A stretch of 64,000 nucleotides of DNA from Halorussus litoreus (GTDB taxonomy: Archaea; Halobacteriota; Halobacteria; Halobacteriales; Haladaptataceae): contig NZ_KZ859513.1 in assembly GCF_003382685.1 (NCBI RefSeq), positions 24,274-88,273 of the forward strand, given 5' to 3'. Positions 1-64,000 of this stretch are shown here, piece after piece (position 1 is the first letter of the stretch; the number at the start of each line of letters is the position of its first letter). The position numbers were made by a program, and so were the translations under genes. The notes beneath the pieces were generated by a model. The model searched no databases. It had not been told where the DNA came from and worked only from the letters and a program-made list of their open reading frames with translations.

Positions 1-68
1 GGTGGGCGTCCGGGGGCGCCCGGGGGGGGGGGTCTCGCCTCCGGGTGGGCCCCCCCCCCCCCACCGCG
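1..68. other. G-run/C-run tract at the window edge
   Basis: The first bases are runs of G followed by runs of C inside GGTGGG...CCCACC-like flanks, so the tract is roughly self-complementary. A very similar but longer structure lies at 60231-60341. Such tracts are hard to sequence and assemble, so the run lengths may not be real. No gene is seen here. Confidence 0.5.
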
Positions 69-160
69 TTTCGCTCACGGCCGTATCTGGGTGGGTGGCA
101 ACTCTTATCAACCGCTGGTAGTAAGGTCCAGATACAAGCCCACGAAAAGTGGGTCCCCCG

Positions 161-325
161 ATGACGAACAAGTACGACAGCGAGAACAACAGAGACAGAA
201 CGGACGCGGAACCAGACAGATACGCCGCCTACAGCGACGACGACGAGACCATCGTCTTCGACACCCGAAACGCCGACGCGTGGCTCAAATCGGACGCGGC
301 GGTCGAAATCGAGGAGATGGACTGA
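161..325 (+). CDS. Small acidic protein, possibly DUF7331-like
   Basis: A 54-residue reading frame starts MTNKYDSENN and ends at a TGA. It is rich in Asp, Glu and Arg. The second half reads YAAYSDDDETIVFDT, then a NADAWLKSD stretch, resembling short haloarchaeal proteins of the DUF7331 type from memory; I could not check this by search. There is no membrane segment or signal peptide. The strong acidic bias and the single clean start support a real gene, but it is short and no function can be given. Confidence 0.5.
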   Translation: MTNKYDSENNRDRTDAEPDRYAAYSDDDETIVFDTRNADAWLKSDAAVEIEEMD

Positions 326-425
326 TCGCTCGACCGCCTCGCGGTATCGGTGCTGATCTCTCTTCTTCGGACAGGATCAGGGCGGTACGTCTTCCCGACG
401 CTTCCCACGATCCGACTGCACGCGC

Positions 426-752
426 TTATCGGGACTCGCCATCCGCCACCGAGCGAAAGACGATCCGACCGTAGCTTTTGACGATGATCCGGAAGTCGCT
501 GTACGTGAACGTCACGCGATTCCGACGTGGGGGACTGCCCTCCGTCGGCCGGAACAGGTCGTCAAGCGCGTCGGGGTCGACGCTCGACGACTCGTACATC
601 GGATCGAGGTCGGTGACCGCGCTGTCGGTCGCCTGCATGAGCGCGGTCGCAACTGCGGTGCTGGGCGGTCTCGCCGGATAACGGTAGGTCGCCCGAAACG
701 TCCCGGTCTCGGGATCGACGTCGACGAGTTCTGTCGGCTCGTGAGCGTCCAT
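426..752 (-). CDS. HalOD1 output-domain protein
   Basis: A 108-residue protein starting MDAHEPTELV. It has the layout of the haloarchaeal HalOD1 domain (PF18545): a helix with AVATALMQATDSAVTDLDPMY, a PDALDDLF element, then a beta hairpin with RVTFTYSDFRIIV and a final short strand. HalOD1 is a small haloarchaeal domain predicted to act as a signalling output module; stand-alone copies have no known biochemical role. A longer frame exists upstream but begins with TTG, so I prefer the ATG at 752. It stands alone between short intergenic gaps. Confidence 0.75.
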   Translation of the reverse strand: MDAHEPTELVDVDPETGTFRATYRYPARPPSTAVATALMQATDSAVTDLDPMYESSSVDPDALDDLFRPTEGSPPRRNRVTFTYSDFRIIVKSYGRIVFRSVADGESR

Positions 753-950
753 GCAAGTCGGTGAGACAGCCAGCAACTTCAACGAGGTACACCGTGCAGG
801 CCGTTCGACCGGATAACGGGCAGGTTACGTGGTCGAGAATCCGGATTACGATTTCTGGGCACGGGTTTCGGTTCCGGCAACGTCCGCTAGAACCGTCGAA
901 ATCGGTCCGCCTCGACGGCGAGTACGACGAAACGGTAACTTCGAGGACAG

Positions 951-2039
951 TTACTTCACGAGCTGGTAGGCCCGCTTGGCGACGTTCATCGCCGCACCGG
1001 GCGACTCCACGACGTAGTACGGCACGAGATCCGCGCCGAACTTGGCCTTGTACCGGCAGAGCCGTTCGGTGTTCGCGCCCATCAGGTCGTACTGGGTGAC
1101 CGACTCCACCGGCGGGTCCTCGATGATGTCCTTCATCAGTCGCCAGTGGATGAGGCTGTTGACCGCGGTGCCCTCGTAGATGGCCTTCGCGCCGCCCTGC
1201 CAGAAGTACGCACAGTCGTTCGAGTACAGCGCCGTGATGCCCGAGAGGTACTCGCCGTCGGCGTCGCGGGCGACGTACGACCGGGCGCGGTCCTGCTCGG
1301 CGAGCGCCTCGAACAGGTCCCGGACGTACGACCACGTGAGCGGGAACGGCTCGTCCTGCTCGGCGTAGCGCTCCTCGGTGGCCTCGAACACGTCGCGAGC
1401 GCCCGACAGCCCCTCGGTCTCGATGGAAACGTCGAGGTCCTCGGCGTCCCGGATCTCCCGGCGCAAGCTCTTGGAGAACGACTTTCGCACGTCGTTGGCG
1501 CTCCGGTCTTCAAGGTTTAGGAAGTAGGTGAAGTTGGGCTCGACCCGGAGGTTGCCCCACGCGTACGGTCGGGGGTCGCCGTACGCCGCGTTGCACTCCA
1601 TCCGGAACAGTGTGAGCCGCGAGTCCACGTCGAGCCTGCCGAGGACCGACTCGGCCACGGACGACTCGACCCCCGCATCGGCGAGCCGTTCGTCCAGGTC
1701 GAGGTCGGTGCCGACCTGCTCCAGCACCGACTCGGTGAACTCGTTGTTGACCTTCTCCTGCTTGCGGCGCTTCGGGCTGGTCGGCATCAGGATCGGTCCG
1801 AGCCGCGGCACGCCCATCCCCGGCGGCGGGGAGGTGACCGCGCTGCCGACCGCCTTGCGCTGGACGAACACGGGCAGCAAGGCGATCGGCTGTTGGCCCT
1901 TGAACCCGCCGAACAGCTTCATCTCGGCGTCGCTGTGCCGGTCGAGGACCTTGAGCGCTTCGGGCAGGTGAAACACTTCGATGCCGTCGTTCGGTAGCGC
2001 CGACTCCCACTCGGACAGTTCGAGTTGCTCGACTCTCAT
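951..2039 (-). CDS. FemAB/FemX-like GNAT transferase, last gene of the sugar operon
   Basis: A 362-residue cytosolic protein of the GNAT superfamily, FemAB/Acetyltransf_6 type. The C-terminal half carries the recognisable blocks KSFSKSLRREIRDAE, YFWQGGAKA and YDLMGANTERLCRYKAKFG, which are shared almost word for word with the protein at 14974-15996. FemAB-type enzymes add amino acids or acyl groups to cell-envelope precursors; in archaea they occur in surface-glycan loci and their substrates are not known. Relative to its paralogue it has an extra segment of roughly 25 residues near residue 110-140. The start ATG overlaps the stop of the upstream deacetylase (ATGA), so it is translationally coupled as the last gene of the operon that starts near 8374. 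Function in surface polysaccharide modification is inferred from context. Confidence 0.85.
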   Translation of the reverse strand: MRVEQLELSEWESALPNDGIEVFHLPEALKVLDRHSDAEMKLFGGFKGQQPIALLPVFVQRKAVGSAVTSPPPGMGVPRLGPILMPTSPKRRKQEKVNNEFTESVLEQVGTDLDLDERLADAGVESSVAESVLGRLDVDSRLTLFRMECNAAYGDPRPYAWGNLRVEPNFTYFLNLEDRSANDVRKSFSKSLRREIRDAEDLDVSIETEGLSGARDVFEATEERYAEQDEPFPLTWSYVRDLFEALAEQDRARSYVARDADGEYLSGITALYSNDCAYFWQGGAKAIYEGTAVNSLIHWRLMKDIIEDPPVESVTQYDLMGANTERLCRYKAKFGADLVPYYVVESPGAAMNVAKRAYQLVK

Positions 2040-3154
2040 CCTGTTGACTCCGTGTTGGCGGTGGATTTCACTTTGTTATCCCTCGCCTGTGACGGCGGTA
2101 CGCGGCTCCTGTCGGCCTCTTTTGCGTCACCGGAACGCCCCCCATCGCTCTCGGCGGGGTCGGCTCCGGAGTCGGAGCATTCCGACTCCGGAGCCGACCC
2201 CGTCTGTGGCTCCGAGACGGGCTCAGCTTTCGATACCGACCGCTCGGGGTGATCCATCAGCCCGTAGTAGTCGGCCGCGGGACCGACCCACGCGCCCAGC
2301 TCCAGCGCGCGCTCGACCAGCCGACGGTATACCCGCCGATACCCCGGGAAGTCCCGCTCGGCGAACAGCCGGGGGTGCCACAGCACCGACATCACGGCGT
2401 CGTTGGTGGCGGCCTCCTCCAGCAGATGTTCGCAGACCTGCCACGCCGCTTCGGGGAACTCACCGGGGTCCGGGAGCGCGTTCTCCATCAGCGTCAAAGG
2501 GAACACCACGAACTCGTCGTCGAACGGTCGGAACGGTCGGTAGCCCTGCTGGAAGCCGTACTCGGTCGCCGATCCCGGGCTGGCGTCGTAGTGCAGGCCG
2601 ACCTCGCGGTGGTAGCGCCACGTGTTCGACCCACGGTTGAGGTGGTGCTGGCGGCCGCCGAGCACTGGTCCGCCCAGCGCCGATTCGAGCACCGCCTTCT
2701 CGGTCCGAAGCCGGTCGGGGTCGTCGTACGAGTCGTACGAGCCGTGGAGGCCGACCTCCCAACCGCCGTCCCGGAGCCGGTCGATCACGTCGAGCAGCTC
2801 CGGAGTGTCGAGTTCGTACCGACCCGCGTGTTCGACCCAGTAGAACGGGTCGAGCCAGTCACCGGGCTCGCGCGCGAGCAGGTGGGGTTCCCGCAGGAAG
2901 TAGAACGACGACCTGACCCCGAGGTCGTCCTCCAGTGCCATGATCTCCTCGAACTGCCACCACGGGTTCACGCCGGGCAAGAGGCCCTTGAGCTGTCGCG
3001 GGTCGCTGTGGCGCACCGCGTGATACAGCGATTGGACCGTCTTGTACGGGCGGTCCACGTCGTGGGTCAGCAGCAGCGCGAACTCGGCGTCGACCGCCAG
3101 CTCCGGACGGGACTCGGGGGGAAACTCCTCCTCGAAATCAGTTCCATCAGACAT
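2036..3154 (-). CDS. Polysaccharide deacetylase-family protein
   Basis: A 372-residue protein with a NodB-like fold. Signature pieces are LLLTHDVDRPYKT near residue 30 (the catalytic and metal Asp pair), WEVGLHGSYDSYDD near 155 and VLWHPRLF near 265, the order expected for carbohydrate esterase family 4 relatives. It probably removes N-acetyl groups from a surface glycan or its precursor; the exact substrate is not visible. There is no signal peptide, so it may act on cytosolic lipid-linked sugars. It overlaps the epimerase gene upstream by 8 nt and the FemAB-like gene downstream by 4 nt. The last 60 or so residues are low-complexity and hydrophilic, and contain a 48-bp palindrome translated in frame (2155-2202); this tail looks like a later addition. 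Confidence 0.88.
   Translation of the reverse strand: MSDGTDFEEEFPPESRPELAVDAEFALLLTHDVDRPYKTVQSLYHAVRHSDPRQLKGLLPGVNPWWQFEEIMALEDDLGVRSSFYFLREPHLLAREPGDWLDPFYWVEHAGRYELDTPELLDVIDRLRDGGWEVGLHGSYDSYDDPDRLRTEKAVLESALGGPVLGGRQHHLNRGSNTWRYHREVGLHYDASPGSATEYGFQQGYRPFRPFDDEFVVFPLTLMENALPDPGEFPEAAWQVCEHLLEEAATNDAVMSVLWHPRLFAERDFPGYRRVYRRLVERALELGAWVGPAADYYGLMDHPERSVSKAEPVSEPQTGSAPESECSDSGADPAESDGGRSGDAKEADRSRVPPSQARDNKVKSTANTESTG
2155..2202. repeat. Palindrome P1 (22-bp arms) inside a coding tail
   Basis: Two perfectly complementary 22-nt arms (2155-2176 and 2181-2202) are separated by the 4-nt loop GCAT. The structure lies inside the 3' end of the deacetylase gene and is read through in frame, giving a SAPESECSDSGADP-like peptide. 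Its sequence is unrelated to the other palindromes in the window. Confidence 0.9.
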
Positions 3155-4208
3155 CGCTCAACAGCTCCGCGATTCTGGCCGCGGCGTCGCCGTCGCCGTA
3201 CGGCTGCGGTTTCTCGGTCGGTCGCTCCGCGGTCGCGAGCGCCCGGCGGATGGCCTCCGAGTCCGCGCCGACGAGCTGGTTCCAGCCGGCCTCGACCGTC
3301 TCGCGCCACTCGGTCTCGCCGCGCATCGTCACGCACGGCGTGTCGAGGAAGAACGCCTCCTTCTGGACGCCGCCCGAGTCGGTGGCGACCACGTCGGCGC
3401 AGTCCTGGAGGCGCACGAAGTCGAGGTATCCGGCCGGCTCGGTGACGGTGATGCACTCTTCGGCGTCCTCGCGCAGCCCGTACTCCGCCATGCGCTCGAC
3501 GGTCCGGGGATGGGCCGGGAAGACGACCTCCCGCGGGTCTGCCGCGAGCGCGTCGAGGACGGCCGCGAGCCGGTCGGGGTCGTCGGTGTTGCCCGCGCGG
3601 TGGACCGTCGCCAGCACGTACTCGCCGGGGTCGACCCCGAGGTCGTCGAGCACCGTGGAGTGGTCGGCCGCCCGGTCGCGCGCCCACAGCACCGCGTCGA
3701 ACATCACGTCGCCGGTGTCGTGGACCGCGCCCGCGACGCTCTCGGCCCGGAGGTTCTCGACCGCACGCCGGGAGGGTGCGAACAGCAGGTCCGCCGCGTG
3801 GTCGGTCAGCACCCGGTTGACCTCCTCGGGCATTTCGCGGTTGTAGCTCCGGAGCCCGGCCTCGACGTGAGCTAATTCGGTGTCCATCTTCGAGGCCGCC
3901 ACGGCCGCCGCCAGCGTGGAGTTGGTGTCGCCGTAGACCAACACCGCGTCGGGCTCTTCGGCCGCGATCAGCTCCTCCAGCCCGGCGATCATCTCGGCGG
4001 TCTGCGCGCCGTGGCTGTCCGAGCCCACGCCGAGGTTGTCGTCGGGTTCGGGAATGCCGAGTTCGTCGAAGAACACGTCCGACATCTCCTCGTCGTAGTG
4101 TTGGCCCGTGTGGACAAGCACCTCCTCGTGCTCGCGGCGAAGTTCTCGGGACACCGCCGCGGCCTTCACGAACTGCGGGCGCGCCCCGACCACGGTGAGC
4201 ACCGTCAT
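3147..4208 (-). CDS. wecB: Non-hydrolysing UDP-sugar 2-epimerase (WecB/WbpI type)
   Basis: A 353-residue enzyme of the UDP-N-acetylglucosamine 2-epimerase family, full length for the family. Visible signatures are VVGARPQFVKAAAVSREL at the N-terminus, HTGQHYDEEM, VYGDTNSTLAAA, HVEAGLRSYN, EVNRVLTDH, VHRAGNTDD and TDSGGVQKEAF. It inverts C-2 of a UDP-HexNAc, converting gluco to manno configuration. Because the four genes transcribed just before it supply 6-oxidation, 3-oxidation, 3-amination and 3-acetylation, its substrate is more likely UDP-2,3-diacetamido-glucuronic acid (the WbpI reaction of Pseudomonas) than plain UDP-GlcNAc; this is an inference. The ATG at 4208 overlaps the stop of the dehydrogenase gene by 4 nt, and the conserved TVVGARPQ start confirms it. 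Confidence 0.9.
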   Translation of the reverse strand: MTVLTVVGARPQFVKAAAVSRELRREHEEVLVHTGQHYDEEMSDVFFDELGIPEPDDNLGVGSDSHGAQTAEMIAGLEELIAAEEPDAVLVYGDTNSTLAAAVAASKMDTELAHVEAGLRSYNREMPEEVNRVLTDHAADLLFAPSRRAVENLRAESVAGAVHDTGDVMFDAVLWARDRAADHSTVLDDLGVDPGEYVLATVHRAGNTDDPDRLAAVLDALAADPREVVFPAHPRTVERMAEYGLREDAEECITVTEPAGYLDFVRLQDCADVVATDSGGVQKEAFFLDTPCVTMRGETEWRETVEAGWNQLVGADSEAIRRALATAERPTEKPQPYGDGDAAARIAELLSDV

Positions 4209-5632
4209 CGCTCCACCTCCGCGGCGAGATTCGCGTCGCGGTGGGGTTCGGCGGACTCCGCTCGGCCCGCGGAAGTCACGCCGCTCCCGACGGTGTACAC
4301 CCGGTGGTCGGTGTCCGACAGGTCGAGGTACTGGCGACCGTCCACGACCACCAGCGGGTCGAACCGCTCCCACTCGATGTCGTCGAACGCCTCGTGGGGC
4401 GTCACCAGCACGACCGCGTCGAGGTCGCGGTCCGGATCGTACAGCGCGCGCTGGGGGATCATCTCGGCCACGAACTCGTCGGCGTCGTCGAGCAGCGGGT
4501 CGACCGCGACGACCTCCGCGCCTGCGGCAGCGAGTTCTTCTGCAATTGGCCCGGCAGGCGTGGCCCGCGTCTCCTCGACGCCCGGCCGGTAGGTGAGCCC
4601 GAGTATCGCCACCGTCGCGTCCGCAAGGTCCCCGCCTTCGGCGCGGACCTCGCGAGCGAGGGTGTTCACGGTGAACGCGGGCATCGAGTCGTTGACCTCG
4701 CGGGCGGTCCGCAGTAAGGGTGCCTCGGTCTCGAATCCGTTGATGACGAAGTACGGGTAGTACGGGATGCAGTGGCCGCCGACGCCCGGGCCGGGGTCGT
4801 GGAGGTCGCAGAACGGCTGGGTGTTGGCCGTCTCGATGGCCTCGTTCACGTCCACGCCGATCTCGTCGGCGAAGGTGGCGAGTTCGTTCGCCAGCGCGAT
4901 GTTCACGTCGCGGTACAGCCCCTCGAACACCTTCACGCACTCCGCAGTGGTCGCGTCGCCGACCGCGAGCACGTCGTTGTCCGTGAGCTCTCCGTACACC
5001 AGCTCCGCGACCCGGGTGCTCTCGTCGTCGACGCCGCCGACGACCTTCGGGTACGCACCCCGGATGTCCGCCAGCGCGCGCCCGCTGGCGGTCCGCTCGG
5101 GGCAGAACGCGAGCCCGAAGGCGTCGTGGCCCGCCTCCTCGGCCAGCATCGGTTCGAGCAGGTCCGCGCAGGTTCGCGGCGGGACCGTACACTCCACGAA
5201 CACGGCGTCGCCCGTGTCGAGTTCGGCTCCCACGTCGCGGGCGACCGACTCCAGCGCCGAGAGGTCGGCCTCCTTCTCGTCGGTGATGGGCGTCGGCACG
5301 ATGACGACGTGAATCGCGGCGCGCTCGGCCGCCGCTCGGGGGTCGGCGGTCGCCTCGAACGCCCCCGCCGCGACGGTCCGCTCGACGAGTTCCGACAGTC
5401 CGGGTTCGCTCTCGACGTGGCACTCGCCCGCGTTCACCGCCTCGACGACTCCCTCGTCCACGTCCGCGCCGACCACGTCGCCGGTCACGTCGGCGTAGAC
5501 GGCCGCGAGCGGGAGGCCCATTTTGCCGAGGCCGTACACCGCGACCGGAACCTCGCCGGACAGCAGCGCCTCGCGCTGGTCGGCGGTCGAGGCGTCGCTG
5601 CCGTAGAGTCGGGAGCCATCTGCCGCAGTCAC
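4205..5632 (-). CDS. Nucleotide-sugar 6-dehydrogenase (WbpA/WecC type)
   Basis: A 475-residue member of the UDP-glucose/UDP-ManNAc dehydrogenase family. The NAD-binding motif VAVYGLGKMGLPLAAVYAD lies near residue 27, VECTVPPRTCADLL follows the Rossmann domain, and the catalytic cysteine is in PGPGVGGHCIPYYPYF. It oxidises C-6 of a UDP-HexNAc to the uronic acid in two NAD+-dependent steps. The start is a GTG at 5632 whose GTGA overlaps the stop of the upstream oxidoreductase; the next Met lies inside the NAD-binding loop and would be too short. In this operon it supplies UDP-GlcNAcA for the diacetamido-uronic acid pathway. UDP-ManNAc dehydrogenase (WecC) activity is the alternative. Confidence 0.9.
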   Translation of the reverse strand: MTAADGSRLYGSDASTADQREALLSGEVPVAVYGLGKMGLPLAAVYADVTGDVVGADVDEGVVEAVNAGECHVESEPGLSELVERTVAAGAFEATADPRAAAERAAIHVVIVPTPITDEKEADLSALESVARDVGAELDTGDAVFVECTVPPRTCADLLEPMLAEEAGHDAFGLAFCPERTASGRALADIRGAYPKVVGGVDDESTRVAELVYGELTDNDVLAVGDATTAECVKVFEGLYRDVNIALANELATFADEIGVDVNEAIETANTQPFCDLHDPGPGVGGHCIPYYPYFVINGFETEAPLLRTAREVNDSMPAFTVNTLAREVRAEGGDLADATVAILGLTYRPGVEETRATPAGPIAEELAAAGAEVVAVDPLLDDADEFVAEMIPQRALYDPDRDLDAVVLVTPHEAFDDIEWERFDPLVVVDGRQYLDLSDTDHRVYTVGSGVTSAGRAESAEPHRDANLAAEVER

Positions 5633-6639
5633 CGGGCGCTCACCTCCGGTTCCGGCCGCGGGTCCGCCGCGGCCTCGTCGATCTGGCGGGCGAGTTCGAG
5701 CACTCGCAGGCCGTCTTCGCCCGAAACCACCGGCTCGGCGTCGCTGATCGCGGCCGCGACGAACGATTCGAGCTGGTTCTTCAGCGGCTCGCCCGTCTCG
5801 ACCGTCGGTCGCTCGACGATGCTCTCGTGGCGGTAGCGCACGTCGCCGTTGTCCTCGATGTATTCGGGCAGCGAGTGGCGGTGGATTTCGACCGACCGGT
5901 CGACGTAGTCGACGTCGACCCGGCACTCCTCCGCGGTGATGGCGAGCGTCCGGACGCGCTCCTGAGTCACCCGGCTCGCCGTGAGCGTGGCGACCGTCCC
6001 GTCCGAGAACGACAGCGTCGCGGCGGCGTACTGGTTGTCCTTCACGCCTTGCGCGGTCACGTTCTCGGGCTGGCCGTCCAGCATCGCCAGCACCACGTCG
6101 ATGTCGTGGATCATCAGGTCGAGCACCGCGCTCCGGTCGAGCTGTCGGCCCTCGGGCGGCGGACCGAGTCGCCGGGCGTCGACCGCGATGACGTCGAGGT
6201 CGGCGACCACGTCAGACAGCGCCCGGATGGCGGGGTTGAACCGCTCGACGTGGCCGACCTGAATCGTCACGCCGGCCTCCTCGGCGCGCTCGATGAGCTG
6301 CCGGCCGCGAGCGGGGTCGGCCACGAACGGTTTCTCGACCAGCACGTCGACGCCGGAATCGATGCACTCGGCGGCCACCTCGGCGTGGAACCGGGTCGGC
6401 ACGCAGATCGAGGCCACGTCGGCCGCGTCGAGGAGGGCGTCTCGGTCCATCGGGATCGTTCCGTGGTCCTCGGCCACCTGCCGGGCGGTCTCCTCGTCCA
6501 CGTCGGAGACGCCGACGAGGTTCACGTCCGGCAGCTCGCTGTACACCCGCGCGTGGTGGCGACCCATGCTGCCGACGCCGACGACCGCGGCGTTCGTGAC
6601 GCCGTTCGAATCTGTCTCGTCTGGGGGATTAATTGTCAT
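5629..6639 (-). CDS. Gfo/Idh/MocA oxidoreductase, WbpB/WlbA-like 3-dehydrogenase
   Basis: A 336-residue NAD(P)-dependent oxidoreductase. It has an N-terminal Rossmann motif (AAVVGVGSMGRHHARVYSEL), the EKPF block typical of the Gfo/Idh/MocA family near residue 105, and VLDLMIHDIDVVLAML as the likely catalytic His/Asp helix. WbpB and WlbA oxidise the 3-hydroxyl of UDP-GlcNAcA to the 3-keto sugar, the substrate of the aminotransferase whose gene immediately precedes it here. Its stop overlaps the GTG of the 6-dehydrogenase and its start overlaps the end of the aminotransferase gene by 11 nt. The specific substrate rests on the neighbours; the family assignment is clear. Confidence 0.88.
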   Translation of the reverse strand: MTINPPDETDSNGVTNAAVVGVGSMGRHHARVYSELPDVNLVGVSDVDEETARQVAEDHGTIPMDRDALLDAADVASICVPTRFHAEVAAECIDSGVDVLVEKPFVADPARGRQLIERAEEAGVTIQVGHVERFNPAIRALSDVVADLDVIAVDARRLGPPPEGRQLDRSAVLDLMIHDIDVVLAMLDGQPENVTAQGVKDNQYAAATLSFSDGTVATLTASRVTQERVRTLAITAEECRVDVDYVDRSVEIHRHSLPEYIEDNGDVRYRHESIVERPTVETGEPLKNQLESFVAAAISDAEPVVSGEDGLRVLELARQIDEAAADPRPEPEVSAR

Positions 6640-7720
6640 ACTCGGTGATGGCTTCGGCGATGGTTCGAAGGTCGGACTCCGAGAGGTTCGGGTGGACGGG
6701 CAGCGAGAGCACCTCCCGGGCGGCCCGCTCCGCGACCTGGGCCGAGGAGTCCACGTCCTCGTACGTGTCGAGCTCGTGGATGGGCGTCGGGTAGTAGACG
6801 CCCGTCCCGACGCCGGCGTCGTCGAGGTGGGCCGCGAGGCCGTCCCGGTCGTCGGTTCGGACGGTGTACTGGTGGTAGATGTGCCTGCGGTCGTCTGGTT
6901 CGGTCGGGGTGACGACCTCGCTATCCGCGAGGGCGTCCGTCAGGTACCCGGCGTTCGACCGCCGGGCCGCGTTGTAGTCAGGCAGGCGGTCGAGCTGGAT
7001 CCGGCCGATGGCGGCCGCGAGCGACGTGAGCCGGAAGTTGTGGCCGAGCCGGACGTGCTCGTACCCGCCGCCGTCTGCGGGCCGGCCGTGGTTTGCGAAA
7101 CTGGCGGCTCGCTCGGCCACGTCCTCGCGTTGGGTGGTGATCATCCCGCCCTCGCCCGTGGTCATGTTCTTCGTCGGGTAAAAGGAGAAGCAGGCCGCGT
7201 CGCCGAACGAGCCGACTTTTCGCCCGCGGTACTCCGCGCCGTGGGCCTGCGCGGCGTCTTCGACCACGGCGAGCCCGTAGTCGTCGGCCACGTCGAGCAG
7301 ATGGCCCACGTCCGCGGGGAGCCCGTAGAGGTGGACCGGCACGACCGCGGCCACGTCGTCGTGCTCGCGCGCGACCGCCTCGACCGCGGCCGGGTCGAGC
7401 GCGTAGGTGTCGGGGTCCACGTCGGCGAACACCGGGTCGGCTCCCGCGAGTCGAATCGCGTTCGCGCTCGCGACGAACGAGAACGGCGACGTTACCACTT
7501 TGTCGCCCGGTCCGATATCGAGCGCTTCCAACGCGGCGTGGAGCGCGGTCGTGCCGTTCGAGGTCGCCACGCCGTGTTCGGCGTCGCAGAAGTCGGCGAA
7601 CTCGGCCTCGAACTTTCGGACTTCGGGGCCGTCGGCGACCCGCCCCGACTCCATCACCGCTCGGACGCGGTCGATCTCGCGCTCGCCCAGTTCGGGGTCA
7701 GCGATGGGGATCTCACTCAT
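6629..7720 (-). CDS. DegT/DnrJ/EryC1/StrS aminotransferase (WbpE/WlbC-like)
   Basis: A 363-residue PLP-dependent sugar aminotransferase. Seen are SNGTTALHAALEAL for the phosphate-binding turn, VEDAAQAHGAEYRG, and the PLP-lysine region FSFYPTKNMTTGEGGMI with Lys near residue 188. The C-terminal part has GVYYPTPIHEL and LSLPVHPNLSESD, typical of the family. In the inferred pathway it transaminates the 3-keto group of UDP-3-keto-GlcNAcA, using glutamate, to give the 3-amino sugar. It lies 36 nt after the acetyltransferase gene and overlaps the 3-dehydrogenase gene, so these are one transcription unit. Confidence 0.92.
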   Translation of the reverse strand: MSEIPIADPELGEREIDRVRAVMESGRVADGPEVRKFEAEFADFCDAEHGVATSNGTTALHAALEALDIGPGDKVVTSPFSFVASANAIRLAGADPVFADVDPDTYALDPAAVEAVAREHDDVAAVVPVHLYGLPADVGHLLDVADDYGLAVVEDAAQAHGAEYRGRKVGSFGDAACFSFYPTKNMTTGEGGMITTQREDVAERAASFANHGRPADGGGYEHVRLGHNFRLTSLAAAIGRIQLDRLPDYNAARRSNAGYLTDALADSEVVTPTEPDDRRHIYHQYTVRTDDRDGLAAHLDDAGVGTGVYYPTPIHELDTYEDVDSSAQVAERAAREVLSLPVHPNLSESDLRTIAEAITEYDN

Positions 7721-7756
7721 GGAATGTCACCTCGCTCATTCGATTTGCATCCCGGG

Positions 7757-8374
7757 TCATGCGATCTCGTTCCCTCCGTCCAGCACCTCGGGGAGCGGTC
7801 GATGCTCGGCGGGCGCGCCGACCGCCAGCGTCTCCGGGGGCACGTCCTCGGTGACGATTGCACCGGCCGCGACGAACGAGCCTTCGCCGACCGTCACGCC
7901 GGGGAGGAGGGTGGCGTTCGCGCCGACCGAGACGTGATCTTCGAGGGTCGGCCCGTCGAGCTCCGCGTCCTCGCGGATGGGGTAGGGGTCGTTGGTCAGC
8001 ACTGCGCGCGGGCCGACGAACACCTCGTCGCCGATGGTGGTGTTGGTGGGGACGTACACGCCGGTCTGGAGGCTGACGTGCGAGCCGATGGTAGAGGTGC
8101 CGTCGATCACCGTGTTGGTGCCGACCACCACGTCGTCGCCGACGGTGGTGTCCTCGCGCACGAGCACGTCGTGGCCGGTCGTGAAGTCGTCGCCGACCAC
8201 CACGTCCGCGTAGACGATGCTGCCCGCGCGGACGGTCGCGCGGTCGCCGAGCACCGGCGGGTCGGCGTCCTCGCGGTGGCGATGGCCCACCGTGGCGTCG
8301 GGGGAGATGGTGCAGTCGTCGCCGAGTCGAGGGTCGATCCGGTCGTCGCGGGACCGGGCCTCGGTCCCCGTCAC
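7757..8374 (-). CDS. Hexapeptide-repeat N-acetyltransferase (WbpD/WlbB-like)
   Basis: A 205-residue left-handed beta-helix acyltransferase, with many imperfect hexapeptides between residues 20 and 170 (for example VVVGDDFTTGHDVLVRED and TVGDDVVVGTNTVIDG) and a typical end, GAIVTEDVPPETLAVGAPAE. WbpD-type enzymes acetylate the 3-amino group of UDP-GlcNAc3NA with acetyl-CoA, which fits its place next to the aminotransferase and 3-dehydrogenase. It is the first gene of the minus-strand operon ending at 951. A longer upstream frame does not add conserved sequence. The substrate is inferred from context. Confidence 0.88.
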   Translation of the reverse strand: MTGTEARSRDDRIDPRLGDDCTISPDATVGHRHREDADPPVLGDRATVRAGSIVYADVVVGDDFTTGHDVLVREDTTVGDDVVVGTNTVIDGTSTIGSHVSLQTGVYVPTNTTIGDEVFVGPRAVLTNDPYPIREDAELDGPTLEDHVSVGANATLLPGVTVGEGSFVAAGAIVTEDVPPETLAVGAPAEHRPLPEVLDGGNEIA

Positions 8375-8928
8375 CGGCGGTCACCCCCGAGCGGAACGTC
8401 TCGAATCGTCGGGGTCGATAACGTGTTCATAGTCGATGGGTTTGCCCGACCGTACCGCCAGACGGCGGGCCGGGCGTTACCGTCACCAAACCCCTCTCGT
8501 CTCTTTGTTATACGCCACCTGTCGACAGGTATATACATCCTATCAGGGCGCTGCCGGGCGATTTTCCCGTTCGTCGAGCGAGCACAGAAGTTTCCTCTGA
8601 ATCCGCAACCGCCCCAGTGAGTAGCGAGACAGACAGCGCGTATTCCCGAGGATGGCCGCGCGTATCGAGCGTCGTGGCCGACCGTATCGGGTGGCTTGCC
8701 GGCACCTATCGGACCTCGTGCCAGCCCCTAGCCCGAATTCGGCCGGCCGTACCGCGGGGTTACCCCCGAACAGCAACTGGGTAACAAAGTGGCGAGGTCC
8801 CGATTTCGTCGCTATGCGGCGGTCTCACCTGCGGACGTCCCCACGTACCGGTCACTCTCGGACGTCCTCGCACTCCGCTGGCCCCGAACGCCCGTTGCTA
8901 CAGACGACTCGCCGACCTCCGAGGGAGC
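8375..8928. promoter_or_regulatory. Divergent intergenic region before the sugar operon
   Basis: This 554-nt gap separates the start of the minus-strand sugar operon from the DUF7344 gene on the plus strand. It contains the AT-rich elements GTTATAC (about 8507-8513) and GGTATATAC (about 8529-8537), which flank a 14-bp perfect palindrome. No open frame in it looks coding. Promoters in both directions are expected here, but I cannot fix the transcription starts. Confidence 0.4.
8517..8530. promoter_or_regulatory. Palindromic operator-like site ACCTGTCGACAGGT
   Basis: A 14-bp perfect palindrome lies directly between two TATA-like boxes in the divergent gap upstream of the diacetamido-uronic acid operon. 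The arrangement suggests a dimeric repressor or activator site controlling one or both promoters. This rests on position and symmetry only. The DUF7344 winged-helix gene at 8929 is the nearest candidate regulator. Confidence 0.3.
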
Positions 8929-9489
8929 ATGTCGCGGGCTGAACCGCTCTCACAGGACGAGGTCTTCGAGGTCCTGAAGAGCCCGCGGCGACGCTACGCG
9001 CTGTACTATCTCCGGCGCGAAGGGGGTGAGTCGGACCTCTCGGACCTGACCGAGCAGGTGGCGGCGTGGGAGAACGAGACCACCGTCGCCGCGCTGTCGA
9101 CCGAGCAGCGCAAGCGGGTGTACATCTCGCTGTACCAGACCCACCTCCCGAAACTCGACGAGGCGAACATCGTCGAGTACGACCGCGACGAGGGCGTCGT
9201 CCGACTGGCCGACAGGGCCTCGGACGTCGACATCTACCTCGGGAACGTCTCGCGCGAACAGTTTCCCTGGGACCGGTACTACCTCGCACTCGTCGGGATA
9301 AGCGGCGTGCTCGTCGCGGCGGCGTGGCTGGAGATTGCCCCGTTCGCCGCCGTTCCGGGGCTCGTGCTCGCGACGGTCATCCTGATCGCGTTCGGGCTCT
9401 CGGCTATCGTCCACTACCTCGGGTACCGACGCGGTGGCGATCTCGGCGCGCCGCCCGAACTGGCTCCGGCGAACGGACAGGAGAATTAG
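8929..9489 (+). CDS. DUF7344 winged-helix membrane-anchored regulator
   Basis: A 186-residue protein. Residues 8-100 form a haloarchaeal DUF7344 helix-turn-helix domain (EVLKSPRRRYALYYLRRE, then LYQTHLPKLDEANIVEYD), related to ArsR-type DNA-binding domains. Residues about 112-160 hold two hydrophobic helices and a short charged C-terminus follows. A membrane-tethered transcription factor is the simplest reading. Its stop codon abuts the GlmM start with no gap, so the two are cotranscribed. It is divergent from the surface-sugar operon and may regulate it, but that is inference. Confidence 0.75.
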   Translation: MSRAEPLSQDEVFEVLKSPRRRYALYYLRREGGESDLSDLTEQVAAWENETTVAALSTEQRKRVYISLYQTHLPKLDEANIVEYDRDEGVVRLADRASDVDIYLGNVSREQFPWDRYYLALVGISGVLVAAAWLEIAPFAAVPGLVLATVILIAFGLSAIVHYLGYRRGGDLGAPPELAPANGQEN

Positions 9490-10815
9490 ATGTTCGGAAC
9501 CAGCGGCGTTCGCGGCCGCGTCGGCGACGACGTAACGTGCGACCTCGCGCTCGCGGTCGGGCGCGCGCTCGCGAGCGAGGGCCACGAGGAGGTGGTCGTG
9601 GGCCGCGACGCCCGCGAGAGCGGGCGGATGCTCGCGGACGCGGCCGCGGCGGGACTCCGGGAGTGCGGGGCCGACGTGATTCGGCTCGGCGAGGCAGCGA
9701 CGCCTACGGTGGCCCGGAGCGTCGGCTGGCGGGACGCCGACGCCGGGCTGGTGGTGACCGCGAGCCACAACCCGCCCGAGGACAACGGCCTGAAGCTCTG
9801 GAACCCTTCCGGGCAGGCGTTCGACGAGGACCAGCGCGAGACCATCGCGGCGCGCGTGCGCGAAGAGGAGTTCTCGTTCGCGGACTGGGACGACCTCGGC
9901 GAGGAGCGCGAGTGGGGCAGCCAGAATAGGAAAAGTGCCGACCAGCGACACGTCGAGGCGCTGGTCGGCGCGGCCGCGTCGGGCAACTGCTCGCTCGTCG
10001 TCGACGCGGGCAACGGCGTCGGGCAGGTGACGGCGACTGCGCTCCGGCGGCTCGGCCACGACGTGCGGACGCTGAACGCCACGCCCGACGGCTCGTTTCC
10101 CGCACGACCGAGCGAGCCGACCGCGGAGAACTGCCGGGGGCTCGCCGAACTCACCGCGGCTTCGGACGCCGACTTCGGCATCGCTCACGACGGCGACGCC
10201 GACCGGATGCGCGCGGTGACCGGCGACGGCGAGTTCGTCTCGGGCGACGTCCTGCTCGCGGTGTTCGCCCGCGAGGCCGCCAACCCCGGTGACGAGGTCG
10301 CGGTCCCGGTCGACACCAGCCTCGCGGTCGCGGACGCGCTCGAACGGCAGGCCGTCTCGGTCGCGCGGACGCGAGTGGGCGACGTGTACGTGGCCGAGCG
10401 CGCCAGCGACTGCGGCGTGGCGTTCGGCGGCGAGCCCAGCGGCGCGTGGATCTGGCCGGCCGAGACGCTTTGTCCCGACGGCCCGCTGGCCGCGTGTCGG
10501 CTCGCGGCGCTCGTCGCCCGCCGGAAACCGCTCGGCCGGCTCGTCGACGACATCGAGACGTACCCCCTCCGGCGCGGGAGCGTCCGGACCGACCGGAAGG
10601 CCGCGGTGATGGACCGCGTCCGCGAGCGGGTTCGCGCGGAGTACCGGGCTGTCTCGGCGCTCGACGGCGTGCGGGTGGGCACCGACGAGGGCTGGTTCCT
10701 CGTGCGCGCGAGCGGGACCGAACCGCTGGTCAGAGTCACTGCGGAGGCCCGGAGCCGTACCCGCGTCGACGACCTCTTCGTGGAGGCGACCGCGCTGGTC
10801 GAGGACTGCGAGTAG
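9490..10815 (+). CDS. glmM: Phosphoglucosamine/phosphohexomutase
   Basis: A 441-residue alpha-D-phosphohexomutase starting MFGTSGVRGRV. The active-site serine is Ser92 in VVTASHNPPEDNG, the Mg2+-binding loop is DGDADR with Asp234, Asp236 and Asp238, the sugar-binding loop is GGEPSGAW and the C-terminal phosphate loop is RASGTEPLVRV. The sequence pattern is closest to archaeal GlmM, which makes glucosamine-1-phosphate for UDP-GlcNAc, although archaeal members can also act on glucose or mannose phosphates. Its place beside the UDP-GlcNAc-consuming operon fits precursor supply. It follows the DUF7344 gene directly. Confidence 0.88.
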   Translation: MFGTSGVRGRVGDDVTCDLALAVGRALASEGHEEVVVGRDARESGRMLADAAAAGLRECGADVIRLGEAATPTVARSVGWRDADAGLVVTASHNPPEDNGLKLWNPSGQAFDEDQRETIAARVREEEFSFADWDDLGEEREWGSQNRKSADQRHVEALVGAAASGNCSLVVDAGNGVGQVTATALRRLGHDVRTLNATPDGSFPARPSEPTAENCRGLAELTAASDADFGIAHDGDADRMRAVTGDGEFVSGDVLLAVFAREAANPGDEVAVPVDTSLAVADALERQAVSVARTRVGDVYVAERASDCGVAFGGEPSGAWIWPAETLCPDGPLAACRLAALVARRKPLGRLVDDIETYPLRRGSVRTDRKAAVMDRVRERVRAEYRAVSALDGVRVGTDEGWFLVRASGTEPLVRVTAEARSRTRVDDLFVEATALVEDCE

Positions 10816-10995
10816 CGCTGGGGCAGTCCAGCCGATTTTTGAGCGCTGACGGTGGCCGAGCAGGGAGAGGCGCAGTGCGTCTCGCGTGCCGTGCAGGCGA
10901 CGCGTGGGTCGCCCGCAGCCATCGCAGGCCGAAGGCCGAGAAGCGCAGCCAATCATACGGGGCGGTCAAGTTGATTCCCTTACCAGAAGCAGGGT

Positions 10996-11193
10996 CTACT
11001 TCGTGCCGAATCTGTAGAGACCGACGAAAACGCTCGTGATCAGGAGGCCACCTCCAGTAACGACGAACAGTCTCGAAACGTTAATTTCCCCGAACGCGAG
11101 GGTGCCGGGAATCACCATCCCGAGAACGACTGCTGACAATCCCATCCAGAACACCTCGTTGCGCTGGTAAAGCCCTCGCAGGGTTTCCACCAT
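10996..11193 (-). CDS. Small two-helix membrane protein
   Basis: A 65-residue protein starting MVETLRGLYQRNEVFW, with two hydrophobic segments (GLSAVVLGMVIPGTLAF and LFVVTGGGLLITSVFVGLY) and a short basic end. I chose the ATG at 11193 because a TTTATC box lies 24-30 nt upstream, as for a leaderless message; the longer frame begins with TTG. No family is recognised. Confidence 0.55.
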   Translation of the reverse strand: MVETLRGLYQRNEVFWMGLSAVVLGMVIPGTLAFGEINVSRLFVVTGGGLLITSVFVGLYRFGTK

Positions 11194-11315
11194 ACTGTTC
11201 CTGGAAGTGTTCAGGAGATAAACCTTCGTTCTTCGATCCAATCGCCCGTCTTCGAACAGCTACTTTACTTCGACTGTATCCCGGGAGGAGCGGAGTTCGA
11301 CGGAGCCAGACTATC

Positions 11316-11543
11316 TCATATCCGGTCGACGACGTCGCACACCGAGTCAGATTCGGCGACGATGAATGCCTCTTCGCGGAGTTGGTCCTCGTTCTCGGGG
11401 AGGAACATCAGGTGCCCGCGGTCGTCCTTCCGGGCGCGGACGACCTCCCAGTCGGCGATGTCGTAGCCCAGGTCCTCCGGTTCGGGATCGCGGGCGACGC
11501 CCTGCCAGTGCTCGCGGCCCGCCTCGACGTTATTCGTCGCCAT
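11316..11543 (-). CDS. Small uncharacterised haloarchaeal protein
   Basis: A 75-residue acidic protein beginning MATNNVEAGREHWQGV, with the block DPEPEDLGYDIADWEVVR and a mixed C-terminus (HLMFLPENEDQLREEAFIV). There is no signal or membrane segment and the family is not recognised. Its start lies inside the 3' end of the truncated signal-peptide copy at 11530-11688, in another frame, so the two are probably on one transcript and translationally coupled. Confidence 0.6.
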   Translation of the reverse strand: MATNNVEAGREHWQGVARDPEPEDLGYDIADWEVVRARKDDRGHLMFLPENEDQLREEAFIVAESDSVCDVVDRI

Positions 11544-11688
11544 CGTCACCCTCCGTGGTCTCTCCAAAATTGTCTGCCGATGATTCGGCGACAGTCGCCA
11601 CCGCAGCGTCTGCCAGTTGGAGGTGCGCCGCACGTCCGAGGAGCGCCTGTTCGGGATCACGTTCGCGTGCCGTCTCGTCGCGTGCCAT
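11530..11688 (-). pseudogene. Truncated copy of a Tat-signal N-terminus with its promoter
   Basis: A 52-residue frame starts MARDETARERDPEQALLGR. It matches the first 19 residues of the beta-helix protein at 12106-13002 (MARDETARERDPERSLLDR) except at three positions. The bases upstream of both starts are also alike (CCATT...AAAG...GTTCAAT...ACCA...TTTAAA.GTACC). After this point the copy diverges: the twin-arginine motif RRSYLRLAG has become RAAHLQLAD and the rest is a short acidic tail. It therefore looks like a partial duplication whose export signal has decayed. It may now serve only as a leader for the overlapping gene at 11316-11543. Confidence 0.6.
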
Positions 11689-12105
11689 GCGTATTCAACG
11701 GGCCATTACCAGTTCAAAAAGCTTCCGGATGCAGTTCAATATCTCCGTTACAATTTAAAGGTACCAATCGGCTGCGGGAGCGAGCGATCCCGACAAAAGG
11801 ATTTCCGTTGCTCTTGCCGACCGCTTACTTTCCCACTGTACTCCGAACGCAAACCGGCGTAATCCACCGTCCTTCGCGCCGAGCCAGTGGTGAAACGGTG
11901 TGAAACAGTGGTCGAAACGCGGCGTTGAGCTCGCAGTAGTGATGGATTACGAGTAGTCACGGAACGACCCAAAGGCCAGAATCGGGAGCGGAAAAGAGTC
12001 GAGCGGCGGCAGTTAGCGAAGAAGAATCAGAGAGAAGTCGAGCCTTGGAGGGCAAGAGGGAGAGTCGAGCGCGGCTGAGACTGTCGAGCGCCAGCGGGGA
12101 CCAAC
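11689..12105. other. Intergenic region with duplicated promoter
   Basis: The right of this 417-nt gap is the 3' side of the beta-helix gene. The left (about 11689-11770) is the duplicated upstream region matching 13003-13085. Apart from that I see no convincing gene, only short open frames without haloarchaeal coding bias. Confidence 0.4.
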
Positions 12106-13002
12106 CTACTGGGACGACACGGCGTCCTCGGGAGTTGCCGGGACACCGGCCGGAATCCTGTCGGTGTCGGCCTCGTCGTCCCAGCGGGTGTTCGTGGCCG
12201 AGACGGAGGGGTTCCCGGCCCGTTCGGTGTGCTCGGCGTAGCCGCCCTCGATGTCCGAGTCGCGGACATCGACGGGACCCCACCACGCCCAGACGCCGCG
12301 GGAGTTGACCGCGCCGTCGTCGAGCGCGCGGGCCGAGCCGGTCTTCACCACGCAGTTGTCGACGCGGCAGGTCCGGCCGTCGATGGAGCCGACCCGGATG
12401 TTCGCCACGTTGTTGCTCTCGAAGTAGCTGTCCTCGACGTGGACCACGCCGCCGTGGCTGTCACTCACCGATGCGCCCGGGCCGGTGCCGTACAGGCCGT
12501 TATCGACGAAGTGCCGCACGTTGAGGTTCCGGAACGTGATGGTCCCGTAGTGGTCGCTACCGTGGACCCAGATGGCTCCCTCGTCGGAGCCCTCGGTCTG
12601 GCCGTCGCCCATGTAGACGTTCTCCACGAGCCCTTCGGCGTCCTCGCTGCTCACGGCGGGGTCGAGCAGATAGTGGCCGCCGGGGTGTTCGCCCTCGAAG
12701 GCGACGTTCCGGACGGTCCAGTCGTCACCGGAGGCGGAGATTCGCGCCGACGCGCCGTCGGCAGTCATGTCGAGGTGGAGGTTCTCGAGCGTCTCGCCGC
12801 TTTCGACCTCGAAGGACCGGGTTTCGCCAGCGGGGACCGTGATCGTCTCGTAGGTCGTCTCTTGGCCCGCGGCGTCCGCGGAACCACTCGCGCCTGCCAC
12901 TGCGACCGAGGCCGCCGCCGCGCCGGCCAGTCGGAGGTACGACCGGCGGTCGAGCAGCGAGCGTTCGGGATCGCGTTCGCGTGCCGTCTCGTCGCGTGCC
13001 AT
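12106..13002 (-). CDS. Tat-exported right-handed beta-helix protein
   Basis: A 298-residue protein with a twin-arginine signal (DRRSYLRLAGAAAASVAVAG, residues 18-37) followed by a likely cleavage region near residue 45. The mature part repeats short strands such as WTVRNVAFEGEH, TITFRNLNVRHF, VVHVEDSYFESNNVANIRVG and CRVDNCVVKTG, the pattern of pectate-lyase-like parallel beta-helices. Such proteins bind or cleave polysaccharides, but no catalytic residues can be assigned here. It is folded and exported by Tat, as is usual in haloarchaea. It has its own promoter and lies between the two surface-glycan loci, which suggests a cell-surface role. Confidence 0.75.
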   Translation of the reverse strand: MARDETARERDPERSLLDRRSYLRLAGAAAASVAVAGASGSADAAGQETTYETITVPAGETRSFEVESGETLENLHLDMTADGASARISASGDDWTVRNVAFEGEHPGGHYLLDPAVSSEDAEGLVENVYMGDGQTEGSDEGAIWVHGSDHYGTITFRNLNVRHFVDNGLYGTGPGASVSDSHGGVVHVEDSYFESNNVANIRVGSIDGRTCRVDNCVVKTGSARALDDGAVNSRGVWAWWGPVDVRDSDIEGGYAEHTERAGNPSVSATNTRWDDEADTDRIPAGVPATPEDAVSSQ

Positions 13003-13027
13003 GCAGTTTTCAATGGAAGGCCGGCCA

Positions 13028-13037
13028 TTCTTAAAGG
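13028..13037 (-). promoter_or_regulatory. TATA-like box for the beta-helix gene
   Basis: Read on the minus strand, the sequence is ACCTTTAAGAAT, centred about 30 nt before the ATG at 13002. This is the spacing for a leaderless haloarchaeal transcript. A related but altered copy lies in front of the truncated gene at 11688. Confidence 0.5.
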
Positions 13038-13241
13038 TTCCGTCTTGAGTTCAATGCTTGATTACCAATTTAAAAGTACCGGCCACCTGTGCAACGGTCG
13101 AAACGAACGCCAGCGTCTTCGCCGAAACGACGCGTTTCCGCCGCGTAACGCGAGCCTAACCGTCGAGAATCGCGACAGGTCGCGGTTGCACCCCGGCAGA
13201 CGCCGTATAACAAAGGCCGAACGCGAGGTTCGTACGACTGC

Positions 13242-14954
13242 ATGGCTGACCCCCCGCAGGCCAATCTGAAGACGCTGCTCGTCGGCATCGACGCCGGGTG
13301 TCGGCCGGTTCTCGACCCGCTCGTGGAGGCGGGCGCTGTGCCGAACCTCGCGTCGGTGTTCGAAACCGGCGCGGTCGGGACGCTCACCTCCCAGATTCCG
13401 CCGTGGACCCCGAGCGCGTGGCCCTCGCTGTACACCGGCGTCAACCCCGGCAAGCACGGCGTGTTCGGCTTCCTCACCTTCGACGGCTACGACTGGGACG
13501 TGGTGAACGCGACCCACGTCCGCGAACGGACCGTCTGGGAGCTACTCGACCACCGCGACGCATCGAGCGTCGTGGTCAACGCGCCGGTGACTCATCCGCC
13601 GACCGAGTTCGACGGAGCGGTCGTCCCGGGCTACACCGCGCCCGAGAATCCCGACTGCCACCCCGAGGGGTTGCTCGACGACGTTCGGGACGAGATCGGC
13701 GACTACCGCGTGTACGCCCCGCGGGACGCCGACGAGGTAGACGCTGTCGAGTGGTACCGACGCCTCGTGCGGATGCGCGGCGAGGCGTTCCGATATCTCG
13801 CCGAACGGTTCGCCCCCGATTTCGGCTTCGTCCAGTTTCAGGCGACCGACACCGTGTTCCACGAGTTCCCGGGCGACGACGCGAAGGTTCGGGCGGTGTA
13901 CGAGGCGGTCGACGACCAAGTCGGCGCGATCGTGGCGGCCTGCGACCCCGACACCGTCGTCGTCGCCAGCGATCACGGGATGGGCGAGTACGGCGGCCAC
14001 GAGTTCCGGCCCAACGAGTTCCTGCGCGAGCGCGGCCTCGTCGAGACCACGACCGAGGGCGACGGGATGCCCACGTGGTCGACCATCGCCGACGACGAGT
14101 TGCAGGGCGACGATACGTCGGATCGGGGTGGCGAGGGATCGGGAGCGGCCGACGTGTCGGCCGCTCCCGATCCCTCGCCGCGCGGAGGTGGGGCATCCGG
14201 GGCGCTCGGAGGCGATGTGTCCGGAGCGCTCGAACGCGGCATGTCCGGCCTCGCGTCGCTCGGCGTCACCGCCCAGCGCATCAAGGCCGCACTCGACGCG
14301 GTCGGGCTGGCGGAGTTCGTCGCCGAGCGCGTCCCGACCGACGTCGCCCGCGCGGCCGCCGAGCAGGTCGACTTCCCGAACTCCACCGCGTACGCCCGCG
14401 ACCGCATCGAACTCGGCGTCCGGGTGAACCTCGCGGGTCGCGAGCCCGAGGGCACCGTCGCGCCCGAGGAGTACGAGCGGGTCCGCGACGAGGTGATCGA
14501 GGCCCTCTCCGGCGTCGAAACGCCAGACGGCAAGCCTGTGTTCGAGCAGGTTACCCGTCGAGAGGAGGTGTTCTCGGGTTCCTACGTCGAACAAGCGCCC
14601 GACGTGATCACGGTCCCTCGCGAGTACGACGAGTTCCTCTCGACGCGGGTGGGCGACGGGGTGTTCGGCCCGCCGAGCGAGCCGTACAACCACAAGCGCG
14701 AGGGCGTGGTGGCGCTGTCGGGGGCAGGCGTCGACTCGGACGCCGACCTCTCGGACGCCCACCTCTTCGACGTGGCCCCGACGGTGCTGGCGACGCTGGA
14801 CCAGCCTGCCGGCGACCACATGGACGGCTCGGTGCTGTCCCCGGTCGAGCCGGTCGGCACGGAATCGTACCCCGCGTTCGACGCGGGCGAACGACGAGCG
14901 ACCGACGACGGCGAGGTGGAAGCCCGTCTCGCGGAGCTCGGGTATCTGGAATGA
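13242..14954 (+). CDS. Alkaline-phosphatase-superfamily phosphodiesterase/sulfatase-like protein
   Basis: A 570-residue cytosolic enzyme of the alkaline phosphatase superfamily (nucleotide pyrophosphatase/phosphodiesterase type). Probable metal and catalytic residues are Asp17 (VGIDAG), Thr56 (PPWTPSAWPSLYTG), Asp203/His207 (ATDTVFHEF), Asp244 and His245 (ASDHGM) and His253. Relatives in archaeal surface-glycan clusters are thought to transfer or hydrolyse phosphate, phosphoglycerol or sulfate groups, but the substrate is unknown. A Gly/Ser/Pro-rich insert of about 40 residues (295-335) splits the domain and contains a 50-bp palindrome read in frame. The FemAB-like gene follows after 19 nt, so the two are probably one operon. 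Confidence 0.82.
   Translation: MADPPQANLKTLLVGIDAGCRPVLDPLVEAGAVPNLASVFETGAVGTLTSQIPPWTPSAWPSLYTGVNPGKHGVFGFLTFDGYDWDVVNATHVRERTVWELLDHRDASSVVVNAPVTHPPTEFDGAVVPGYTAPENPDCHPEGLLDDVRDEIGDYRVYAPRDADEVDAVEWYRRLVRMRGEAFRYLAERFAPDFGFVQFQATDTVFHEFPGDDAKVRAVYEAVDDQVGAIVAACDPDTVVVASDHGMGEYGGHEFRPNEFLRERGLVETTTEGDGMPTWSTIADDELQGDDTSDRGGEGSGAADVSAAPDPSPRGGGASGALGGDVSGALERGMSGLASLGVTAQRIKAALDAVGLAEFVAERVPTDVARAAAEQVDFPNSTAYARDRIELGVRVNLAGREPEGTVAPEEYERVRDEVIEALSGVETPDGKPVFEQVTRREEVFSGSYVEQAPDVITVPREYDEFLSTRVGDGVFGPPSEPYNHKREGVVALSGAGVDSDADLSDAHLFDVAPTVLATLDQPAGDHMDGSVLSPVEPVGTESYPAFDAGERRATDDGEVEARLAELGYLE
14130..14179. repeat. Palindrome P2 (24-bp arms) inside a coding insert
   Basis: Arms at 14130-14153 and 14156-14179 are fully complementary with only a 2-nt centre (GT). 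The structure is read through in frame inside the phosphodiesterase-like gene and encodes the EGSGAADVSAAPDPSP stretch, in an insert between conserved parts of the enzyme. Confidence 0.9.
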
Positions 14955-14973
14955 CACGACCTTCCGAGATGGC

Positions 14974-15996
14974 ATGAGCATTAGCATCCTGGACAACGAC
15001 GGTATCACGATCGGCCCCGCAGACGCATTCGACCACCACGACTGGAACGACCTCGTGGAGCGGTCGCCCCAGACGAACGTCTTCCATCGCCGGGAGTCAC
15101 TGGCGGTGCAGGCTGACCACGCCAACGCGCGGCTCCACGCGCTGGTCGGCTACAAGGGCCACGAACCGGTGGGTATCTTCCCGGTCTTCGAGAAGCGCGC
15201 TGGCGGCATGTCGATGGCGTTCTCGCCCGCGCCGAGCCTCTGGGTGTCGTATCTCGGGCCGGCGCTGCTCAACTTCCGGAAGCTCAAGCGCCGCAAGCGC
15301 GAGCGCCGGACCAAGCGGTTCGTCCGGGGCTGTCTCGACTGGGTCGACCGCGAGGTCGGCCCGAAGTACACGCAGGTCCGCCCGGACCCGGCCTTCCGGG
15401 ACGTGCGACCCTTCGAGTGGAACGACTACGAGATCGACGTGCGCCACACCTACAGCGTGGACCTCACCCGCGACGAGGACGACCTGCTGAAATCGTTCTC
15501 CAGCGACGCCCGGAACAACGTCCGGACCGAGGGCGACTACCGGGTGTACGAAGGGGGTCCCGACGAGATCGAAGCCATCGTCTCGCAGGTCCGGGAGCGC
15601 CACGACGAGCAGGACGAGAGCTACGGCGTGACGCCATCGTTCGTGATCGACCTCCACGAGCGCCTGCCGGAGGGAACGGTCCGACCCTACGCCTGCGAGA
15701 TCGACGGCGAGGTCGCGGGCGGCATGGTGGCACTGGAGGACGGCGACACCGTCTACCGGTGGCAGGGCGGCGCGAAGCACCACCGCGACCTGCCGGTCAA
15801 CGATCTGGTGGACTGGACCATCATGGCCGACGCGATGGACCGGGGAATCGAGCGCTACGACCTCGTCGGTGCGAACGAGGAGCGCCTCTGTGGCTACAAG
15901 GCCAAGTTCGCGCCGCGACTCCGGGCCCACTACACGCTGGAGAAGGGCAACAAGGTCACGAACGCGCTGTCGAGCGTCTACCAGCGACTGCGGTGA
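14974..15996 (+). CDS. FemAB/FemX-like GNAT transferase, second copy
   Basis: A 340-residue paralogue of the protein at 951-2039. Shared blocks include LLKSFSSDARNNVRTEGDY, YRWQGGAKHHRDLPVNDL and YDLVGANEERLCGYKAKFA, near residues 170, 255 and 295. FemAB relatives attach amino acids or acyl groups to envelope precursors, and the archaeal acceptor is unknown. It lies 19 nt after the phosphodiesterase-like gene. Having two family members within 14 kb, each next to a different glycan-type gene set, suggests two modification steps or two surface polymers. Confidence 0.85.
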   Translation: MSISILDNDGITIGPADAFDHHDWNDLVERSPQTNVFHRRESLAVQADHANARLHALVGYKGHEPVGIFPVFEKRAGGMSMAFSPAPSLWVSYLGPALLNFRKLKRRKRERRTKRFVRGCLDWVDREVGPKYTQVRPDPAFRDVRPFEWNDYEIDVRHTYSVDLTRDEDDLLKSFSSDARNNVRTEGDYRVYEGGPDEIEAIVSQVRERHDEQDESYGVTPSFVIDLHERLPEGTVRPYACEIDGEVAGGMVALEDGDTVYRWQGGAKHHRDLPVNDLVDWTIMADAMDRGIERYDLVGANEERLCGYKAKFAPRLRAHYTLEKGNKVTNALSSVYQRLR

Positions 15997-16012
15997 TCGC
16001 TTTTCGCCGAAG

Positions 16013-17215
16013 TCACCACGCGTACTCCTCGCGCGGGTCCAGGTCGTCGCGCTCGCGGTCGTACGCACGCTCGCCCTCGACGAACACCTGTTCGGCGTCC
16101 GACTCCAACTCGAACATCGGGCCGTCCCAGACCACGAGGTCGGCGTCCGTTCCCTCCTCGACGGTGCCCACGCGGTCCTCGATGCCCAGGATCTCGGCCG
16201 GGTTGCGGGTGACGGTGCGGAGCGCGACGTCCTCCGGGAGGCCCTCGCGCACCGCGAGGCCGACGCAGACGTCAAGGTGCTCCTGCGGAAGGATTGGCGC
16301 GTCAGTCTGGATGGCGACTTTCACGCCCGCCTCGTGGAGGATGCCGGGCGTCTCGAAGGTGATGTTCCGGAGCTCGTACTTGCTGGCCGACGAGATGGTC
16401 GGCCCGACGACCGCGGGCACGTCGCGCTCGACGAACTCGTCGGCGAGGACGTGGCCCTCGGTCGCGTGCTCGATGGACAGCTTCTCGATGCCGAACTCGT
16501 CGGCGATGCGGAACACCGTCGCGATGTCGTCGGCGCGGTGGGCGTGGACCCGGAGCGGGAGTTCGCCCTCCACGACGCGGGCGAGGTTCTCCATGCCGAG
16601 GTCGCGCTCGAATGGTTCGTCCTCCTCGCGAGCATTGGCCCGGCGCTCGACGTAGTCCTCGGCCTCCATGAGCGCCTCGCGGAGCGTCGCGGCGACGCCC
16701 GGCCGGGTCGAGGGCTGGCGGTCCTTCTCGTCGCCGTGGAACCGCTTGGGGTTCTCGCCGAAGGCGGCCTTCATCCCGTCCTCGCGGATCAACATCCGGT
16801 CGGCCACGTCGCCGTACGTCTTCATCGAGCAGATGATGCCGCCGATCACGTTCGCGCTGCCCATCCGCGAGGAGACGGTGGTGACGCCCCCTTGGAACGC
16901 GTGCTGGAGCTCCTCGTCGCGCGGGTGGAACCCGTCGAGCGCGTTGACCTGCGGGGTCACGGGGTCCGAGACCTCGTTGAAGTCGCCGTCCTCGGGTTCG
17001 CCCCACTCGGCCATCCCGGCGTGGCTGTGGGCGTCGACCAGTCCGGGCGTGACGTTGCGGCCGCCGGCGTCGAACGTCTCGGTGCCCTCCGGAACCTCTA
17101 CCTCCTCGTCGGTGCCGACCGCGACGATCTCCCCGTCGTCGAAGAGGACGGTTCCCCCGTCGATTCGACCGCGCTCGCTCACCGTGTGGACCGTGCCATT
17201 GACAATTGCTCGCAT
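16013..17215 (-). CDS. Amidohydrolase, imidazolonepropionase-like
   Basis: A 400-residue metal-dependent hydrolase. The N-terminal beta-sandwich (GTVHTVSERGRIDGGTVLF) leads into the metal motif GLVDAHSHAGM near residue 60; later come VHAHRADDIATVFRIADEFG near 222, IEHATEGH near 248, and QTDAPILPQEHL with the conserved metal Asp near 300. Family members cleave cyclic amides, ureas or similar bonds; the substrate cannot be told from sequence. The start at 17215 (MRAIVNGTVHTV) matches the family's usual N-terminus; an open frame upstream has no conserved sequence. It converges with the FemAB-like gene. Confidence 0.82.
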   Translation of the reverse strand: MRAIVNGTVHTVSERGRIDGGTVLFDDGEIVAVGTDEEVEVPEGTETFDAGGRNVTPGLVDAHSHAGMAEWGEPEDGDFNEVSDPVTPQVNALDGFHPRDEELQHAFQGGVTTVSSRMGSANVIGGIICSMKTYGDVADRMLIREDGMKAAFGENPKRFHGDEKDRQPSTRPGVAATLREALMEAEDYVERRANAREEDEPFERDLGMENLARVVEGELPLRVHAHRADDIATVFRIADEFGIEKLSIEHATEGHVLADEFVERDVPAVVGPTISSASKYELRNITFETPGILHEAGVKVAIQTDAPILPQEHLDVCVGLAVREGLPEDVALRTVTRNPAEILGIEDRVGTVEEGTDADLVVWDGPMFELESDAEQVFVEGERAYDRERDDLDPREEYAW

Positions 17216-17326
17216 GACGTTGAGGAGCGAGGGCGAAGATTTGAGTATTTCGGTTCGAAGTACCGCGAGAGGTGGTTCCGCCGGTGATCGTCCCCGTTTC
17301 GAGCAACCCGGCCGACCCGACCGACC

Positions 17327-17410
17327 CATCACGACTGGGGCCGATTCGTCGCGAACCCGAGATCGCCTCATCACGACAGGGGAATCGACTCGTCGTGAAC
17401 CCGAGGCCGA
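17327..17410. repeat. Direct repeat, two imperfect 42-bp copies
   Basis: Two copies with a 42-nt period both begin CATCACGAC and run through a GGGG..CGA.TCGTCG.GAACCCGAG pattern, in the gap between the divergent amidohydrolase and lipid-reductase genes. They could be paired binding sites or a simple local duplication. Confidence 0.45.
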
Positions 17411-17436
17411 CCACTCAGGAACCCGGAAAGTCAATT

Positions 17437-17446
17437 CTTTAATACC
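17437..17446 (+). promoter_or_regulatory. TATA-like box for the lipid reductase gene
   Basis: CTTTAATACC lies about 21-30 nt before the ATG at 17467, the usual spacing for a haloarchaeal leaderless or near-leaderless mRNA. Confidence 0.5.
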
Positions 17447-17466
17447 CGGCGCGGAACCGTAGGGGT

Positions 17467-18837
17467 ATGAAGCGAGTCGACGTTGCCATCGTGGGTGGCG
17501 GCCCGGCGGGAGCCTCCGCCGCCCGGGCGGCCGCCGAACAGGGGGCGGATGCGCTGGTCGTCGAAAAGGGCGTCCCGCGCGCGGACCGCGAGGAACTCGG
17601 ACCGGACTCGACGGACGCCGCCGGGATGCTCGACTACTGGGTCGATCTGATGGGTATCCCGTACGAGGAGATCCCCGAGCGCGTGGTCCACCGGGAACTC
17701 GACCGGACGGAGTTCTTCGGCCCGACCGAGTCCTGCGTCCTCGAAGCGACCGGCATCGAGTCGTCGTACGACGGGTTCGGCTTCACCTTCCACCGCGCCC
17801 GGATGGACGACTGGCTCCGCGAGCGCGCACTGGAGAGCGGCGCTGAGTACCGCGTGGGAACCAGCGTGACCGACGTGGCCACCGACCTCTCGGGGTCGCC
17901 GACCCACATGCTGACGTTGGCCGACGGCGAGGACGTGGAGGCCGACTCCCTCGTGCTGGCCGATGGACCGCAGCGGCAGGTCACCATGCGCGTGCTCGAC
18001 CGGTTCTCGCCCGACGACCGGCCCACCTCGCAGGTGATGGCCCCGAACACGGCCAACCACATCGCGTATCAGGAGTACCGGGAGTTCCCCGAGGAGCTGT
18101 TCGACCCCGCGTCGCTCAAGTTCTGGTGGGGGGTGATGCCGGGCGAGACGGCGTATCCGTGGGTGTTCCCCAACGACGGGACGGTCGCGCGCGTGGGCCT
18201 CACGATGCCAATCGGGATGGACATCGACGCGATTCCGAATCGTGAGGAGTACGACCTGCTCCGGCCCGAGGACGACCGGGTCCCCCGCGGCGGGACGTAC
18301 GTCGAGCGCCTGCTCGAACGCGAGTACGGCGACGAGTACGACCTCTCGGACTTCCCGCTCGTCGAGGACCGGGGCAAGCGCGGCGGCACAGAGACCTACC
18401 CCATCTCCTCGACGCGACCCATCGAGTCGCCCACCGCAGCAAACATCGCGGTCGCGGGCGGCGCGATGGGCACCACCTCGGCGTTCCACGAGGGCGGCTA
18501 CCACCTCGCGGTGCGCACCGGCCGCATCGCCGGGGACCTCGCCGCCAAGGGTCGCCTCGGCGCGTACAACGACCAGTGGCACGAGGCCATCGGCGACGAG
18601 ATCCTGCGGAACGTCACCTTCGCGGACATCGTCGCCGACTACGGCCCGAGCGACTGGGACAAGGCGTTCTCGATGGCGAGCGACATCCTGGCAGACGAGA
18701 GCGACGGCCGACTGCTGAAGTACAGCGTCAAAACGGGCATCCGGGGCGCGCGACTCGTCGGCAAGTACAAGATGACCAAGCGCAAGTACCGCAACGGCAA
18801 GTACGTCCAGTTCCGCGAGGACGAGTACACCGTCTGA
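17467..18837 (+). CDS. Geranylgeranyl-reductase-family flavoprotein
   Basis: A 456-residue FAD-dependent oxidoreductase. The N-terminal dinucleotide-binding motif is VAIVGGGPAGASAARAAAEQ (residues 7-26), and a GG-reductase-type second FAD motif region is visible as NIAVAGGAMGTTSAFHEGG near residue 335. Archaeal relatives saturate the isoprenoid chains of membrane lipids (digeranylgeranylglycerophospholipid reductase) or of menaquinone and other prenyl groups. Haloarchaea hold several paralogues and the substrate of this one is not clear. It is a single gene with its own promoter, followed after 21 nt by the convergent end of the methyltransferase gene. Confidence 0.8.
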   Translation: MKRVDVAIVGGGPAGASAARAAAEQGADALVVEKGVPRADREELGPDSTDAAGMLDYWVDLMGIPYEEIPERVVHRELDRTEFFGPTESCVLEATGIESSYDGFGFTFHRARMDDWLRERALESGAEYRVGTSVTDVATDLSGSPTHMLTLADGEDVEADSLVLADGPQRQVTMRVLDRFSPDDRPTSQVMAPNTANHIAYQEYREFPEELFDPASLKFWWGVMPGETAYPWVFPNDGTVARVGLTMPIGMDIDAIPNREEYDLLRPEDDRVPRGGTYVERLLEREYGDEYDLSDFPLVEDRGKRGGTETYPISSTRPIESPTAANIAVAGGAMGTTSAFHEGGYHLAVRTGRIAGDLAAKGRLGAYNDQWHEAIGDEILRNVTFADIVADYGPSDWDKAFSMASDILADESDGRLLKYSVKTGIRGARLVGKYKMTKRKYRNGKYVQFREDEYTV

Positions 18838-18858
18838 ACCGACAGCGGCATCTAGGCG

Positions 18859-19542
18859 TCAACCCCCTCCTTCGGCGGCGAACACCAGACAGTAGCTGTG
18901 GTCGTACCCGTAGCCGTAACTCCCACCGTCCCTCTCCGGTTGCTCTTCGCCCTCCCACCCGACGACCACCTCGCCCTCGAATCGGAACGACTCGGCGACG
19001 GCGTCGGCCACGTCCCACGCGAGCGTCGTCACCTCGCCGTCGTGTTTCATGTTCGAAACGTCCACCAGCAGGGAGGCGTCCGGTGCCGCGAGGTCCCGCA
19101 CCTGCGCGAACACGTCTCCGATCTGGTCGAGATAGCGGCCGTAGTCGCTCTCGCCCGCGTAGTTTTCGAGCGGGTCGACCCCCATGCCAGCGACCATGTA
19201 CGGCGGCGAGGTGAGACAGCAGTCGAACGCCGGCAGGTCGAAGTCTGCGAGGTCGAGCGCGCTCCCGTGAACGAGGCTCTCACTGTGTTCGGAGCCCAGT
19301 CGGTCACGAACGAACTCGGCGCGGTCGGTCTCGTACTCGACGCCGGCGGGAACCCGCCCCAGTTCCGCTGCGACCGCGAGGGTCGTGCCGAACCCCGCGA
19401 AGGGGTCGAAGACGGTATCGCCCGGTTCAGAGTGCTCCCGGAGGAAGTGCCGGACGTACGCTTCCGGAGTTCGCACGTCGTCGACGAAGCCCGACGGAAG
19501 GTCGGTCTCCTGCTCGTAGTCGAGGGTGAGGAACGTGTTCAC
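18859..19542 (-). CDS. Small DNA methyltransferase-like protein (TSPPY type)
   Basis: A 227-residue SAM-dependent methyltransferase. The SAM-binding motif DPFAGFGTT is at residues 46-54 and the catalytic motif TSPPYM at 111-116; NMKHDG and SYCLVF follow. TSPPY is typical of N4-cytosine, and some N6-adenine, DNA methyltransferases. The protein is shorter than usual and shows no clear target-recognition domain, and there is no restriction enzyme gene beside it, so it is an orphan enzyme or acts on another substrate such as RNA. An N-terminal TLDYEQETDLP stretch precedes the core. Confidence 0.7.
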   Translation of the reverse strand: MNTFLTLDYEQETDLPSGFVDDVRTPEAYVRHFLREHSEPGDTVFDPFAGFGTTLAVAAELGRVPAGVEYETDRAEFVRDRLGSEHSESLVHGSALDLADFDLPAFDCCLTSPPYMVAGMGVDPLENYAGESDYGRYLDQIGDVFAQVRDLAAPDASLLVDVSNMKHDGEVTTLAWDVADAVAESFRFEGEVVVGWEGEEQPERDGGSYGYGYDHSYCLVFAAEGGG

Positions 19543-19673
19543 GCCGACGGTACTCGCAGGCGGCCCGTAAATCTCTCGGATTTCGGGAGTCGATACTGAC
19601 GGGGACGCGGTTGAATCGACCCCAGATGCCGTGAACCGATACCATTAACAACTCGCGCTAAAGCCCGTCGCAC

Positions 19674-20033
19674 GTGAACCTCGCCCTCCGACTCGCGGTG
19701 GCGTGTCTCGTCATCGCCGCGCCGACGCTGCTGTACCTCGGACTGCTCCGGGGCCTTCGGTGGCTCCGCGACGACGCCCTCCTCGCGGACCTCGCGCGGA
19801 GCGACGACGCGCCCGACGACGTGTCCAGCGCCGCCGCCAGCGTACTCGAAAAGCGACCGATTCGAGCGGACGGAAGCGGGAGTACCGACGACGCTGAACG
19901 CGCGTTCGCCCGCCCCCGCCGGCCCCCCCCCCCCCCCGCGCCCCGGCCCGAGTCGACCGCCTGCTCGAACTGCGGGTCCTCGAACATGCTCGGCGCGCGG
20001 TACTGCGGCGACTGTCTGTCGAAGCTGCGGTAG
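19674..20033 (+). CDS. Membrane-anchored zinc-ribbon protein
   Basis: A 119-residue protein with a GTG start (MNLALRLAVACLVIAAPTLL). Residues 5-28 form one membrane helix, the middle is Ala/Ser/Arg/Pro-rich, and the C-terminus is a four-cysteine zinc ribbon (ACSNCGSSNMLGARYCGDCLSKLR), resembling the haloarchaeal DUF7577 type. A 15-base C run near 19927-19936 encodes PPPPP; because the zinc ribbon is still in frame after it, the run length is consistent modulo three. Function is unknown. The stop codon is part of palindrome P3. Confidence 0.7.
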   Translation: MNLALRLAVACLVIAAPTLLYLGLLRGLRWLRDDALLADLARSDDAPDDVSSAAASVLEKRPIRADGSGSTDDAERAFARPRRPPPPPAPRPESTACSNCGSSNMLGARYCGDCLSKLR

Positions 20034-20081
20034 CGCGCCGGGCCGGGCCGACCCGGGTAGCCCGGCCCGGCGCGCTACCGC
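20027..20081. repeat. Palindrome P3 (22-bp arms) covering a stop codon
   Basis: Arms 20027-20048 and 20060-20081 are perfectly complementary, with an 11-nt centre. The left arm contains the TAG stop of the zinc-ribbon gene. A GC-only stem of this strength at a gene end could block the 3' end of the mRNA or pause polymerase, but there is no T-tract after it. Confidence 0.88.
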
Positions 20082-20150
20082 GGACTGTGGCTTCTCGGTA
20101 CTCCGACCGCGCACCGAGGCTTCTTGTCCCGCGAGTGCCGTGTCACGGGC

Positions 20151-20804
20151 ATGGTACTCTTTCAGTTCGGCCCGTTCGACGGGGTGCTCAACGCCTCACT
20201 CGTAGAGCTTCGGGCAACCTTCGTCGACTTGCTCCCGAAGCTCGTCACCGGCTTCCTGTTTCTCGCGCTGGCGTACGTCACCATCCGATTCGTGCTCGGC
20301 CTCGTCCGGTCGGCGCTCGACCGGGCGTACGTCGACGATCAGGACCTCGTGGTCGACCTGTTTACGACCGTCGCGGGCATCTTCCTCTGGTTCGCGGCGG
20401 GGCTCACGCTCCTGAAGATCCTCGGGATGGGCGAGATCGCGGCGAGTCTCGGGACCGCGACCGGGTTCGTCGCGCTCGGGGTGAGCTACGCGCTCTCGGA
20501 CATGATCGCCGACACGGTCTCCGGAGTCTACCTTCTCCGGGACCCGGACTTCAACCCCGGCGACAGCGTCGAAGTCGGCAGCGCGTCGGGCGTGGTGCGC
20601 GAGATCGGACTCAGGAAGACGCGACTGGAGGTCGAGGGCGGCGACGTGCTGGTACTCGCCAACGGCTCGGTCGAGGACAAGTGGACGAAGAAGGCGGCGA
20701 CCGAGAGTGACGCAACGGCCGAGACGGCCGCAACGGCTACGAACGACGCGGAAATCGAATCGGAATCGCCAACTGACGACGCGAGCGAATCGTCTCAGCA
20801 GTAG
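20151..20804 (+). CDS. MscS-family mechanosensitive channel
   Basis: A 217-residue small-conductance mechanosensitive channel homologue. Three hydrophobic helices are visible (about residues 25-50, 60-82 and 90-115), and the last one carries the Gly/Ala-rich pore-lining pattern LGTATGFVALGVSYALSDMIAD. The MscS beta domain follows (DPDFNPGDSVEVGSASGVVREIGLRKTRL, written here only as landmarks: FNPGDSVEV and VREIGLRKT). The C-terminal cytoplasmic cage is missing and is replaced by an acidic Thr/Ala/Glu tail, so this is a minimal MscS. It probably relieves osmotic downshock. I start it at the ATG at 20151 rather than at an upstream frame. Confidence 0.85.
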   Translation: MVLFQFGPFDGVLNASLVELRATFVDLLPKLVTGFLFLALAYVTIRFVLGLVRSALDRAYVDDQDLVVDLFTTVAGIFLWFAAGLTLLKILGMGEIAASLGTATGFVALGVSYALSDMIADTVSGVYLLRDPDFNPGDSVEVGSASGVVREIGLRKTRLEVEGGDVLVLANGSVEDKWTKKAATESDATAETAATATNDAEIESESPTDDASESSQQ

Positions 20805-20820
20805 CAGACTTCCTTACTGC

Positions 20821-21969
20821 TCACATCGCGGTCCGGGGTGCGACGAGTGCCCCGGCGTCGCGGCGGACCTCCAGTGTGGCCGCGAGATCGGCTCGAGTGA
20901 TGGTACCGACGACCTCGCCGCGGTCCTCGACGAGAACCGCGTTGGCCCGCGCGGCGTTCAGTTCGCTCACTATGTCGAACATCGGCGCGTCCACGGACAC
21001 GCGGGGCAGGTCGCGCCGGGTCACGTCCCCGACGCTCGCGCCTTCTTCGCGGCGGGACTTCCGGAGATCCCCCAGCGAGACCACGCCGACGACCGCTCCG
21101 GAGTCGTCGACGACGGGGTAGTCGGTCCGGCGCTCGTCCATCATCCGCGAGCCCAGTTCCGAGAGGGCCGTGTCGGTCCTGACCGGCTCGGTGGTCGGGG
21201 TCATCGCGTCCGCCGCGGTCACGCCCGCGAGGAGGGTGTCGAGCGCGACCATCCGGGACTCGCCCGTGGCCGCGCCGTAGATGAACAGCGCGAGCAGGAG
21301 CAACAGCGGGCTAAAGGAGAGCACGCCCAGCACCGCAAAGGCCAGCGCGAACAGCGTCCCGATTCGCGCTGCGGTCCGAGTCGCGCTCGCGTACGGCTGG
21401 TTGCGGGCGAGCAGCGCGCGGAGCACCCGCCCGCCGTCCATCGGGAACGCCGGGAGCAGGTTGAACACGGTGAGGACGACGTTCGTGATCACGAGCCAGC
21501 CGAAGACGAACGTGACCGCGGGCGTCGACGCGGGCAGGACGAGGACGACCGCGTAACAGCTCGCCGCGACGAGCACGCTCGCGGCCGGGCCGGCGAGCGC
21601 GATCCAGAGTTCGCGCTCCCACTCGCGGGGCATCTCGCTCAGGCTGGCCAGCCCGCCGAGCAGCCACAGCGTGATGGACTCGACCTCGATGTCGTACCGG
21701 CGCGCGGCCCACGCGTGGCCGAGTTCGTGGAGCGCGACGCTGGCGAACAGCCCGACCGCCGCACCCGCGCCGATGAGCCACGGCGTGTTCCCGGACCGGA
21801 GCACGCCCACGTCGAGCGCGATGTCCGGGAAACCGTTGATGAACCCGGTGTACAGCGCGATCTGCTCGCCGCTGCCGATAAGCCACGCCAGCACGGGGAG
21901 GAACACGATGAGGGAGACATTGATCCGAATGGGGATGCCCCACACGGAGACGATGTCGTAGTTTCGCAT
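20821..21969 (-). CDS. M50 site-2-protease-family metalloprotease with CBS pair
   Basis: A 382-residue membrane protease. The zinc motif is HELGH (His81, Glu82, His85) in a transmembrane helix, with the third ligand in NLLPAFPMDGGR (Asp178). About six membrane helices occupy residues 14-240. Two CBS domains follow (about 250-300 and 315-370; for example DYPVVDDSGAVVGVVSLGDL and ANAVLVEDRGEVVGTITRADL). SpoIVFB-type proteins with CBS domains cleave membrane-bound substrates and sense adenine nucleotides. The target is unknown. The start MRNYDIVSVWGIPIRI is typical for the family. It converges with the MscS gene. Confidence 0.88.
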   Translation of the reverse strand: MRNYDIVSVWGIPIRINVSLIVFLPVLAWLIGSGEQIALYTGFINGFPDIALDVGVLRSGNTPWLIGAGAAVGLFASVALHELGHAWAARRYDIEVESITLWLLGGLASLSEMPREWERELWIALAGPAASVLVAASCYAVVLVLPASTPAVTFVFGWLVITNVVLTVFNLLPAFPMDGGRVLRALLARNQPYASATRTAARIGTLFALAFAVLGVLSFSPLLLLLALFIYGAATGESRMVALDTLLAGVTAADAMTPTTEPVRTDTALSELGSRMMDERRTDYPVVDDSGAVVGVVSLGDLRKSRREEGASVGDVTRRDLPRVSVDAPMFDIVSELNAARANAVLVEDRGEVVGTITRADLAATLEVRRDAGALVAPRTAM

Positions 21970-22099
21970 ACCGTGTGGTAGGACGGAGCGATGTTGAAGG
22001 TACGGGTCGCCGAGAGTCGCCGGTTTTGGTGGCGATTGGATATTCCGCCGTCCTTCCATTCTGTTTACACTGACTCGTCTTTCTCCCGGCTCACGCTGA

Positions 22100-22165
22100 C
22101 TCCTCCTTCGTCCCTCGCGCGAGTTGCGCTCTCGCTACGCTCGGTCGCTCCCGCGCGCCGGATAA
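22100..22165. repeat. Possible remnant of the intergenic dyad element (R6)
   Basis: The gap between the M50 gene and sucD contains CTTCGTCCCTCGCGCGAG followed within 45 nt by CGCGCGCCGGAT. These are the same words in the same order as the right end of the larger intergenic elements at 32209, 44128 and 50824, but the AGCTAGCT core is absent. It may be a decayed fragment or chance similarity. Confidence 0.3.
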
Positions 22166-22221
22166 AAGTGGATTATCGAGAATCGTCGGTAATCGAGAGC
22201 GTCGCTGGAATCGTAGAACCT

Positions 22222-22258
22222 CCAAGAAAAAGTGAAAATCGAACGAAAACGAGTGAAG
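22222..22258 (-). terminator. T-rich terminator after sucD
   Basis: Read on the minus strand just after the sucD stop, there are several T-tracts in a row (CGTTTTCGTTC, GATTTTCAC, TTTTTC). This is the usual look of an archaeal intrinsic terminator, and it contrasts with the GC-rich surroundings. Confidence 0.5.
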
Positions 22259-22266
22259 ACGAATTT

Positions 22267-23136
22267 CTACAGGAAGTCTTCGATGTGGTCCGCGACCTCG
22301 TTCGGCGTGTCGCCGACCGGCACGCCGGCGTCGTTCAGCGCCTGGATCTTGCTTTCCGCAGTCCCGGTCCCGCTGCCCGACACAATCGCGCCGGCGTGGC
22401 CCATGCGCTTGCCCGGCGGTGCGGTCCGGCCCGCGATGAAGCCCGCGACCGGGGTGTCCATGTTCTCGGCAATGTAGCGGGCGGCCTCTTCCTCGTCCTC
22501 GCCGCCGATTTCGCCGCACATCACGACCGCCTTCGTGTCGGGGTCGTTCTCGAACAGTTCCAGTGCGTCGACGAAGTCCGTGCCGATGATGGGGTCGCCG
22601 CCGATACCGATGGCGGTAGTCTGGCCGATGCCCCGCGAGGTGAGGTTGTCCACGACCTGGTAGGTCAGCGTGCCCGACCGCGAGACCAGCCCCACGTCAC
22701 CCGACTCGAAGATGTTGCCCGGCAGGATGCCGAGCTTCGCCTCGCCCGGCGTGATGATGCCCGGGCAGTTCGGACCGATGAGGCGGGTGTCGACCTCGCC
22801 GAGTCGCTTGTACACCTTCGACATGTCCTGCGTGGGGATGCCCTCGGTGATGGCGACCACGAGGTCGAGCGGCGCGTCGAGCGCCTCGAAGACCGCGTCC
22901 GCGGCGAACGCTGGCGGGACGAACACGACGGAAGCGTCGGCGTCCTCCTCGCGTGCGGCGCGCTCGACGGTGTCGTAGACCGGGACGCCGTGGACCTCTT
23001 GACCGCCCTTGCCGGGCACTGCGCCGGCCACGACGTTCGTTCCGTACTCGATCATCTGCTCGGCGTGGAAGTTGCCCTCCCCGCCGGTGATGCCCTGTAC
23101 CACGACTCTGGTGTCGTCGTCGACTAGCACGCTCAT
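22267..23136 (-). CDS. sucD: Succinate-CoA ligase alpha subunit
   Basis: A 289-residue subunit with an N-terminal CoA-binding Rossmann domain ([18 protein letters not shown]), the block [16 protein letters not shown], and the phosphohistidine region [16 protein letters not shown] near residue 240. With SucC it interconverts succinyl-CoA and succinate while making ATP or GTP in the citric acid cycle. Its ATG overlaps the stop of sucC by 4 nt, the usual coupled arrangement. Confidence 0.97.
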
Positions 23137-24281
23137 TGTTCCACCTCCGCGTCCGCGTACTCGACCGCACGTTGCACGGCGTCCTCCAGCGTCTCCTCGA
23201 CGGTCACGAGTTCGTCGTTCAGGATCTCGCGGCCCTCCTCGGCGTTCGTCCCCGCGAGTCGGACGACCACGGGCTTGGGGATCTCGTCGAACTGGCCGAG
23301 GGCGTCGTTGATACCCTGCGCGACCTCGTCGCCGCGGGTGATGCCCCCGAAGATGTTGAACACCACGGAGTCGACGTTCTCGTCGGCGAACACCATGTCC
23401 AGCGCGTTGGTCACGCGCTCGGCCTTCGCGCCGCCGCCGATGTCGAGGAAGTTGGCGGGCGCGCCGCCGTAGTGGTCCACGAGGTCGAGCGTCGTCATCA
23501 CGAGGCCCGCGCCGTTGCCGATGATGCCGACGTTACCGTCGAGGCGTACGTAGTCGAAGCCGTACTCGTTGGCCTTCGCCTCCAGTTCGTCCTCGGCGGC
23601 CTCTTCTTCCATCTCGGCGAGCTCGGGCTGGCGGAACAGCGCGTCGTCGTCGATGTTCATCACGGCGTCGGCGGCGACGACCTCGTCGTCGCTGGTGATC
23701 ATCACCGGGTTGATCTCGATGTCGCTGGCGTCGCTGTCGTCCCAGAGCTGGAACAGCGTCGTCAGGATGGAAGCCACGTCGGACGCGACCTCGCTGGGAA
23801 CGCCGGCGTCGTAGACCGCCTTCCGGGCCTCGAACGGGTGCATCCCGAACGCGGGGTCGACGTGCTCGCGCGCGATGGCCTCGGGGTCCTCCTCGGCGAC
23901 CGCCTCGATGTCGACGCCGCCCTTCGTCGAGACCATGGCGACGGGTTCGCCCTCGCCGCGGTCCATCGTCACGCCGACGTACAGCTCGTTCACGAAGTCG
24001 ACGGCCTCCTCGACGAGGACCGTCTCGACCGTGTACCCCTTGAGGTCCATCCCGAGGATGTCCTCGGCGGCCTGCTCGGCCTCCTCGCGGTCGTCCGCGA
24101 GTTTGATGCCGCCGGCCTTTCCGCGCCCGCCGACGTGAACCTGTGCCTTCACGGCGACCGGGTAGCCGATCTCTTCGGCCGCCTCGACGGCCTCGTCTAC
24201 GGACGACGCCAGCGTGGAGGCCGGCGTCGGAATCCCTGCGTCGGCGAAGACCTGCTTCGCCTGATACTCGTGTAGTTTCAT
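23133..24281 (-). CDS. sucC: Succinate-CoA ligase beta subunit
   Basis: A 382-residue ATP-grasp subunit starting [18 protein letters not shown], the family's usual N-terminus. The nucleotide-binding domain includes [15 protein letters not shown] near residue 50, DIEINPVMI near 197, and the CoA-ligase part has [13 protein letters not shown] and [15 protein letters not shown]. It forms the alpha2beta2 or alphabeta enzyme with SucD. Upstream lies a 280-nt gap holding palindrome P4. Confidence 0.97.
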
Positions 24282-24458
24282 CAGTAGCTCAGGCGTTACT
24301 TCTGTCGTCCGAGAGTTAGTAGTATCGAAACGGGCGAGTGCGATGCGCCGCGAACGGCTGGCCAGTCGAGAGGGATTCGGCGGGAAGAATTGACAGAGAC
24401 ACGGCTCCTTCGAAGATCGAATTACGGACTGGACCGGACGATTCTACCACCGCGTTGT

Positions 24459-24502
24459 GTGCGGGTGCGGCGCGCGCAGGACTGCGCGCGCCGCACCCGC
24501 AC
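24459..24502. repeat. Palindrome P4 (21-bp arms), intergenic
   Basis: Arms 24459-24479 and 24482-24502 are perfectly complementary with a 2-nt centre (GA). The structure lies about 60 nt downstream of the tatA-like gene and 180 nt upstream of sucC, both on the minus strand, so it could mark the 3' end of the tatA transcript. Confidence 0.88.
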
Positions 24503-24561
24503 GCGAAGTCGTGGAGGTAACGTGAACCGGCGCGTCACCCGGTACGACCAGACCTACCACG

Positions 24562-24726
24562 TCACCCCGACCCGGAACGACGGGCGTCGTCGTCGACCTT
24601 CTGCTGAGCCTTCCCTCGAACGTAGCCGAGGGTCTCGCCGAGCGCTTCGCCGACGTTCGACAGTCGTTTCCCACCGAACAGGAGCAGTCCGAGTACCGTG
24701 ACGATAGCGATCTCGACCGGCCCCAT
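24562..24726 (-). CDS. tatA: TatA-like protein translocase subunit
   Basis: A 54-residue protein starting MGPVEIAIVTVLGLLLFGGK. One short N-terminal membrane helix is followed by the FGGKRL hinge and an amphipathic helix (SNVGEALGETLGYVRGKAQ), then a charged tail ending in RRSGSG. This is the TatA/TatE architecture: oligomers form the Tat protein-conducting element with TatC. Haloarchaea export most secreted proteins through Tat, including several in this window. The tail is shorter than in many TatA proteins. No tatC is adjacent. Confidence 0.72.
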   Translation of the reverse strand: MGPVEIAIVTVLGLLLFGGKRLSNVGEALGETLGYVRGKAQQKVDDDARRSGSG

Positions 24727-24768
24727 ACGCGAAACTAGCTCGACGAAATACGTATACGTTACGCCAAT

Positions 24769-24969
24769 TCACTCCTCGGCGTAGAACCTGACCAGCCCGC
24801 ACTCCGGACACCGCCGGGGCTCGACTTCGAGGGCCTTCGTGACCCCGACCGCGGCGAGTACGTCGTCGCTCTCAGCTTCGGTCCGGACCTTCAGTTCCCC
24901 CTTCCCGGTGAACAGGTCGGCCGCCTCGAACGGGACGTCGCAGTCCGGACAGCGAGCGTCGTCGGCCAT
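24769..24969 (-). CDS. Small two-CXXC zinc-ribbon protein
   Basis: A 66-residue protein with CPDCDVPFEAADLFTG at the start and CPECGLVRFYAEE at the end. These paired CXXC motifs form a zinc ribbon. It is a paralogue of the protein at 25073-25276, with matching ends and a variable centre. Function is unknown; such proteins are common in haloarchaea. Confidence 0.75.
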   Translation of the reverse strand: MADDARCPDCDVPFEAADLFTGKGELKVRTEAESDDVLAAVGVTKALEVEPRRCPECGLVRFYAEE

Positions 24970-25072
24970 ACGGAATACTCCTCGCCCCGCCACGAAAAAC
25001 ATGTCGGTCGGACCGGAATGTTCCGGTCGAGGTCATCCGGTAATCTCGCCCCGGATCACTCGTCGACGCGGG

Positions 25073-25276
25073 TCACTCGTCGACGTACAGGCGGACGAGC
25101 CCGCACTCGGGACACGCGTGGGGCGACACCTTCTTGGTCTCCTTCGCTCCCAACGACCCGAGCAGGCCGCCCGCCTTCTCGTCGGTCTTGAGTTTGACCC
25201 CGAATCCGTCGCCGGTCTGGAGGTCGCCACGTTCCATCGTCACGCCGCAGTCGGGACAGCGCGGGTCGGTGTCCAT
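25073..25276 (-). CDS. Small two-CXXC zinc-ribbon protein, paralogue
   Basis: A 67-residue protein with CPDCGVTMERGDLQTGDG near the start and CPECGLVRLYVDE at the end, closely related to the neighbour at 24769-24969. A tandem duplication is the likely origin. The middle (KLKTDEKAGGLLGSLGAK) resembles small putative zinc-binding proteins of the DUF2116/PF20097 kind, but that is a memory-based guess. Confidence 0.75.
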   Translation of the reverse strand: MDTDPRCPDCGVTMERGDLQTGDGFGVKLKTDEKAGGLLGSLGAKETKKVSPHACPECGLVRLYVDE

Positions 25277-25329
25277 GTCGCGATTGGAGTCCCGGCGGCC
25301 ACTTAAATTTCAGTTCGTGGCGATACTTC

Positions 25330-26529
25330 TCAGTTCGTCGTGACCACGTCGATGACGTCCCGGTCGTCGAGCGAGTGGTCGGCACCGACCTGTCGCTCGG
25401 TCCGGCAGTCGATGCCGTGGAGGAACCCCTCGCCGATGTCGGAGTGGACGTGGTAGGCGAAGTCCTCGGCCGTCGAATCCGGCGGCAGGAGGAAGCAGTC
25501 CGGGAGCACCTCGCCGCGCTCGTTGCCGAGCCCGTTCGCGCCGCCGGGGAACACCGGCACGACGCCCAACTCGTCGAACAGCGCGGTTTCGAGCGCGCGC
25601 TGGACGCCCGACCCCTCGTACTCGGCAACGAACGACTCGATGTCGTCGAGGCCGGCGCGCTGGTCGGCCGAGAGGGCGTCCTCGGCGACGATGTCGAACG
25701 ACGAGTCGCCGGGGCGGTAGTCGACAGCGCCCTGCTCGTCGGCCTGCTTGAGCGCCTTCTCGGCGTGGGCACTGACCGGCACGAACCCGAGGTGGTCGTA
25801 GTCTGGGTCGCTCGCGATCTCCTCGTAATTTTCCTGCGCTTCGGGGGTGTCCATCTTGTTCGCGGCGACGACCATCGGCTTGGTCACCTTCCGTATCTCG
25901 CGAGCGAGTTCCTCGCGGTCCTCGTCGTCCCACGTCACGGGGTCGAGGTCGAGGCCGAGCGAGAGGATCTCGCGCTTGATCTCGTCCTTGTCGATGCGGA
26001 ACGCGCTCATCTGCTCGGCGAGTTCGACCTCGATGTCGTCGTCCTCGCCGTCGTAGCCGGTCTCGTAGCGTTCGATGCCCTTCTCCAGAATTCCGAGGTA
26101 CCACATGTCGAGTTCGTTCTCCAGAAAGTCGATGTCCTCGCGCGGGTCGTGGTCCTCGGTGGGTTCGCCTTCGATGTCGGTCTTGCCCGAGAAGTCGACG
26201 ACGTGGACCAGCACGTCGGCCTCGTTCAGGTCGGTGAGGAACTGGTTGCCCAGCCCGTTGCCCTCGTGCGCGCCGGGGATCAGCCCCGCCACGTCGACCA
26301 GCTTGACGGGGACGAACCGGGTGCCGTCCTCGCAGAAGCCGACGCTCGGGGTACAGGTCTCGCCGAACTCCGGCGCGGCGCACTCGACCCGGACGTACGC
26401 CTCGCCCACCGCGGGGTCGATGGTCGTGAAGGGGTAGGCTCCTTCCGGCACGTCGTTCATCGTCGCGGCATTGAAGAAGGTGGACTTGCCCACCGAGGGC
26501 TTGCCCACGAGTCCGATCCGGTAACTCAT
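25330..26529 (-). CDS. ychF: YchF/Obg-type ATP/GTP-binding protein
   Basis: A 399-residue P-loop protein of the YchF (OLA1) subfamily. The P-loop GKPSVGKSTFF begins at residue 9, G3 is VDVAGLIPGAHEGNGLGNQF near 80-98, and G4 is AANKMD near 222. A TGS-like domain closes the protein (FAYHVHSDIGEGFLHGID and the last 30 residues). YchF proteins bind ATP or GTP and associate with ribosomes. The start MSYRIGLVGKPSVG is unambiguous. Confidence 0.9.
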   Translation of the reverse strand: MSYRIGLVGKPSVGKSTFFNAATMNDVPEGAYPFTTIDPAVGEAYVRVECAAPEFGETCTPSVGFCEDGTRFVPVKLVDVAGLIPGAHEGNGLGNQFLTDLNEADVLVHVVDFSGKTDIEGEPTEDHDPREDIDFLENELDMWYLGILEKGIERYETGYDGEDDDIEVELAEQMSAFRIDKDEIKREILSLGLDLDPVTWDDEDREELAREIRKVTKPMVVAANKMDTPEAQENYEEIASDPDYDHLGFVPVSAHAEKALKQADEQGAVDYRPGDSSFDIVAEDALSADQRAGLDDIESFVAEYEGSGVQRALETALFDELGVVPVFPGGANGLGNERGEVLPDCFLLPPDSTAEDFAYHVHSDIGEGFLHGIDCRTERQVGADHSLDDRDVIDVVTTN

Positions 26530-26734
26530 TGCCCGAACTGGCAGGTCGGTGGCTAAAAGCCTCTCGAAGCCGATAACGGTCGGTAGGGGTTCACGCGGTA
26601 GTCGGTGACGCGGGGATTTTGCGCAACTCGGATGCGACGGTCTGCTGACCGGCCCTCGTTTAGCCATCGGGAGTTTCCCCCTGCTCGCGCACTGCGAACC
26701 CCTCCACCGAACATGCGCTGGCTTTGCCTTCTAT

Positions 26735-27020
26735 CCGGCGCGTGCGGCGCGGTCCCTCCTATGCTCAAGCGATAGCTAGCGTCTTATCTCGTCGGATTTC
26801 GCACGTAGCGGTCGTTCTGAATTGGCAGTACGGGTTCGTCGAGGGACAAATAGAGCCGAGAATTGCTACCTCGACCGCAACAGCAACCGCACAGCGAGTC
26901 ATGCTTGAGACTATGAGAACCGCAACCGCACTAGCCTCCGCAACCGCACCAGCCTCCGCGACCGCACCGCTTCCGCGACCACTTCCGAATCCACCTCCGC
27001 GACCCCATCCACCTCCACAC
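26735..27020. repeat. Degenerate intergenic dyad element (R5)
   Basis: This 582-nt gap between ychF and the glycerophosphotransferase gene holds no convincing gene. The left side reads CCGGCGCGTGCGGCGCGG, CCTCCTATG and GCGATAGCTAGCG, recalling the left half of R3 (CTCCTATGTCGAGG, AATAGCTAGCT). To the right is an ACCGCAACAGCAACCGCACAG stretch and then short tandem repeats of CGCAACCGCAC/AGCCTC words (26925-26990). I read it as a degenerate or partly expanded copy of the element family. Confidence 0.45.
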
Positions 27021-27111
27021 CGACCCCGAACCCCCGACTGCCTTTTTACCGCTGGCCGTCGTGCGTTCCGTGGATGATCCTCCAACCGCCGGCAGAGTCC
27101 GAGACGAACGA

Positions 27112-28479
27112 ATGGGTCTGAGAACTCGATTCCTCGATTTGGCCGACCACCTCTCGTTTCTCGCCCAGTGGGTGCTCTACCGCGCCATCCTACTCCTCGA
27201 ACGCCTCCGCGACCTCTTCCCGCCCTTCGGCCGCGATCCCGCGCTGTGGGTCTTCGGCGCGCGCGGCGGGGAGGCGTTCGCGGACAACGCGAAGTACCTC
27301 TACCTCCACGTCGCTGCCGAGCGCCCGGAAGTCCGCCCCGTCTGGCTCTCCAAAGACCGCGCCGTGGTGGCCGACCTCCAGTCGGCCGGCTACGAGGCGT
27401 ACCACTGCTACTCGCTTCGGGGACTCCTGCTGAATCTTCGCGCGCGCGTAGTCCTGTTCACGCAGGGCCACCGCGACCTCGCGATGCCATGCTGTGCCGG
27501 CGCGTTCGCAGTCCAGCTCTGGCACGGGGTGCCACTCAAGCGCATCTCGTGGGACGCGGAGTTCCCCGACCTCCCGTGGCCGGTCAGACTCGCGCACGCC
27601 GACATGGCCGAGGAGATGGATCTGCTCGCGGTTCCGGACCGGGAACTGGTCGAGATTTTCGCATCTGGACTCCGGATCGCCCCCGACCGGATGGTCCTCG
27701 CAGGCTATCCCCGCAACGACGCGCTGTTCGACGCGATCCCCGGCGAGGAAGTCGCGACCGACTCGCCCGCGCTCGCTCGCGTCAGCGCCCTCGCGGGCGA
27801 CGGACGACTCGTCGCCTACCTGCCGACCTACCGCGGGTGGACCGACGAGTCGGTCGCCGACCGCCTCGACTTCGCGTCGCTGGACGATTTCCTCGCCGAG
27901 CGCGATGCGACGCTCGTCGTCAAGACGCATCCGAACGAGTCCATCGAACTCCCCGAGGACTGCTCGCGAGTCGTCCAGCTTCCCGCCGCGACCGACCCGT
28001 ACCCCTTGCTCCGGCAGGCCGACGCGCTCGTGACGGACTACTCGTCGGTGTACGTCGATTACCTGCTGCTCGACCGGCCAATAGTGTACTACCCCTACGA
28101 CCTCGACGAATACCGCTCTATGCGCGGGTTCTACCTCGACTACGACTCGGTGACGCCCGGCCCGGTCGCCCAAACCTTCGACGACCTGCTCGACGGGCTG
28201 GACCGCGCGCTCGCTCGCTCGGATGCCGACGCCGACCGGCGGCAAGAGGTCCGCGAGCGACTGCTCGATGGCGACCCCGGCGTGCGGGACCACCGCGAAG
28301 AATCTCTCGGAGGAAATTCCGAAACGTCTCGCGAGCGCGCGGGCGCTGGCATGCCAGCGCCCGCGCGCTCGCGACCGTCGCAGTCGGCAGTACCACCGTC
28401 GCGAACGCCGCGGTCGGCCGCCGTCTTCGAGGCGATCCGCAGTCGGCTCCGCGGTCGAGAGGGACGACCCAGCGAGTGA
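27112..28479 (+). CDS. CDP-glycerol/CDP-ribitol glycerophosphotransferase family (TagF/TagB-like)
   Basis: A 455-residue protein. The canonical Glyphos_transf motifs are all present: QLWHGVPLKRIS near residue 140, AYLPTYRGW near 240, VKTHPNES near 270, and TDYSSVYVDYLLLDRPIVYY near 305. In bacteria these enzymes transfer glycerol- or ribitol-phosphate from a CDP-polyol to a growing teichoic acid. The N-terminus has a hydrophobic/amphipathic stretch (residues 10-30) suited to membrane association. I start at the ATG at 27112; a GTG at 27061 is possible. The last 60 residues are low-complexity and contain palindrome P5. It heads a plus-strand cluster with a GDPD, a nucleotidyltransferase-HAD fusion and an isomerase-like gene. 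Confidence 0.85.
   Translation: MGLRTRFLDLADHLSFLAQWVLYRAILLLERLRDLFPPFGRDPALWVFGARGGEAFADNAKYLYLHVAAERPEVRPVWLSKDRAVVADLQSAGYEAYHCYSLRGLLLNLRARVVLFTQGHRDLAMPCCAGAFAVQLWHGVPLKRISWDAEFPDLPWPVRLAHADMAEEMDLLAVPDRELVEIFASGLRIAPDRMVLAGYPRNDALFDAIPGEEVATDSPALARVSALAGDGRLVAYLPTYRGWTDESVADRLDFASLDDFLAERDATLVVKTHPNESIELPEDCSRVVQLPAATDPYPLLRQADALVTDYSSVYVDYLLLDRPIVYYPYDLDEYRSMRGFYLDYDSVTPGPVAQTFDDLLDGLDRALARSDADADRRQEVRERLLDGDPGVRDHREESLGGNSETSRERAGAGMPAPARSRPSQSAVPPSRTPRSAAVFEAIRSRLRGREGRPSE
28329..28374. repeat. Palindrome P5, 46 bp perfect, inside a coding tail
   Basis: All 46 bases form a perfect palindrome without a loop, centred on GGCATGCC. It is translated in frame in the low-complexity C-terminal tail of the glycerophosphotransferase (SRERAGAGMPAPARSRP). 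Confidence 0.92.
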
Positions 28480-28652
28480 TGGCCTCCCCGGCCGAGCCCA
28501 CCGATTCGCGGCTCTGGAGCGGTCCGAAGCCCTCCGAAGCCCTCCGAACCGCTCCGTACCGCTATGTCTCTCCGGAAAGCAAGGTTCAAGTCGAGGTTGT
28601 GCAAAGCCCTCACGAAGACCGGAGATCGCGCTCCGGCGCGTCCGAATCCCCC

Positions 28653-29570
28653 ATGGACACTACGACCACGACGACGCGAGAGGAGGTGGCGAACCGACGG
28701 GACCTGACGCTGATCGCCCACAGAGGCTTCGCCGGCGTCTACCCCGAGAACACCGTCGCGGCCGTCGAGCGGGCGGCCGCCGAGTCGGTCGGTGGCGGCC
28801 CGCCGGAGATGGTCGAGATCGACGTGGTCCCGACCGCCGACGGCGAGATCGTCGCGTTCCACGACGTGGAACTCGGCCGCGTGACCGACGCGCCCGTGGC
28901 GCTCGCCAACCGGCCGGTGTGGGAGGTCCCCTACGACCGACTTGCGGAGTTCGAGGTGCTCGGAACCGGCCAGCGCGTGCCCCGCTTGCGGGAGGTGCTC
29001 GACGCGGTCCCGCCCGAGGTCGGCCTCAACGTCGAGTTCAAGAACCCCGGCTCGCGGGCGGCGCGGCCGGGCGAGAACCTCCCGCCGGACGAGCGCGCCG
29101 AGCAGCAGAACCTGTGGCGCGACTTCGCGAGCGACGTTCTCGGGACCCTCGGCGAGTACGACCACGACGTGCTCGTCTCCTCGTTCGCGGAAGGCGCGCT
29201 CGCGGCGGTGCGCGAACTCGACTCCTCGATCCCCCTCGCGGTCGCGTTCGCCGACTCCATCGCCGACGGGATGGAGGTGGCCCGGCGCTACGACTGCGAG
29301 GCGGTCCACCCGCCGTGGAACGCCATCTCGGACGCCGAACTGTTCAACGCCGAGTACGACTCGCTGGGCCCCTTCGAGGAGATCGACGTCGTCGCGGCGG
29401 CCCACGAGGAGGGCCGGGCCGTCAACGCGTGGACGGTCGAGAGTTGGTATCAGGCCGACCGACTGCGGTGCGCGGGCGTGGACGGCCTCATCGCGGACTA
29501 TCCGGGCGTCGTTCGGTTCGACGACGCCGCGGCCCAAGAATCGGAGACGACCGCTCCGTCGTCCAAGTAG
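28653..29570 (+). CDS. Glycerophosphodiester phosphodiesterase (GDPD)
   Basis: A 305-residue TIM-barrel enzyme. The active-site block LIAHRGFAGVYPENT starts at residue 20, with EIDVV and FHDVELGRVTD carrying the metal-binding Glu/Asp and the second catalytic His. NVEFKNPG, AVHPPWNAI and VNAWTVES follow in family order. It hydrolyses glycerophosphodiesters to glycerol phosphate plus an alcohol. Next to a glycerophosphotransferase and a nucleotidyltransferase it could recycle or trim a glycerophosphate polymer, or degrade archaeal lipid headgroups. There is no signal peptide. Confidence 0.88.
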   Translation: MDTTTTTTREEVANRRDLTLIAHRGFAGVYPENTVAAVERAAAESVGGGPPEMVEIDVVPTADGEIVAFHDVELGRVTDAPVALANRPVWEVPYDRLAEFEVLGTGQRVPRLREVLDAVPPEVGLNVEFKNPGSRAARPGENLPPDERAEQQNLWRDFASDVLGTLGEYDHDVLVSSFAEGALAAVRELDSSIPLAVAFADSIADGMEVARRYDCEAVHPPWNAISDAELFNAEYDSLGPFEEIDVVAAAHEEGRAVNAWTVESWYQADRLRCAGVDGLIADYPGVVRFDDAAAQESETTAPSSK

Positions 29571-29632
29571 CCCACCCCTCGGGCCGATAGGACTATTGAT
29601 GCCTACGTTGCGTTACGGTGCAGTGTTATCTC

Positions 29633-31330
29633 ATGAAGGGCGTTATCTTAGCGGCTGGCATCGGTTCTCGCCTCCGACCGCTCACGCTTCAAACACCCAA
29701 GAGCTGCCTCACGGTGGGCCGACTCCCCGTCCTGACGCGCCAGCTCCGCGCGTACGCCGACGCGGGCGTGACCGACGTCACGGTCGTCGCGGGCTACCTC
29801 GCCGACGACGTGCGGGCGCTTTGCGCCGAGGTGGCCGACCAGCATCCCGCGCTCGACGTGACCGTGATCGAGAGTGAGGTGTACGCCAACACCGACAACA
29901 TGTACTCGCTGTACCGCGCCCGGGAGGCGGTGGCGGGCGAGCCGTTCGTCCTCAGCAACGGCGACGCCGTCTTCGAGGCCGGACTGCTCGCCGACCTCGT
30001 GGCGGCCGACGCCGCGAGCGCGGTCGCTAGCGACCCGGCCACCTACACCGACGAGGCGATGAAAGTGACCGTCGACGACGCGGGATTCGTGAGCCACATC
30101 GCGAAGGACGTGCCCGCGGACGTGGCCCACGCCATCTCGAACGACGTGTACCGGTTCTCGGCCGAGTTCTCCGAACAGCTGTTCGCCGAAATTTCCCGGA
30201 CTATCGAACGCGAGGGCGACTATGGCGAGTGGACGGAACTCGCCATCGACCGCGTAGTCCGGTCTCGCGACCACGACCTCGAACCGGTCGACGTGGGCAG
30301 CTACGGCTGGGTCGAGATCGACGACCGGGGCGACCTCGCGGAGGCCGACCTCCAGTTCGCCGCCCTCTCGGACCTCGCGTCGAAGGAAGCCATTTTCTTC
30401 GATCTCGACGGCACCATCTACCTCGACGACGAACTCGTGGAGGGTGCCGGCCGCGTCGTCGAGGACCTCCGCGCCGCTGGCGTGGACGTCTACTTCCTGA
30501 CGAACAACTCCTCGAAGTGGAAGGACGACTACGCCGGCCGGCTCACCTCCCTCGGCATCTCGGCCGCGCCGGAGGACGTGCTCCTGTCGACCGACGGCGT
30601 GCTGGACTACCTTCGGTCGACCGACGCCGGCGAGACGTACGTGCTCGGCACCGACCGAATGCAGAGCGCGCTGGCCGACCGCGGGGTCGACTGCGTCAAT
30701 GCAGTCGACCCCGCGGTCGGCGCTGGCACGGCGGAGAACGGCGGTGAAACGCCGGAGAACGTCGTCGTCGGCTTCGACACGGAACTCACCTACGATAAGG
30801 CCCGGAAGGCTACCCTGGCGATTCGCGACGGCGCGACATTCCTGCAGGCCCACCCCGACGAGGTGTGTCCCACCGCGGCGGGGTTCGTCCCGGACTGTGG
30901 CTCCATCACCGCGATGGTCGAGCGCGCGACCGACCGGACGCCAGACCGGGTGTTCGGCAAGCCCAGCACCGCGATGGTCGACCACGTGCTGGACGCCGAG
31001 GGCTACGCGCCCGAGGACGTGGCGGTCGTCGGCGACCGACTGGAGACCGACGTGGCGCTCGCCGAGAACGTCGGCTGCGAGTCGGTCTGCGTGCTGACAG
31101 GCGACGCCACCCGGACCGCGGTCGAGCGCAGCGAGATCGCCCCGACGCTGGTCGCGCCCTCGGTCGGCGCGCTCACGCGGTTCCTCGTCGCACCCGAAAG
31201 CGCGTCGGCGAAGGAAAACGCGACGGCGAACGAAAACGCGACGGCGAACGAAAACGCGACGGCGAACGAAAGCGGGTCGCCTAGCGAGAGCACGACCGCG
31301 TCCGTCGTTCGCGGGGGCGACTCGAAATGA
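29633..31330 (+). CDS. Fusion: sugar/polyol-phosphate nucleotidyltransferase + HAD phosphatase
   Basis: A 565-residue bifunctional protein. Residues 1-245 are a nucleotidyltransferase (MKGVILAAGIGSRLRPLT, PKSCLTVG, NTDNMYSLY, LSNGDAVF), of the LicC/cytidylyltransferase-like kind. Residues about 250-525 are a NagD/AraL-type HAD phosphatase (FFDLDGTIYLDDE with nucleophile Asp257 and Asp259, FLTNNSSK, FGKPSTAMVDHV, VVGDRLETDV). A tail of three 6-residue ENATAN repeats ends the protein. The pairing suggests phosphate removal from, and nucleotide activation of, related polyol or sugar phosphates; the true substrates cannot be read. The ATG at 29633 fits the conserved start. It overlaps the next gene by 4 nt. 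Confidence 0.82.
   Translation: MKGVILAAGIGSRLRPLTLQTPKSCLTVGRLPVLTRQLRAYADAGVTDVTVVAGYLADDVRALCAEVADQHPALDVTVIESEVYANTDNMYSLYRAREAVAGEPFVLSNGDAVFEAGLLADLVAADAASAVASDPATYTDEAMKVTVDDAGFVSHIAKDVPADVAHAISNDVYRFSAEFSEQLFAEISRTIEREGDYGEWTELAIDRVVRSRDHDLEPVDVGSYGWVEIDDRGDLAEADLQFAALSDLASKEAIFFDLDGTIYLDDELVEGAGRVVEDLRAAGVDVYFLTNNSSKWKDDYAGRLTSLGISAAPEDVLLSTDGVLDYLRSTDAGETYVLGTDRMQSALADRGVDCVNAVDPAVGAGTAENGGETPENVVVGFDTELTYDKARKATLAIRDGATFLQAHPDEVCPTAAGFVPDCGSITAMVERATDRTPDRVFGKPSTAMVDHVLDAEGYAPEDVAVVGDRLETDVALAENVGCESVCVLTGDATRTAVERSEIAPTLVAPSVGALTRFLVAPESASAKENATANENATANENATANESGSPSESTTASVVRGGDSK
30674..30721. repeat. Palindrome P6 (21-bp arms) inside the HAD domain
   Basis: Arms 30674-30694 and 30701-30721 are perfectly complementary with a 6-nt centre (GTCAAT). 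The palindrome is read in frame within the HAD phosphatase part (LADRGVDCVNAVDPAVGAG), in the segment leading to a short Gly/Glu-rich insert. Confidence 0.9.
31216..31274 (+). repeat. 18-bp tandem repeat coding ENATAN
   Basis: Three copies of an 18-nt unit (GCGACGGCGAACGAAAAC) at the 3' end of the fusion gene encode ENATAN repeats. A partial fourth precedes them (KENATAN). N-A-T triplets are N-glycosylation sequons, but the protein is probably cytosolic, so glycosylation is unlikely. Confidence 0.8.
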
Positions 31331-32157
31331 GCAACGGCGGTTCGAGCGAGCAGGGCGAACTCCCCGACGACTCGGGCGAGGTTCGGACCGGCTACGTCAC
31401 ACAGACCCACACCGGCGCGGTGTCGTGGAAAGAAGCGATCCGCGACGGCGAGGAACTCGGCTTCGATTTCGTGGAGTTGTACATGGACGGCGCGTCCGAG
31501 CGCACGAAGGTGGACATCAATGGTGTGGAGTCGGCCGTGGCGGAGGCGGGACTCGACCTGCTGGTCCATCTCCCGTTCGTCGACCTCGAGATCGGCTCGC
31601 CGCGCGCACCGGTCCGCGAGGGCTCGGTGGTCGAACTCCGGGGGTGCATCGAAACCGCGGCGGAGATGGGCGCGGAGAAGGCCGTGCTCCACCCGGGGAC
31701 GAGCGCCCGGCCGCCCGAGTGGGAACTCGACGAGATCTCGTCCACCCTGCTGGGGTCGATCCGCGAACTCCACCGCTTCGGGGCCGACCGCGGAGTCGAG
31801 ATCTGCGCCGAGAACCTGCCGGGCGTGCCCCTGACCGTCCACCAGTTCGAGCGGGTGTTCGAGAACACCGAGGCGTCGATGACGTTCGACACCGGCCACG
31901 CCCGCGTCGATGGGATGGACGAGGCGGAGATGGCTGACTTTCTGCGCGAGTACGCAGAGCGGGTGAGCCACGTCCACGTGAACGACTCCCGGGAGGCTCG
32001 CGACGAGCACGTTCCGACCGGGTCGGGGACCTTAGATTTCGAGACGGCGCTCGCACCGCTTCGGGACGGGTGGACCGGCACGGTCTCGGCGGAAGTGTAC
32101 ACCTTCGACTCGGACTATCTGGAACTCAGCAAGCGGAAACTGGACGGGGTTCTCTGA
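31327..32157 (+). CDS. Sugar-phosphate isomerase/epimerase-like TIM barrel (AP endonuclease 2 family)
   Basis: A 276-residue protein of the xylose-isomerase-like TIM-barrel family (PF01261). Landmarks are DFVELYMDGAS near residue 46, LLVHLPFVDLEIGS near 78, AVLHPGTSA near 120, EICAENLPGVPL near 160, MTFDTGHARVDGM near 182 with metal-binding Asp/His, and VSHVHVNDSREARDEH near 213. Family members isomerise sugars or act as AP endonucleases; the genomic setting favours a sugar or polyol role. The start overlaps the previous gene (ATGA), so it belongs to the same operon. Confidence 0.8.
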   Translation: MSNGGSSEQGELPDDSGEVRTGYVTQTHTGAVSWKEAIRDGEELGFDFVELYMDGASERTKVDINGVESAVAEAGLDLLVHLPFVDLEIGSPRAPVREGSVVELRGCIETAAEMGAEKAVLHPGTSARPPEWELDEISSTLLGSIRELHRFGADRGVEICAENLPGVPLTVHQFERVFENTEASMTFDTGHARVDGMDEAEMADFLREYAERVSHVHVNDSREARDEHVPTGSGTLDFETALAPLRDGWTGTVSAEVYTFDSDYLELSKRKLDGVL

Positions 32158-32208
32158 GAGACGATTCGCGCTCTTGATTCGTCGTTTCTTGTTATCACGT
32201 CATTCTGC

Positions 32209-32645
32209 CCGGCGCGCGCGAGACGAGGATCACAGGGAGCGAAATGACCGAGGACCGCAGGATGCTGGGGAGGTGTGAGGTTGCGGTGACCTCTGTCGAG
32301 GCAGTAGATAGCTTCGGCAAATTTCTATTCCGTCGAAGCTAGCTGTTGCTTGAACCTCGGCGTGACCGCACCCCAACCGCACAGCACCCCAACCGCACAG
32401 CACCCCAACCGCACAGCACCCCAACCGCACAGCACCCCAACCGCACAGCACCCCAACCGCACAGCACGGGCCTCAGTCCTCCCCAGCCTCCTGCGCTTCT
32501 CACCCTCCGTTTCACTCCGGTCTGCGATGCTCGTCCCTCGCGCGTTTTGGCGCGACACGGAGGTCGCGCCAGCGCGCGCCGAAATGGAGTGGGGAGAACA
32601 GTGCGCGCCGAGGAGGAGGAAGGTGCGTAGCGCGCGCCGGATGGT
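32209..32645. repeat. Intergenic dyad element R1
   Basis: The left end is CCGGCGCGCGCGAG. The left half runs through ACCGCAGGATGCTGGGGAGG and TGTCGAGGCAGTAGATAGCT, then an AT-rich centre, then GAAGCTAGCT (AGCTAGCT at 32337-32344) and CCTCGGCGTGACCGCAC. The right half contains CCTCCCCAGCCTCCTGCG, the complement of the left half, and ends AGCGCGCGCC followed by degenerate 27-bp tail units. The gap from 32158 to 32750 contains no gene I can support. A 16-bp tandem array interrupts the right half. Confidence 0.75.
32371..32466 (+). repeat. Tandem array, six copies of a 16-bp unit
   Basis: Six exact copies of CCCCAACCGCACAGCA lie end to end in the right half of element R1. Related single units (ACCGCACAGCAC) occur at the same place in R2 and R3, so this is a local expansion of an existing word. 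There are no spacers, so it is not a CRISPR array. Confidence 0.92.
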
Positions 32646-32719
32646 TCGTTGGAGAGTTCGGGAACCGTGGATACTCGATTCTCGACCCGCGTATCAACCT
32701 CCTCGCAGTCAAGCCCGAC

Positions 32720-32727
32720 CTTTATCG
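32720..32727 (+). promoter_or_regulatory. TATA-like box for the SDR gene
   Basis: CTTTATCG lies 24-31 nt before the ATG at 32751, consistent with a leaderless transcript starting at or next to the initiation codon. Confidence 0.5.
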
Positions 32728-32750
32728 CGTCGGCGCTCGTCCGCACTCCC

Positions 32751-33509
32751 ATGAGCGTCAGCTTCGACTTCGGCGACTCGGTCGCACTGGTCACGGGCGC
32801 GAGCGGCGCGCTCGGGAGCGCAATCTGTGAGGCGTTCGCGGACGCGGGCGCGACCGTGGCGGCGGCGGACGTGCGCGCGCCCGACGACGAGGACGCCCAG
32901 CTCGACACCGACCGCGAGGCCATCCACTTCTACGAGGGCGACTTCACCGACGAGGAGTCGGTCGAGGGGGTCGTCTCGGAGATCGTCACGGACCACGGGA
33001 CTATCGACTACCTCGCGAACGTCGCGGGGACGTGGCGGGGCGGCACGCCTATCGCGGAGACCGACGCCGAGACGTTCGACTTCCTGTTCGACGTGAACCT
33101 CAAGACCACGTTCCTCGCGAGCAAGCACGCCCTCCCGCATCTCCGCGAAACCGGGAGCGAGGAACCCGGGAGCGAAGAAGATGAAGCCGTTGGGGAGCAG
33201 GGAGCCATCGTCTCGGTCTCGGCCCGCTCCTCGCTGGAGGGCGGCGAAGGCGACGGTCCCTACCGCGCTTCGAAGGCGGGCGTGCGCCTGCTGACCGAGA
33301 GCATCGCCGAGGAGGAAACGGGCGAGGTTCGGGCCAACGCGGTGATGCCGAGCGTCATCGACACGCCAGCGAACCGCGAGATGATGCCCGACTCCGACCA
33401 CGACACGTGGGTAAAGCCCGCCGAGATCGCCGAGACGATACTGGTCCTCTGCTCGGACGCCACAAGGGTCACCAGCGGCGCGGCGGTCCCCGTCTACGGC
33501 GAGGCCTGA
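32751..33509 (+). CDS. SDR-family oxidoreductase
   Basis: A 252-residue short-chain dehydrogenase/reductase. The cofactor motif is LVTGASGALGSAICEAF near residue 12, followed by AGDFT-type acidic positions, LANVAGTW (NAG-like motif) near 85, catalytic Ser in IVSVSARSS and the YXXXK pair in PYRASKAG near 170. The C-terminal AVMPSVIDTPANREM is typical. It is a cytosolic NAD(P)-dependent oxidoreductase of unknown substrate. A short EPGSEEDEA insert before the catalytic Ser looks like a local duplication. Confidence 0.85.
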   Translation: MSVSFDFGDSVALVTGASGALGSAICEAFADAGATVAAADVRAPDDEDAQLDTDREAIHFYEGDFTDEESVEGVVSEIVTDHGTIDYLANVAGTWRGGTPIAETDAETFDFLFDVNLKTTFLASKHALPHLRETGSEEPGSEEDEAVGEQGAIVSVSARSSLEGGEGDGPYRASKAGVRLLTESIAEEETGEVRANAVMPSVIDTPANREMMPDSDHDTWVKPAEIAETILVLCSDATRVTSGAAVPVYGEA

Positions 33510-33594
33510 CGACCGTCCATATTCGCCGTCATCCGCGGGGGGAACCGATCGAAACCCTGGCAATAATCGCGCCGCGGCGTTCGAACCCGACCCC

Positions 33595-33602
33595 TTTTTA
33601 TG
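33595..33602 (+). promoter_or_regulatory. TATA-like box for the first NSS transporter
   Basis: CTTTTTATG lies 27-34 nt before the ATG at 33629 in an otherwise GC-rich gap. Confidence 0.5.
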
Positions 33603-33628
33603 TGTAAATTCGATAGTCACCGTCACAC

Positions 33629-34969
33629 ATGACACGAGAGACGTGGGCGACGAGGGTGGGGTTCATCCTCGCCGCCGTCGGTAGCGCGGTCGGCCTCGGA
33701 AACATCTGGCAGTTCCCGTTCAAGACGGCGACGAACGGGGGTTCGGCGTTCGTGTTCGTCTACCTCCTCGCCGCGGTGCTCATCGGCCTCCCGGCGATTC
33801 TGGCCGAGTTCGTGATCGGTCGCCGGGCCAAGCGCAACGCCATCGAGGCGTTCGGCCGGCTGAATCGTCCGGCGTGGACCATCGTGGGCGCGCTCGGCCT
33901 GTTCACCGGGATGTGGATCCTGTCGTACTACAGCGTGGTCGGCGGGTGGGTCATCCGGTACGTGTTCGGGAGCGCCACGGGCGCGTACTTCGGGGACCCC
34001 GGTACCTACTTCGAGACCGTCTCGATGGGCCTCGAAGCGGTCGGGCTCCACGGCGTCTTCATGCTGCTGACGGCGGGGATCGTCGCGTTCGGTATCGAGG
34101 ACGGCATCGAGCGCGCGACCAAGCTGATGGTGCCCAGCATCGTCGCCATCCTGCTCGCGCTCGCGGTGTACGCCGCCACCCTCCCCGGCGCGACTGACGC
34201 GTACGCCTACTACCTCAACCCCGACTTCGAGTACCTGTTCGCCAACCTCGGCGACGTGGTCCCGTTCGCGGTGAGCCAGGCGTTCTTCTCGCTGTCGCTC
34301 GGGATGGGCGCGATGATCACCTACTCGTCGTACATCGGCGGCGACGAGAGCCTCCCGACCGACGGCGGGACCATCGTCGTGCTGAACACGCTGGTCGGCC
34401 TGCTCGCCGGGTTCGTCGTGCTCCCGCTGCTGTTCGCCCAGCAGGGCGGCATCTCGGAGACGGCGGCCGGCGGCGGCCCCGGCGCGCTGTTCGTCGCGGT
34501 CGCGTCGGCGTTCGCCGACCTCGGGATGGCGGGCCGGGCGGCCGGCGTGGTGTTCTTCCTCGTGGTGCTCGTCGCCGCGCTGTCGTCGGCCATCAGCCTG
34601 CTCGAAGTCGTCACCTCCTACGTGGTGGACAAGTACGGCGTCGACAGGAGGGTCACGGCGTTCGGCTTCGGTGCGGCGCTGTTCGCGCTCGGCACGCTCT
34701 CGGCCGGCGACACCGCGTGGCTCGGCTGGTTCGACACCGTCGCGTACAAGTTCCTCCTGCCGGTGTCGGTCCTGCTCGGCGTCTTCTTCGCCGGCTGGGT
34801 GCTCGGCCCGGTCGCGGTCGAAGAACTCCGGAAGGGGACCGGCGGGCTCCCGCAGGTGGGTCCCGCGTGGCTCTGGGCGCTCCGGACCTTCGTCCTGCTC
34901 GCCGTGGTGGCGACGCTCCTGCTGGGCGTGAACACGCTCTACGAGATGCCGGCGATTCCGGCGTTCTGA
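33629..34969 (+). CDS. Neurotransmitter:sodium symporter (NSS/SNF) family transporter
   Basis: A 446-residue membrane protein with about 11-12 hydrophobic helices. The NSS signature is at the N-terminus (GFILAAVGSAVGLGNIWQFP, then FKTATNGGSAFVFVYLL), with the unwound TM1 Na+/substrate site GSAVGLGN. A later GMGAMITYSSYIG block and SSAISLLEVVTSYVVD match TM6 and TM8. Prokaryotic members import amino acids or similar amines with Na+, which suits a salt-rich habitat; the substrate is unknown. A close paralogue follows 168 nt downstream on the same strand. Confidence 0.92.
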   Translation: MTRETWATRVGFILAAVGSAVGLGNIWQFPFKTATNGGSAFVFVYLLAAVLIGLPAILAEFVIGRRAKRNAIEAFGRLNRPAWTIVGALGLFTGMWILSYYSVVGGWVIRYVFGSATGAYFGDPGTYFETVSMGLEAVGLHGVFMLLTAGIVAFGIEDGIERATKLMVPSIVAILLALAVYAATLPGATDAYAYYLNPDFEYLFANLGDVVPFAVSQAFFSLSLGMGAMITYSSYIGGDESLPTDGGTIVVLNTLVGLLAGFVVLPLLFAQQGGISETAAGGGPGALFVAVASAFADLGMAGRAAGVVFFLVVLVAALSSAISLLEVVTSYVVDKYGVDRRVTAFGFGAALFALGTLSAGDTAWLGWFDTVAYKFLLPVSVLLGVFFAGWVLGPVAVEELRKGTGGLPQVGPAWLWALRTFVLLAVVATLLLGVNTLYEMPAIPAF

Positions 34970-35137
34970 GGACGGCCACTCGTTCTCGTCGAATCGATTG
35001 GGTCGTTTTCATCGTTCGATTGCGTCGAGACCACCGAATCGATAACGGTCGTTCAGCCACGTTCGACCGTGTTCTTCGGCGGTTGACGGTTCCTCGGTTC
35101 GAAACTCTCTTTGGGACGGGTTGGCGACTGTCTCGGA

Positions 35138-36481
35138 ATGACACGCGAATCGTGGGCGACGCGGCTGGGCTTTATTCTCGCCGCGGTCGGGAGTGCGGTC
35201 GGGTTGGGTAATCTGTGGCGGTTTCCGTGGATGACGGCCGAGAACGGCGGGAGCGCGTTTCTGGTCGTCTACCTCGCCATCATCCTGCTGATCGGCGTGC
35301 CCGGGCTGCTCGCGGAGTTCGTCATCGGGCGGCGCTCCCAGCGCAACCCCGCGGGCGCGCTCTACCGGCTGTCCGACGGGTCGAAGTCGTGGGGCGCGGT
35401 CGGCCTGTTCGGCGTGGTGACCGGCGTCGTCCTGCTGTCGTTCTACAGCGTCGTCGGCGGGTGGATCCTCAGATACTTCCTCGCCAGCTTCACCGGGTCG
35501 TACTTCGGATCGGCGGGGCCGTACTTCGAGGCCATCGGCTTCGGCCTCCCGGCGGTCGGGTTCCACGTCGCGTTCCTCGCGCTCACTGCGCTGGTCGTGG
35601 TCGGCGGCGTCCGAGACGGCATCGAGACGGCGACGCGCGTGATGATGCCCGCCATCGTGGTCTTGCTGCTCGCGCTCGCGGGCTGGGCGGTCACGCGGCC
35701 GGGCGCGGGCGCGGGCCTGGCGTTCTACCTAGAATTCGACGCGGCGTACCTCCGGGCGAACGTCCTCGACGTGGTCGGAGCCGCGGCGGGACAGGCGCTG
35801 TTCACCCTCTCGCTGGGCGTCGGCACGATGATCACCTACGCCTCGTATCTCGGCGACGACCACAACCTCGCGTTCGACGGGAGCGCTATCGCGATGCTCA
35901 ACACCGGCGTCGGCGTCCTCGCGGGGCTGGTGGTGTTCCCGCTCCTGTTCGCGACCGTCGGCGAGCTGACTGGACCCGCCGCGCAGGGCGGCGGACCGGG
36001 CGCGCTGTTCGTCAGCCTCGCGGGCGCGTTCTCGCAGGTCCCCTTCGGCCGGGTGCTCGCGGTGCTGTTCTTCGGCGTGGTCGCGCTCGCCGCGCTGTCG
36101 TCCTCGATCAGTATGCTGGAGATTCCGGTCGCGTATCTGGTCGACGAGCACGGGTTCGAGCGCCGGACCGCTACCGGCGCGCTCGCCGGGCTGGTGCTGT
36201 TCACCGGGAGCGCGAACGCGCTCGCGCCGGGGCTGTTCACCTTCGTTTCCGGCCCGCTCGTCGACCTGATGCTGACCGCGGGGCTGACGGGGTTCCTGCT
36301 GTTCGCGGGCTGGGTGCTCGGCCCGGACGCGCTCGCGGAGTTCTCGACCGGCGCAGGCCGTCGCGTCCGGTCGGTCGGCCCCGCGTGGCTCTGGTCGGTC
36401 CGGACCGTCCTGCCGCTGTTCCTGCTGGCGACCCTGCTCGCCAACCTGCTCGCGCTGGCGGGCGTGACCCTCTGGAGCTGA
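35138..36481 (+). CDS. NSS/SNF family transporter, second copy
   Basis: A 447-residue paralogue of the preceding transporter, with MTRESWATRLGFILAAVGSA then GLGNLWRFPWMTAENGGSAF and GVGTMITYASYLGDD. It starts at the ATG at 35138. The two copies differ most in their last 100 residues. Tandem duplication followed by divergence, perhaps toward different amino acids, is likely. Confidence 0.92.
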   Translation: MTRESWATRLGFILAAVGSAVGLGNLWRFPWMTAENGGSAFLVVYLAIILLIGVPGLLAEFVIGRRSQRNPAGALYRLSDGSKSWGAVGLFGVVTGVVLLSFYSVVGGWILRYFLASFTGSYFGSAGPYFEAIGFGLPAVGFHVAFLALTALVVVGGVRDGIETATRVMMPAIVVLLLALAGWAVTRPGAGAGLAFYLEFDAAYLRANVLDVVGAAAGQALFTLSLGVGTMITYASYLGDDHNLAFDGSAIAMLNTGVGVLAGLVVFPLLFATVGELTGPAAQGGGPGALFVSLAGAFSQVPFGRVLAVLFFGVVALAALSSSISMLEIPVAYLVDEHGFERRTATGALAGLVLFTGSANALAPGLFTFVSGPLVDLMLTAGLTGFLLFAGWVLGPDALAEFSTGAGRRVRSVGPAWLWSVRTVLPLFLLATLLANLLALAGVTLWS

Positions 36482-36611
36482 GAAGCGTCGCACCGACGTG
36501 ACTTGGCGACCGCCTTCTGTCCCCGCTATCGAGGGCCCCAGCCCCGCCGGGACCCCTTTTAGCAACGTTTTTCCGGCGCGTGGTCCTCAACTCGCCCAAT
36601 GAGTAGCTATC

Positions 36612-36620
36612 GGAGGGATC
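36612..36620 (+). promoter_or_regulatory. Shine-Dalgarno-like site before pccB
   Basis: CGGAGGGAT lies 8-16 nt before the ATG at 36628. Most genes here lack such a site. A 10-codon mini reading frame (36599-36631, ATG AGT AGC ... TGA) spans it and ends overlapping the pccB start, so the site is suited to reinitiation. Confidence 0.4.
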
Positions 36621-36627
36621 ACCGACG

Positions 36628-38178
36628 ATGACGATGGACGACAAGATCGAGGAACTCCGAAAATTGCGCGAAGAGGCGCTGAAAGGCGGCGGCGAAGAGC
36701 GCATCGAGGCCCAGCACGAGAAGGGCAAGATGACGGCGCGCGAGCGCATCGACTACTTCCTCGACGACGGGACGTTCAACGAGTTCGACCAGCTCAGGAC
36801 CCACCGGAGCCACAACTTCGGGATGGAGGAAACGCAGGTCAAGGGCGACGGCGTGGTCACGGGCTACGGCGAGGTCAACGGCCGGAAGACGTTCGTGTTC
36901 GCCCACGACTTCACCGTCTTCGGCGGGTCGCTCGGCGAGGTGTTCGCCGAGAAGGTCTGCAAGGTGATGGACAAGGCGATGGAGGTCGGCGCGCCAGTCA
37001 TCGGGCTGAACGACTCCGCGGGAGCCCGAATCCAGGAGGGCGTCGCGTCGCTCGCGGGCTACGCCGAGATCTTCCGCCGCAATACGGAAGCCAGCGGCGT
37101 CATCCCGCAGGTTTCGGCCATCATGGGCCCCTGTGCCGGCGGTGCGGTCTACTCGCCGGCCATCACGGACTTCGTGTTCATGGTCCAGGACACCAGCCAC
37201 ATGTTCATCACCGGCCCGGACGTGATCGAGACGGTGACGGGCGAGCAGGTGAGCTTCGAGGAGTTGGGCGGCGCGAAGACCCACGAGTCGACTTCCGGCG
37301 TGGCCCACTTCGCGGAAGAAAACGAGAAGCAGGCGCTCGACGACATCCGACGGCTCCTCTCGTACGTCCCGCAGAACAACGTCGAGGACCCGCCCAGAGT
37401 CGAGCCGTGGGACGACCCCGAGCGCCGCGACGAGGAACTGACGAATATCGTGCCCGACGAACCCCAGAAACCCTACGACATGACCCGCGTCATCGACGGC
37501 GTGGTCGACGAGGATTCGTTCTTCGAGGTCCAGCCGGGCTTCGCGAAGAACATCGTGGTCGGGTTCGCCCGCCTCGACGGCCGCTCGGTCGGCTTGGTCG
37601 CCAACCAGCCCCGAGTGAACGCGGGCACGCTCGACATCGAGTCCTCTCAGAAGGGTGCGCGGTTCGTCCGCTTCTGCGACTCGTTCAATATTCCCATCCT
37701 GACGTTCGTCGACGTGCCGGGGTTCATGCCCGGGACGGACCAGGAGCACGGCGGCATCATCCGCCACGGCGCGAAGCTACTCTATGCGTACTCCGAGGCC
37801 ACCGTCCCGCTGATGACGGTCATCACCCGGAAGGCGTACGGCGGGGCGTACGACGTGATGGCCTCCAAGCACATCGGCGCGGACGTGAACTACGCGTGGC
37901 CGACCGCCGAGATCGCGGTGATGGGCCCGCAGGGCGCGGTCAACATCCTCTACGACGACGAACTCGACGCCGCCGAGGACACCGAGGCCCGCCGCGAGGA
38001 GCTCATCGAGGAGTACCGCGAGGAGTTCGCCAACCCGTACACCGCCGCGGACCGCGGGTTCGTCGACGACGTGCTCGAACCGCAGGACACCCGACCGCGA
38101 CTCATCGACGATCTGGAGATGCTGGCGAGCAAGCGCGACGAACAGCCCGACAAGAAGCACGGCAATATCCCGCTCTGA
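36628..38178 (+). CDS. pccB: Acyl-CoA carboxylase, carboxyltransferase (beta) subunit
   Basis: A 516-residue carboxyltransferase starting [20 protein letters not shown]. Crotonase-fold landmarks are [23 protein letters not shown] near residue 130 (first oxyanion hole region), [13 protein letters not shown] near 165, [24 protein letters not shown] (shortened: [15 protein letters not shown]) near 368, and [13 protein letters not shown] near 405. With the biotin subunit it carboxylates propionyl-CoA, and possibly acetyl-CoA, feeding methylmalonyl-CoA or the haloarchaeal propionate and polyhydroxyalkanoate routes. The biotin-carboxylase subunit gene is not in the window. The next small gene is its PccX partner. 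Confidence 0.92.
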
Positions 38179-38183
38179 GACGC

Positions 38184-38486
38184 ATGGCGGGCCAACACGC
38201 CGACGAGAGCGAGGAAAGCGAGGAATCCGACGCGGACCTCCGGATTCCCGACGACGCGACCGACGAGGAGGCCGCAGCCATCGCGGCGGCCGTGGGCGCG
38301 CACCTCCGCTCGCAGGCCGCGGCTGCGGCGGCCGCGGCAGAGGGCGACGACGCCGAGGAGACGTGGCAGGGCGAACGCTGGTCGTTCGCCGGTCGCCTGC
38401 GGGGCTTGCAGGGGCGCGCCGGTCGCGTCCCGACCGGCGCGCCCACCGACGCGTGGGCGGCCTCGGGGCGGACGGATCGGTTCTGA
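38184..38486 (+). CDS. pccX: PccX-like small carboxylase subunit
   Basis: A 100-residue protein 5 nt after pccB. An acidic start ([18 protein letters not shown]) is followed by a helical Ala-rich part ([21 protein letters not shown]) and a [12 protein letters not shown] motif. This matches the acyl-CoA carboxylase epsilon-like/PccX type known in Haloferax mediterranei, where a small third subunit is needed for propionyl-CoA carboxylase activity. Homology is judged from layout and motif, not a search. Confidence 0.78.
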
Positions 38487-38549
38487 ACGCGGCAGACCCA
38501 CCGGTTCTGAACGCGGCGGATCGACTGATTCTGCTGCGGTTCGCCGCCG

Positions 38550-40013
38550 CTAACGCATCTTCTTTCGCACTCGCACCTCGACCGCGCCGGGGTCGAGCGT
38601 CAGCCCCATCGAGAGGTCGAGGTCGTCGGTGACGCGCTCGAACTCGACGCGACGGGCCAGCGTCGCAAGTACGAGCTGTAACTCGGTCATCGCGAACCGC
38701 ATCCCGAGGCAGTGGCGCGGGCCGCCGCCGAACGGGAAGTAGGCGTACTCGGGGCGGTCGGAGGCGTTCTCCTCTTGCCACCGCTCCGGCCGGAACTCGT
38801 CGGGGGCCACCCACCAGCACTCGTCGCGCTGGATCTCGTACGTGGCGATCTGGAGGGTGGTGTCCGGCGGAATCCGGTAGTCGTCGACGAGGACTTCGTC
38901 CTTCGGCTGGCGATACAGCGCGTACACCGGCGGGTAGAGCCGAAGCGCCTCCTTTGTGACTTGCTCGGTGTAGTCGAGTTGGGACACGTCAGCGAACGAA
39001 GGGTCCCGACCGCCCAGCACCCTGTCGATTTCCGCGTCGAGCCGCCGGCGAACGTCGGGGTGTCCGGCGAGCAGCCAGCAGGCGTAGGTGAGCGCGGTCG
39101 AGGTGGTCTCGTGGCCCGCGAACAGGAAGGTCACGAGTTGGTCGCGGACCACCTCGGCGTTCATCCCCGTCTCCTCGTTTCCGATTCCCGTTCCCTCGGC
39201 CTCTGCGGCGGCGACGAGTAGCGAGAGCAGGTCGTCGCGGTCGGGGTCCACCTCGGCGGCTTCGTCCCGGCGCTCGGCCATCAGGTCGTCCACGAGGTCG
39301 TCGAGGCCCGCCATCGCCGCCTCGTAGCGACGCTCGGTCCGACTCGGAGCCCACTCCGGCAGGAACGATAGCAGGCCGAATCGGTCCATGATCGCGCCGA
39401 TGGCCTCGGTCGCATCGCGGACGACCGCGCCGCGCTGGGCGTCGAGATCGAGGTCGAACAGCGCTCGCGTCAGAATGTGGAGCGTCAGCCCCGCGAAGGC
39501 GTCGCCGAGTTCGACCGCCTCGCCGTCGGCCCAGTCGTCGGCCCTCGCGGCCGTGGCGGCGACCATCTCGGCGGCGTAGCTCTCGATGCGGTCGGGGGTG
39601 AACGCCGACTGGAGCGCGGTGCGCTGGCGACGCCATCGCTCGCCCTCCGTGAAGGCGACCCCCTGCGGCGCGAGGAGGTCGCCGAACGCCTGCTCGAAGT
39701 CGCCCTTCACGAAGGCATCGTTCTCCGAGACCAGCACCGTCTCGACGATACGTGGGTCGAACACCGCGACGAACTCCTCTCCGAACGCGCCGTACGAGAC
39801 GAGGTCGCCGTAGGACGCCAGTTCGTCGGTGAAGCCCAGCGGGTCGCGCGAGGCCGCCACGGTCGAGTCGACGACCGGGAAGCCTGATGGGCCGGGCGGC
39901 TTGGGAGACCGTGCAGTGGCCGGCGCTACGTCCGCCGACTTCGCGTCCGCCGACCTCGCGTCCGCCGACTCCTTTCGACCATCCTCGCGTTCCGGGTGGC
40001 TCCGTCGGGTCAT
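38550..40013 (-). CDS. Cytochrome P450
   Basis: A 487-residue P450. The I-helix oxygen-binding motif AGHETTSTALTYA is near residue 285, the ExxR helix is KEALRLYPPVYALYRQP near 343, and the heme-ligand loop is FPFGGGPRHCLGMRFAM near 420, with the axial cysteine. It oxidises an unknown hydrophobic substrate. The first 35 residues are hydrophilic and include SAD-AR/AK repeats coded by three 15-bp direct repeats (about 39925-39975). There is no membrane anchor. The start is the ATG at 40013; an HTH_10 regulator is divergent, 76 nt away. Confidence 0.92.
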   Translation of the reverse strand: MTRRSHPEREDGRKESADARSADAKSADVAPATARSPKPPGPSGFPVVDSTVAASRDPLGFTDELASYGDLVSYGAFGEEFVAVFDPRIVETVLVSENDAFVKGDFEQAFGDLLAPQGVAFTEGERWRRQRTALQSAFTPDRIESYAAEMVAATAARADDWADGEAVELGDAFAGLTLHILTRALFDLDLDAQRGAVVRDATEAIGAIMDRFGLLSFLPEWAPSRTERRYEAAMAGLDDLVDDLMAERRDEAAEVDPDRDDLLSLLVAAAEAEGTGIGNEETGMNAEVVRDQLVTFLFAGHETTSTALTYACWLLAGHPDVRRRLDAEIDRVLGGRDPSFADVSQLDYTEQVTKEALRLYPPVYALYRQPKDEVLVDDYRIPPDTTLQIATYEIQRDECWWVAPDEFRPERWQEENASDRPEYAYFPFGGGPRHCLGMRFAMTELQLVLATLARRVEFERVTDDLDLSMGLTLDPGAVEVRVRKKMR

Positions 40014-40065
40014 ATCTACCTCTCGGGCCGCAAGCCGCCTCCCGGTTGCCGCGAAGCAGTTGGCC

Positions 40066-40073
40066 TTTTTATA
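40066..40073 (+). promoter_or_regulatory. TATA-like box for the HTH_10 regulator
   Basis: TTTTTATATC just upstream of the GTG start, in the short divergent gap shared with the P450 gene. The spacing fits either the GTG at 40090 or the next GTG at 40096. Confidence 0.45.
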
Positions 40074-40089
40074 TCGGGGGCCGGTAATC

Positions 40090-40752
40090 GTGGACGTGAA
40101 ATCGCTCGACGTGACCATCCGACTGCCGCCGGAGCTGCGACTGTCGGTGCCCGAAGCGGACGCGCCCGGCGACGACTTCGTGCGCGAGGAGTTGCTGTCC
40201 TGGCACGCCCACGACGATGGCGTCGTCTACTTTCTCTCGCTGGTGGTCGGCGATCCAGAGGCCATCCGGTCGGTTCTCGGAGCTGTCGATGCGGTCCGGT
40301 CGTTCGACCTCACGCGGGTCGACGACGACACCTGCTACGTCCACGTCGAGATGGACGTCCGGCCCGGCGACCGCGCGTGGCTGACCGCGCTCGACGGCCG
40401 GGAGATCGTGGTCGTCCCGCCGGTCGTGTTCGGGCCCGACGGCGAAATCGCGCTGACGGTGCTGGGCGACCCCGAGGAACTTCGACAGGTCGTCGCGGAC
40501 TTCCCCGAGGACATCGAGGTAGCGGTCGACCGCGTGGGCGAGCACCGCCACCTCGCGGGCTCGCTGGCCGGTCGGCTCACGGCCCGTCAGTTCGAGGCCG
40601 TCGAGGTCGCCCGCGAGCTGGGCTACTACGAGGTGCCCCGCGAGACGGAACTGGCCGCGGTCGCGGCCGAACTCGACTGCACCGAGAGCACGGCGTCCGC
40701 GCTCCTCCGGAAGGCCGAGCGCGCGCTCGTGGACGCGGCGCTGGTCCGGTGA
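40090..40752 (+). CDS. HTH_10 (Bat-type) transcriptional regulator
   Basis: A 220-residue regulator. Residues 1-150 form a two-part sensor-like region (VKSLDVTIRLPPELRLSVPE, VVGDPEAIRSVL). The C-terminal HTH_10 domain is clear: LTARQFEAVEVARELGYYEV near 163, followed by ELDCTESTASALLRKAERALV. HTH_10 proteins of the Bat family control transcription in haloarchaea. It starts with GTG at 40090 or 40096. Being divergent from the P450 gene, it may control it; this is inferred from arrangement only. Confidence 0.85.
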   Translation: MDVKSLDVTIRLPPELRLSVPEADAPGDDFVREELLSWHAHDDGVVYFLSLVVGDPEAIRSVLGAVDAVRSFDLTRVDDDTCYVHVEMDVRPGDRAWLTALDGREIVVVPPVVFGPDGEIALTVLGDPEELRQVVADFPEDIEVAVDRVGEHRHLAGSLAGRLTARQFEAVEVARELGYYEVPRETELAAVAAELDCTESTASALLRKAERALVDAALVR

Positions 40753-40807
40753 TGACGGCGAATCGGACTGTCCGCACTCGTGACTACCGTAGCGCACGAC
40801 GAGCAAC

Positions 40808-41356
40808 TTATTCTGACTCCCCGCTGCCCATCGGCTCGGCAGGAACGCCGGCCACCGTCGCGCCCGGCGGCACGTCCTGAGTCACCAGCGAGTTGGCGGC
40901 CACGCTCGCGCCAGCGCCGACCTCGACGCCCGGCAGGAGTATCGCGCCCGCGCCGATCATCGCCTCCTCGCCGACGACCACCTCGCCTGTCCGATACTCG
41001 TCCTGCAGGAACTCGTGGCAGAGGATGGTGGCGTCGTAGCCGATTATCGCGTGGTCCTCGACCGTGACGAGCTCCGGCCAGAACACGTCAGGGGTCGACT
41101 CCAGTCCCCACGAGACGCCTTCGCCGACGGTCACGCCGATCGAGCGCAGGAGGAGATTCTTGAGCGCGAGGCTGGGCGAGACGCGCGCCAGCACGATGAC
41201 CACGTAGTTGAGCGCGACCCGGAGCGGATGCTTGGCGCTGGGCCACGACCGGAGCGAGTTGCCCGGCCCCGGCGTAGCGTGGTGCGCGATGCGGTCGTGG
41301 CGTCGCGCGACGGCGTCGTCGGTCCCGCCCGTCTCGTCCGCTGGCTCGTCGGTCAC
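40808..41356 (-). CDS. Hexapeptide-repeat acyltransferase (CysE/LacA/WbbJ type)
   Basis: A 182-residue left-handed beta-helix acetyltransferase. After an amphipathic N-terminal region (PLRVALNYVVIVLARVSPSL) come hexapeptide repeats (HAIIGYDATILCHEF, TGEVVVGEEAMIGAGAILLPGVEVGAGA written here in parts: VVVGEEAMIG and VGAGASVAANSLV) and the ending DVPPGATVAGVPAEPMG. It transfers acyl groups to a sugar or similar acceptor. It stands apart from the glycan loci, and its substrate is unknown. Confidence 0.82.
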   Translation of the reverse strand: MTDEPADETGGTDDAVARRHDRIAHHATPGPGNSLRSWPSAKHPLRVALNYVVIVLARVSPSLALKNLLLRSIGVTVGEGVSWGLESTPDVFWPELVTVEDHAIIGYDATILCHEFLQDEYRTGEVVVGEEAMIGAGAILLPGVEVGAGASVAANSLVTQDVPPGATVAGVPAEPMGSGESE

Positions 41357-41487
41357 GGTGGCACGTTCGGAGGGTTCGACCTTGAAAGTAGCTGGTCGGC
41401 TCGGAACTGCTCGAGACGACAGTTCTCGCGAGAGCCGGGGGAGTTCGCAGACGGCCGACTACGGACTTCTATCGGATCGAATCGCCG

Positions 41488-41835
41488 CTACGGTCCCTCT
41501 ATCACGTCGAAGTACGGCCCCAGCGCCTCGACTCGTCCCAGCAGTTCGACCTCGTTGGCCACCGGGTCGTACTCGACCACGTTCGCGTCGGCGAGTTTCG
41601 GCAGATGGCAGTGGTGGAGCGACGCCGCAGCGCGGTCGCGGCGGTCCTGGGACACTGCCGCAAGTGTCGCGTCGGCGTCGCGCGCGGCGATCTCCGCGGC
41701 GAGGTCGTCCAGCGCCATCGCGCCGTCGGACTCTCGGAGCGCCGACAGGGCCCGCCGGCGCGTGGCGTTGCCGAGCAGGTGAAACGCTCTGTCGGTCGAC
41801 AGCGACTCGACGGCGGCGTCGTCGGACTCGGGCAT
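41488..41835 (-). CDS. DUF7344 winged-helix protein
   Basis: A 115-residue protein with the DUF7344 pattern: FHLLGNATRRRALSALRES at residue 18, DRAAASLHHCHLPKLADAN near 66, and VVEYDPVANEVEL. It is the soluble counterpart of the membrane-linked regulator at 8929 and probably binds DNA. No operon partner is evident. Confidence 0.75.
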   Translation of the reverse strand: MPESDDAAVESLSTDRAFHLLGNATRRRALSALRESDGAMALDDLAAEIAARDADATLAAVSQDRRDRAAASLHHCHLPKLADANVVEYDPVANEVELLGRVEALGPYFDVIEGP

Positions 41836-41973
41836 GTCCGCGCCAACGACCAGTTGGGGGTTTGTTATTCGTCGCTTGGCGGGGCGAAGGCCTGGACTGA
41901 AGCTGCGTCAGTCATCGGCTGAAGGGGAGTCAGGCCGCGATTACTCCAAGACCGACCGTTCGCGGACTGCTTC

Positions 41974-43266
41974 CTACTCCCCCCGGAGCGCCGCGACGTG
42001 GTCGATTCGCTGCTGGACGAGCTCGGGCTTGCCGATGTCGTGGCGCACGTCGAGTCCCTCCTCGCCGGCGACCGCGAGCGCGTCCTCGGCGATCTCCTCG
42101 GCTTCCGTGATGGTGTCGGCGACGCCGACGACCGCGAACGCGCGCGAGGTGGTGGTGTAGATACCGTCCTCGCGTTCGTCCACGCTGGCGTAGAACAGCA
42201 GGGCGTCTCCGGCATTCTCGGGGTCAATCTCGACCTTCGCGCCCGCCTTCGGGTCGGTCGGGTAGCCCTCGGGGACAGCGTACTTGCAGACGGTGGCCTT
42301 CGGCGCGACAGAGAGTTCCGGCAGGAAGTCGCCCTCGCGGGCCGCGACCAGCACGTCGAGGAGGTCGGTGTTGAGCACCGGCAGGGTGTTCATCGCCTCG
42401 GGGTCGCCGAAGCGGGCGTTGAACTCGACCACCTTCACGCCGTCGGCGGTCAGCATGAACTGGCCGTAGAGCACGCCCTTGTAGCCGTCGAGCGCGTCGA
42501 CGGTGGCCTCCAGAACCGCGACGGCCTCACGATACGCAGCCTCGCCCATGAACGGCAGTTCGAGTGCGGCGTCGTTGTAACTGCCCATCCCGCCTGTGTT
42601 CGGGCCCTCGTCGCCCTCGTAGGCGCGCTTGTGATCCTGCACCGCGGGGGTCACCCGCAGGTCACCGTTCGCCACGAACGCCTGGACGGTGAACTCCTCG
42701 CCCACGAGGCGCTCTTCGAGCACTACGCGGTCGTAGTCGGAGTCGCGGAGGTAGTCTTTGGCTTCCTCCGTGGTCACCTGGTCCCCAATCACGCGGACGC
42801 CCTTTCCGCCGGTGAGGCCCGCGGGCTTCACCGCGAGGTCGCCGTCGTAGTCGTCGATGTACTCGCAGGCGGCCTCCATCTCGTCGAACGTCGCGAAATC
42901 CGGACAGCCGGGAATCTCGTACTCGCGCATGAACCGCCGCTGGTAGGCCTTGTCGGTCTCGATGCGGGCCTCGGCCTCCTGCGGGCCGAAGGCGTAGATT
43001 CCGGCGTCGTCGAGCGCGTCGGCGACCCCCGCCGCGAGTGGACCCTCCGGGCCGACGACCGCGAGCGTCGCGCCCACGTCCTCGGCGTAGGAGACGACTG
43101 CTTGGGGATTGGTGGTCTCCAGCGTGTCGAATCCTTCGGCGAGCGCCGCGATGCCGGGGTTTCGGTTGCCCGCGCAGGCGTACAAGTCCGCGTCGCTCGC
43201 GTCGAGCGCGCGTGCGACGGCGTGCTCGCGTCCGCCACCGCCGACCAGTAGGACTGTCTCGGTCAT
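41974..43266 (-). CDS. purD: Phosphoribosylamine-glycine ligase
   Basis: A 430-residue ATP-grasp enzyme of purine synthesis, joining phosphoribosylamine and glycine. Landmarks are VLLVGGGGREHAVARALD at the start, AVKPAGLTGGKGVRVIG near 130, HKRAYEGDEGPNTGGMGSY near 205, and VVEFNARFGDPEAM near 277. Length is normal for PurD. It is a single gene convergent with nothing and preceded by a short gap. Confidence 0.96.
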   Translation of the reverse strand: MTETVLLVGGGGREHAVARALDASDADLYACAGNRNPGIAALAEGFDTLETTNPQAVVSYAEDVGATLAVVGPEGPLAAGVADALDDAGIYAFGPQEAEARIETDKAYQRRFMREYEIPGCPDFATFDEMEAACEYIDDYDGDLAVKPAGLTGGKGVRVIGDQVTTEEAKDYLRDSDYDRVVLEERLVGEEFTVQAFVANGDLRVTPAVQDHKRAYEGDEGPNTGGMGSYNDAALELPFMGEAAYREAVAVLEATVDALDGYKGVLYGQFMLTADGVKVVEFNARFGDPEAMNTLPVLNTDLLDVLVAAREGDFLPELSVAPKATVCKYAVPEGYPTDPKAGAKVEIDPENAGDALLFYASVDEREDGIYTTTSRAFAVVGVADTITEAEEIAEDALAVAGEEGLDVRHDIGKPELVQQRIDHVAALRGE

Positions 43267-43338
43267 ACCGGGAGGGTGTAGGCACGGGAGTGTAAAGGTT
43301 GCTCTTGGAAACGAGAGAAATATCCACGGACGTGTATC

Positions 43339-44037
43339 TCACTGCCGTTCGCGTTCGATACGACGGCGTTGGCCCTTGAGGACGAGCCAGAGCCCGACGC
43401 CCATCCCGAAGGCCGTGACCCCTGATTCGAGCAGATTGCGGAGCGGATGCGGACCGCTTTCGATGTGGGCGGCGGCTCGATAGACCACGTAGTAGGTGTT
43501 GCCGTCGCGGATCAGTTGGTTCGCACCGTCGAGAGGTTGGTGGGTCTTCACGCTCTCGCTCCGGATGGCCTGCCGGACCTGTGGGGCCGCGCGCGAGATG
43601 GGCGTCGCCACGGACCGCATCGCCTCGTCGGCCGGCGTACGGTTCAGCGAGAGGACGGTCTCGTCGCCGACTTCGCGGGCCTCGACCTCGTAGAAGCCGT
43701 CTTCCACGAAGGCGTACCGGTATCCGAGCCGGCCGTAGTTCCGGGTGAAGATGTGGCCCCATCCGACCGGCGCGGTCAGGTTCCCGTCCTCGTGGACCGC
43801 GTACTCCAGCGCGCAGGCACGCGACGGGGTAGGTGCCGCCAGACAGGCAACATCGTCGTCGACGCCGTCGACGTGGATGTCCACGTCTATCGACGACCCG
43901 TCGTACGTGACTTCCGAGGACTCGTAGCGGTACCAGTTCGGATCGTCGAGATGTAAGTGGCCGACGTAGAGCGGGTTCGCCAGCAGCAGGACGCCCAACG
44001 CGATGGTGAGGGCGGGATTGGAGGGCAGACTGACCAT
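43339..44037 (-). CDS. Membrane protein with extracytoplasmic domain, unknown
   Basis: A 232-residue protein with a hydrophobic helix at each end (ALTIALGVLLLANPLYV near residue 10, and VTAFGMGVGLWLVLKGQ near 210) enclosing a soluble domain of about 170 residues with two or more beta-type stretches (YESSEVTYDGSSIDVDIHV, YAFVEDGFYEVEAREVG). Two cysteines (CLAAPTPSRAC) could form a disulfide, which suits an outside-facing domain. No family is recognised. Confidence 0.65.
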   Translation of the reverse strand: MVSLPSNPALTIALGVLLLANPLYVGHLHLDDPNWYRYESSEVTYDGSSIDVDIHVDGVDDDVACLAAPTPSRACALEYAVHEDGNLTAPVGWGHIFTRNYGRLGYRYAFVEDGFYEVEAREVGDETVLSLNRTPADEAMRSVATPISRAAPQVRQAIRSESVKTHQPLDGANQLIRDGNTYYVVYRAAAHIESGPHPLRNLLESGVTAFGMGVGLWLVLKGQRRRIERERQ

Positions 44038-44127
44038 ATGGCCGTCGTGGCAGTCAGAATGGATGAACGTTTCGTCTGATTGCGCGTCGGTTGGAACGGC
44101 CTATTTGAGCCAATTTGTTTTGCAGCG

Positions 44128-44560
44128 CCGGCGCGCGCGAGCAACGCGCGAGAGAGGAGGCTATGGAGGTGTGAGGCTGCGGGTCTCACGTGTCGAGGCA
44201 GAAGCTAGCTTCGTGATACTCGTTTGCCTGTAGAGGCAGAACGAGCTAGCTACTGCCGAGGCATATGAGAGACCGCACAGTACCGGCAGAGCGAAGCGCT
44301 GCCGAGCCTGCGCTCACATTCGTTCGCGCAGACACCGCAACCGCGACCGCACAGCACGGGCCTCAGACCTCCCCAGCCTCCTGCGGTCCTCGGCCTCCAC
44401 TCCGTTCCGGCCTGCGGTCCTCGTCCCTCACACGGGATGGCGCGGCACGAGGCCGCGCCTGCGCGCGCCGGGTGGAAAAGTCGAAGCAGCGTGCGCCGGG
44501 TGGAACGGTTAGGAAGCGTGCGCCGGGTGGAACGGTTAGGAAGCGCGTGCCGGGTGGAAG
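44128..44560. repeat. Intergenic dyad element R2
   Basis: It starts CCGGCGCGCGCGAG. The left core reads TGTCGAGGCAGAAGCTAGCT, the right core GAGCTAGCTACTGCCGAGGCA, so the centre is a dyad with AGCTAGCT at 44203-44210 and 44244-44251. The right arm carries ACCGCGACCGCACAGCACGGG, CCTCCCCAGCCTCCTGCGGT and TCGTCCCTCACACGGGATGG, then CGCGCGCCGGGTGG. A tail of three or four 27-28 bp units (CGCCGGGTGGAACGGTTAGG type) follows to 44560. The 628-nt gap 44038-44665 holds no gene I can support besides this element. Confidence 0.8.
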
Positions 44561-44665
44561 GACGAGTCGAGCGCTCCAGTGGGCCATACAGCATCACGAC
44601 GCCATTCGAGAGTCACCATCCCGGAAAGCCCCGACTTTACGTCGCTCAAGCCCCTCGACTCTCCC

Positions 44666-46855
44666 ATGAGCGACTCCGACGCCGACGACCTCGATACCGA
44701 CGCCGACCCAACTTCGCGAAACCGGCTCGACGAGGAGGCGAGCCCGTACCTCCGCCAGCACGCCGACAACCCCGTCAACTGGCAGCCGTGGGACGACGCC
44801 GCACTCGACGCGGCCGCAGAGCGCGAGGTGCCCATCTTCCTGTCGGTGGGCTACTCGGCGTGCCACTGGTGTCACGTGATGGAAGACGAGAGCTTCGAGG
44901 ACGAGGCGGTCGCCGAGACCCTCAACGAGAACTTCGTCCCGATAAAGGTCGACCGCGAGGAGCGCCCGGACCTCGACAGCATCTACCAGACCATCGCGCA
45001 GGCGGTCTCCGGCCGGGGCGGCTGGCCCCTCTCGGTGTGGCTCACGCCCGACGGGCGACCGTTCTACGTGGGCACTTACTTCCCGAAGGAGGCCAAGCGC
45101 GGCCAGCCCGGCTTTCTCGACCTACTGGAGAACATCGCCGACTCGTGGGCGGACCCGGAAGATCGCCGGGAGATGAAACGCAGAGCCGACCAGTGGACCG
45201 ACGCCATCGAGGGCGAACTCGAATCGGTGCCCGACCCCGGCGACGCGCCGGGCGAGGACCTGCTCGAAACGGCCGCTGACGCCGCGCTCCGCGGGGCCGA
45301 CCGCGAACACGGCGGCTGGGGCACCGGTCAGAAGTTCCCGCAGGCCGGGCGAATCCACCTGCTGCTGCGGGCGTCCCTCCGGGCTGAACACGACGAGACT
45401 GGCGATTCCAGCGACGACGAAACGGCAGCAGAGTACCGCGAAGTCGCCACGGAGGCGCTCACCGCGATGGCGGAAGGAGGCCTCTTCGACCACGTCGGCG
45501 GGGGCTTCCACCGCTACACCGTCGACCGCGAGTGGGTCGTCCCCCACTTCGAGAAGATGCTGTACGACAACGCCGAGATCCCCCGCGCGATGCTCGCCGG
45601 CTATCAAGTCACCGGTGACGAGCGCTTCGCGACCGCGGCCCGCCGAACCTTCGACTTCGTGGAGCGCGAGCTGACTCACCCCGAAGGCGGATTCTACAGC
45701 ACGCTCGACGCCCAGAGCGACGGCGAGGAGGGGAAGTTCTACGTCTGGACGCCCGAGCAGATTCGGGAGGCGGTAGCGGACGCCACCACCGCAGACCTGT
45801 TCTGCGAGCGCTACGGCGTGACGGAGTCGGGCAACTTCGAAGGCAAGTCCGTGCTGACCGTCAGCGAGTCGGTCTCGGATCTCGCCGAGGAGCACGGGTT
45901 GGACGAGTCCGCGGTCGAACAGACAATCGCCGAGGCCCGCGAGCAGGTGTTCGACGCCCGCGCGGAGCGGGTCCGACCGCGGCGCGACGAGAAGGTGCTT
46001 GCGGGCTGGAACGGTCTGATGATCTCCGCGCTGGCCGAAGGTGCAATCGTCCTCGACGACGATTCGTACGCCGACCTCGCCGAGAACGCGCTCGAATTCG
46101 TCCGCGAGAAGCTGTGGAGCCAGTCGGAGGACGGCGATGCTCCCAGCCGACTCCGCCGGCGGTACAAAGATGGTGACGCCGCCATCGAGGGCTACCTCGA
46201 AGACTACGCCTTCCTCGCACGCGGCGCGCTGCATTGCTACGAGGCGACCGGCGACCCCGACCACCTCGGCTTCGCGCTCGACCTCGCGGACGCCATCGCG
46301 GCCGAGTTCTGGGACGCCGACGCCGGCACGATCTACTTCACGCCGGAGCGCGGCGAGGAGCTGGTCGCGCGCCCGCAGGAGCCCCACGACCAGTCGACGC
46401 CGTCCAGCCTCGGCGTCGCGGCCGACACCCTGCTCGCGCTGGCCCATTTCACTCCGGACGACGAGTTCGAGACCATCGCCGAGCGCGTGCTCGAAAGCCG
46501 GGGGCAAGCGATTCGCTCGAATCCGCTCCAGCACGCCTCGCTCGCGCTGGCGGCCGACCGGTACGCTCGCGGCTCGCTGGAGCTCACCGCGGTCGCCGAC
46601 GACCTCCCGGACGCGTGGCGCGCGGAACTCGCCGAGCGCTACCTGCCGACCCGCCTGCTTTCGCGGCGGCCGCCCGCCGAGGACGACCTCGCAGCGTGGC
46701 TCGACCGGCTCGGTCTCGACGACGCGCCGCCGATCTGGGCCGATCGGGCGGCGAAAGACGGCGAGCCGACCGCCTACGTCTGCCGGGACTTCGCGTGCTC
46801 GCCGCCGCGAGCCGACCTCGCCGAGGCGCTCGACTGGGCTGACGGCGAACGGTAG
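44666..46855 (+). CDS. Thioredoxin-domain protein of the DUF255/YyaL (SPATA20) family
   Basis: A 729-residue protein. Residues 20-180 form the DUF255 thioredoxin-like domain with the block YLRQHADNPVNWQPW, the CxxC motif in SVGYSACHWCHVMEDESFE and RGGWPLSVWLTPD. The rest is an (alpha/alpha) barrel-like region (GGGFHRYTVDREWVVPHFEK shown in parts: FHRYTVDREW and HFEKMLYDNAE; VLAGWNGLMI; EDYAFLARGAL) like sugar-isomerase/epimerase folds. The family is nearly universal and its function is uncertain. The start at 44666 is preceded by an ACTTTACG box at about -30. Palindrome P7 follows the stop. Confidence 0.88.
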   Translation: MSDSDADDLDTDADPTSRNRLDEEASPYLRQHADNPVNWQPWDDAALDAAAEREVPIFLSVGYSACHWCHVMEDESFEDEAVAETLNENFVPIKVDREERPDLDSIYQTIAQAVSGRGGWPLSVWLTPDGRPFYVGTYFPKEAKRGQPGFLDLLENIADSWADPEDRREMKRRADQWTDAIEGELESVPDPGDAPGEDLLETAADAALRGADREHGGWGTGQKFPQAGRIHLLLRASLRAEHDETGDSSDDETAAEYREVATEALTAMAEGGLFDHVGGGFHRYTVDREWVVPHFEKMLYDNAEIPRAMLAGYQVTGDERFATAARRTFDFVERELTHPEGGFYSTLDAQSDGEEGKFYVWTPEQIREAVADATTADLFCERYGVTESGNFEGKSVLTVSESVSDLAEEHGLDESAVEQTIAEAREQVFDARAERVRPRRDEKVLAGWNGLMISALAEGAIVLDDDSYADLAENALEFVREKLWSQSEDGDAPSRLRRRYKDGDAAIEGYLEDYAFLARGALHCYEATGDPDHLGFALDLADAIAAEFWDADAGTIYFTPERGEELVARPQEPHDQSTPSSLGVAADTLLALAHFTPDDEFETIAERVLESRGQAIRSNPLQHASLALAADRYARGSLELTAVADDLPDAWRAELAERYLPTRLLSRRPPAEDDLAAWLDRLGLDDAPPIWADRAAKDGEPTAYVCRDFACSPPRADLAEALDWADGER

Positions 46856-46877
46856 GTGGTCGGCAAGAACTGAGCGG

Positions 46878-46921
46878 AATTGCTGGCGCGAGCGAGTCGC
46901 GACTCGCTCGCGCCAGCAATT
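46878..46921. repeat. Palindrome P7, 44 bp perfect, downstream of a gene
   Basis: A loopless 44-bp perfect palindrome, from AATTGCTGGCGCG to its complement, begins 23 nt after the stop of the DUF255 gene in the 320-nt gap before the DUF7504 gene. No T-tract follows at once. It may act as an RNA 3'-end hairpin or be the same sort of structure as P1-P6. Confidence 0.92.
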
Positions 46922-47143
46922 GCCGTCCGATACTCGGTCGCGTGAGACTATCGTCGTGTTCGCATCGGACGCAGCGGACGCATCTGATGCTTCGGACCGT
47001 TATTTTGTGACATTGTCTCGCGGACCCCGGCGAATCGACGGATAAGCGTTCTCCTAAGTAAATTCCGAAGACACTAGGCAGTTAACAACGTCCTTACGTT
47101 CCGTCCGCTCGCGCGGGAATTCCACAGCTGTCAGCGTCGAAAG

Positions 47144-47151
47144 TTTATTAA
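47144..47151 (+). promoter_or_regulatory. TATA-like box for the DUF7504 gene
   Basis: TTTATTAA lies 25-32 nt before the ATG at 47176, matching a strong haloarchaeal promoter and a leaderless start. Confidence 0.6.
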
Positions 47152-47175
47152 CGCTACATCTCAAGAATTCATCTA

Positions 47176-47934
47176 ATGAGCGAGGGGAATACCGGCGACC
47201 CTGCCGGCCCGACCGACGGCCAAAATCCCACGGACAACGTCGGGTTCGGCGAGGTGCTACAGGATCTGCGGGCGGGCGGCTGCAACCTGCTCGTCGTCGG
47301 CGACGCGCCGCGCCGCCTGTTCACCGAGGCGAGCGCGAGCCTGCTCGGCGGCCCCGACGAGCGTCGCTACCGGCTGCTCGCCATCACGGACGCCAGCCCG
47401 GGGAGCGTCGCGGAACGACTCCCGGACCCCACCGAGATGCCCGGCTCGTACGAGGAGACGACCGAGATCATCAACCACGCTTCGCCGCCGCGGTCGGTCG
47501 CCGAGGCCGGCGGGAACGCCGACTCGCCATCGCTCGGCGACCTCTCGGAGCGCCGGGTCGTCGACCCGCAGCTCGCTGGATTGCAGGCCGAACTGGCCGA
47601 GGCGATGGCGACGTTCGACGCCCACGCCTCCGGGCTCGACTCGACCGAGCTCCGGGTCGGCGTCGATTCGCTGGACGCGCTGCTGGAGCACTACGACGAG
47701 GGCGTCGTGCGCCGGTGTCTGCAGGTCGTCACGGGCTACGTCGGCGACTACGCGGCGATGGGCCACTACGTGCTGACCGAGCCGTACGAGAGCGAGCGGG
47801 TCCGGTCACTGGCCGGGGAGTTCGACGCGGTGGTCGAACTCCGACCGGTCGATCCGGCCAAGCACGACCACCACGCCGAGGAGCGCTGGCACGTCTCGGA
47901 CCCCGACGTGACGAGCGACTGGCTGCCGATGTGA
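47176..47934 (+). CDS. DUF7504-family (HTR-like/RecA-fold-related) protein
   Basis: A 252-residue acidic protein. It starts hydrophilic, then has GGCNLLVVGDAPRRLFTEAS near residue 35 where RecA/KaiC-like proteins carry a P-loop; here the GKT is absent, so nucleotide binding is doubtful. The end TGYVGDYAAMGHYVLTEPY and VRSLAGEFDAVVELRP matches haloarchaeal DUF7504/HTR-like proteins as I recall them. These are taken to be signalling or sensor-associated modules of unknown mechanism. The gene is 158 nt upstream of, and on the same strand as, the CHAT protein gene, with 28-bp direct repeats between them. Confidence 0.72.
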   Translation: MSEGNTGDPAGPTDGQNPTDNVGFGEVLQDLRAGGCNLLVVGDAPRRLFTEASASLLGGPDERRYRLLAITDASPGSVAERLPDPTEMPGSYEETTEIINHASPPRSVAEAGGNADSPSLGDLSERRVVDPQLAGLQAELAEAMATFDAHASGLDSTELRVGVDSLDALLEHYDEGVVRRCLQVVTGYVGDYAAMGHYVLTEPYESERVRSLAGEFDAVVELRPVDPAKHDHHAEERWHVSDPDVTSDWLPM

Positions 47935-47942
47935 CCCGGGTC

Positions 47943-48049
47943 GGTCGCAAGCGGGACACTCCGGCAGGTTGGACGCGAGCGGGACACTCCGGCAGGTCGG
48001 ACGCGAGCGGGACGCCTTTGCGGGGTTGACGCAAGCGGAACGCTTTCGG
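47943..48049 (+). repeat. Tandem 28-bp direct repeats between DUF7504 and CHAT genes
   Basis: Units of 28 nt containing GCGAGCGGGACACTCCGGCAG repeat in tandem: two nearly identical copies (47943-47970 and 47971-47998), a third diverged one, and a partial fourth to about 48049. They could be stacked protein-binding sites controlling the CHAT gene or a simple expansion. Confidence 0.8.
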
Positions 48050-48092
48050 TCCACGTCTTCGATGGCTGGGTTACGGAGACCAGATTTCGACC

Positions 48093-50276
48093 ATGCGACC
48101 GCGCATCGACGCACTCGGCGACCGGGCGGGCGTGGAGATAGTCGACCCTATCGAAAGCCACCGATTTCTGCTGTACACGGACCGCGAAGCCTCGCCGACC
48201 CCCGCCGACACCGCGGCGTTCGCCTACCCCGTCTCGGTCGCGAGCGAGTTCGTCGCCGGAGCCGTCGAACTCCCGTACACCGTGACCGTCGTGGTCCGGG
48301 ACGCCAGGGACGGCTCTCACGTGCTCGACGTCGGCTACCGGGAGGACCACGAGCTTCCCCGGGACGACTATCTCGTCGAGGTCAACGCGCCGATGAAGCT
48401 CTACCTTCGGGTCGAGGCCGCGCTGTCGGTCGCCGCGAACACCGACCGCATCGCGATCACCTTCGACGAGGCGGCCGGGGTACTCGTCGGCGCGCGCTCG
48501 CACCACACCTCGCCGGCCGCCACGGTCACGGTCTCGGACGACCCCGCGGACGCGATGGCCGCGATTTCGACGTTTGGCTCCGGGCTGAAGACGACGACCT
48601 GCGAGCGCTCGTGGCCGAACCTCCGCGGGCACCCGCCCCGGGTCGAGCGCGGCGACGAGCTCTCCATCCCGGACGACGTCGGCGTGCCCGACACCGGCGT
48701 CACGCTCCACGTGCCCGCGGACTTCGAGCACGTGTACGCGGTCGCACCGCTGGCGTACTACTTCGGCGCGAACGTGGTGCCGGCGGAGACGCCGCGAGTG
48801 ACCGCCGACACGGGCTTTTCGTACCGCCTCGACGGCGAGCGTGGGTTCGAGGAGGAAGTCGTCCGCTTCCTCAAGCGGGCACTCGTCCTCGACTGCGTGA
48901 CCCGGACCGAGGGGTTCCACCCGATGGACCTCCACGAGCGCCGCGTGCTCGAATCACACCCTGGCGTGGACCTCGACTTCGAGGCGCTGTACGACGCGCC
49001 ACTCGGCGACCAGCTCGCGGCCTACTGCTCGGTGCCGGACGAGGCGCTCGACGCCGCCGCGCCGACGTGGCACCGGGCCACCCACGTCCGACCCGACCCG
49101 GACGCGGTCGAACTCCTCCCGTACGTCGTCGACGACCTCTCGCTGGTCCGCGTGGAGTCGCCAGCCGTCGAAGCGTCTGCGGACGGGAGTTCCACGGACG
49201 TCGAGTCGCCCGGCACGAGTTCCGCGGACGCCGAGTCGCCCGACGGGACCGACCAGACGGCGGCGTTGGAGTCGTTCAAACGCGGGCCGCCCACCGCCGA
49301 CTCTCGCGACGCGGGCGTCCCCGAGACCGACGAGTACGTGCCGCTCCCCGACTCCGACGCCATCGAACGCGCGTGGATCGGCGAGGGTACGCCCGTCCAC
49401 GGCGCGAAGCTGCTACGGGCGGCGTTCGAGCACGACCGGCCCGCGCCGACCGACGGCGTCATCGACGTGATGGTGGTGTGCAACGACGAGGGGATGCGCG
49501 AGGAGTGGGACGCCGTCTCGGACGTGTACGGCGCTGGCGGGGCCAGGGAGGTCGCGCCGTTCGACGTGGACTGCCGGTTCGACGTGCCGACCGACGACCT
49601 CCGGGAGCTGCTCGCGGCCGACCACGACGTGTTCCACTTCGTGGGCCACATCGACGGCCGGGGACTCGCGTGCCCGGACGGTATCCTCGACGCCGAAACC
49701 GTGGAGCAGACCGGCGCGACGACGGTCCTGCTGAATGCCTGTCGCTCGCACGACCAGGGCATCGAACTCGTGGAGGCGGGCGCTCGCGCGGCCATCGTGA
49801 GCTGGGGCGACGTGGACAACGGCGGCGCGGTCGAGGTCGGCGAGACGTTCGCCCGGCTGCTCAACTACGGCTTCGACGTCGGCGGCGCGCTCGAGATCGT
49901 CGAGGAGTACACCGCTATCGGTCGCCACTACGTCGTCGTCGGCGACCCCGGTGTGAGCGTCTCCCAGTGCGTGGACGCGATGCCCCTCCGGTGTGAGTTC
50001 GACCGGGACCCGAACGACCCGCCCGACCCGGACGAGTCGGTCGAGGTGGCCGTCAACGTGTACGCGACCAGCGACCTCGGCGTCGGCGGCGTGACCGAGC
50101 CGTACCTCGGGGACGACGGCGGGCCGAACTACTACCTCGTCCCCGGACGGCTCGACACGTTCACGAACACGGGCAGGGAACTCCGGGAGATGCTCGGTGA
50201 CGACTCGGTCGCCATCGACGCGAACGGGACGCTCCGCTGGGCAGACGCGTGGCTCGGCGGTGAGTCCGCTGAGTAA
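48093..50276 (+). CDS. CHAT-domain (caspase-like) protein
   Basis: A 727-residue protein with a C-terminal CHAT peptidase-like domain (about 425-625). The putative catalytic dyad is His519 in VFHFVGHIDG and Cys550 in VLLNACRSH, and the domain closes with YVVVGDPGVSVSQ, the GDP signature of CHAT proteins. Residues 1-340 are a separate, beta-rich region without a match I know (FLLYTDREASPTPADTAAF, FTYRL). Residues 355-410 are a repetitive Ser/Asp/Glu linker (DVESPGTSSADAESPDG). CHAT domains are caspase relatives that act as proteases in cell-suicide and CRISPR-linked defence systems. An antiviral or programmed-death role here is inference. No membrane segment is seen. Confidence 0.82.
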   Translation: MRPRIDALGDRAGVEIVDPIESHRFLLYTDREASPTPADTAAFAYPVSVASEFVAGAVELPYTVTVVVRDARDGSHVLDVGYREDHELPRDDYLVEVNAPMKLYLRVEAALSVAANTDRIAITFDEAAGVLVGARSHHTSPAATVTVSDDPADAMAAISTFGSGLKTTTCERSWPNLRGHPPRVERGDELSIPDDVGVPDTGVTLHVPADFEHVYAVAPLAYYFGANVVPAETPRVTADTGFSYRLDGERGFEEEVVRFLKRALVLDCVTRTEGFHPMDLHERRVLESHPGVDLDFEALYDAPLGDQLAAYCSVPDEALDAAAPTWHRATHVRPDPDAVELLPYVVDDLSLVRVESPAVEASADGSSTDVESPGTSSADAESPDGTDQTAALESFKRGPPTADSRDAGVPETDEYVPLPDSDAIERAWIGEGTPVHGAKLLRAAFEHDRPAPTDGVIDVMVVCNDEGMREEWDAVSDVYGAGGAREVAPFDVDCRFDVPTDDLRELLAADHDVFHFVGHIDGRGLACPDGILDAETVEQTGATTVLLNACRSHDQGIELVEAGARAAIVSWGDVDNGGAVEVGETFARLLNYGFDVGGALEIVEEYTAIGRHYVVVGDPGVSVSQCVDAMPLRCEFDRDPNDPPDPDESVEVAVNVYATSDLGVGGVTEPYLGDDGGPNYYLVPGRLDTFTNTGRELREMLGDDSVAIDANGTLRWADAWLGGESAE

Positions 50277-50304
50277 GCGGTGAGAAAAACCGGGGGCGCT
50301 CTCC

Positions 50305-50688
50305 TCAGGCCAGTACGTCCGCGTCGAGCAACTTCTCGGCGACGTACTCGGCAGCGGGACGGTCTTCGCTCTCCTCGAAGCGCGCGACGATTCTCGACTC
50401 GCCGTCGACCTCGCGCTCGGCGACGATGGTCGGGATGAGCGTGACCTCGTAGTCGTCGACGCGCTCACCCTGCTTGTCCTCGTCGACCTCGTGGACGCTG
50501 ACCTCGTCGTCCGGGACGCCCGCGGCCTCCAGCGCCGCGAAGAAGTCCGGGAGGGTGTCGTGGCAGTCGCCACACCAGTCGGCCCCCCACACGCGGTAGG
50601 TGACCTCGCCGACCGCGACCTCGAACGCGTCGACGACCTCGCTATGTGCCGCGGCGTCCCAACTCGGAGATGGTTCCGTCGAATCCAT
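50305..50688 (-). CDS. Thioredoxin-family protein
   Basis: A 127-residue thioredoxin fold with the active site WCGDC in WGADWCGDCHDTLPDFF near residue 35 and the cis-proline block VTLIPTIVAERE near 82. It likely reduces disulfides in the cytosol; the WCGDC pattern differs from the common WCGPC. It is convergent with the CHAT gene, 28 nt apart, so it probably belongs to a separate unit. Confidence 0.88.
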   Translation of the reverse strand: MDSTEPSPSWDAAAHSEVVDAFEVAVGEVTYRVWGADWCGDCHDTLPDFFAALEAAGVPDDEVSVHEVDEDKQGERVDDYEVTLIPTIVAEREVDGESRIVARFEESEDRPAAEYVAEKLLDADVLA

Positions 50689-50823
50689 GTGGTCGGATTG
50701 TCGCTTGACGGGCTTAATCGCACGGGTCCGGGCAGATACGGTCGGGGTCTGGTTCGGAATCGAAATGGACGGGATACGTTGTAACTCGTCTATTCTATCG
50801 AGATATCGTCTATTTTGTTAAAA

Positions 50824-51280
50824 CCTCGGCGCGCGCGTTACTCGCGCGCGAGGGACGAGGACCGCAGCGCAGCGAGGACCGCAGGAGGCTGGGGAGGACG
50901 AGGCGCGGTGCTGTGCGGTTGCGGTCTCTCCTATGTCGAGGGAATAGCTAGCTCAATCGAAACAGAAATTAACGCAATCCTGAAGCTAGCTACTTCTTGA
51001 GCCTCGGCGTGACCGCACAACACCGCAACAGCACCGCGCCTCGTCCTCCCCAACCGCCTGCGTTGTCTGCGAACTGCGTTCGCAGATCAGCGAGACGCTT
51101 TGCGTCTCGCAAGCCTCGGTCTCCGTTTTCACTCCGACCTGCGCTACTCGGCCCTCGCGCGATTTGGCGCGACACGAGGTCGCGCCCGCACGCGCCGGGT
51201 GGAAAGGCGAGCCAGCGCGCGCCACGTAGAAAATCACCCCAGAGCGCCCCACGTGGAAAGACTAGCCAGCACGCGCCCAG
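50824..51280. repeat. Intergenic dyad element R3
   Basis: The left end is CTCGGCGCGCGCG; the left half includes ACCGCAGGAGGCTGGGGAGG, GCGGTGCTGTGCGGTTGCGG and CTCCTATGTCGAGGG, then AATAGCTAGCT (AGCTAGCT 50945-50952). After an AT-rich core (ATCGAAACAGAAATTAACGC) comes GAAGCTAGCT (50983-50990), then CCTCGGCGTGACCGCAC and CTCGTCCTCCCCAACCGCC, complementary to the left half. Two 9-bp hairpins sit in the right half (about 51064-51115). It ends with CGCGCCGGGTGGAAAGG tail units. The gap 50689-51328 contains no gene I can support. Confidence 0.8.
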
Positions 51281-51328
51281 TTGCAAAATCCGAAATTCGA
51301 TTCGGTAACTGTCGATGGATCCTCCGAC

Positions 51329-52051
51329 TCACTCCCCGTCCGTCAACCCGGCCACGAGGTCCGCGACGTACTCCAGTTCCTCCTCGTTCACGCCGTGGCC
51401 CATCCCCTCGTAGATGCGCTCGGTCACGTCCGCGCCGAGGTCGGCCAGCACGTCGCGCGTTTCGTGGACGCGCTCGACCGGGATGTGGGGGTCCACGTCG
51501 CTACAGCCGAGGAAGACCGGCGTACCACCGTCGGACCACTGGGCCGACGAGGATCGCGAACCGTCGGTTCGCTCACCGCCCAGATCGCCGTCGTAGTCCC
51601 GCGGGGTTCCCTCTGGCCCGATGAGGCCGCCGCTGAGCGCGGCGAGGCCGCCGTAGCGCTCGGCGTTCCGGGCGACGAACTCGCTGGAGAGGCAGGCCCC
51701 CTGCGAGAAGCCGACGAGCGCGACCTTCTCGGTCGGAACCCCGGCGTCGGTGATGCGGTCGAGTGTGTCGCCTACGAGCGCGAGTGCGGACGACAGGCTC
51801 GGCTCGTTGCTGTCGATCTCTTCGAGGAACGAGTTCGGGTACCACGTCCGGCCCTTGGCCTGTGGCGCGAGGTAGGTCACGCCGTCGGTCGCGAACTCGC
51901 CGACCATCTCCAGCATGCTCTCGGCGGTCGCGCCTCGGCCGTGGACCAGCAGGACCGCGGCGTCGGCGTCCGCCAGCTCCGCGCCTGCGGTTCCGACCGG
52001 CTGTCCCTCGTGGGGGTCGACGTCGCCCCGGTGGGGATTGCGTCCCGCCAT
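51329..52051 (-). CDS. Alpha/beta hydrolase, phospholipase/carboxylesterase type
   Basis: A 240-residue hydrolase of the PF02230 esterase family. The oxyanion block is VLLVHGRGATAESM near residue 35, nucleophile Ser is in VALVGFSQGACLSS near 117, Asp in GCSDVDPHIPVERV near 185, and His in GMGHGVNEEEL near 220. It likely cleaves acyl esters in the cytosol. A 20-residue acidic/Ser-rich loop (GERTDGSRSSSAQWSDGG) is an insert. The substrate is unknown. Confidence 0.88.
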   Translation of the reverse strand: MAGRNPHRGDVDPHEGQPVGTAGAELADADAAVLLVHGRGATAESMLEMVGEFATDGVTYLAPQAKGRTWYPNSFLEEIDSNEPSLSSALALVGDTLDRITDAGVPTEKVALVGFSQGACLSSEFVARNAERYGGLAALSGGLIGPEGTPRDYDGDLGGERTDGSRSSSAQWSDGGTPVFLGCSDVDPHIPVERVHETRDVLADLGADVTERIYEGMGHGVNEEELEYVADLVAGLTDGE

Positions 52052-52168
52052 CGTTACCTCCGGCCCTCCGAGAACTCGCGTGCGTTCATCGTCCGGAACT
52101 ACCCGACCCGCGCCCTTGAGACTTGCCGGGGCCTCGGGGAAAGCAGGTTACCGACCGTAACCCGAACT

Positions 52169-53011
52169 CTAAATTCCCAGCATCTCGCGCGCTTCGTCCG
52201 GGCTCGCGACCGGCCTGCCCAGCGTCTCGGTCAGTTCTGCGGTCCGGGCGACCAGCTGGGCGTTGCTCTCGGCGAGTTCGCCCCGGCCGTAGTAGACGTT
52301 GTCCTCCAGCCCGACCCGGACGTGGCCGCCGAGCAGGATACCCATCGTCGTGAGCGGAAGCTGGTGGCGACCGAAGCCAAGCGTGTTGAACAGCGCGCCG
52401 TCGGGCAGGTTCGCCACCGCGTTGAGCAAGTTCCGGGGCGATGGCGGCGAGGTGGTTCCCCCGCCGAAGATGAGCGTCGCGTAGATGGGGTCGTCGAGGT
52501 CCCGGCGCTCCAGCAGCCCCGCGACCTCGTTGAGGTGGCCGTCGTTGAACACCTCCAGTTCGGGCTTGATGCCACGGTCGACCATCTCGTCGTACAGCGA
52601 ATCGACGGTCGCGCCGGTGTTCTCGCTCGTGAGGTGGCGATACCGATTCAGCGGCCCCATGTCGAGGCTCGCCATCTCCGGCGGCGGGTCGGTCCGGAGC
52701 GACTGGCGACGTGCGTCGACCGGCGCGCTGGTCCCGCCGGTCGAGTGCTGGATCACCAGATTCGTGCGCTCGCGCACCTCGTCGGTGATGGCCTGAAAGC
52801 GCTCGCGGTCGAACGACCGCTCGCCAGAGTCGTGGCGGGCGTGGAGGTGGACCACCGCGGCTCCGGCCTCCTCGCAGGCCGCGGCGGCCTCGCCGATCTC
52901 TTCGGGAGTCTCGGGCAGGTTCGGGTTGGCCTCCTTGCCGTGGACCCCGCCGGTCAGCGCCGCGGTGACGATCACCGGCTCGCCCGCGAGGTAGTCGTCG
53001 TAGCCCGCCAT
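52169..53011 (-). CDS. BKACE (DUF849) beta-keto acid cleavage enzyme
   Basis: A 280-residue TIM-barrel enzyme of the 3-keto-5-aminohexanoate cleavage (BKACE) family. The Zn2+-binding HXH is in AVVHLHARHDS near residue 50, QHSTGGTSAPVDARRQ follows near 90, and HVRVGLEDNVYYGRGE near 237 holds the conserved Glu. Family members split beta-keto acids using acetyl-CoA. The substrate of this one is not apparent. It lies 3 nt after the cysteine-rich small gene, and the two appear coupled. Confidence 0.88.
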   Translation of the reverse strand: MAGYDDYLAGEPVIVTAALTGGVHGKEANPNLPETPEEIGEAAAACEEAGAAVVHLHARHDSGERSFDRERFQAITDEVRERTNLVIQHSTGGTSAPVDARRQSLRTDPPPEMASLDMGPLNRYRHLTSENTGATVDSLYDEMVDRGIKPELEVFNDGHLNEVAGLLERRDLDDPIYATLIFGGGTTSPPSPRNLLNAVANLPDGALFNTLGFGRHQLPLTTMGILLGGHVRVGLEDNVYYGRGELAESNAQLVARTAELTETLGRPVASPDEAREMLGI

Positions 53012-53014
53012 CGG

Positions 53015-53254
53015 TCAGGAGCCTCCCACGCCGTCTGCCGGGTCGTCTGCGTCCACACCTGGAACGTCAGGGAGACCCTCGTGGTCGCGGTAGATCTCGC
53101 AGTCGGTCTCGTGGTCGAGGCCGTACCGGTCGTTGCAGATGTCGGCGCGCATCGCTTGCACGAACTCCCCGGATGCGGTGCAGTACGCGCGCTCGGCGTC
53201 GTTCCCGTCGTCCGCGAGGGGTCGGTATTCGAGGTACGGGCACTCGTCGGCCAT
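53015..53254 (-). CDS. Small cysteine-containing protein upstream of BKACE
   Basis: A 79-residue acidic protein starting MADECPYLEYRPLADDGN. Four cysteines (ADECPY, RAYCTA, ADICND, TDCEIY) are spread over residues 5-50 and could bind zinc or an Fe-S centre. There is no known family I can name. It is 3 nt from the BKACE gene, suggesting one mRNA. Confidence 0.68.
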   Translation of the reverse strand: MADECPYLEYRPLADDGNDAERAYCTASGEFVQAMRADICNDRYGLDHETDCEIYRDHEGLPDVPGVDADDPADGVGGS

Positions 53255-53368
53255 GGGTCACGGGACGGACTGTCGGGATAAAAAGTTCGGCGTCGAAGTC
53301 TCGGGGTCGGGGGTCGTTCGAGTCGCACCCTCGCTGGATTTTTCATGCTATGCTCGGAATGATCGGTC

Positions 53369-55003
53369 ATGTCGAACGAACGCGACCGCCCCGAAGCGGA
53401 TACCGGGGACGGGTCTCCCGCTCGAAACGGACTCGGACGGCGGACCTATCTGGGGAGCGTCGTCGTGGCGGCGACGGGCCTCGCCGGTTGCTCGTCGAGA
53501 AGCGAGGAGGATTCGACCCCACCGACCGAGATCGCCACGCCGGCGGTTACCGCGACCGCGACGAGCGAAACGACCGAACTCTCGACGAACGCGCCGACGG
53601 AGACACCGACAGCCGACCCTGCGTTCTCGGGAGTCCGGTTGGAAACCGAGACGCCCCGACAGACCCAACCAGCCACCGTCGCCGTCGACGTGACGAATCA
53701 AGGGGACGCGTCGGTAGCGGCTACCGTCGCGCTCGCCGTCTCGGGGGAGTCGACGGACTCAGCGTCGGTCTCGCTGGCCCCCGGCAGCACAGGCACGGCG
53801 GAGTTCGAGATACGACATCCACGTGTCGGTGAGCAGACCGTCGAGGCCACGCTCTCGGTCGACGGCGAACGGCAGGACACCACGACTACGTCGATGACTG
53901 TCGAGCAGTACCCTCCGTCGTTCGTCGGTCGGGACGGCGCGAACTTCGTTCTCGACGGTTCGCGGTTCCGGTACGTCGGCGCGAACAACAACCACCTGCC
54001 GGTCCGTCAGTGGGGCCGACAGTACGTCGACCGCCTGTTCGAGTATCTGTCGAACCACGGGGTTTCGGTGGTTCGAACCTGGGGGTTCCCGCCCGCTTGG
54101 ACCGATTCCGACGTCCATCCCGAACCCGGGACCTTCCGGGACGACTGGTTCGAACACTTCGACTACGTTCTCTTGGCGGCCAAACGCCACGACATCCGGC
54201 TGGTCCTCCCGCTGTTGAACAACTGGTACGGCGGTGAACACGCGCCGAGTCCGGCCGCGTACGCCGACTGGTCGGACACCGCCGAGACCAAAAACGACTT
54301 CTTCGGCGACGAGCAGGCCAACGAATACTACCGGAACTACGTCGAGTACGTCCTGACTCGTACGAATCAGTTGACCGGCGTCGAGTACCGGGACGACCCG
54401 ACCATCCTGATGTGGGAAGTGGGCAACGAAATAGAGTACCACGACGAACGGCGAGGTGAACCGCTCACGAACTGGTATCACGACGCCGCCAGCCACATCA
54501 AGTCCGTAGACGATTCGCACCTCGTCGGCACCGGCATGCACGGTGCGACCGGAGACGTCTTCGAGTCGTGGAACGTCCGGAACGCGTACGTGGAGACCCA
54601 CGAGTCCGAGGCGATCGACGCGTGTTCGTTCCACAGCTACCCCGTCGAGCGCCACGGTGGTGACATCACGGTCCGCGAACAGGAAGCGTTCGCCGAGTAC
54701 GTGCGCACGCACGTGCGTGAGGCGCATGAAGAGGTCGGTAAGCCCGCGTACTTCGGCGAGTTCGGCGCTGTGGTAGACGCTGACGGGAGTTTACCGGTCT
54801 CGCAGAGAAACGAATTCTTCCGGACGGCGACTCGGGTCGCCCGCGAGGAGGGCCTCGACGGCGTTCAGTTCTGGTTCGCGGAGCTGCGCGACCCGAAGAA
54901 CGACGGTTCTCGGCGCACGCACGAGGACAATCCGCTCGCAATCTTCCCGGACGAGACGTCGACGTGGAGTGTCGTCGAGGACTACGCTGATAGCTTGGAG
55001 TAG
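53369..55003 (+). CDS. Secreted GH5-type glycosidase with Tat/lipobox signal
   Basis: A 544-residue protein. The N-terminus carries a twin-arginine signal (GLGRRTYLGSVVVAATGLAGC) ending in a lipobox-like LAGC, so it is probably Tat-exported and lipid-anchored. A Thr/Glu-rich linker leads to a CARDB-like beta domain (about 85-190), then a GH5-like (mannanase/cellulase) barrel from residue 195. The likely acid/base is Glu354 in MWEVGNEIEYH and the nucleophile Glu464 in AYFGEFGAVVD. It likely hydrolyses beta-mannan or beta-glucan outside the cell. It has no cotranscribed neighbour. Confidence 0.85.
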   Translation: MSNERDRPEADTGDGSPARNGLGRRTYLGSVVVAATGLAGCSSRSEEDSTPPTEIATPAVTATATSETTELSTNAPTETPTADPAFSGVRLETETPRQTQPATVAVDVTNQGDASVAATVALAVSGESTDSASVSLAPGSTGTAEFEIRHPRVGEQTVEATLSVDGERQDTTTTSMTVEQYPPSFVGRDGANFVLDGSRFRYVGANNNHLPVRQWGRQYVDRLFEYLSNHGVSVVRTWGFPPAWTDSDVHPEPGTFRDDWFEHFDYVLLAAKRHDIRLVLPLLNNWYGGEHAPSPAAYADWSDTAETKNDFFGDEQANEYYRNYVEYVLTRTNQLTGVEYRDDPTILMWEVGNEIEYHDERRGEPLTNWYHDAASHIKSVDDSHLVGTGMHGATGDVFESWNVRNAYVETHESEAIDACSFHSYPVERHGGDITVREQEAFAEYVRTHVREAHEEVGKPAYFGEFGAVVDADGSLPVSQRNEFFRTATRVAREEGLDGVQFWFAELRDPKNDGSRRTHEDNPLAIFPDETSTWSVVEDYADSLE

Positions 55004-55091
55004 GTCGCTCCCGCCTGCTTGGCCCTCGTCCGGCAGTTCGACGGTCCGAAGGTCGGCGGCCTGCGCTGGCGACGCGCGGCGACGACTCGGC

Positions 55092-55844
55092 CTACAGGTC
55101 GAGTGTCCGCAGGTCCTCGGCGAACCGGACGTCGCCGTCGTACACCGCGTCGATGGAGTCGAGCATCTCCTCGTGGCGACCCTCGGTGTGCGGGTAGAGG
55201 TGGGTCAGATAGACGCGACCGATGTCCGCGTCCGAGCCCGCGAGCGCCTCGCCGAGCTGGGTCGGCGTCGGGTGGTTGTCCACGTCCACGTCGTCCGGGA
55301 ACGAGCAGTCGTGAGCCAGCACGTCGCAGCCGTCCGCGAAGTTCCCCAGCCCCTCGAACGCCTCGGTGTCGCCGCTGTAGGTGAACCGGTCGCCGAACCG
55401 GTAGGCCAGACACGGCAGCGAGTGGCGCGTCTCGAACCCCTCGACCTCGAACCCCGCGACCTCGAACTCGTGGGCTCCGACCTCCCGGATCTGGAGGTCC
55501 ACCTTGTCGCGGAGGTAGTCGTACACGTCGATGAGGTCGTCCAGCAGGGCCTTGGTCCCGGTCGGGCCAACGACTTCGAGGTGGTCCTCGCCGGCCAGCC
55601 ATCGGGCCTTGAGCAGCGAGAGCAGGTCGGAGGTGTGGTCGAGGTGGTGGTGTGTCAGCAGGACGGTCGAGACGTTCTCGTAGCCCACGCCGGACTGCTG
55701 GAGTCGGTGGAGGACGCCGCTCCCGCAGTCGACGAGCAGCCGGCGGTCCGTCTCCTCGTCCGAGACGAGGATGCCGGTCTGGTAGCGCTCGCCGGTCGGC
55801 ATCGCGCTTCCCGTGCCGAGAAACGTGACGTTCATGTTGGACAC
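55092..55844 (-). CDS. MBL-fold hydrolase, RNase Z-like
   Basis: A 250-residue metallo-beta-lactamase-fold protein. It begins with VTFLGTGSAMPTGERYQTG and has the metal motif LLTHHHLDHTSDLLSLL near residue 77, DCGSG earlier and YSGDTEAFEG near 175; VYLTHLYPHTEG near 215 gives the last metal His. The layout matches RNase Z and related phosphodiesterases. It could process tRNA 3' ends or another nucleic acid or cyclic ester; I cannot decide. It is convergent with the glycosidase gene. Confidence 0.84.
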   Translation of the reverse strand: MSNMNVTFLGTGSAMPTGERYQTGILVSDEETDRRLLVDCGSGVLHRLQQSGVGYENVSTVLLTHHHLDHTSDLLSLLKARWLAGEDHLEVVGPTGTKALLDDLIDVYDYLRDKVDLQIREVGAHEFEVAGFEVEGFETRHSLPCLAYRFGDRFTYSGDTEAFEGLGNFADGCDVLAHDCSFPDDVDVDNHPTPTQLGEALAGSDADIGRVYLTHLYPHTEGRHEEMLDSIDAVYDGDVRFAEDLRTLDL

Positions 55845-55980
55845 CCCCGCGGCGAACGGTCATAATGGCTTCGGGACTGCTTTGGCGTCGTAAACTTGGT
55901 TTCGGCGGTACGCTGGATTTCGACACGGAACTCGGGTCGTGAGTGAAGAGACAGTTCGTGAGTGAAGAGACAGTGTTAGA

Positions 55981-56200
55981 CCCGGCGCGCGCTTACCCTT
56001 CTTTCCACCCTGGCGCGTGCTGGCGCGGCACGAGGCACCGGCAGACAACCCGCGTCTGCCGAGCAGTCGGTCGCTCCGCTCGCGGTTTCACCGCTCGCAT
56101 TTCCGCGGCCGTCGGCCGCGCCCCGCTCCCGACAACCGCGCCAGCACGCGCCGAGTGAGAGGACGAGCAAGCGCGCGCCGAGAAGGAAGATAAGCCAGCG
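55981..56200. repeat. Intergenic dyad element R4 (core-less derivative)
   Basis: The 441-nt gap 55845-56285 carries the outer parts of the element family: CCCGGCGCGCGC at the left, TGGCGCGGCACGAGGC, then GCACGCGCCGAGTGAGAGG and GCGCGCGCCGAGAAGGAAG tail units. The AGCTAGCT dyad core and the CCTCCCCAGCC arm are missing, so it looks like a deletion derivative. No gene is seen in the gap. Confidence 0.5.
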
Positions 56201-56285
56201 AACAACTGGGATAATGAGCCAGTCTCCGCAGAGCCGATCCAGTCGAACCCGATTCAGCCGCAAAGAGATCGGTGTCGGGCGCGTA

Positions 56286-57353
56286 TCAGTCAAGCCGATA
56301 CCGAAGTAACGCCGCGATCCCGCCGAAACCCGCTAACTGATCGCCGGGTGCGAACTCGCTGGAGAACACCGTCACGTCGCCGCCCTTCTGCTCGGTCGTG
56401 GTGATGAGGTCGTTCACGTCGAACGGCCACTCGCCCGCGTCGTCGCGCTCCTCCCGCAATCGCTCGTCGAGGAGCAGGAGATGCTCGATGGCTCCGTAGT
56501 CGGCGGCCTTCTGGACCTGCTCGGGACCGTAGGCCACCCGCGAGCCCTCGCCGATTCGCTGGGTCAACTCGTCGATGAGTTCGGCCTCCTCGGCGATGCG
56601 GGTCTGCTTCTGGACCTCCTCGACCGCGCCGCGCTTGAGCACCTCGTGGACGCCCCGGTCGCCGACCGCGCTGGTGTCGACGGTCGTGATCTTCTCGGTC
56701 AGGTCCGCCGCGTTCTCTTCGACGTAGTCGTAGGCGTCCTGCTTCGTGAACCCCGGGCCGGCGAGCACGATGGCGTCGACATCCATCCGCGAGAGCGCCT
56801 GAGTGAGTTCCGCGAACAGTTCGTCCCGGCCGCGAGCGTACTCGCCTTTCCCTGTCGTGCCCGAGAACTCGGCCTTCTCCTCGGCTCCGTACTGGGTCAC
56901 GACGTGGATGTGGGCCGTCCCCTCCTCGACCGTGGCGATGGCGACGTCGGGGTTGTCGGTCGCCTCCTCGGCCTCTTCGAGCCGGTCGAGCTGGTCGGGC
57001 TTCCACAGCTTCTCGATCTCGATCTCGGCGTTCTCCTCGACGTTGAGGGTGTGGTGCTGGCCGAGCTGGTCCTCGCGCGAGCAGTCCGCGATGGTGCCGC
57101 CGATCCGAAGCCGGTTGGCGAACTTGTGGAACTCGACCGACTCGACCTCGATGGCGACCCACATGTGCTCGCGCTCGCCGCCGGTGTCGCGCATCTGATC
57201 GTCGTTGCGCTGGATGCGCCGGGTGGTGTCGCCCGAGACGAGGTCGTCGGGTTCGAGGACGTAGGAGAGGTGCCAGAGGTCGTCGAGGCTCTCGGGGACG
57301 AGCGCGATACGCTCGCCGCCGCCCTCGACGCGCTGGCGGCTCTGAATTCGCAT
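56286..57353 (-). CDS. pelA: Pelota (aPelota) mRNA surveillance protein
   Basis: A 355-residue archaeal pelota. The N-terminal SM-like domain is [20 protein letters not shown] with [15 protein letters not shown] near residue 32; the central eRF1-2-like domain contains [18 protein letters not shown] near 205 and lacks the GGQ motif of release factors; the C-terminal eRF1-3-like domain includes [22 protein letters not shown] near 282. With aEF1A-GTP it binds stalled ribosomes and, with ABCE1, splits them. It lies close to the rqcH gene, another ribosome-rescue factor, on the same strand. Confidence 0.93.
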
Positions 57354-57417
57354 ATCCCTACGTGGGCCGGCAGCCGATAAGTGACCTACGGTCGCGCGCG
57401 ACGCCGCGAAAGTCGGG

Positions 57418-58043
57418 TCACCCGGCCACACTCCGACCCAGCAGCCGTGCGGCGACCACCATCGCGTAGAACCCGAGCGCGAGCCCGACGACCTCCCCAG
57501 CACGCCCGAGCGACGCGAGCGCACGGAACAGGAGCGCCGCGACAGCGACGACCGACAGCGCCGCGACCCATCCGACGAAGTATCGCGCGTCGGCTACGCT
57601 CCGGCGCAGGTGATCCAGTTCGACCGCCGACCGGACCCGGCCGCTCCGGGCGACGGCGACGAGCGCAGCGGGCAGGAGGTACGCAAACGCGAGTGAGCCC
57701 AGAAAGACGACCGTGCTCGCGCCGAGAACCAGCAGCGAGGTTCCCGCCGTCGCCGACCCGGCTGGCGCGGACCCGCCGACGGTCACCCCGAGCGCGACCG
57801 CCGGAATCGCGAGGTAGCCGACCGCGACGCCCGCGCAGAACGTGCAGGCTGCGTAGACGTAGCGCTCTCCCGGAGAACGGCCAGCGCGTACCCGGCAAGC
57901 AGGACGACAGGAGCGACTGCGAGAACTGCGAGAGGACCGAGGCGAACGAGTAATCCTGCGAGGACCGCGAGGCTGACGCCGACCAGGAGGCGCTGCTCGG
58001 CGCGCTCGCCGTGAAACGGGTAACGAAGCGCCTCGCGGAGCAT
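57418..58043 (-). pseudogene. DUF4013-like membrane protein with a frameshift
   Basis: The region begins in one frame (MLREALRYPFHGERAEQRLL, then LVGVSLAVLAGLLVRLGPLAVL and VLLAGYALAVLRES) and continues in another (GERYVYAACTFCAG, later YLLPAALVAVARSGRV and [17 protein letters not shown]). Together they have the layout of haloarchaeal DUF4013 membrane proteins: a short cytosolic start and about five or six helices. The switch falls near 57865-57875, where adding or removing one base would restore a single frame of about 208 residues. It may be a sequencing error or a recent inactivation. Confidence 0.62.
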
Positions 58044-60185
58044 CTATTCGTCTTTCATCTTGCTCCCGCCGGGCGGCATGAACTCCTGGATGAGGTCGGG
58101 GCTCGCCACCTTCCGGACGAACGAGGTGTCGGCGAAGCGCTCGCGGAACTCCCGGTAGATTCGCTTTGCCACGTCGCCCTGCGCGAACCGGCCGGGTTCG
58201 ACCTCGACGTGGGTCTCGACCTGCGGAACCACTGCGGAGGGCGGCCCGCCGAGGACGCGAGTGTGGGGTTCGCAAGAGATTCCGACCGCGACGCCGACCG
58301 CTACGTCCCGGAAGTAGGTGCGGTCGCCCCGGATGGCGAACCCGCCCTTTTCGAGGTACTCGCCGCTCTCGGGCGTCTTGCTCACCTGATCGGGGGTGAC
58401 CACGTACGCGTCGCCGGTGTATCGGCTGTCCTTCCAGACCGAGGAGTACGACACCGCGAACTGGGCGGCCTCCTGCTTGCTCGCCTCGGGCACGTCCACG
58501 TCCCGAGAGGGTTCGCTCGGGTCGGAGGTCTTGAGGATGGTCACCGGCCCGCCGTGGGCCTGCGCGTGGAAGAACAGGTCGTTGCCCTCCATGTACTTCT
58601 GGACCAACTCCTCGTTCTGGTCGGCGTTGCGCCCGCCGATGACGAGGAAGTCGTCGCTGGTCCGGAACCACCGGAAGCGCTCGTACCACTGCTCCTGCTT
58701 GCGGATCGGGATGGAGGGTTCGGCCAACCAGTCGACCTCCTCGGATTCGGCGTCGGCATCGTCCTCGTCCGCGGGCTCGCCTCCGCCGTCCTCCCCGCCC
58801 TCGTCCGCGTCGTCGGCCTCCCACTCCTCCTTGCGGCGCGTGGCGGCCTCCAGTTGCTCGCGGGTGTCCTCGATTGCGGCCAGCGCGCCCTCCTTCTTGC
58901 CCTCGACGCGCTTGGCCTCGGTGTACAGCCGGTCGGCGTTCTTCTCGACTCCGGTCGAGGCGTCGAGTTCGACGGGCGTGTCGTCGATCTCGACCGTGAC
59001 AGTGCCCTGCTCGGGGTCGAGATTTCGCACGGCCTCGGCGGCTGCGATGCCGCGGTCGGCTCCCTCCTCGAACCGGGCCTCGATCTCGTCCCACGAGGTG
59101 TCCTCGTCGAGCGCGTTCTGGACCGTGGTCAGTATCTCGTCGGCCAGCCCGTAGTGGCCGTAGAGCAGTTCGGCCTTCTCGCGGACCTGCTCGGCCTCCT
59201 GCTCGAAGCCCTCGATTGCCTGCTCTTGCTGCTCGATGATTCGCTGCTGTTTCTCGATCTCGGCCTCGAAGTCGGGGCGCTGGTCGCCCACCTCCGCGCC
59301 CTCGCCGCCGTCCTCCGCTTCGAAGTCGACGTTCGCGTAGTAGAAGTCGACCGCTTCGTTGAACGAGTCGAACGCCTCGGCCTCGCGGTCGGCGTACTCC
59401 TCCAGCGGCAGGGGCGTCACGTCGACGAGTCGGCCGTCCTCGCGGTAGACCCGCGGGTCGAAGTCGGCCTCGCGGACCGGTTCGGCGAGGCGCTGGATGG
59501 CGTCGTAGACGGCCTCGTAGTCCGATTCGTCGGCGTCCGCGATGTCCGTGTCCTTCTCTATGCCCGCACGGGTGCAGACCTCCTCGGCGTACAGCCCGCC
59601 GAGGTTGAGCTGCGTGGCGAGCGTGCGAACGATGTCGGTGTCCGACTCCTCCATCTGTGCGACGAATGGCTCGTAGTCGACTTCGAGGGGATTGACCCGC
59701 TCGTCGGGGAACTCGTACTGGCTCCCGGGCGCGACGGTCCGGGACTTGAGCCGCACGGTGTCGAGCGAGTCGACGACCTCGCGGTTCTCGTCGAGCACGG
59801 CGAGGTTGCCCTGTCCGAAGAGTTCCGCGACGATGGTGGTGTTCTCGTCGTCGCGCTCGAAGTCGAACTGGAGGATGCGGTCGAAGCCGTACTGCTCGAC
59901 GCCCGCGAAGTCCGCGCCAGACAGCCGGTTGCGCAACATCATGGCGAAGTTGGGCGGTCGGCCGGGCGCGTCGGGCACGTTCTCCACCGCAGCGACGTGG
60001 GCGCGCTTGTTCTCGCCGACCTCCACGACGAGTTCGACCCGCCCTCGGTCGAAGTCCCGCATCTTGAGCCGCAGGAAGTCGTCGCCGTAGAGGTACGCCT
60101 TGTCGAGCTTCGCGCCCTCGTAGACGCCGAGTTCGGCCACCACGGCCGCGAGGTCGATGCTCGACAGTTCCCGCTTCTGATCCAT
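58044..60185 (-). CDS. rqcH: RqcH/NEMF-family ribosome quality-control protein (NFACT)
   Basis: A 713-residue protein with the NFACT layout: an NFACT-N domain (about 1-210; SIDLAAVVAELGVYEGAKLD, FAMMLRNRLSG), a helix-hairpin-helix and long coiled-coil section (roughly 305-370 and 420-470), a hydrophilic acidic loop (about 465-495), and an NFACT-R domain (RKQEQWYERFRWFRTSD near 505, VIGGRNADQNEELV, HAQAHGGPVTIL). RqcH binds the large subunit with an obstructed peptide and recruits tRNA to add C-terminal tails. Whether haloarchaeal RqcH makes Ala tails is not known from sequence. The gene lies two genes from pelA, suggesting one functional unit. Confidence 0.9.
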   Translation of the reverse strand: MDQKRELSSIDLAAVVAELGVYEGAKLDKAYLYGDDFLRLKMRDFDRGRVELVVEVGENKRAHVAAVENVPDAPGRPPNFAMMLRNRLSGADFAGVEQYGFDRILQFDFERDDENTTIVAELFGQGNLAVLDENREVVDSLDTVRLKSRTVAPGSQYEFPDERVNPLEVDYEPFVAQMEESDTDIVRTLATQLNLGGLYAEEVCTRAGIEKDTDIADADESDYEAVYDAIQRLAEPVREADFDPRVYREDGRLVDVTPLPLEEYADREAEAFDSFNEAVDFYYANVDFEAEDGGEGAEVGDQRPDFEAEIEKQQRIIEQQEQAIEGFEQEAEQVREKAELLYGHYGLADEILTTVQNALDEDTSWDEIEARFEEGADRGIAAAEAVRNLDPEQGTVTVEIDDTPVELDASTGVEKNADRLYTEAKRVEGKKEGALAAIEDTREQLEAATRRKEEWEADDADEGGEDGGGEPADEDDADAESEEVDWLAEPSIPIRKQEQWYERFRWFRTSDDFLVIGGRNADQNEELVQKYMEGNDLFFHAQAHGGPVTILKTSDPSEPSRDVDVPEASKQEAAQFAVSYSSVWKDSRYTGDAYVVTPDQVSKTPESGEYLEKGGFAIRGDRTYFRDVAVGVAVGISCEPHTRVLGGPPSAVVPQVETHVEVEPGRFAQGDVAKRIYREFRERFADTSFVRKVASPDLIQEFMPPGGSKMKDE

Positions 60186-60230
60186 GCCCCGTTGTTCACT
60201 ATCGGCGGGGAAAGGCGTATCGTTCCGGCG

Positions 60231-60341
60231 TCTCGGCGGTGGCGCGGGGGGGGGGGGGGGCCCCCCCCCGCCCCCCCCCCCCCCCCCCCCGGGGGGGGGG
60301 GGGGGGCGCCCCCCCCCCCCCCCCCCCCGCCACCGCCGACG
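60231..60341. repeat. G-run/C-run tract flanked by 11-bp inverted arms
   Basis: Arms CGGCGGTGGCG (left) and CGCCACCGCCG (right) are perfectly complementary and enclose successive runs of G and C, each 9-23 bases long. The real number and length of runs are doubtful because such a sequence folds and slips. It lies between the start of rqcH and the 3' end of the MBL gene, so it may be an over-grown version of the palindromes seen elsewhere or an assembly artefact. Confidence 0.5.
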
Positions 60342-60359
60342 TCGAGGTGAGCCGGGCGC

Positions 60360-61241
60360 TCACACCTCCACGTCCATCCCGTCGCGGCCGAACTCCAGAT
60401 TCAGTTCCTCGTGCTCGCGCTCCAGTTCGGCGGCCAGTTCCGCGTACTCGTCGGGCCGTCGCCGATAGATCTCCTCGATCTCGGTCAGGATCGCCCGCTC
60501 CGGCCCGACCTCCCGAACCTGCTCGACGGTCTGGTCGAAGGTGGTCTGGGCCTCGCGCTCCTCGGCCCACAACTCGTCGGTCAAGATCGGCTCGCCAGCA
60601 CCCGTCTCGCGGAACATTCCGCACTCCTTGATCCACAGGTCGAGATGGTCTGGCACCTTCGAGAGATCGAGAACCGTCGTCTCGTCCGGGAAGACGAGCG
60701 CCGTCGATTCGCCGTCGGCGAAGCAGAATCCCATCGCGGCGTCCGCCGGGCCGTCGGGGTCGAGCGGTGCGCCGATTCCCGTCACCTCCACACCACTGTC
60801 GAGGCTCATCGTCTCGCCGTCGCCCAGAAACTCGAACTCGGCGTAGCCCATCTCGTCGTACTCGGTCTCGAGGTCCATCGACCGGTCGAGGCGGTCGTAA
60901 GTCGTCTCGCTCAGCACCACGGTCACGGGGTCGACGTTGTCCCAATCGGCGATGGGGAACGCGGGGCGTCCGATAGCCTGCACGACGCGGAGGCCCGCGA
61001 CGTGGTCGACGTGGTGGTGCGAGAGGAAGAGGTAGTCGACCTCGCTCACGCGCTCGCGGTTCAGCATCGCCCAGATGGACTCGGGAGCGTCCACGACCGC
61101 GTTGGCGTCGTGGACGTAGGTCGAGTTGCCGAGTCGCGCGTGGGGGAGGCCTTCTTCGCGAGCGGGCCCACACACCCGACAGTCGCAGGTCGGCATCGGC
61201 GTCGGCGAGTCGCCGCCCGACCCCAAGAGAGTGAGGTGCAT
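60360..61241 (-). CDS. PhnP-like MBL-fold hydrolase
   Basis: A 293-residue metallo-beta-lactamase-fold protein. It starts MHLTLLGSGGDSPTPMPTCD; the CDCRVCGPA cysteine cluster is a PhnP-type structural zinc site. The metal motif is FLSHHHVDHVAGLRVV near residue 74, with VVDAPES before it; the Asp/His later in the chain (FPDETTVLDLS region) completes the fold. PhnP relatives cleave cyclic phosphodiesters. The reaction here is unproven. The start at 61241 gives the conserved HLTLLGSGG opening. Confidence 0.84.
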   Translation of the reverse strand: MHLTLLGSGGDSPTPMPTCDCRVCGPAREEGLPHARLGNSTYVHDANAVVDAPESIWAMLNRERVSEVDYLFLSHHHVDHVAGLRVVQAIGRPAFPIADWDNVDPVTVVLSETTYDRLDRSMDLETEYDEMGYAEFEFLGDGETMSLDSGVEVTGIGAPLDPDGPADAAMGFCFADGESTALVFPDETTVLDLSKVPDHLDLWIKECGMFRETGAGEPILTDELWAEEREAQTTFDQTVEQVREVGPERAILTEIEEIYRRRPDEYAELAAELEREHEELNLEFGRDGMDVEV

Positions 61242-61321
61242 GAATGCTGTACCGGACACGTCGGGAAAGTCCCGGTGGCCCCGCGGCGCCACGGGCTTCG
61301 GGCGGACGTCCGTTCCGTGAC

Positions 61322-61948
61322 CTACTCCGGCAGGAACAGCTGTTCCCACATCTCCTCGGCGACCCCGGTGAGGTGGACCTGTCCGAAGAACGCGACCGCC
61401 AGCGCACCCAGCGAATTGTACAGCAGGTCTCGAATGGTGTCGTCGAGGCCGTGCTGAGCCAGCGGCATCGTCAGCCCCGTCTCCTGTGCTGTCACGTCGA
61501 GCCCGAACTCGAACAGTTCCCACACCACGCCGAACGCGAGCACGACCACGAGAATGTAGACGAACGCGAACCGTCGCGGAATGTTGATCTCGCTGCTGTG
61601 GAGATCGAGTGCCCGGGCGGTGATGTAGCCGGCCCCCGCGACCAGCGACGAAGACAGCGCGTGGGTGAGGTGGTCCCACCACCCGATCTGTCCGTACAGC
61701 CCGGCCGACCCGAGCGTGTGCAAGAAGACGGCGGTCGTGATCCACAGACCGAGCCACGGGTCGATGGGAATCTCGTAGTTGCGTTCCAGTGCGGCCGGGA
61801 GAGCCGTTATCAGCAGCGCGATACTCCCGTTGACGATGGCCTTCGGTTGACCGTCGAGCAGGCCGTAGACGACGATGCCGAGCAACACGAACTGCATCAC
61901 TCGGGTGAGTCGTTGCCGGTTCAGCGCCGAGGGCCGAGGTCGCTTCAT
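61322..61948 (-). CDS. Multi-pass membrane protein, DUF2238/YjdF-like
   Basis: A 208-residue protein with about six hydrophobic helices. The most notable blocks are DPWLGLWITTAVFLHTLGSAG and WWDHLTHALSSSLVAGAGY near residues 63-105, and VVWELFEFGLDVTAQETGL near 140, which recall the DUF2238/YjdF family with conserved Asp-His and Glu-Phe-Glu residues in membrane regions. The function of the family is unknown. It overlaps the preceding gene by 4 nt. Confidence 0.68.
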   Translation of the reverse strand: MKRPRPSALNRQRLTRVMQFVLLGIVVYGLLDGQPKAIVNGSIALLITALPAALERNYEIPIDPWLGLWITTAVFLHTLGSAGLYGQIGWWDHLTHALSSSLVAGAGYITARALDLHSSEINIPRRFAFVYILVVVLAFGVVWELFEFGLDVTAQETGLTMPLAQHGLDDTIRDLLYNSLGALAVAFFGQVHLTGVAEEMWEQLFLPE

Positions 61949-62565
61949 CGACCGACCCTCCGCCTAATCAGTCGCCAGAGCCATCGGTCGAGCCGCCTGA
62001 AGTACGCGTCGAACAGTACGCCCGCAGCGAACCCGCCCACCGTCACCCACGCGAACTCGACCATCAGCGCGTCGTTCGACGCGAGATACGAGGTTCCGAG
62101 CAGTCGGTCGAGGGTCCAGCGGACGACCGACCACGCCGCGACCGACGCCATCGTCGTCATGACGACGAACGTGACGGCGAACCAGTGGGTCATCTCCAGC
62201 GAGGTGAACGTGTGGAGTTCGACGGTGACGACGAGCGCGAGGCCGGCGATCGACAGGTAGTACGCGAACGGGCCGACTCGGCTGCCGAACAGCCCGTAGA
62301 CGAGAATCGGGAGGAGTGCCACCGCGAGCAGTTCCCACGGGAGCATCACCCGCCAACTGCCGCGCGCGACCGGTGGGACGAGAACGATCACTGCCGCGAT
62401 GGCGACGAACGTCACCCACTGGCGGTCGAACTCCAGCGCGCTCTCGACGAACACAAGCACCAGAACGCCCACCAGAAACCACGCGAGGACAGCGTTCCAC
62501 CGGCCGCTCCGAAACAACTGTTCGAGGCCGCCAGTAGACTCCTCCGCCGGGGGTGTTTCGCTCAT
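61945..62565 (-). CDS. Multi-pass membrane protein, unknown
   Basis: A 206-residue protein with six or so hydrophobic helices (for example AVLAWFLVGVLVLVFVES, FVAIAAVIVLVPPVA, LSIAGLALVVTVEL). The start MSETPPAEESTGG is soluble. It overlaps the DUF2238-like gene by 4 nt (ATGA), so the two probably form a membrane pair, for example a transporter or enzyme complex. No family is recognised. Confidence 0.68.
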   Translation of the reverse strand: MSETPPAEESTGGLEQLFRSGRWNAVLAWFLVGVLVLVFVESALEFDRQWVTFVAIAAVIVLVPPVARGSWRVMLPWELLAVALLPILVYGLFGSRVGPFAYYLSIAGLALVVTVELHTFTSLEMTHWFAVTFVVMTTMASVAAWSVVRWTLDRLLGTSYLASNDALMVEFAWVTVGGFAAGVLFDAYFRRLDRWLWRLIRRRVGR

Positions 62566-62575
62566 TCACGAGCCC

Positions 62576-64000
62576 CTACAGCCGCTTGCTCACGTACGGC
62601 CCGTCCTGATGGTAGCCCAGCTTCTCGCGGTAGTACTCCCGCGCGCCGATGCCCGAGATGACGCTCAGCTTGTCGTATCCCGAGTCGGCGGCCATCTCCT
62701 CGGCCTTCCGGAGGAGCTTCGTCCCGTAGCCCTTGTGCTGCCAGTCGTGCGATTGGTCGCCCACTTCTACCATCGGTCCGTACACGTGTAGTTCGCGAAC
62801 GAGGGCGGCGTTTTGAAGCTCGCGCCGGACCGGGTCGCCGGGGAAGCGGAGCCGACAGAACCCGATTAGCAGGTCCTTCTCGGGGTCCTCGTAGCTGATG
62901 AAGTGCTCGGTCCCGCCGGCGGCCTCGTAGGTCAGCACGTCGAGGTCGACGGTCTCCGGGTTCTCGTCGTTCATCCCGACCTCGCGACACCGGATGCAGT
63001 CACAGTCCCAGCCGTGGTCGTCCATCTTCTGTCGGGCGAGCTGGCGGAGGTTCGACTTCCAGACGCCCGCGTCGATGAAGTCCGCGGGGATGTCGCGCTG
63101 GACGCGCTGAAGCCGCGTGTACTTCGGAATCATCGACTTGATCTCGGCGACGAGTTCGGCGGCCTCCTCGTTCCGCAGGGGTTCGTACTCGTCGCGGTGC
63201 CACCAGTCGTACGTCGCGGTGCCCCGGACCACGAGCGTCGGGTAGATTTTCAGGTAGTCGGGCTTCCACTTCTCGTCCTCGAACAGCCGGCGGAAGTCCT
63301 CCAGACACATCTCCTCGCTCATGCCGGGCTGGCCGGGCATCATGTGGAAGCCGACCTTGAACGCGGCGTCGCGCAGCCGCTGGTTGGCGTCGATGGACGC
63401 CTGCACGCCGTGACCGCGGTGCATCTCGCGGTTGATGCGCTCGTAGGTGGTCTGAACGCCCACCTCGACCTTCGTGCCGCCCAGATCGAGCATCCGGTCG
63501 ATCTGCTCGGGGTCACACCAGTCGGGCTTGGTCTCGAACGTGATGCCGATGGCGCGCACGTCGTTGGTCTCGTTCTCGGCGATCACGTCTTCGAGGTAAT
63601 GGAAGTCGACGGTTTCGGGGTCTGGCGCGAAGCTCTCGTCCTGCGAGGGCTCGGGTTCTTTCGCGGTGTCGTAGTCGTTCATCGCTTCCAGTGCGCGCTT
63701 GACGAACCACTCCTGATAGTCGTGGCTGCGAGCGGTCATCGTCCCGCCCATCAGGATGAGTTCGACCTTGTCGACGGGGTGGCCGATCTCGCGCAGTTGC
63801 TCCAACCGCAGGGTGACCTGCCCGTACGGGTCGTAGTCGTTCTGCACCCCGCGTGCGGCCGCGGGCTCGTGGCCGGTGTAGCTCTGCGAGGAGGAGAACT
63901 CCGAGCCGGGACCGCCCGGACAGTAGAGGCACTTGCCGTGCGGGCACTGGTGCGGGCTGGTCATGATGGCGACCGGCGAGACGCCCGACGCGGTCCGGAC
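62576..64000 (-). CDS. elp3: Elp3-like tRNA U34 radical-SAM acetyltransferase, N-terminus cut by window edge
   Basis: The 3' 475 codons of an Elp3 homologue; the N-terminus is outside the window. The radical-SAM cluster motif CPHGKCLYCPGG (CX4CX2C) lies near the edge, preceded by VRTASGVSPVAIMTSPHQ, and the barrel includes ILMGGTMTARSHDYQ and KVEVGVQTTYERINR. The GNAT domain is at the end (HDWQHKGYGTKLLRKAEEMA, then SVISGIGAREYYREKLGY). Elp3 uses SAM and acetyl-CoA to start cm5U modification at tRNA wobble uridine. Archaea carry Elp3 without the other Elongator subunits, in line with no such genes here. Confidence 0.93.
   Translation of the reverse strand, partial: VRTASGVSPVAIMTSPHQCPHGKCLYCPGGPGSEFSSSQSYTGHEPAAARGVQNDYDPYGQVTLRLEQLREIGHPVDKVELILMGGTMTARSHDYQEWFVKRALEAMNDYDTAKEPEPSQDESFAPDPETVDFHYLEDVIAENETNDVRAIGITFETKPDWCDPEQIDRMLDLGGTKVEVGVQTTYERINREMHRGHGVQASIDANQRLRDAAFKVGFHMMPGQPGMSEEMCLEDFRRLFEDEKWKPDYLKIYPTLVVRGTATYDWWHRDEYEPLRNEEAAELVAEIKSMIPKYTRLQRVQRDIPADFIDAGVWKSNLRQLARQKMDDHGWDCDCIRCREVGMNDENPETVDLDVLTYEAAGGTEHFISYEDPEKDLLIGFCRLRFPGDPVRRELQNAALVRELHVYGPMVEVGDQSHDWQHKGYGTKLLRKAEEMAADSGYDKLSVISGIGAREYYREKLGYHQDGPYVSKRL

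Follow-up and report, generated by a model that had tools for sequence, protein, structure and literature searches.

A CHAT-type protease homologue of Halorussus litoreus and its candidate coupling to copy-specific micropeptides in Halobacteria

Known CHAT and separase proteases and the haloarchaeal gene

The CHAT proteases whose function is known work in immunity of the CRISPR, SAVED and gasdermin kinds, and defence genes are usually patchy in their spread. A related protease, the C50 peptidase separase, follows a consensus with an acidic residue at P4 and Arg at P1, and is held inactive by securin. In another area of peptide biology, the precursors of peptide hormones carry multiple tag-like units in one polypeptide. 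For the archaea in question, work with Haloferax volcanii described a caspase-like protease activity as lacking gene homologues, the gene behind it being unidentified there; the activity took Asp at P1, with none detected on trypsin or cathepsin substrates (PMC3615174).

The window analysed here, a stretch of 64,000 nucleotides from Halorussus litoreus (contig NZ_KZ859513.1, positions 24,274 to 88,273), encodes a protein that can be compared with these systems (Table 1). Its open reading frame, which starts at ATG, is genuine, and the same frame was called with a high score by a gene finder based on codon usage.

Table 1. Features of the protease locus in the window (positions are those of the window)
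Feature	Position	Strand	Basis
CHAT-type cysteine protease homologue, 727 aa	48093..50276	+	ORF, gene call, dyad conservation, AlphaFold2 (AF2) model, Foldseek
N-terminal module, residues 1-346	48093..49130	+	AF2 pLDDT 95, PDB fold comparison and Pfam without a recognised fold, conservation
Disordered linker, residues 353-422	49149..49358	+	pLDDT <50 at residues 357-386 and 397-405
F395-K-R397, conserved linker FxR motif, predicted self-cleavage site	49275..49283	+	alignment and motif counts
CHAT peptidase domain, about residues 423-620	49359..49952	+	Pfam sub-threshold; Foldseek to SAVED-CHAT, separase, gingipain
Predicted catalytic His519 codon	49647..49649	+	invariant, 88/88
Predicted catalytic Cys550 codon	49740..49742	+	invariant, 88/88
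DUF7504 protein, no P-loop, 252 aa, upstream partner	47176..47934	+	Pfam PF24336, 153.5 bits, cut-off 27
Short gap, site of the convergent micropeptide gene in the Halorussus ruber orthologue, gene missing here	50277..50304	.	no micropeptide ORF
Thioredoxin-family gene, flank marker of the loss, outside the system	50305..50688	-	Pfam thioredoxin; same neighbour in orthologues

The protease domain and the N-terminal module

The AlphaFold2 model of the whole protein reached a pLDDT of 82.8 and a pTM of 0.84, and Foldseek searches with it returned SAVED-CHAT (8tl0, E 4e-7), separase (5fby, 1.5e-6), gingipain R (1cvr, 1.6e-6) and the Craspase TPR-CHAT (2e-4), together with a weaker match to caspase-11 (9e-3). 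As modelled, residues ~420-620 belong to the CHAT/separase/gingipain/caspase clan, in agreement with a first-pass annotation of this DNA that had read a CHAT-type fold at the C-terminus. The Pfam CHAT family PF12770 matched residues 460-600 with 20.3 bits, and the C-terminal half alone with 22.0, both below the cut-off of 24; judged from its sequence the protein is a divergent member of CHAT/clan CD, and membership of the narrow family PF12770 is not claimed. The residues that the same annotation had singled out as a catalytic dyad, in an FxGH ... LNxC context, are conserved in all of the 88 close homologues and also in an alignment of 27 rows. Its reading of a closing "GDP" motif, which follows the last strand, stood in part: G617 is invariant and D618 nearly so, but most relatives have Gly in place of the Pro.

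The N-terminal module, which had been taken as a domain of unrecognised type, kept that status. It is beta-rich and then alpha/beta, with the conserved motifs RSxHxxP, KTTxxERSxPxLRGHPP and DCxTRTEG, and its ~346 residues matched no Pfam family, nor was anything convincing found among PDB folds (best E 1.8e-3, TM 0.22). Sequence searches of the PDB with the protein and with its profile and an NCBIfam search of the protein gave no match, and a viral fold library returned a single weak one.

Comparison with the described systems places the likeness in the protease domain and the differences around it. The resemblance to SAVED-CHAT, the best match, lies in the CHAT caspase-like domain, whereas the haloarchaeal family has no recognised SAVED domain, a different N-terminal module and a linked micropeptide. 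Separase (5fby, 5fc2, 5fc3) has in common with the window protein the protease fold, and a linker motif of the latter shows the acidic P4 and Arg P1; however, the window protein, of ~727 residues, has no long helical repeat arm, and no cohesin substrate is known in these archaea. Similarly, the type III-E Craspase TPR-CHAT/Csx29 (7y84, 8eey) is alike in its CHAT domain, but the N-terminal module described above is not TPR-like and no cas gene was seen among the neighbours. Unlike the gasdermin-linked proteases, the gene has no adjacent gasdermin gene by Pfam search of the flanking genes, and the recurrent partners are instead DUF7503 and DUF7504.

Distribution and gene neighbours

Relatives of the protein are present in 366 of the 392 Halobacteria genomes sampled, often in several copies, the genome of the window holding eight; the nearest named relative is that of Halorussus halobius. 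Some relatives are plasmid-borne, and none was found in the viral contigs searched. The family is near-core in haloarchaea, with copies kept in stable gene neighbourhoods. Outside Halobacteria, distant relatives occur in four genomes of one family (L168-L171), where they have a common gene neighbourhood, genes that are truncated or uncalled and no clear micropeptide. Other homologues (L178-L182, L186, L187) have lost one or both catalytic residues while keeping the N-terminal module, and several stand beside large sensor-like genes; a role as pseudo-protease sensors is possible.

This distribution bears on the proposal of the first-pass annotation that the protein is a cell-suicide or antiviral effector. 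Such a role would agree with SAVED-CHAT as the top structural match, with the immune functions of the characterised CHAT proteases and with the copies on plasmids. However, a patchy defence gene is unlikely given relatives in almost every genome and eight in this one; moreover, the neighbours are ordinary, no pore-former or nuclease partner was seen, and a PADLOC search of the protein gave no match of note (one marginal JAB match, E 0.02, outside the protease domain). Altogether, we consider a suicide or antiviral function improbable. Among ten flanking genes of the paralogues, PADLOC gave a single weak match. That gene, beside one paralogue (L059:2458-4044), weakly matches IetS and is probably an ordinary secreted protease.

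The upstream DUF7504 gene on the same strand, already pointed out in that annotation, was confirmed well above the Pfam cut-off. A same-strand DUF7504 gene, upstream or downstream, accompanies seven of the eight CHAT copies in this genome, and 85 of 227 CHAT homologues have one within 1.5 kb. The GxxxxGK motif of a P-loop is absent in 86 of the 87 CHAT-adjacent DUF7504 proteins, and a comparison of CHAT and DUF7504 revealed no sequence relation. DUF7504 is also common at sites away from CHAT, which makes it an accessory rather than a marker.

Convergent micropeptide genes

What the earlier picture lacked was a partner: a convergent micropeptide gene lies at nearly all close intact paralogues and has been lost at the window locus. 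In gene maps of the paralogues, tiny open reading frames run convergently towards the 3′ end of the CHAT gene, typically ones of Pfam DUF7503 (PF24335), a micropeptide of transmembrane (TM) type; no function is assigned to this family or to DUF7504. A profile found such a micro-ORF at 73 of 87 loci, where its stop is mostly offset by -3 to +6 nt relative to that of CHAT, and the micro-ORFs have at -37..-27 an AT-rich block resembling a promoter. A scan of 12 whole genomes gave 17 DUF7503 genes over the cut-off, every one of them just 3′ of a CHAT gene and none elsewhere. When convergent frames within -40..+130 nt of the gene stop were counted by the same rule throughout, one ending in Gly-Pro accompanied 147 of 198 CHATs with an intact dyad, 1 of 30 with a degenerate dyad and 0 of 867 control genes. 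Only about 3 dyad losses are seen on the tree, so that the association of the dyad with the micropeptide is confounded by descent; dyad loss and micropeptide absence go in a consistent direction without reaching significance after correction. Moreover, 34 CHATs, the window copy and 33 others, keep the dyad with no adjacent micropeptide, and a peptide in cis is thus not obligatory. One single CHAT gene is followed at its 3′ side by two identical DUF7503 micro-genes in tandem (L177:2529-2800).

In the usual micropeptide a hydrophobic segment is followed by a stretch rich in Ala, then by six hypervariable residues and a final GP. The six residues preceding GP have an entropy of 3.0-3.3 bits, as compared with mostly 1.0-2.9 for the segment ahead of them, and the seven paralogues in the genome of the window have seven different tails. 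The final Gly and the final Pro are each encoded by any of their four codons, with third positions that vary freely, so that what is conserved is the end of the protein and not the DNA; a conserved DNA element at the CHAT 3′ end, considered in place of a peptide, is ruled out on the same grounds. Several Haloplanus-type genomes encode forms that lack the hydrophobic segment and carry the tail unit in tandem as 4-13 identical nonamers, the longest array being 13 x GNSGGISGP in a precursor of 188 residues and the others having 4, 5, 7, 7 and 10 units; these units are identical as protein with varied synonymous codons. The C-terminal unit is common to both kinds of precursor (GNSGAISGP in the TM type, 13 x GNSGGISGP in the repeat type). 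The longest array corresponds to a coding tandem repeat of 39 nt with 13 units (L133:8046-8612), whose number varies among related species, and each unit is preceded by a spacer (Y/F/S)TAD that makes a caspase-like Asp-Gly junction.

A third form is seen in a deep glyA/folD branch, where unannotated, non-membrane micro-ORFs ending KR(V/I)S(T/S)YGGP are convergent with CHAT (L248-L260, L267); they were picked by their GP end, and their support is therefore the control rate of 0/867. Neither the repeat type nor the KRVSTYGGP type (two of the latter tested) matched a Pfam family. The GP is absent in a few lineages, as the micropeptides of Haladaptatus and Natronomonas (L117, L124-L127, L135) stop just short of it, at ..TIS, ..TVS, ..TVG, ..TIA or ..TTG. 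Tandem tags without a membrane segment, together with unrelated fronts that carry the same type of end, suggest that it is the tail that does the work, and the variable hexamer with its GP tag is probably what functions in the micropeptide. The idea of a membrane toxin as its core function is weakened by the two types lacking a hydrophobic segment.

The same precursors could be read as secreted, pheromone-like signals, in which cleavage of a Sec-like leader behind an Ala-rich A-x-A would release an octapeptide with GP at its end, and CHAT would serve as internal receptor or effector, or as the processing protease. The conserved leader, the Ala-rich positions -9..-12, the hypervariable hexamer and the GP end favour this reading, as do the C-terminal unit common to the two precursor types and the several private copies per genome. 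On the other hand, the repeat and KRVSTYGGP precursors have neither leader nor hydrophobic segment, the hydrophobic segment elsewhere is more conserved than a generic leader would require, and there is no linked exporter or importer, all of which leaves a pheromone quite unlikely.

The linker motif and a possible coupling

A further clue lies in the linker between the two halves of the protein. Its R397 is invariant in the 27-row alignment, and the motif [FY]xR[SGDA] is found in the linker of 160 of 198 intact CHATs (mean of 16.7 and maximum of 30 in shuffled sequences), as opposed to 0 of 12 degenerate ones. With the linker Arg taken as P1, acidic residues are enriched at P4 and P5, a resemblance to the separase consensus that suggests the FxR site as the place where the protease may cleave itself. 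The preference at P1 is ambiguous, with Arg in the linker and Asp in the Haloplanus spacer TAD/GN.

From these elements we propose, as a reading with about even chances of being right, that haloarchaea have a family of CHAT proteases which process themselves and are coupled to copy-specific micropeptides, and that the window protein is one copy of this family. The N-terminal module and the CHAT domain would be tethered by the disordered linker, which the protease would cut after Arg at a [DE]FxR-type site (Arg397), and the cut would change its activity or release both halves. A micro-gene placed tail-to-tail with the protease gene and driven by a promoter of its own would give a short peptide bearing the variable hexamer and Gly-Pro at its C-terminus; the cognate protease would bind this end, and the peptide would either set its activity or act as its substrate. 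In this scheme the P-loop-less DUF7504 protein would be an accessory. A comparison of distances between the peptide tail and the regions of CHAT showed no co-varying region that stands out.

An alternative would be a toxin-antitoxin-like pair of protease and inhibitor, where the micropeptide is a pseudosubstrate that keeps the protease inactive in the manner of securin. In its favour, 29 of the 30 proteases with a lost dyad have no micropeptide beside them, repeats would increase the dose of inhibitor, and both the separase-like fold and the acidic-xxR-like linker motif fit; nevertheless, the intact CHATs without an adjacent micropeptide, the near-universal copies in stable neighbourhoods and the small number of dyad losses make it unlikely.

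The window locus itself has lost its micropeptide gene. A convergent DUF7503 or micropeptide ORF was sought at the CHAT 3′ end and in the window, and none was found, although it is present at the paralogues and in the Halorussus ruber orthologue (L074). The latter retains it, flanked by CHAT and by the thioredoxin gene also present here, in a gap of ~520 nt as compared with 28 nt in the window, which indicates that the micropeptide gene was lost in place; its absence is common to most close orthologues of the window copy. The copy left behind would either escape regulation by a peptide of its own or receive one in trans from another copy.

Altogether, the locus looks less like a sporadic gene for suicide or defence than like part of a peptide-coupled protease system, apparently an undescribed one. 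The literature searched, with few subscription papers among it, holds no mention of DUF7503 or DUF7504 and, on haloarchaeal CHAT proteases or peptide signals, no description of a CHAT-micropeptide pair; an earlier description is possible. More tentatively, and in our view rather doubtful at present, the family might amount to a class-wide archaeal peptide-protease signalling, with several caspase/separase-fold proteases in a genome, a private hexamer and GP tag to tune each of them, and some lineages amplifying the tag to up to 13 identical units. H. volcanii carries both DUF7503 and DUF7504, which makes the family a candidate for its orphan caspase-like activity (PMC3615174), though the activity favours Asp whereas Arg is suggested by the linker motif.

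Should the pairing prove functional, almost all haloarchaea would have private protease-peptide channels, undescribed as far as the searched literature shows, and archaea would gain a peptide-regulated system of caspase fold. The orphan activity of H. volcanii (PMC3615174) would then have candidate genes, DUF7503 and DUF7504 would receive a testable role, and CHAT proteases would be more than effectors of immunity.
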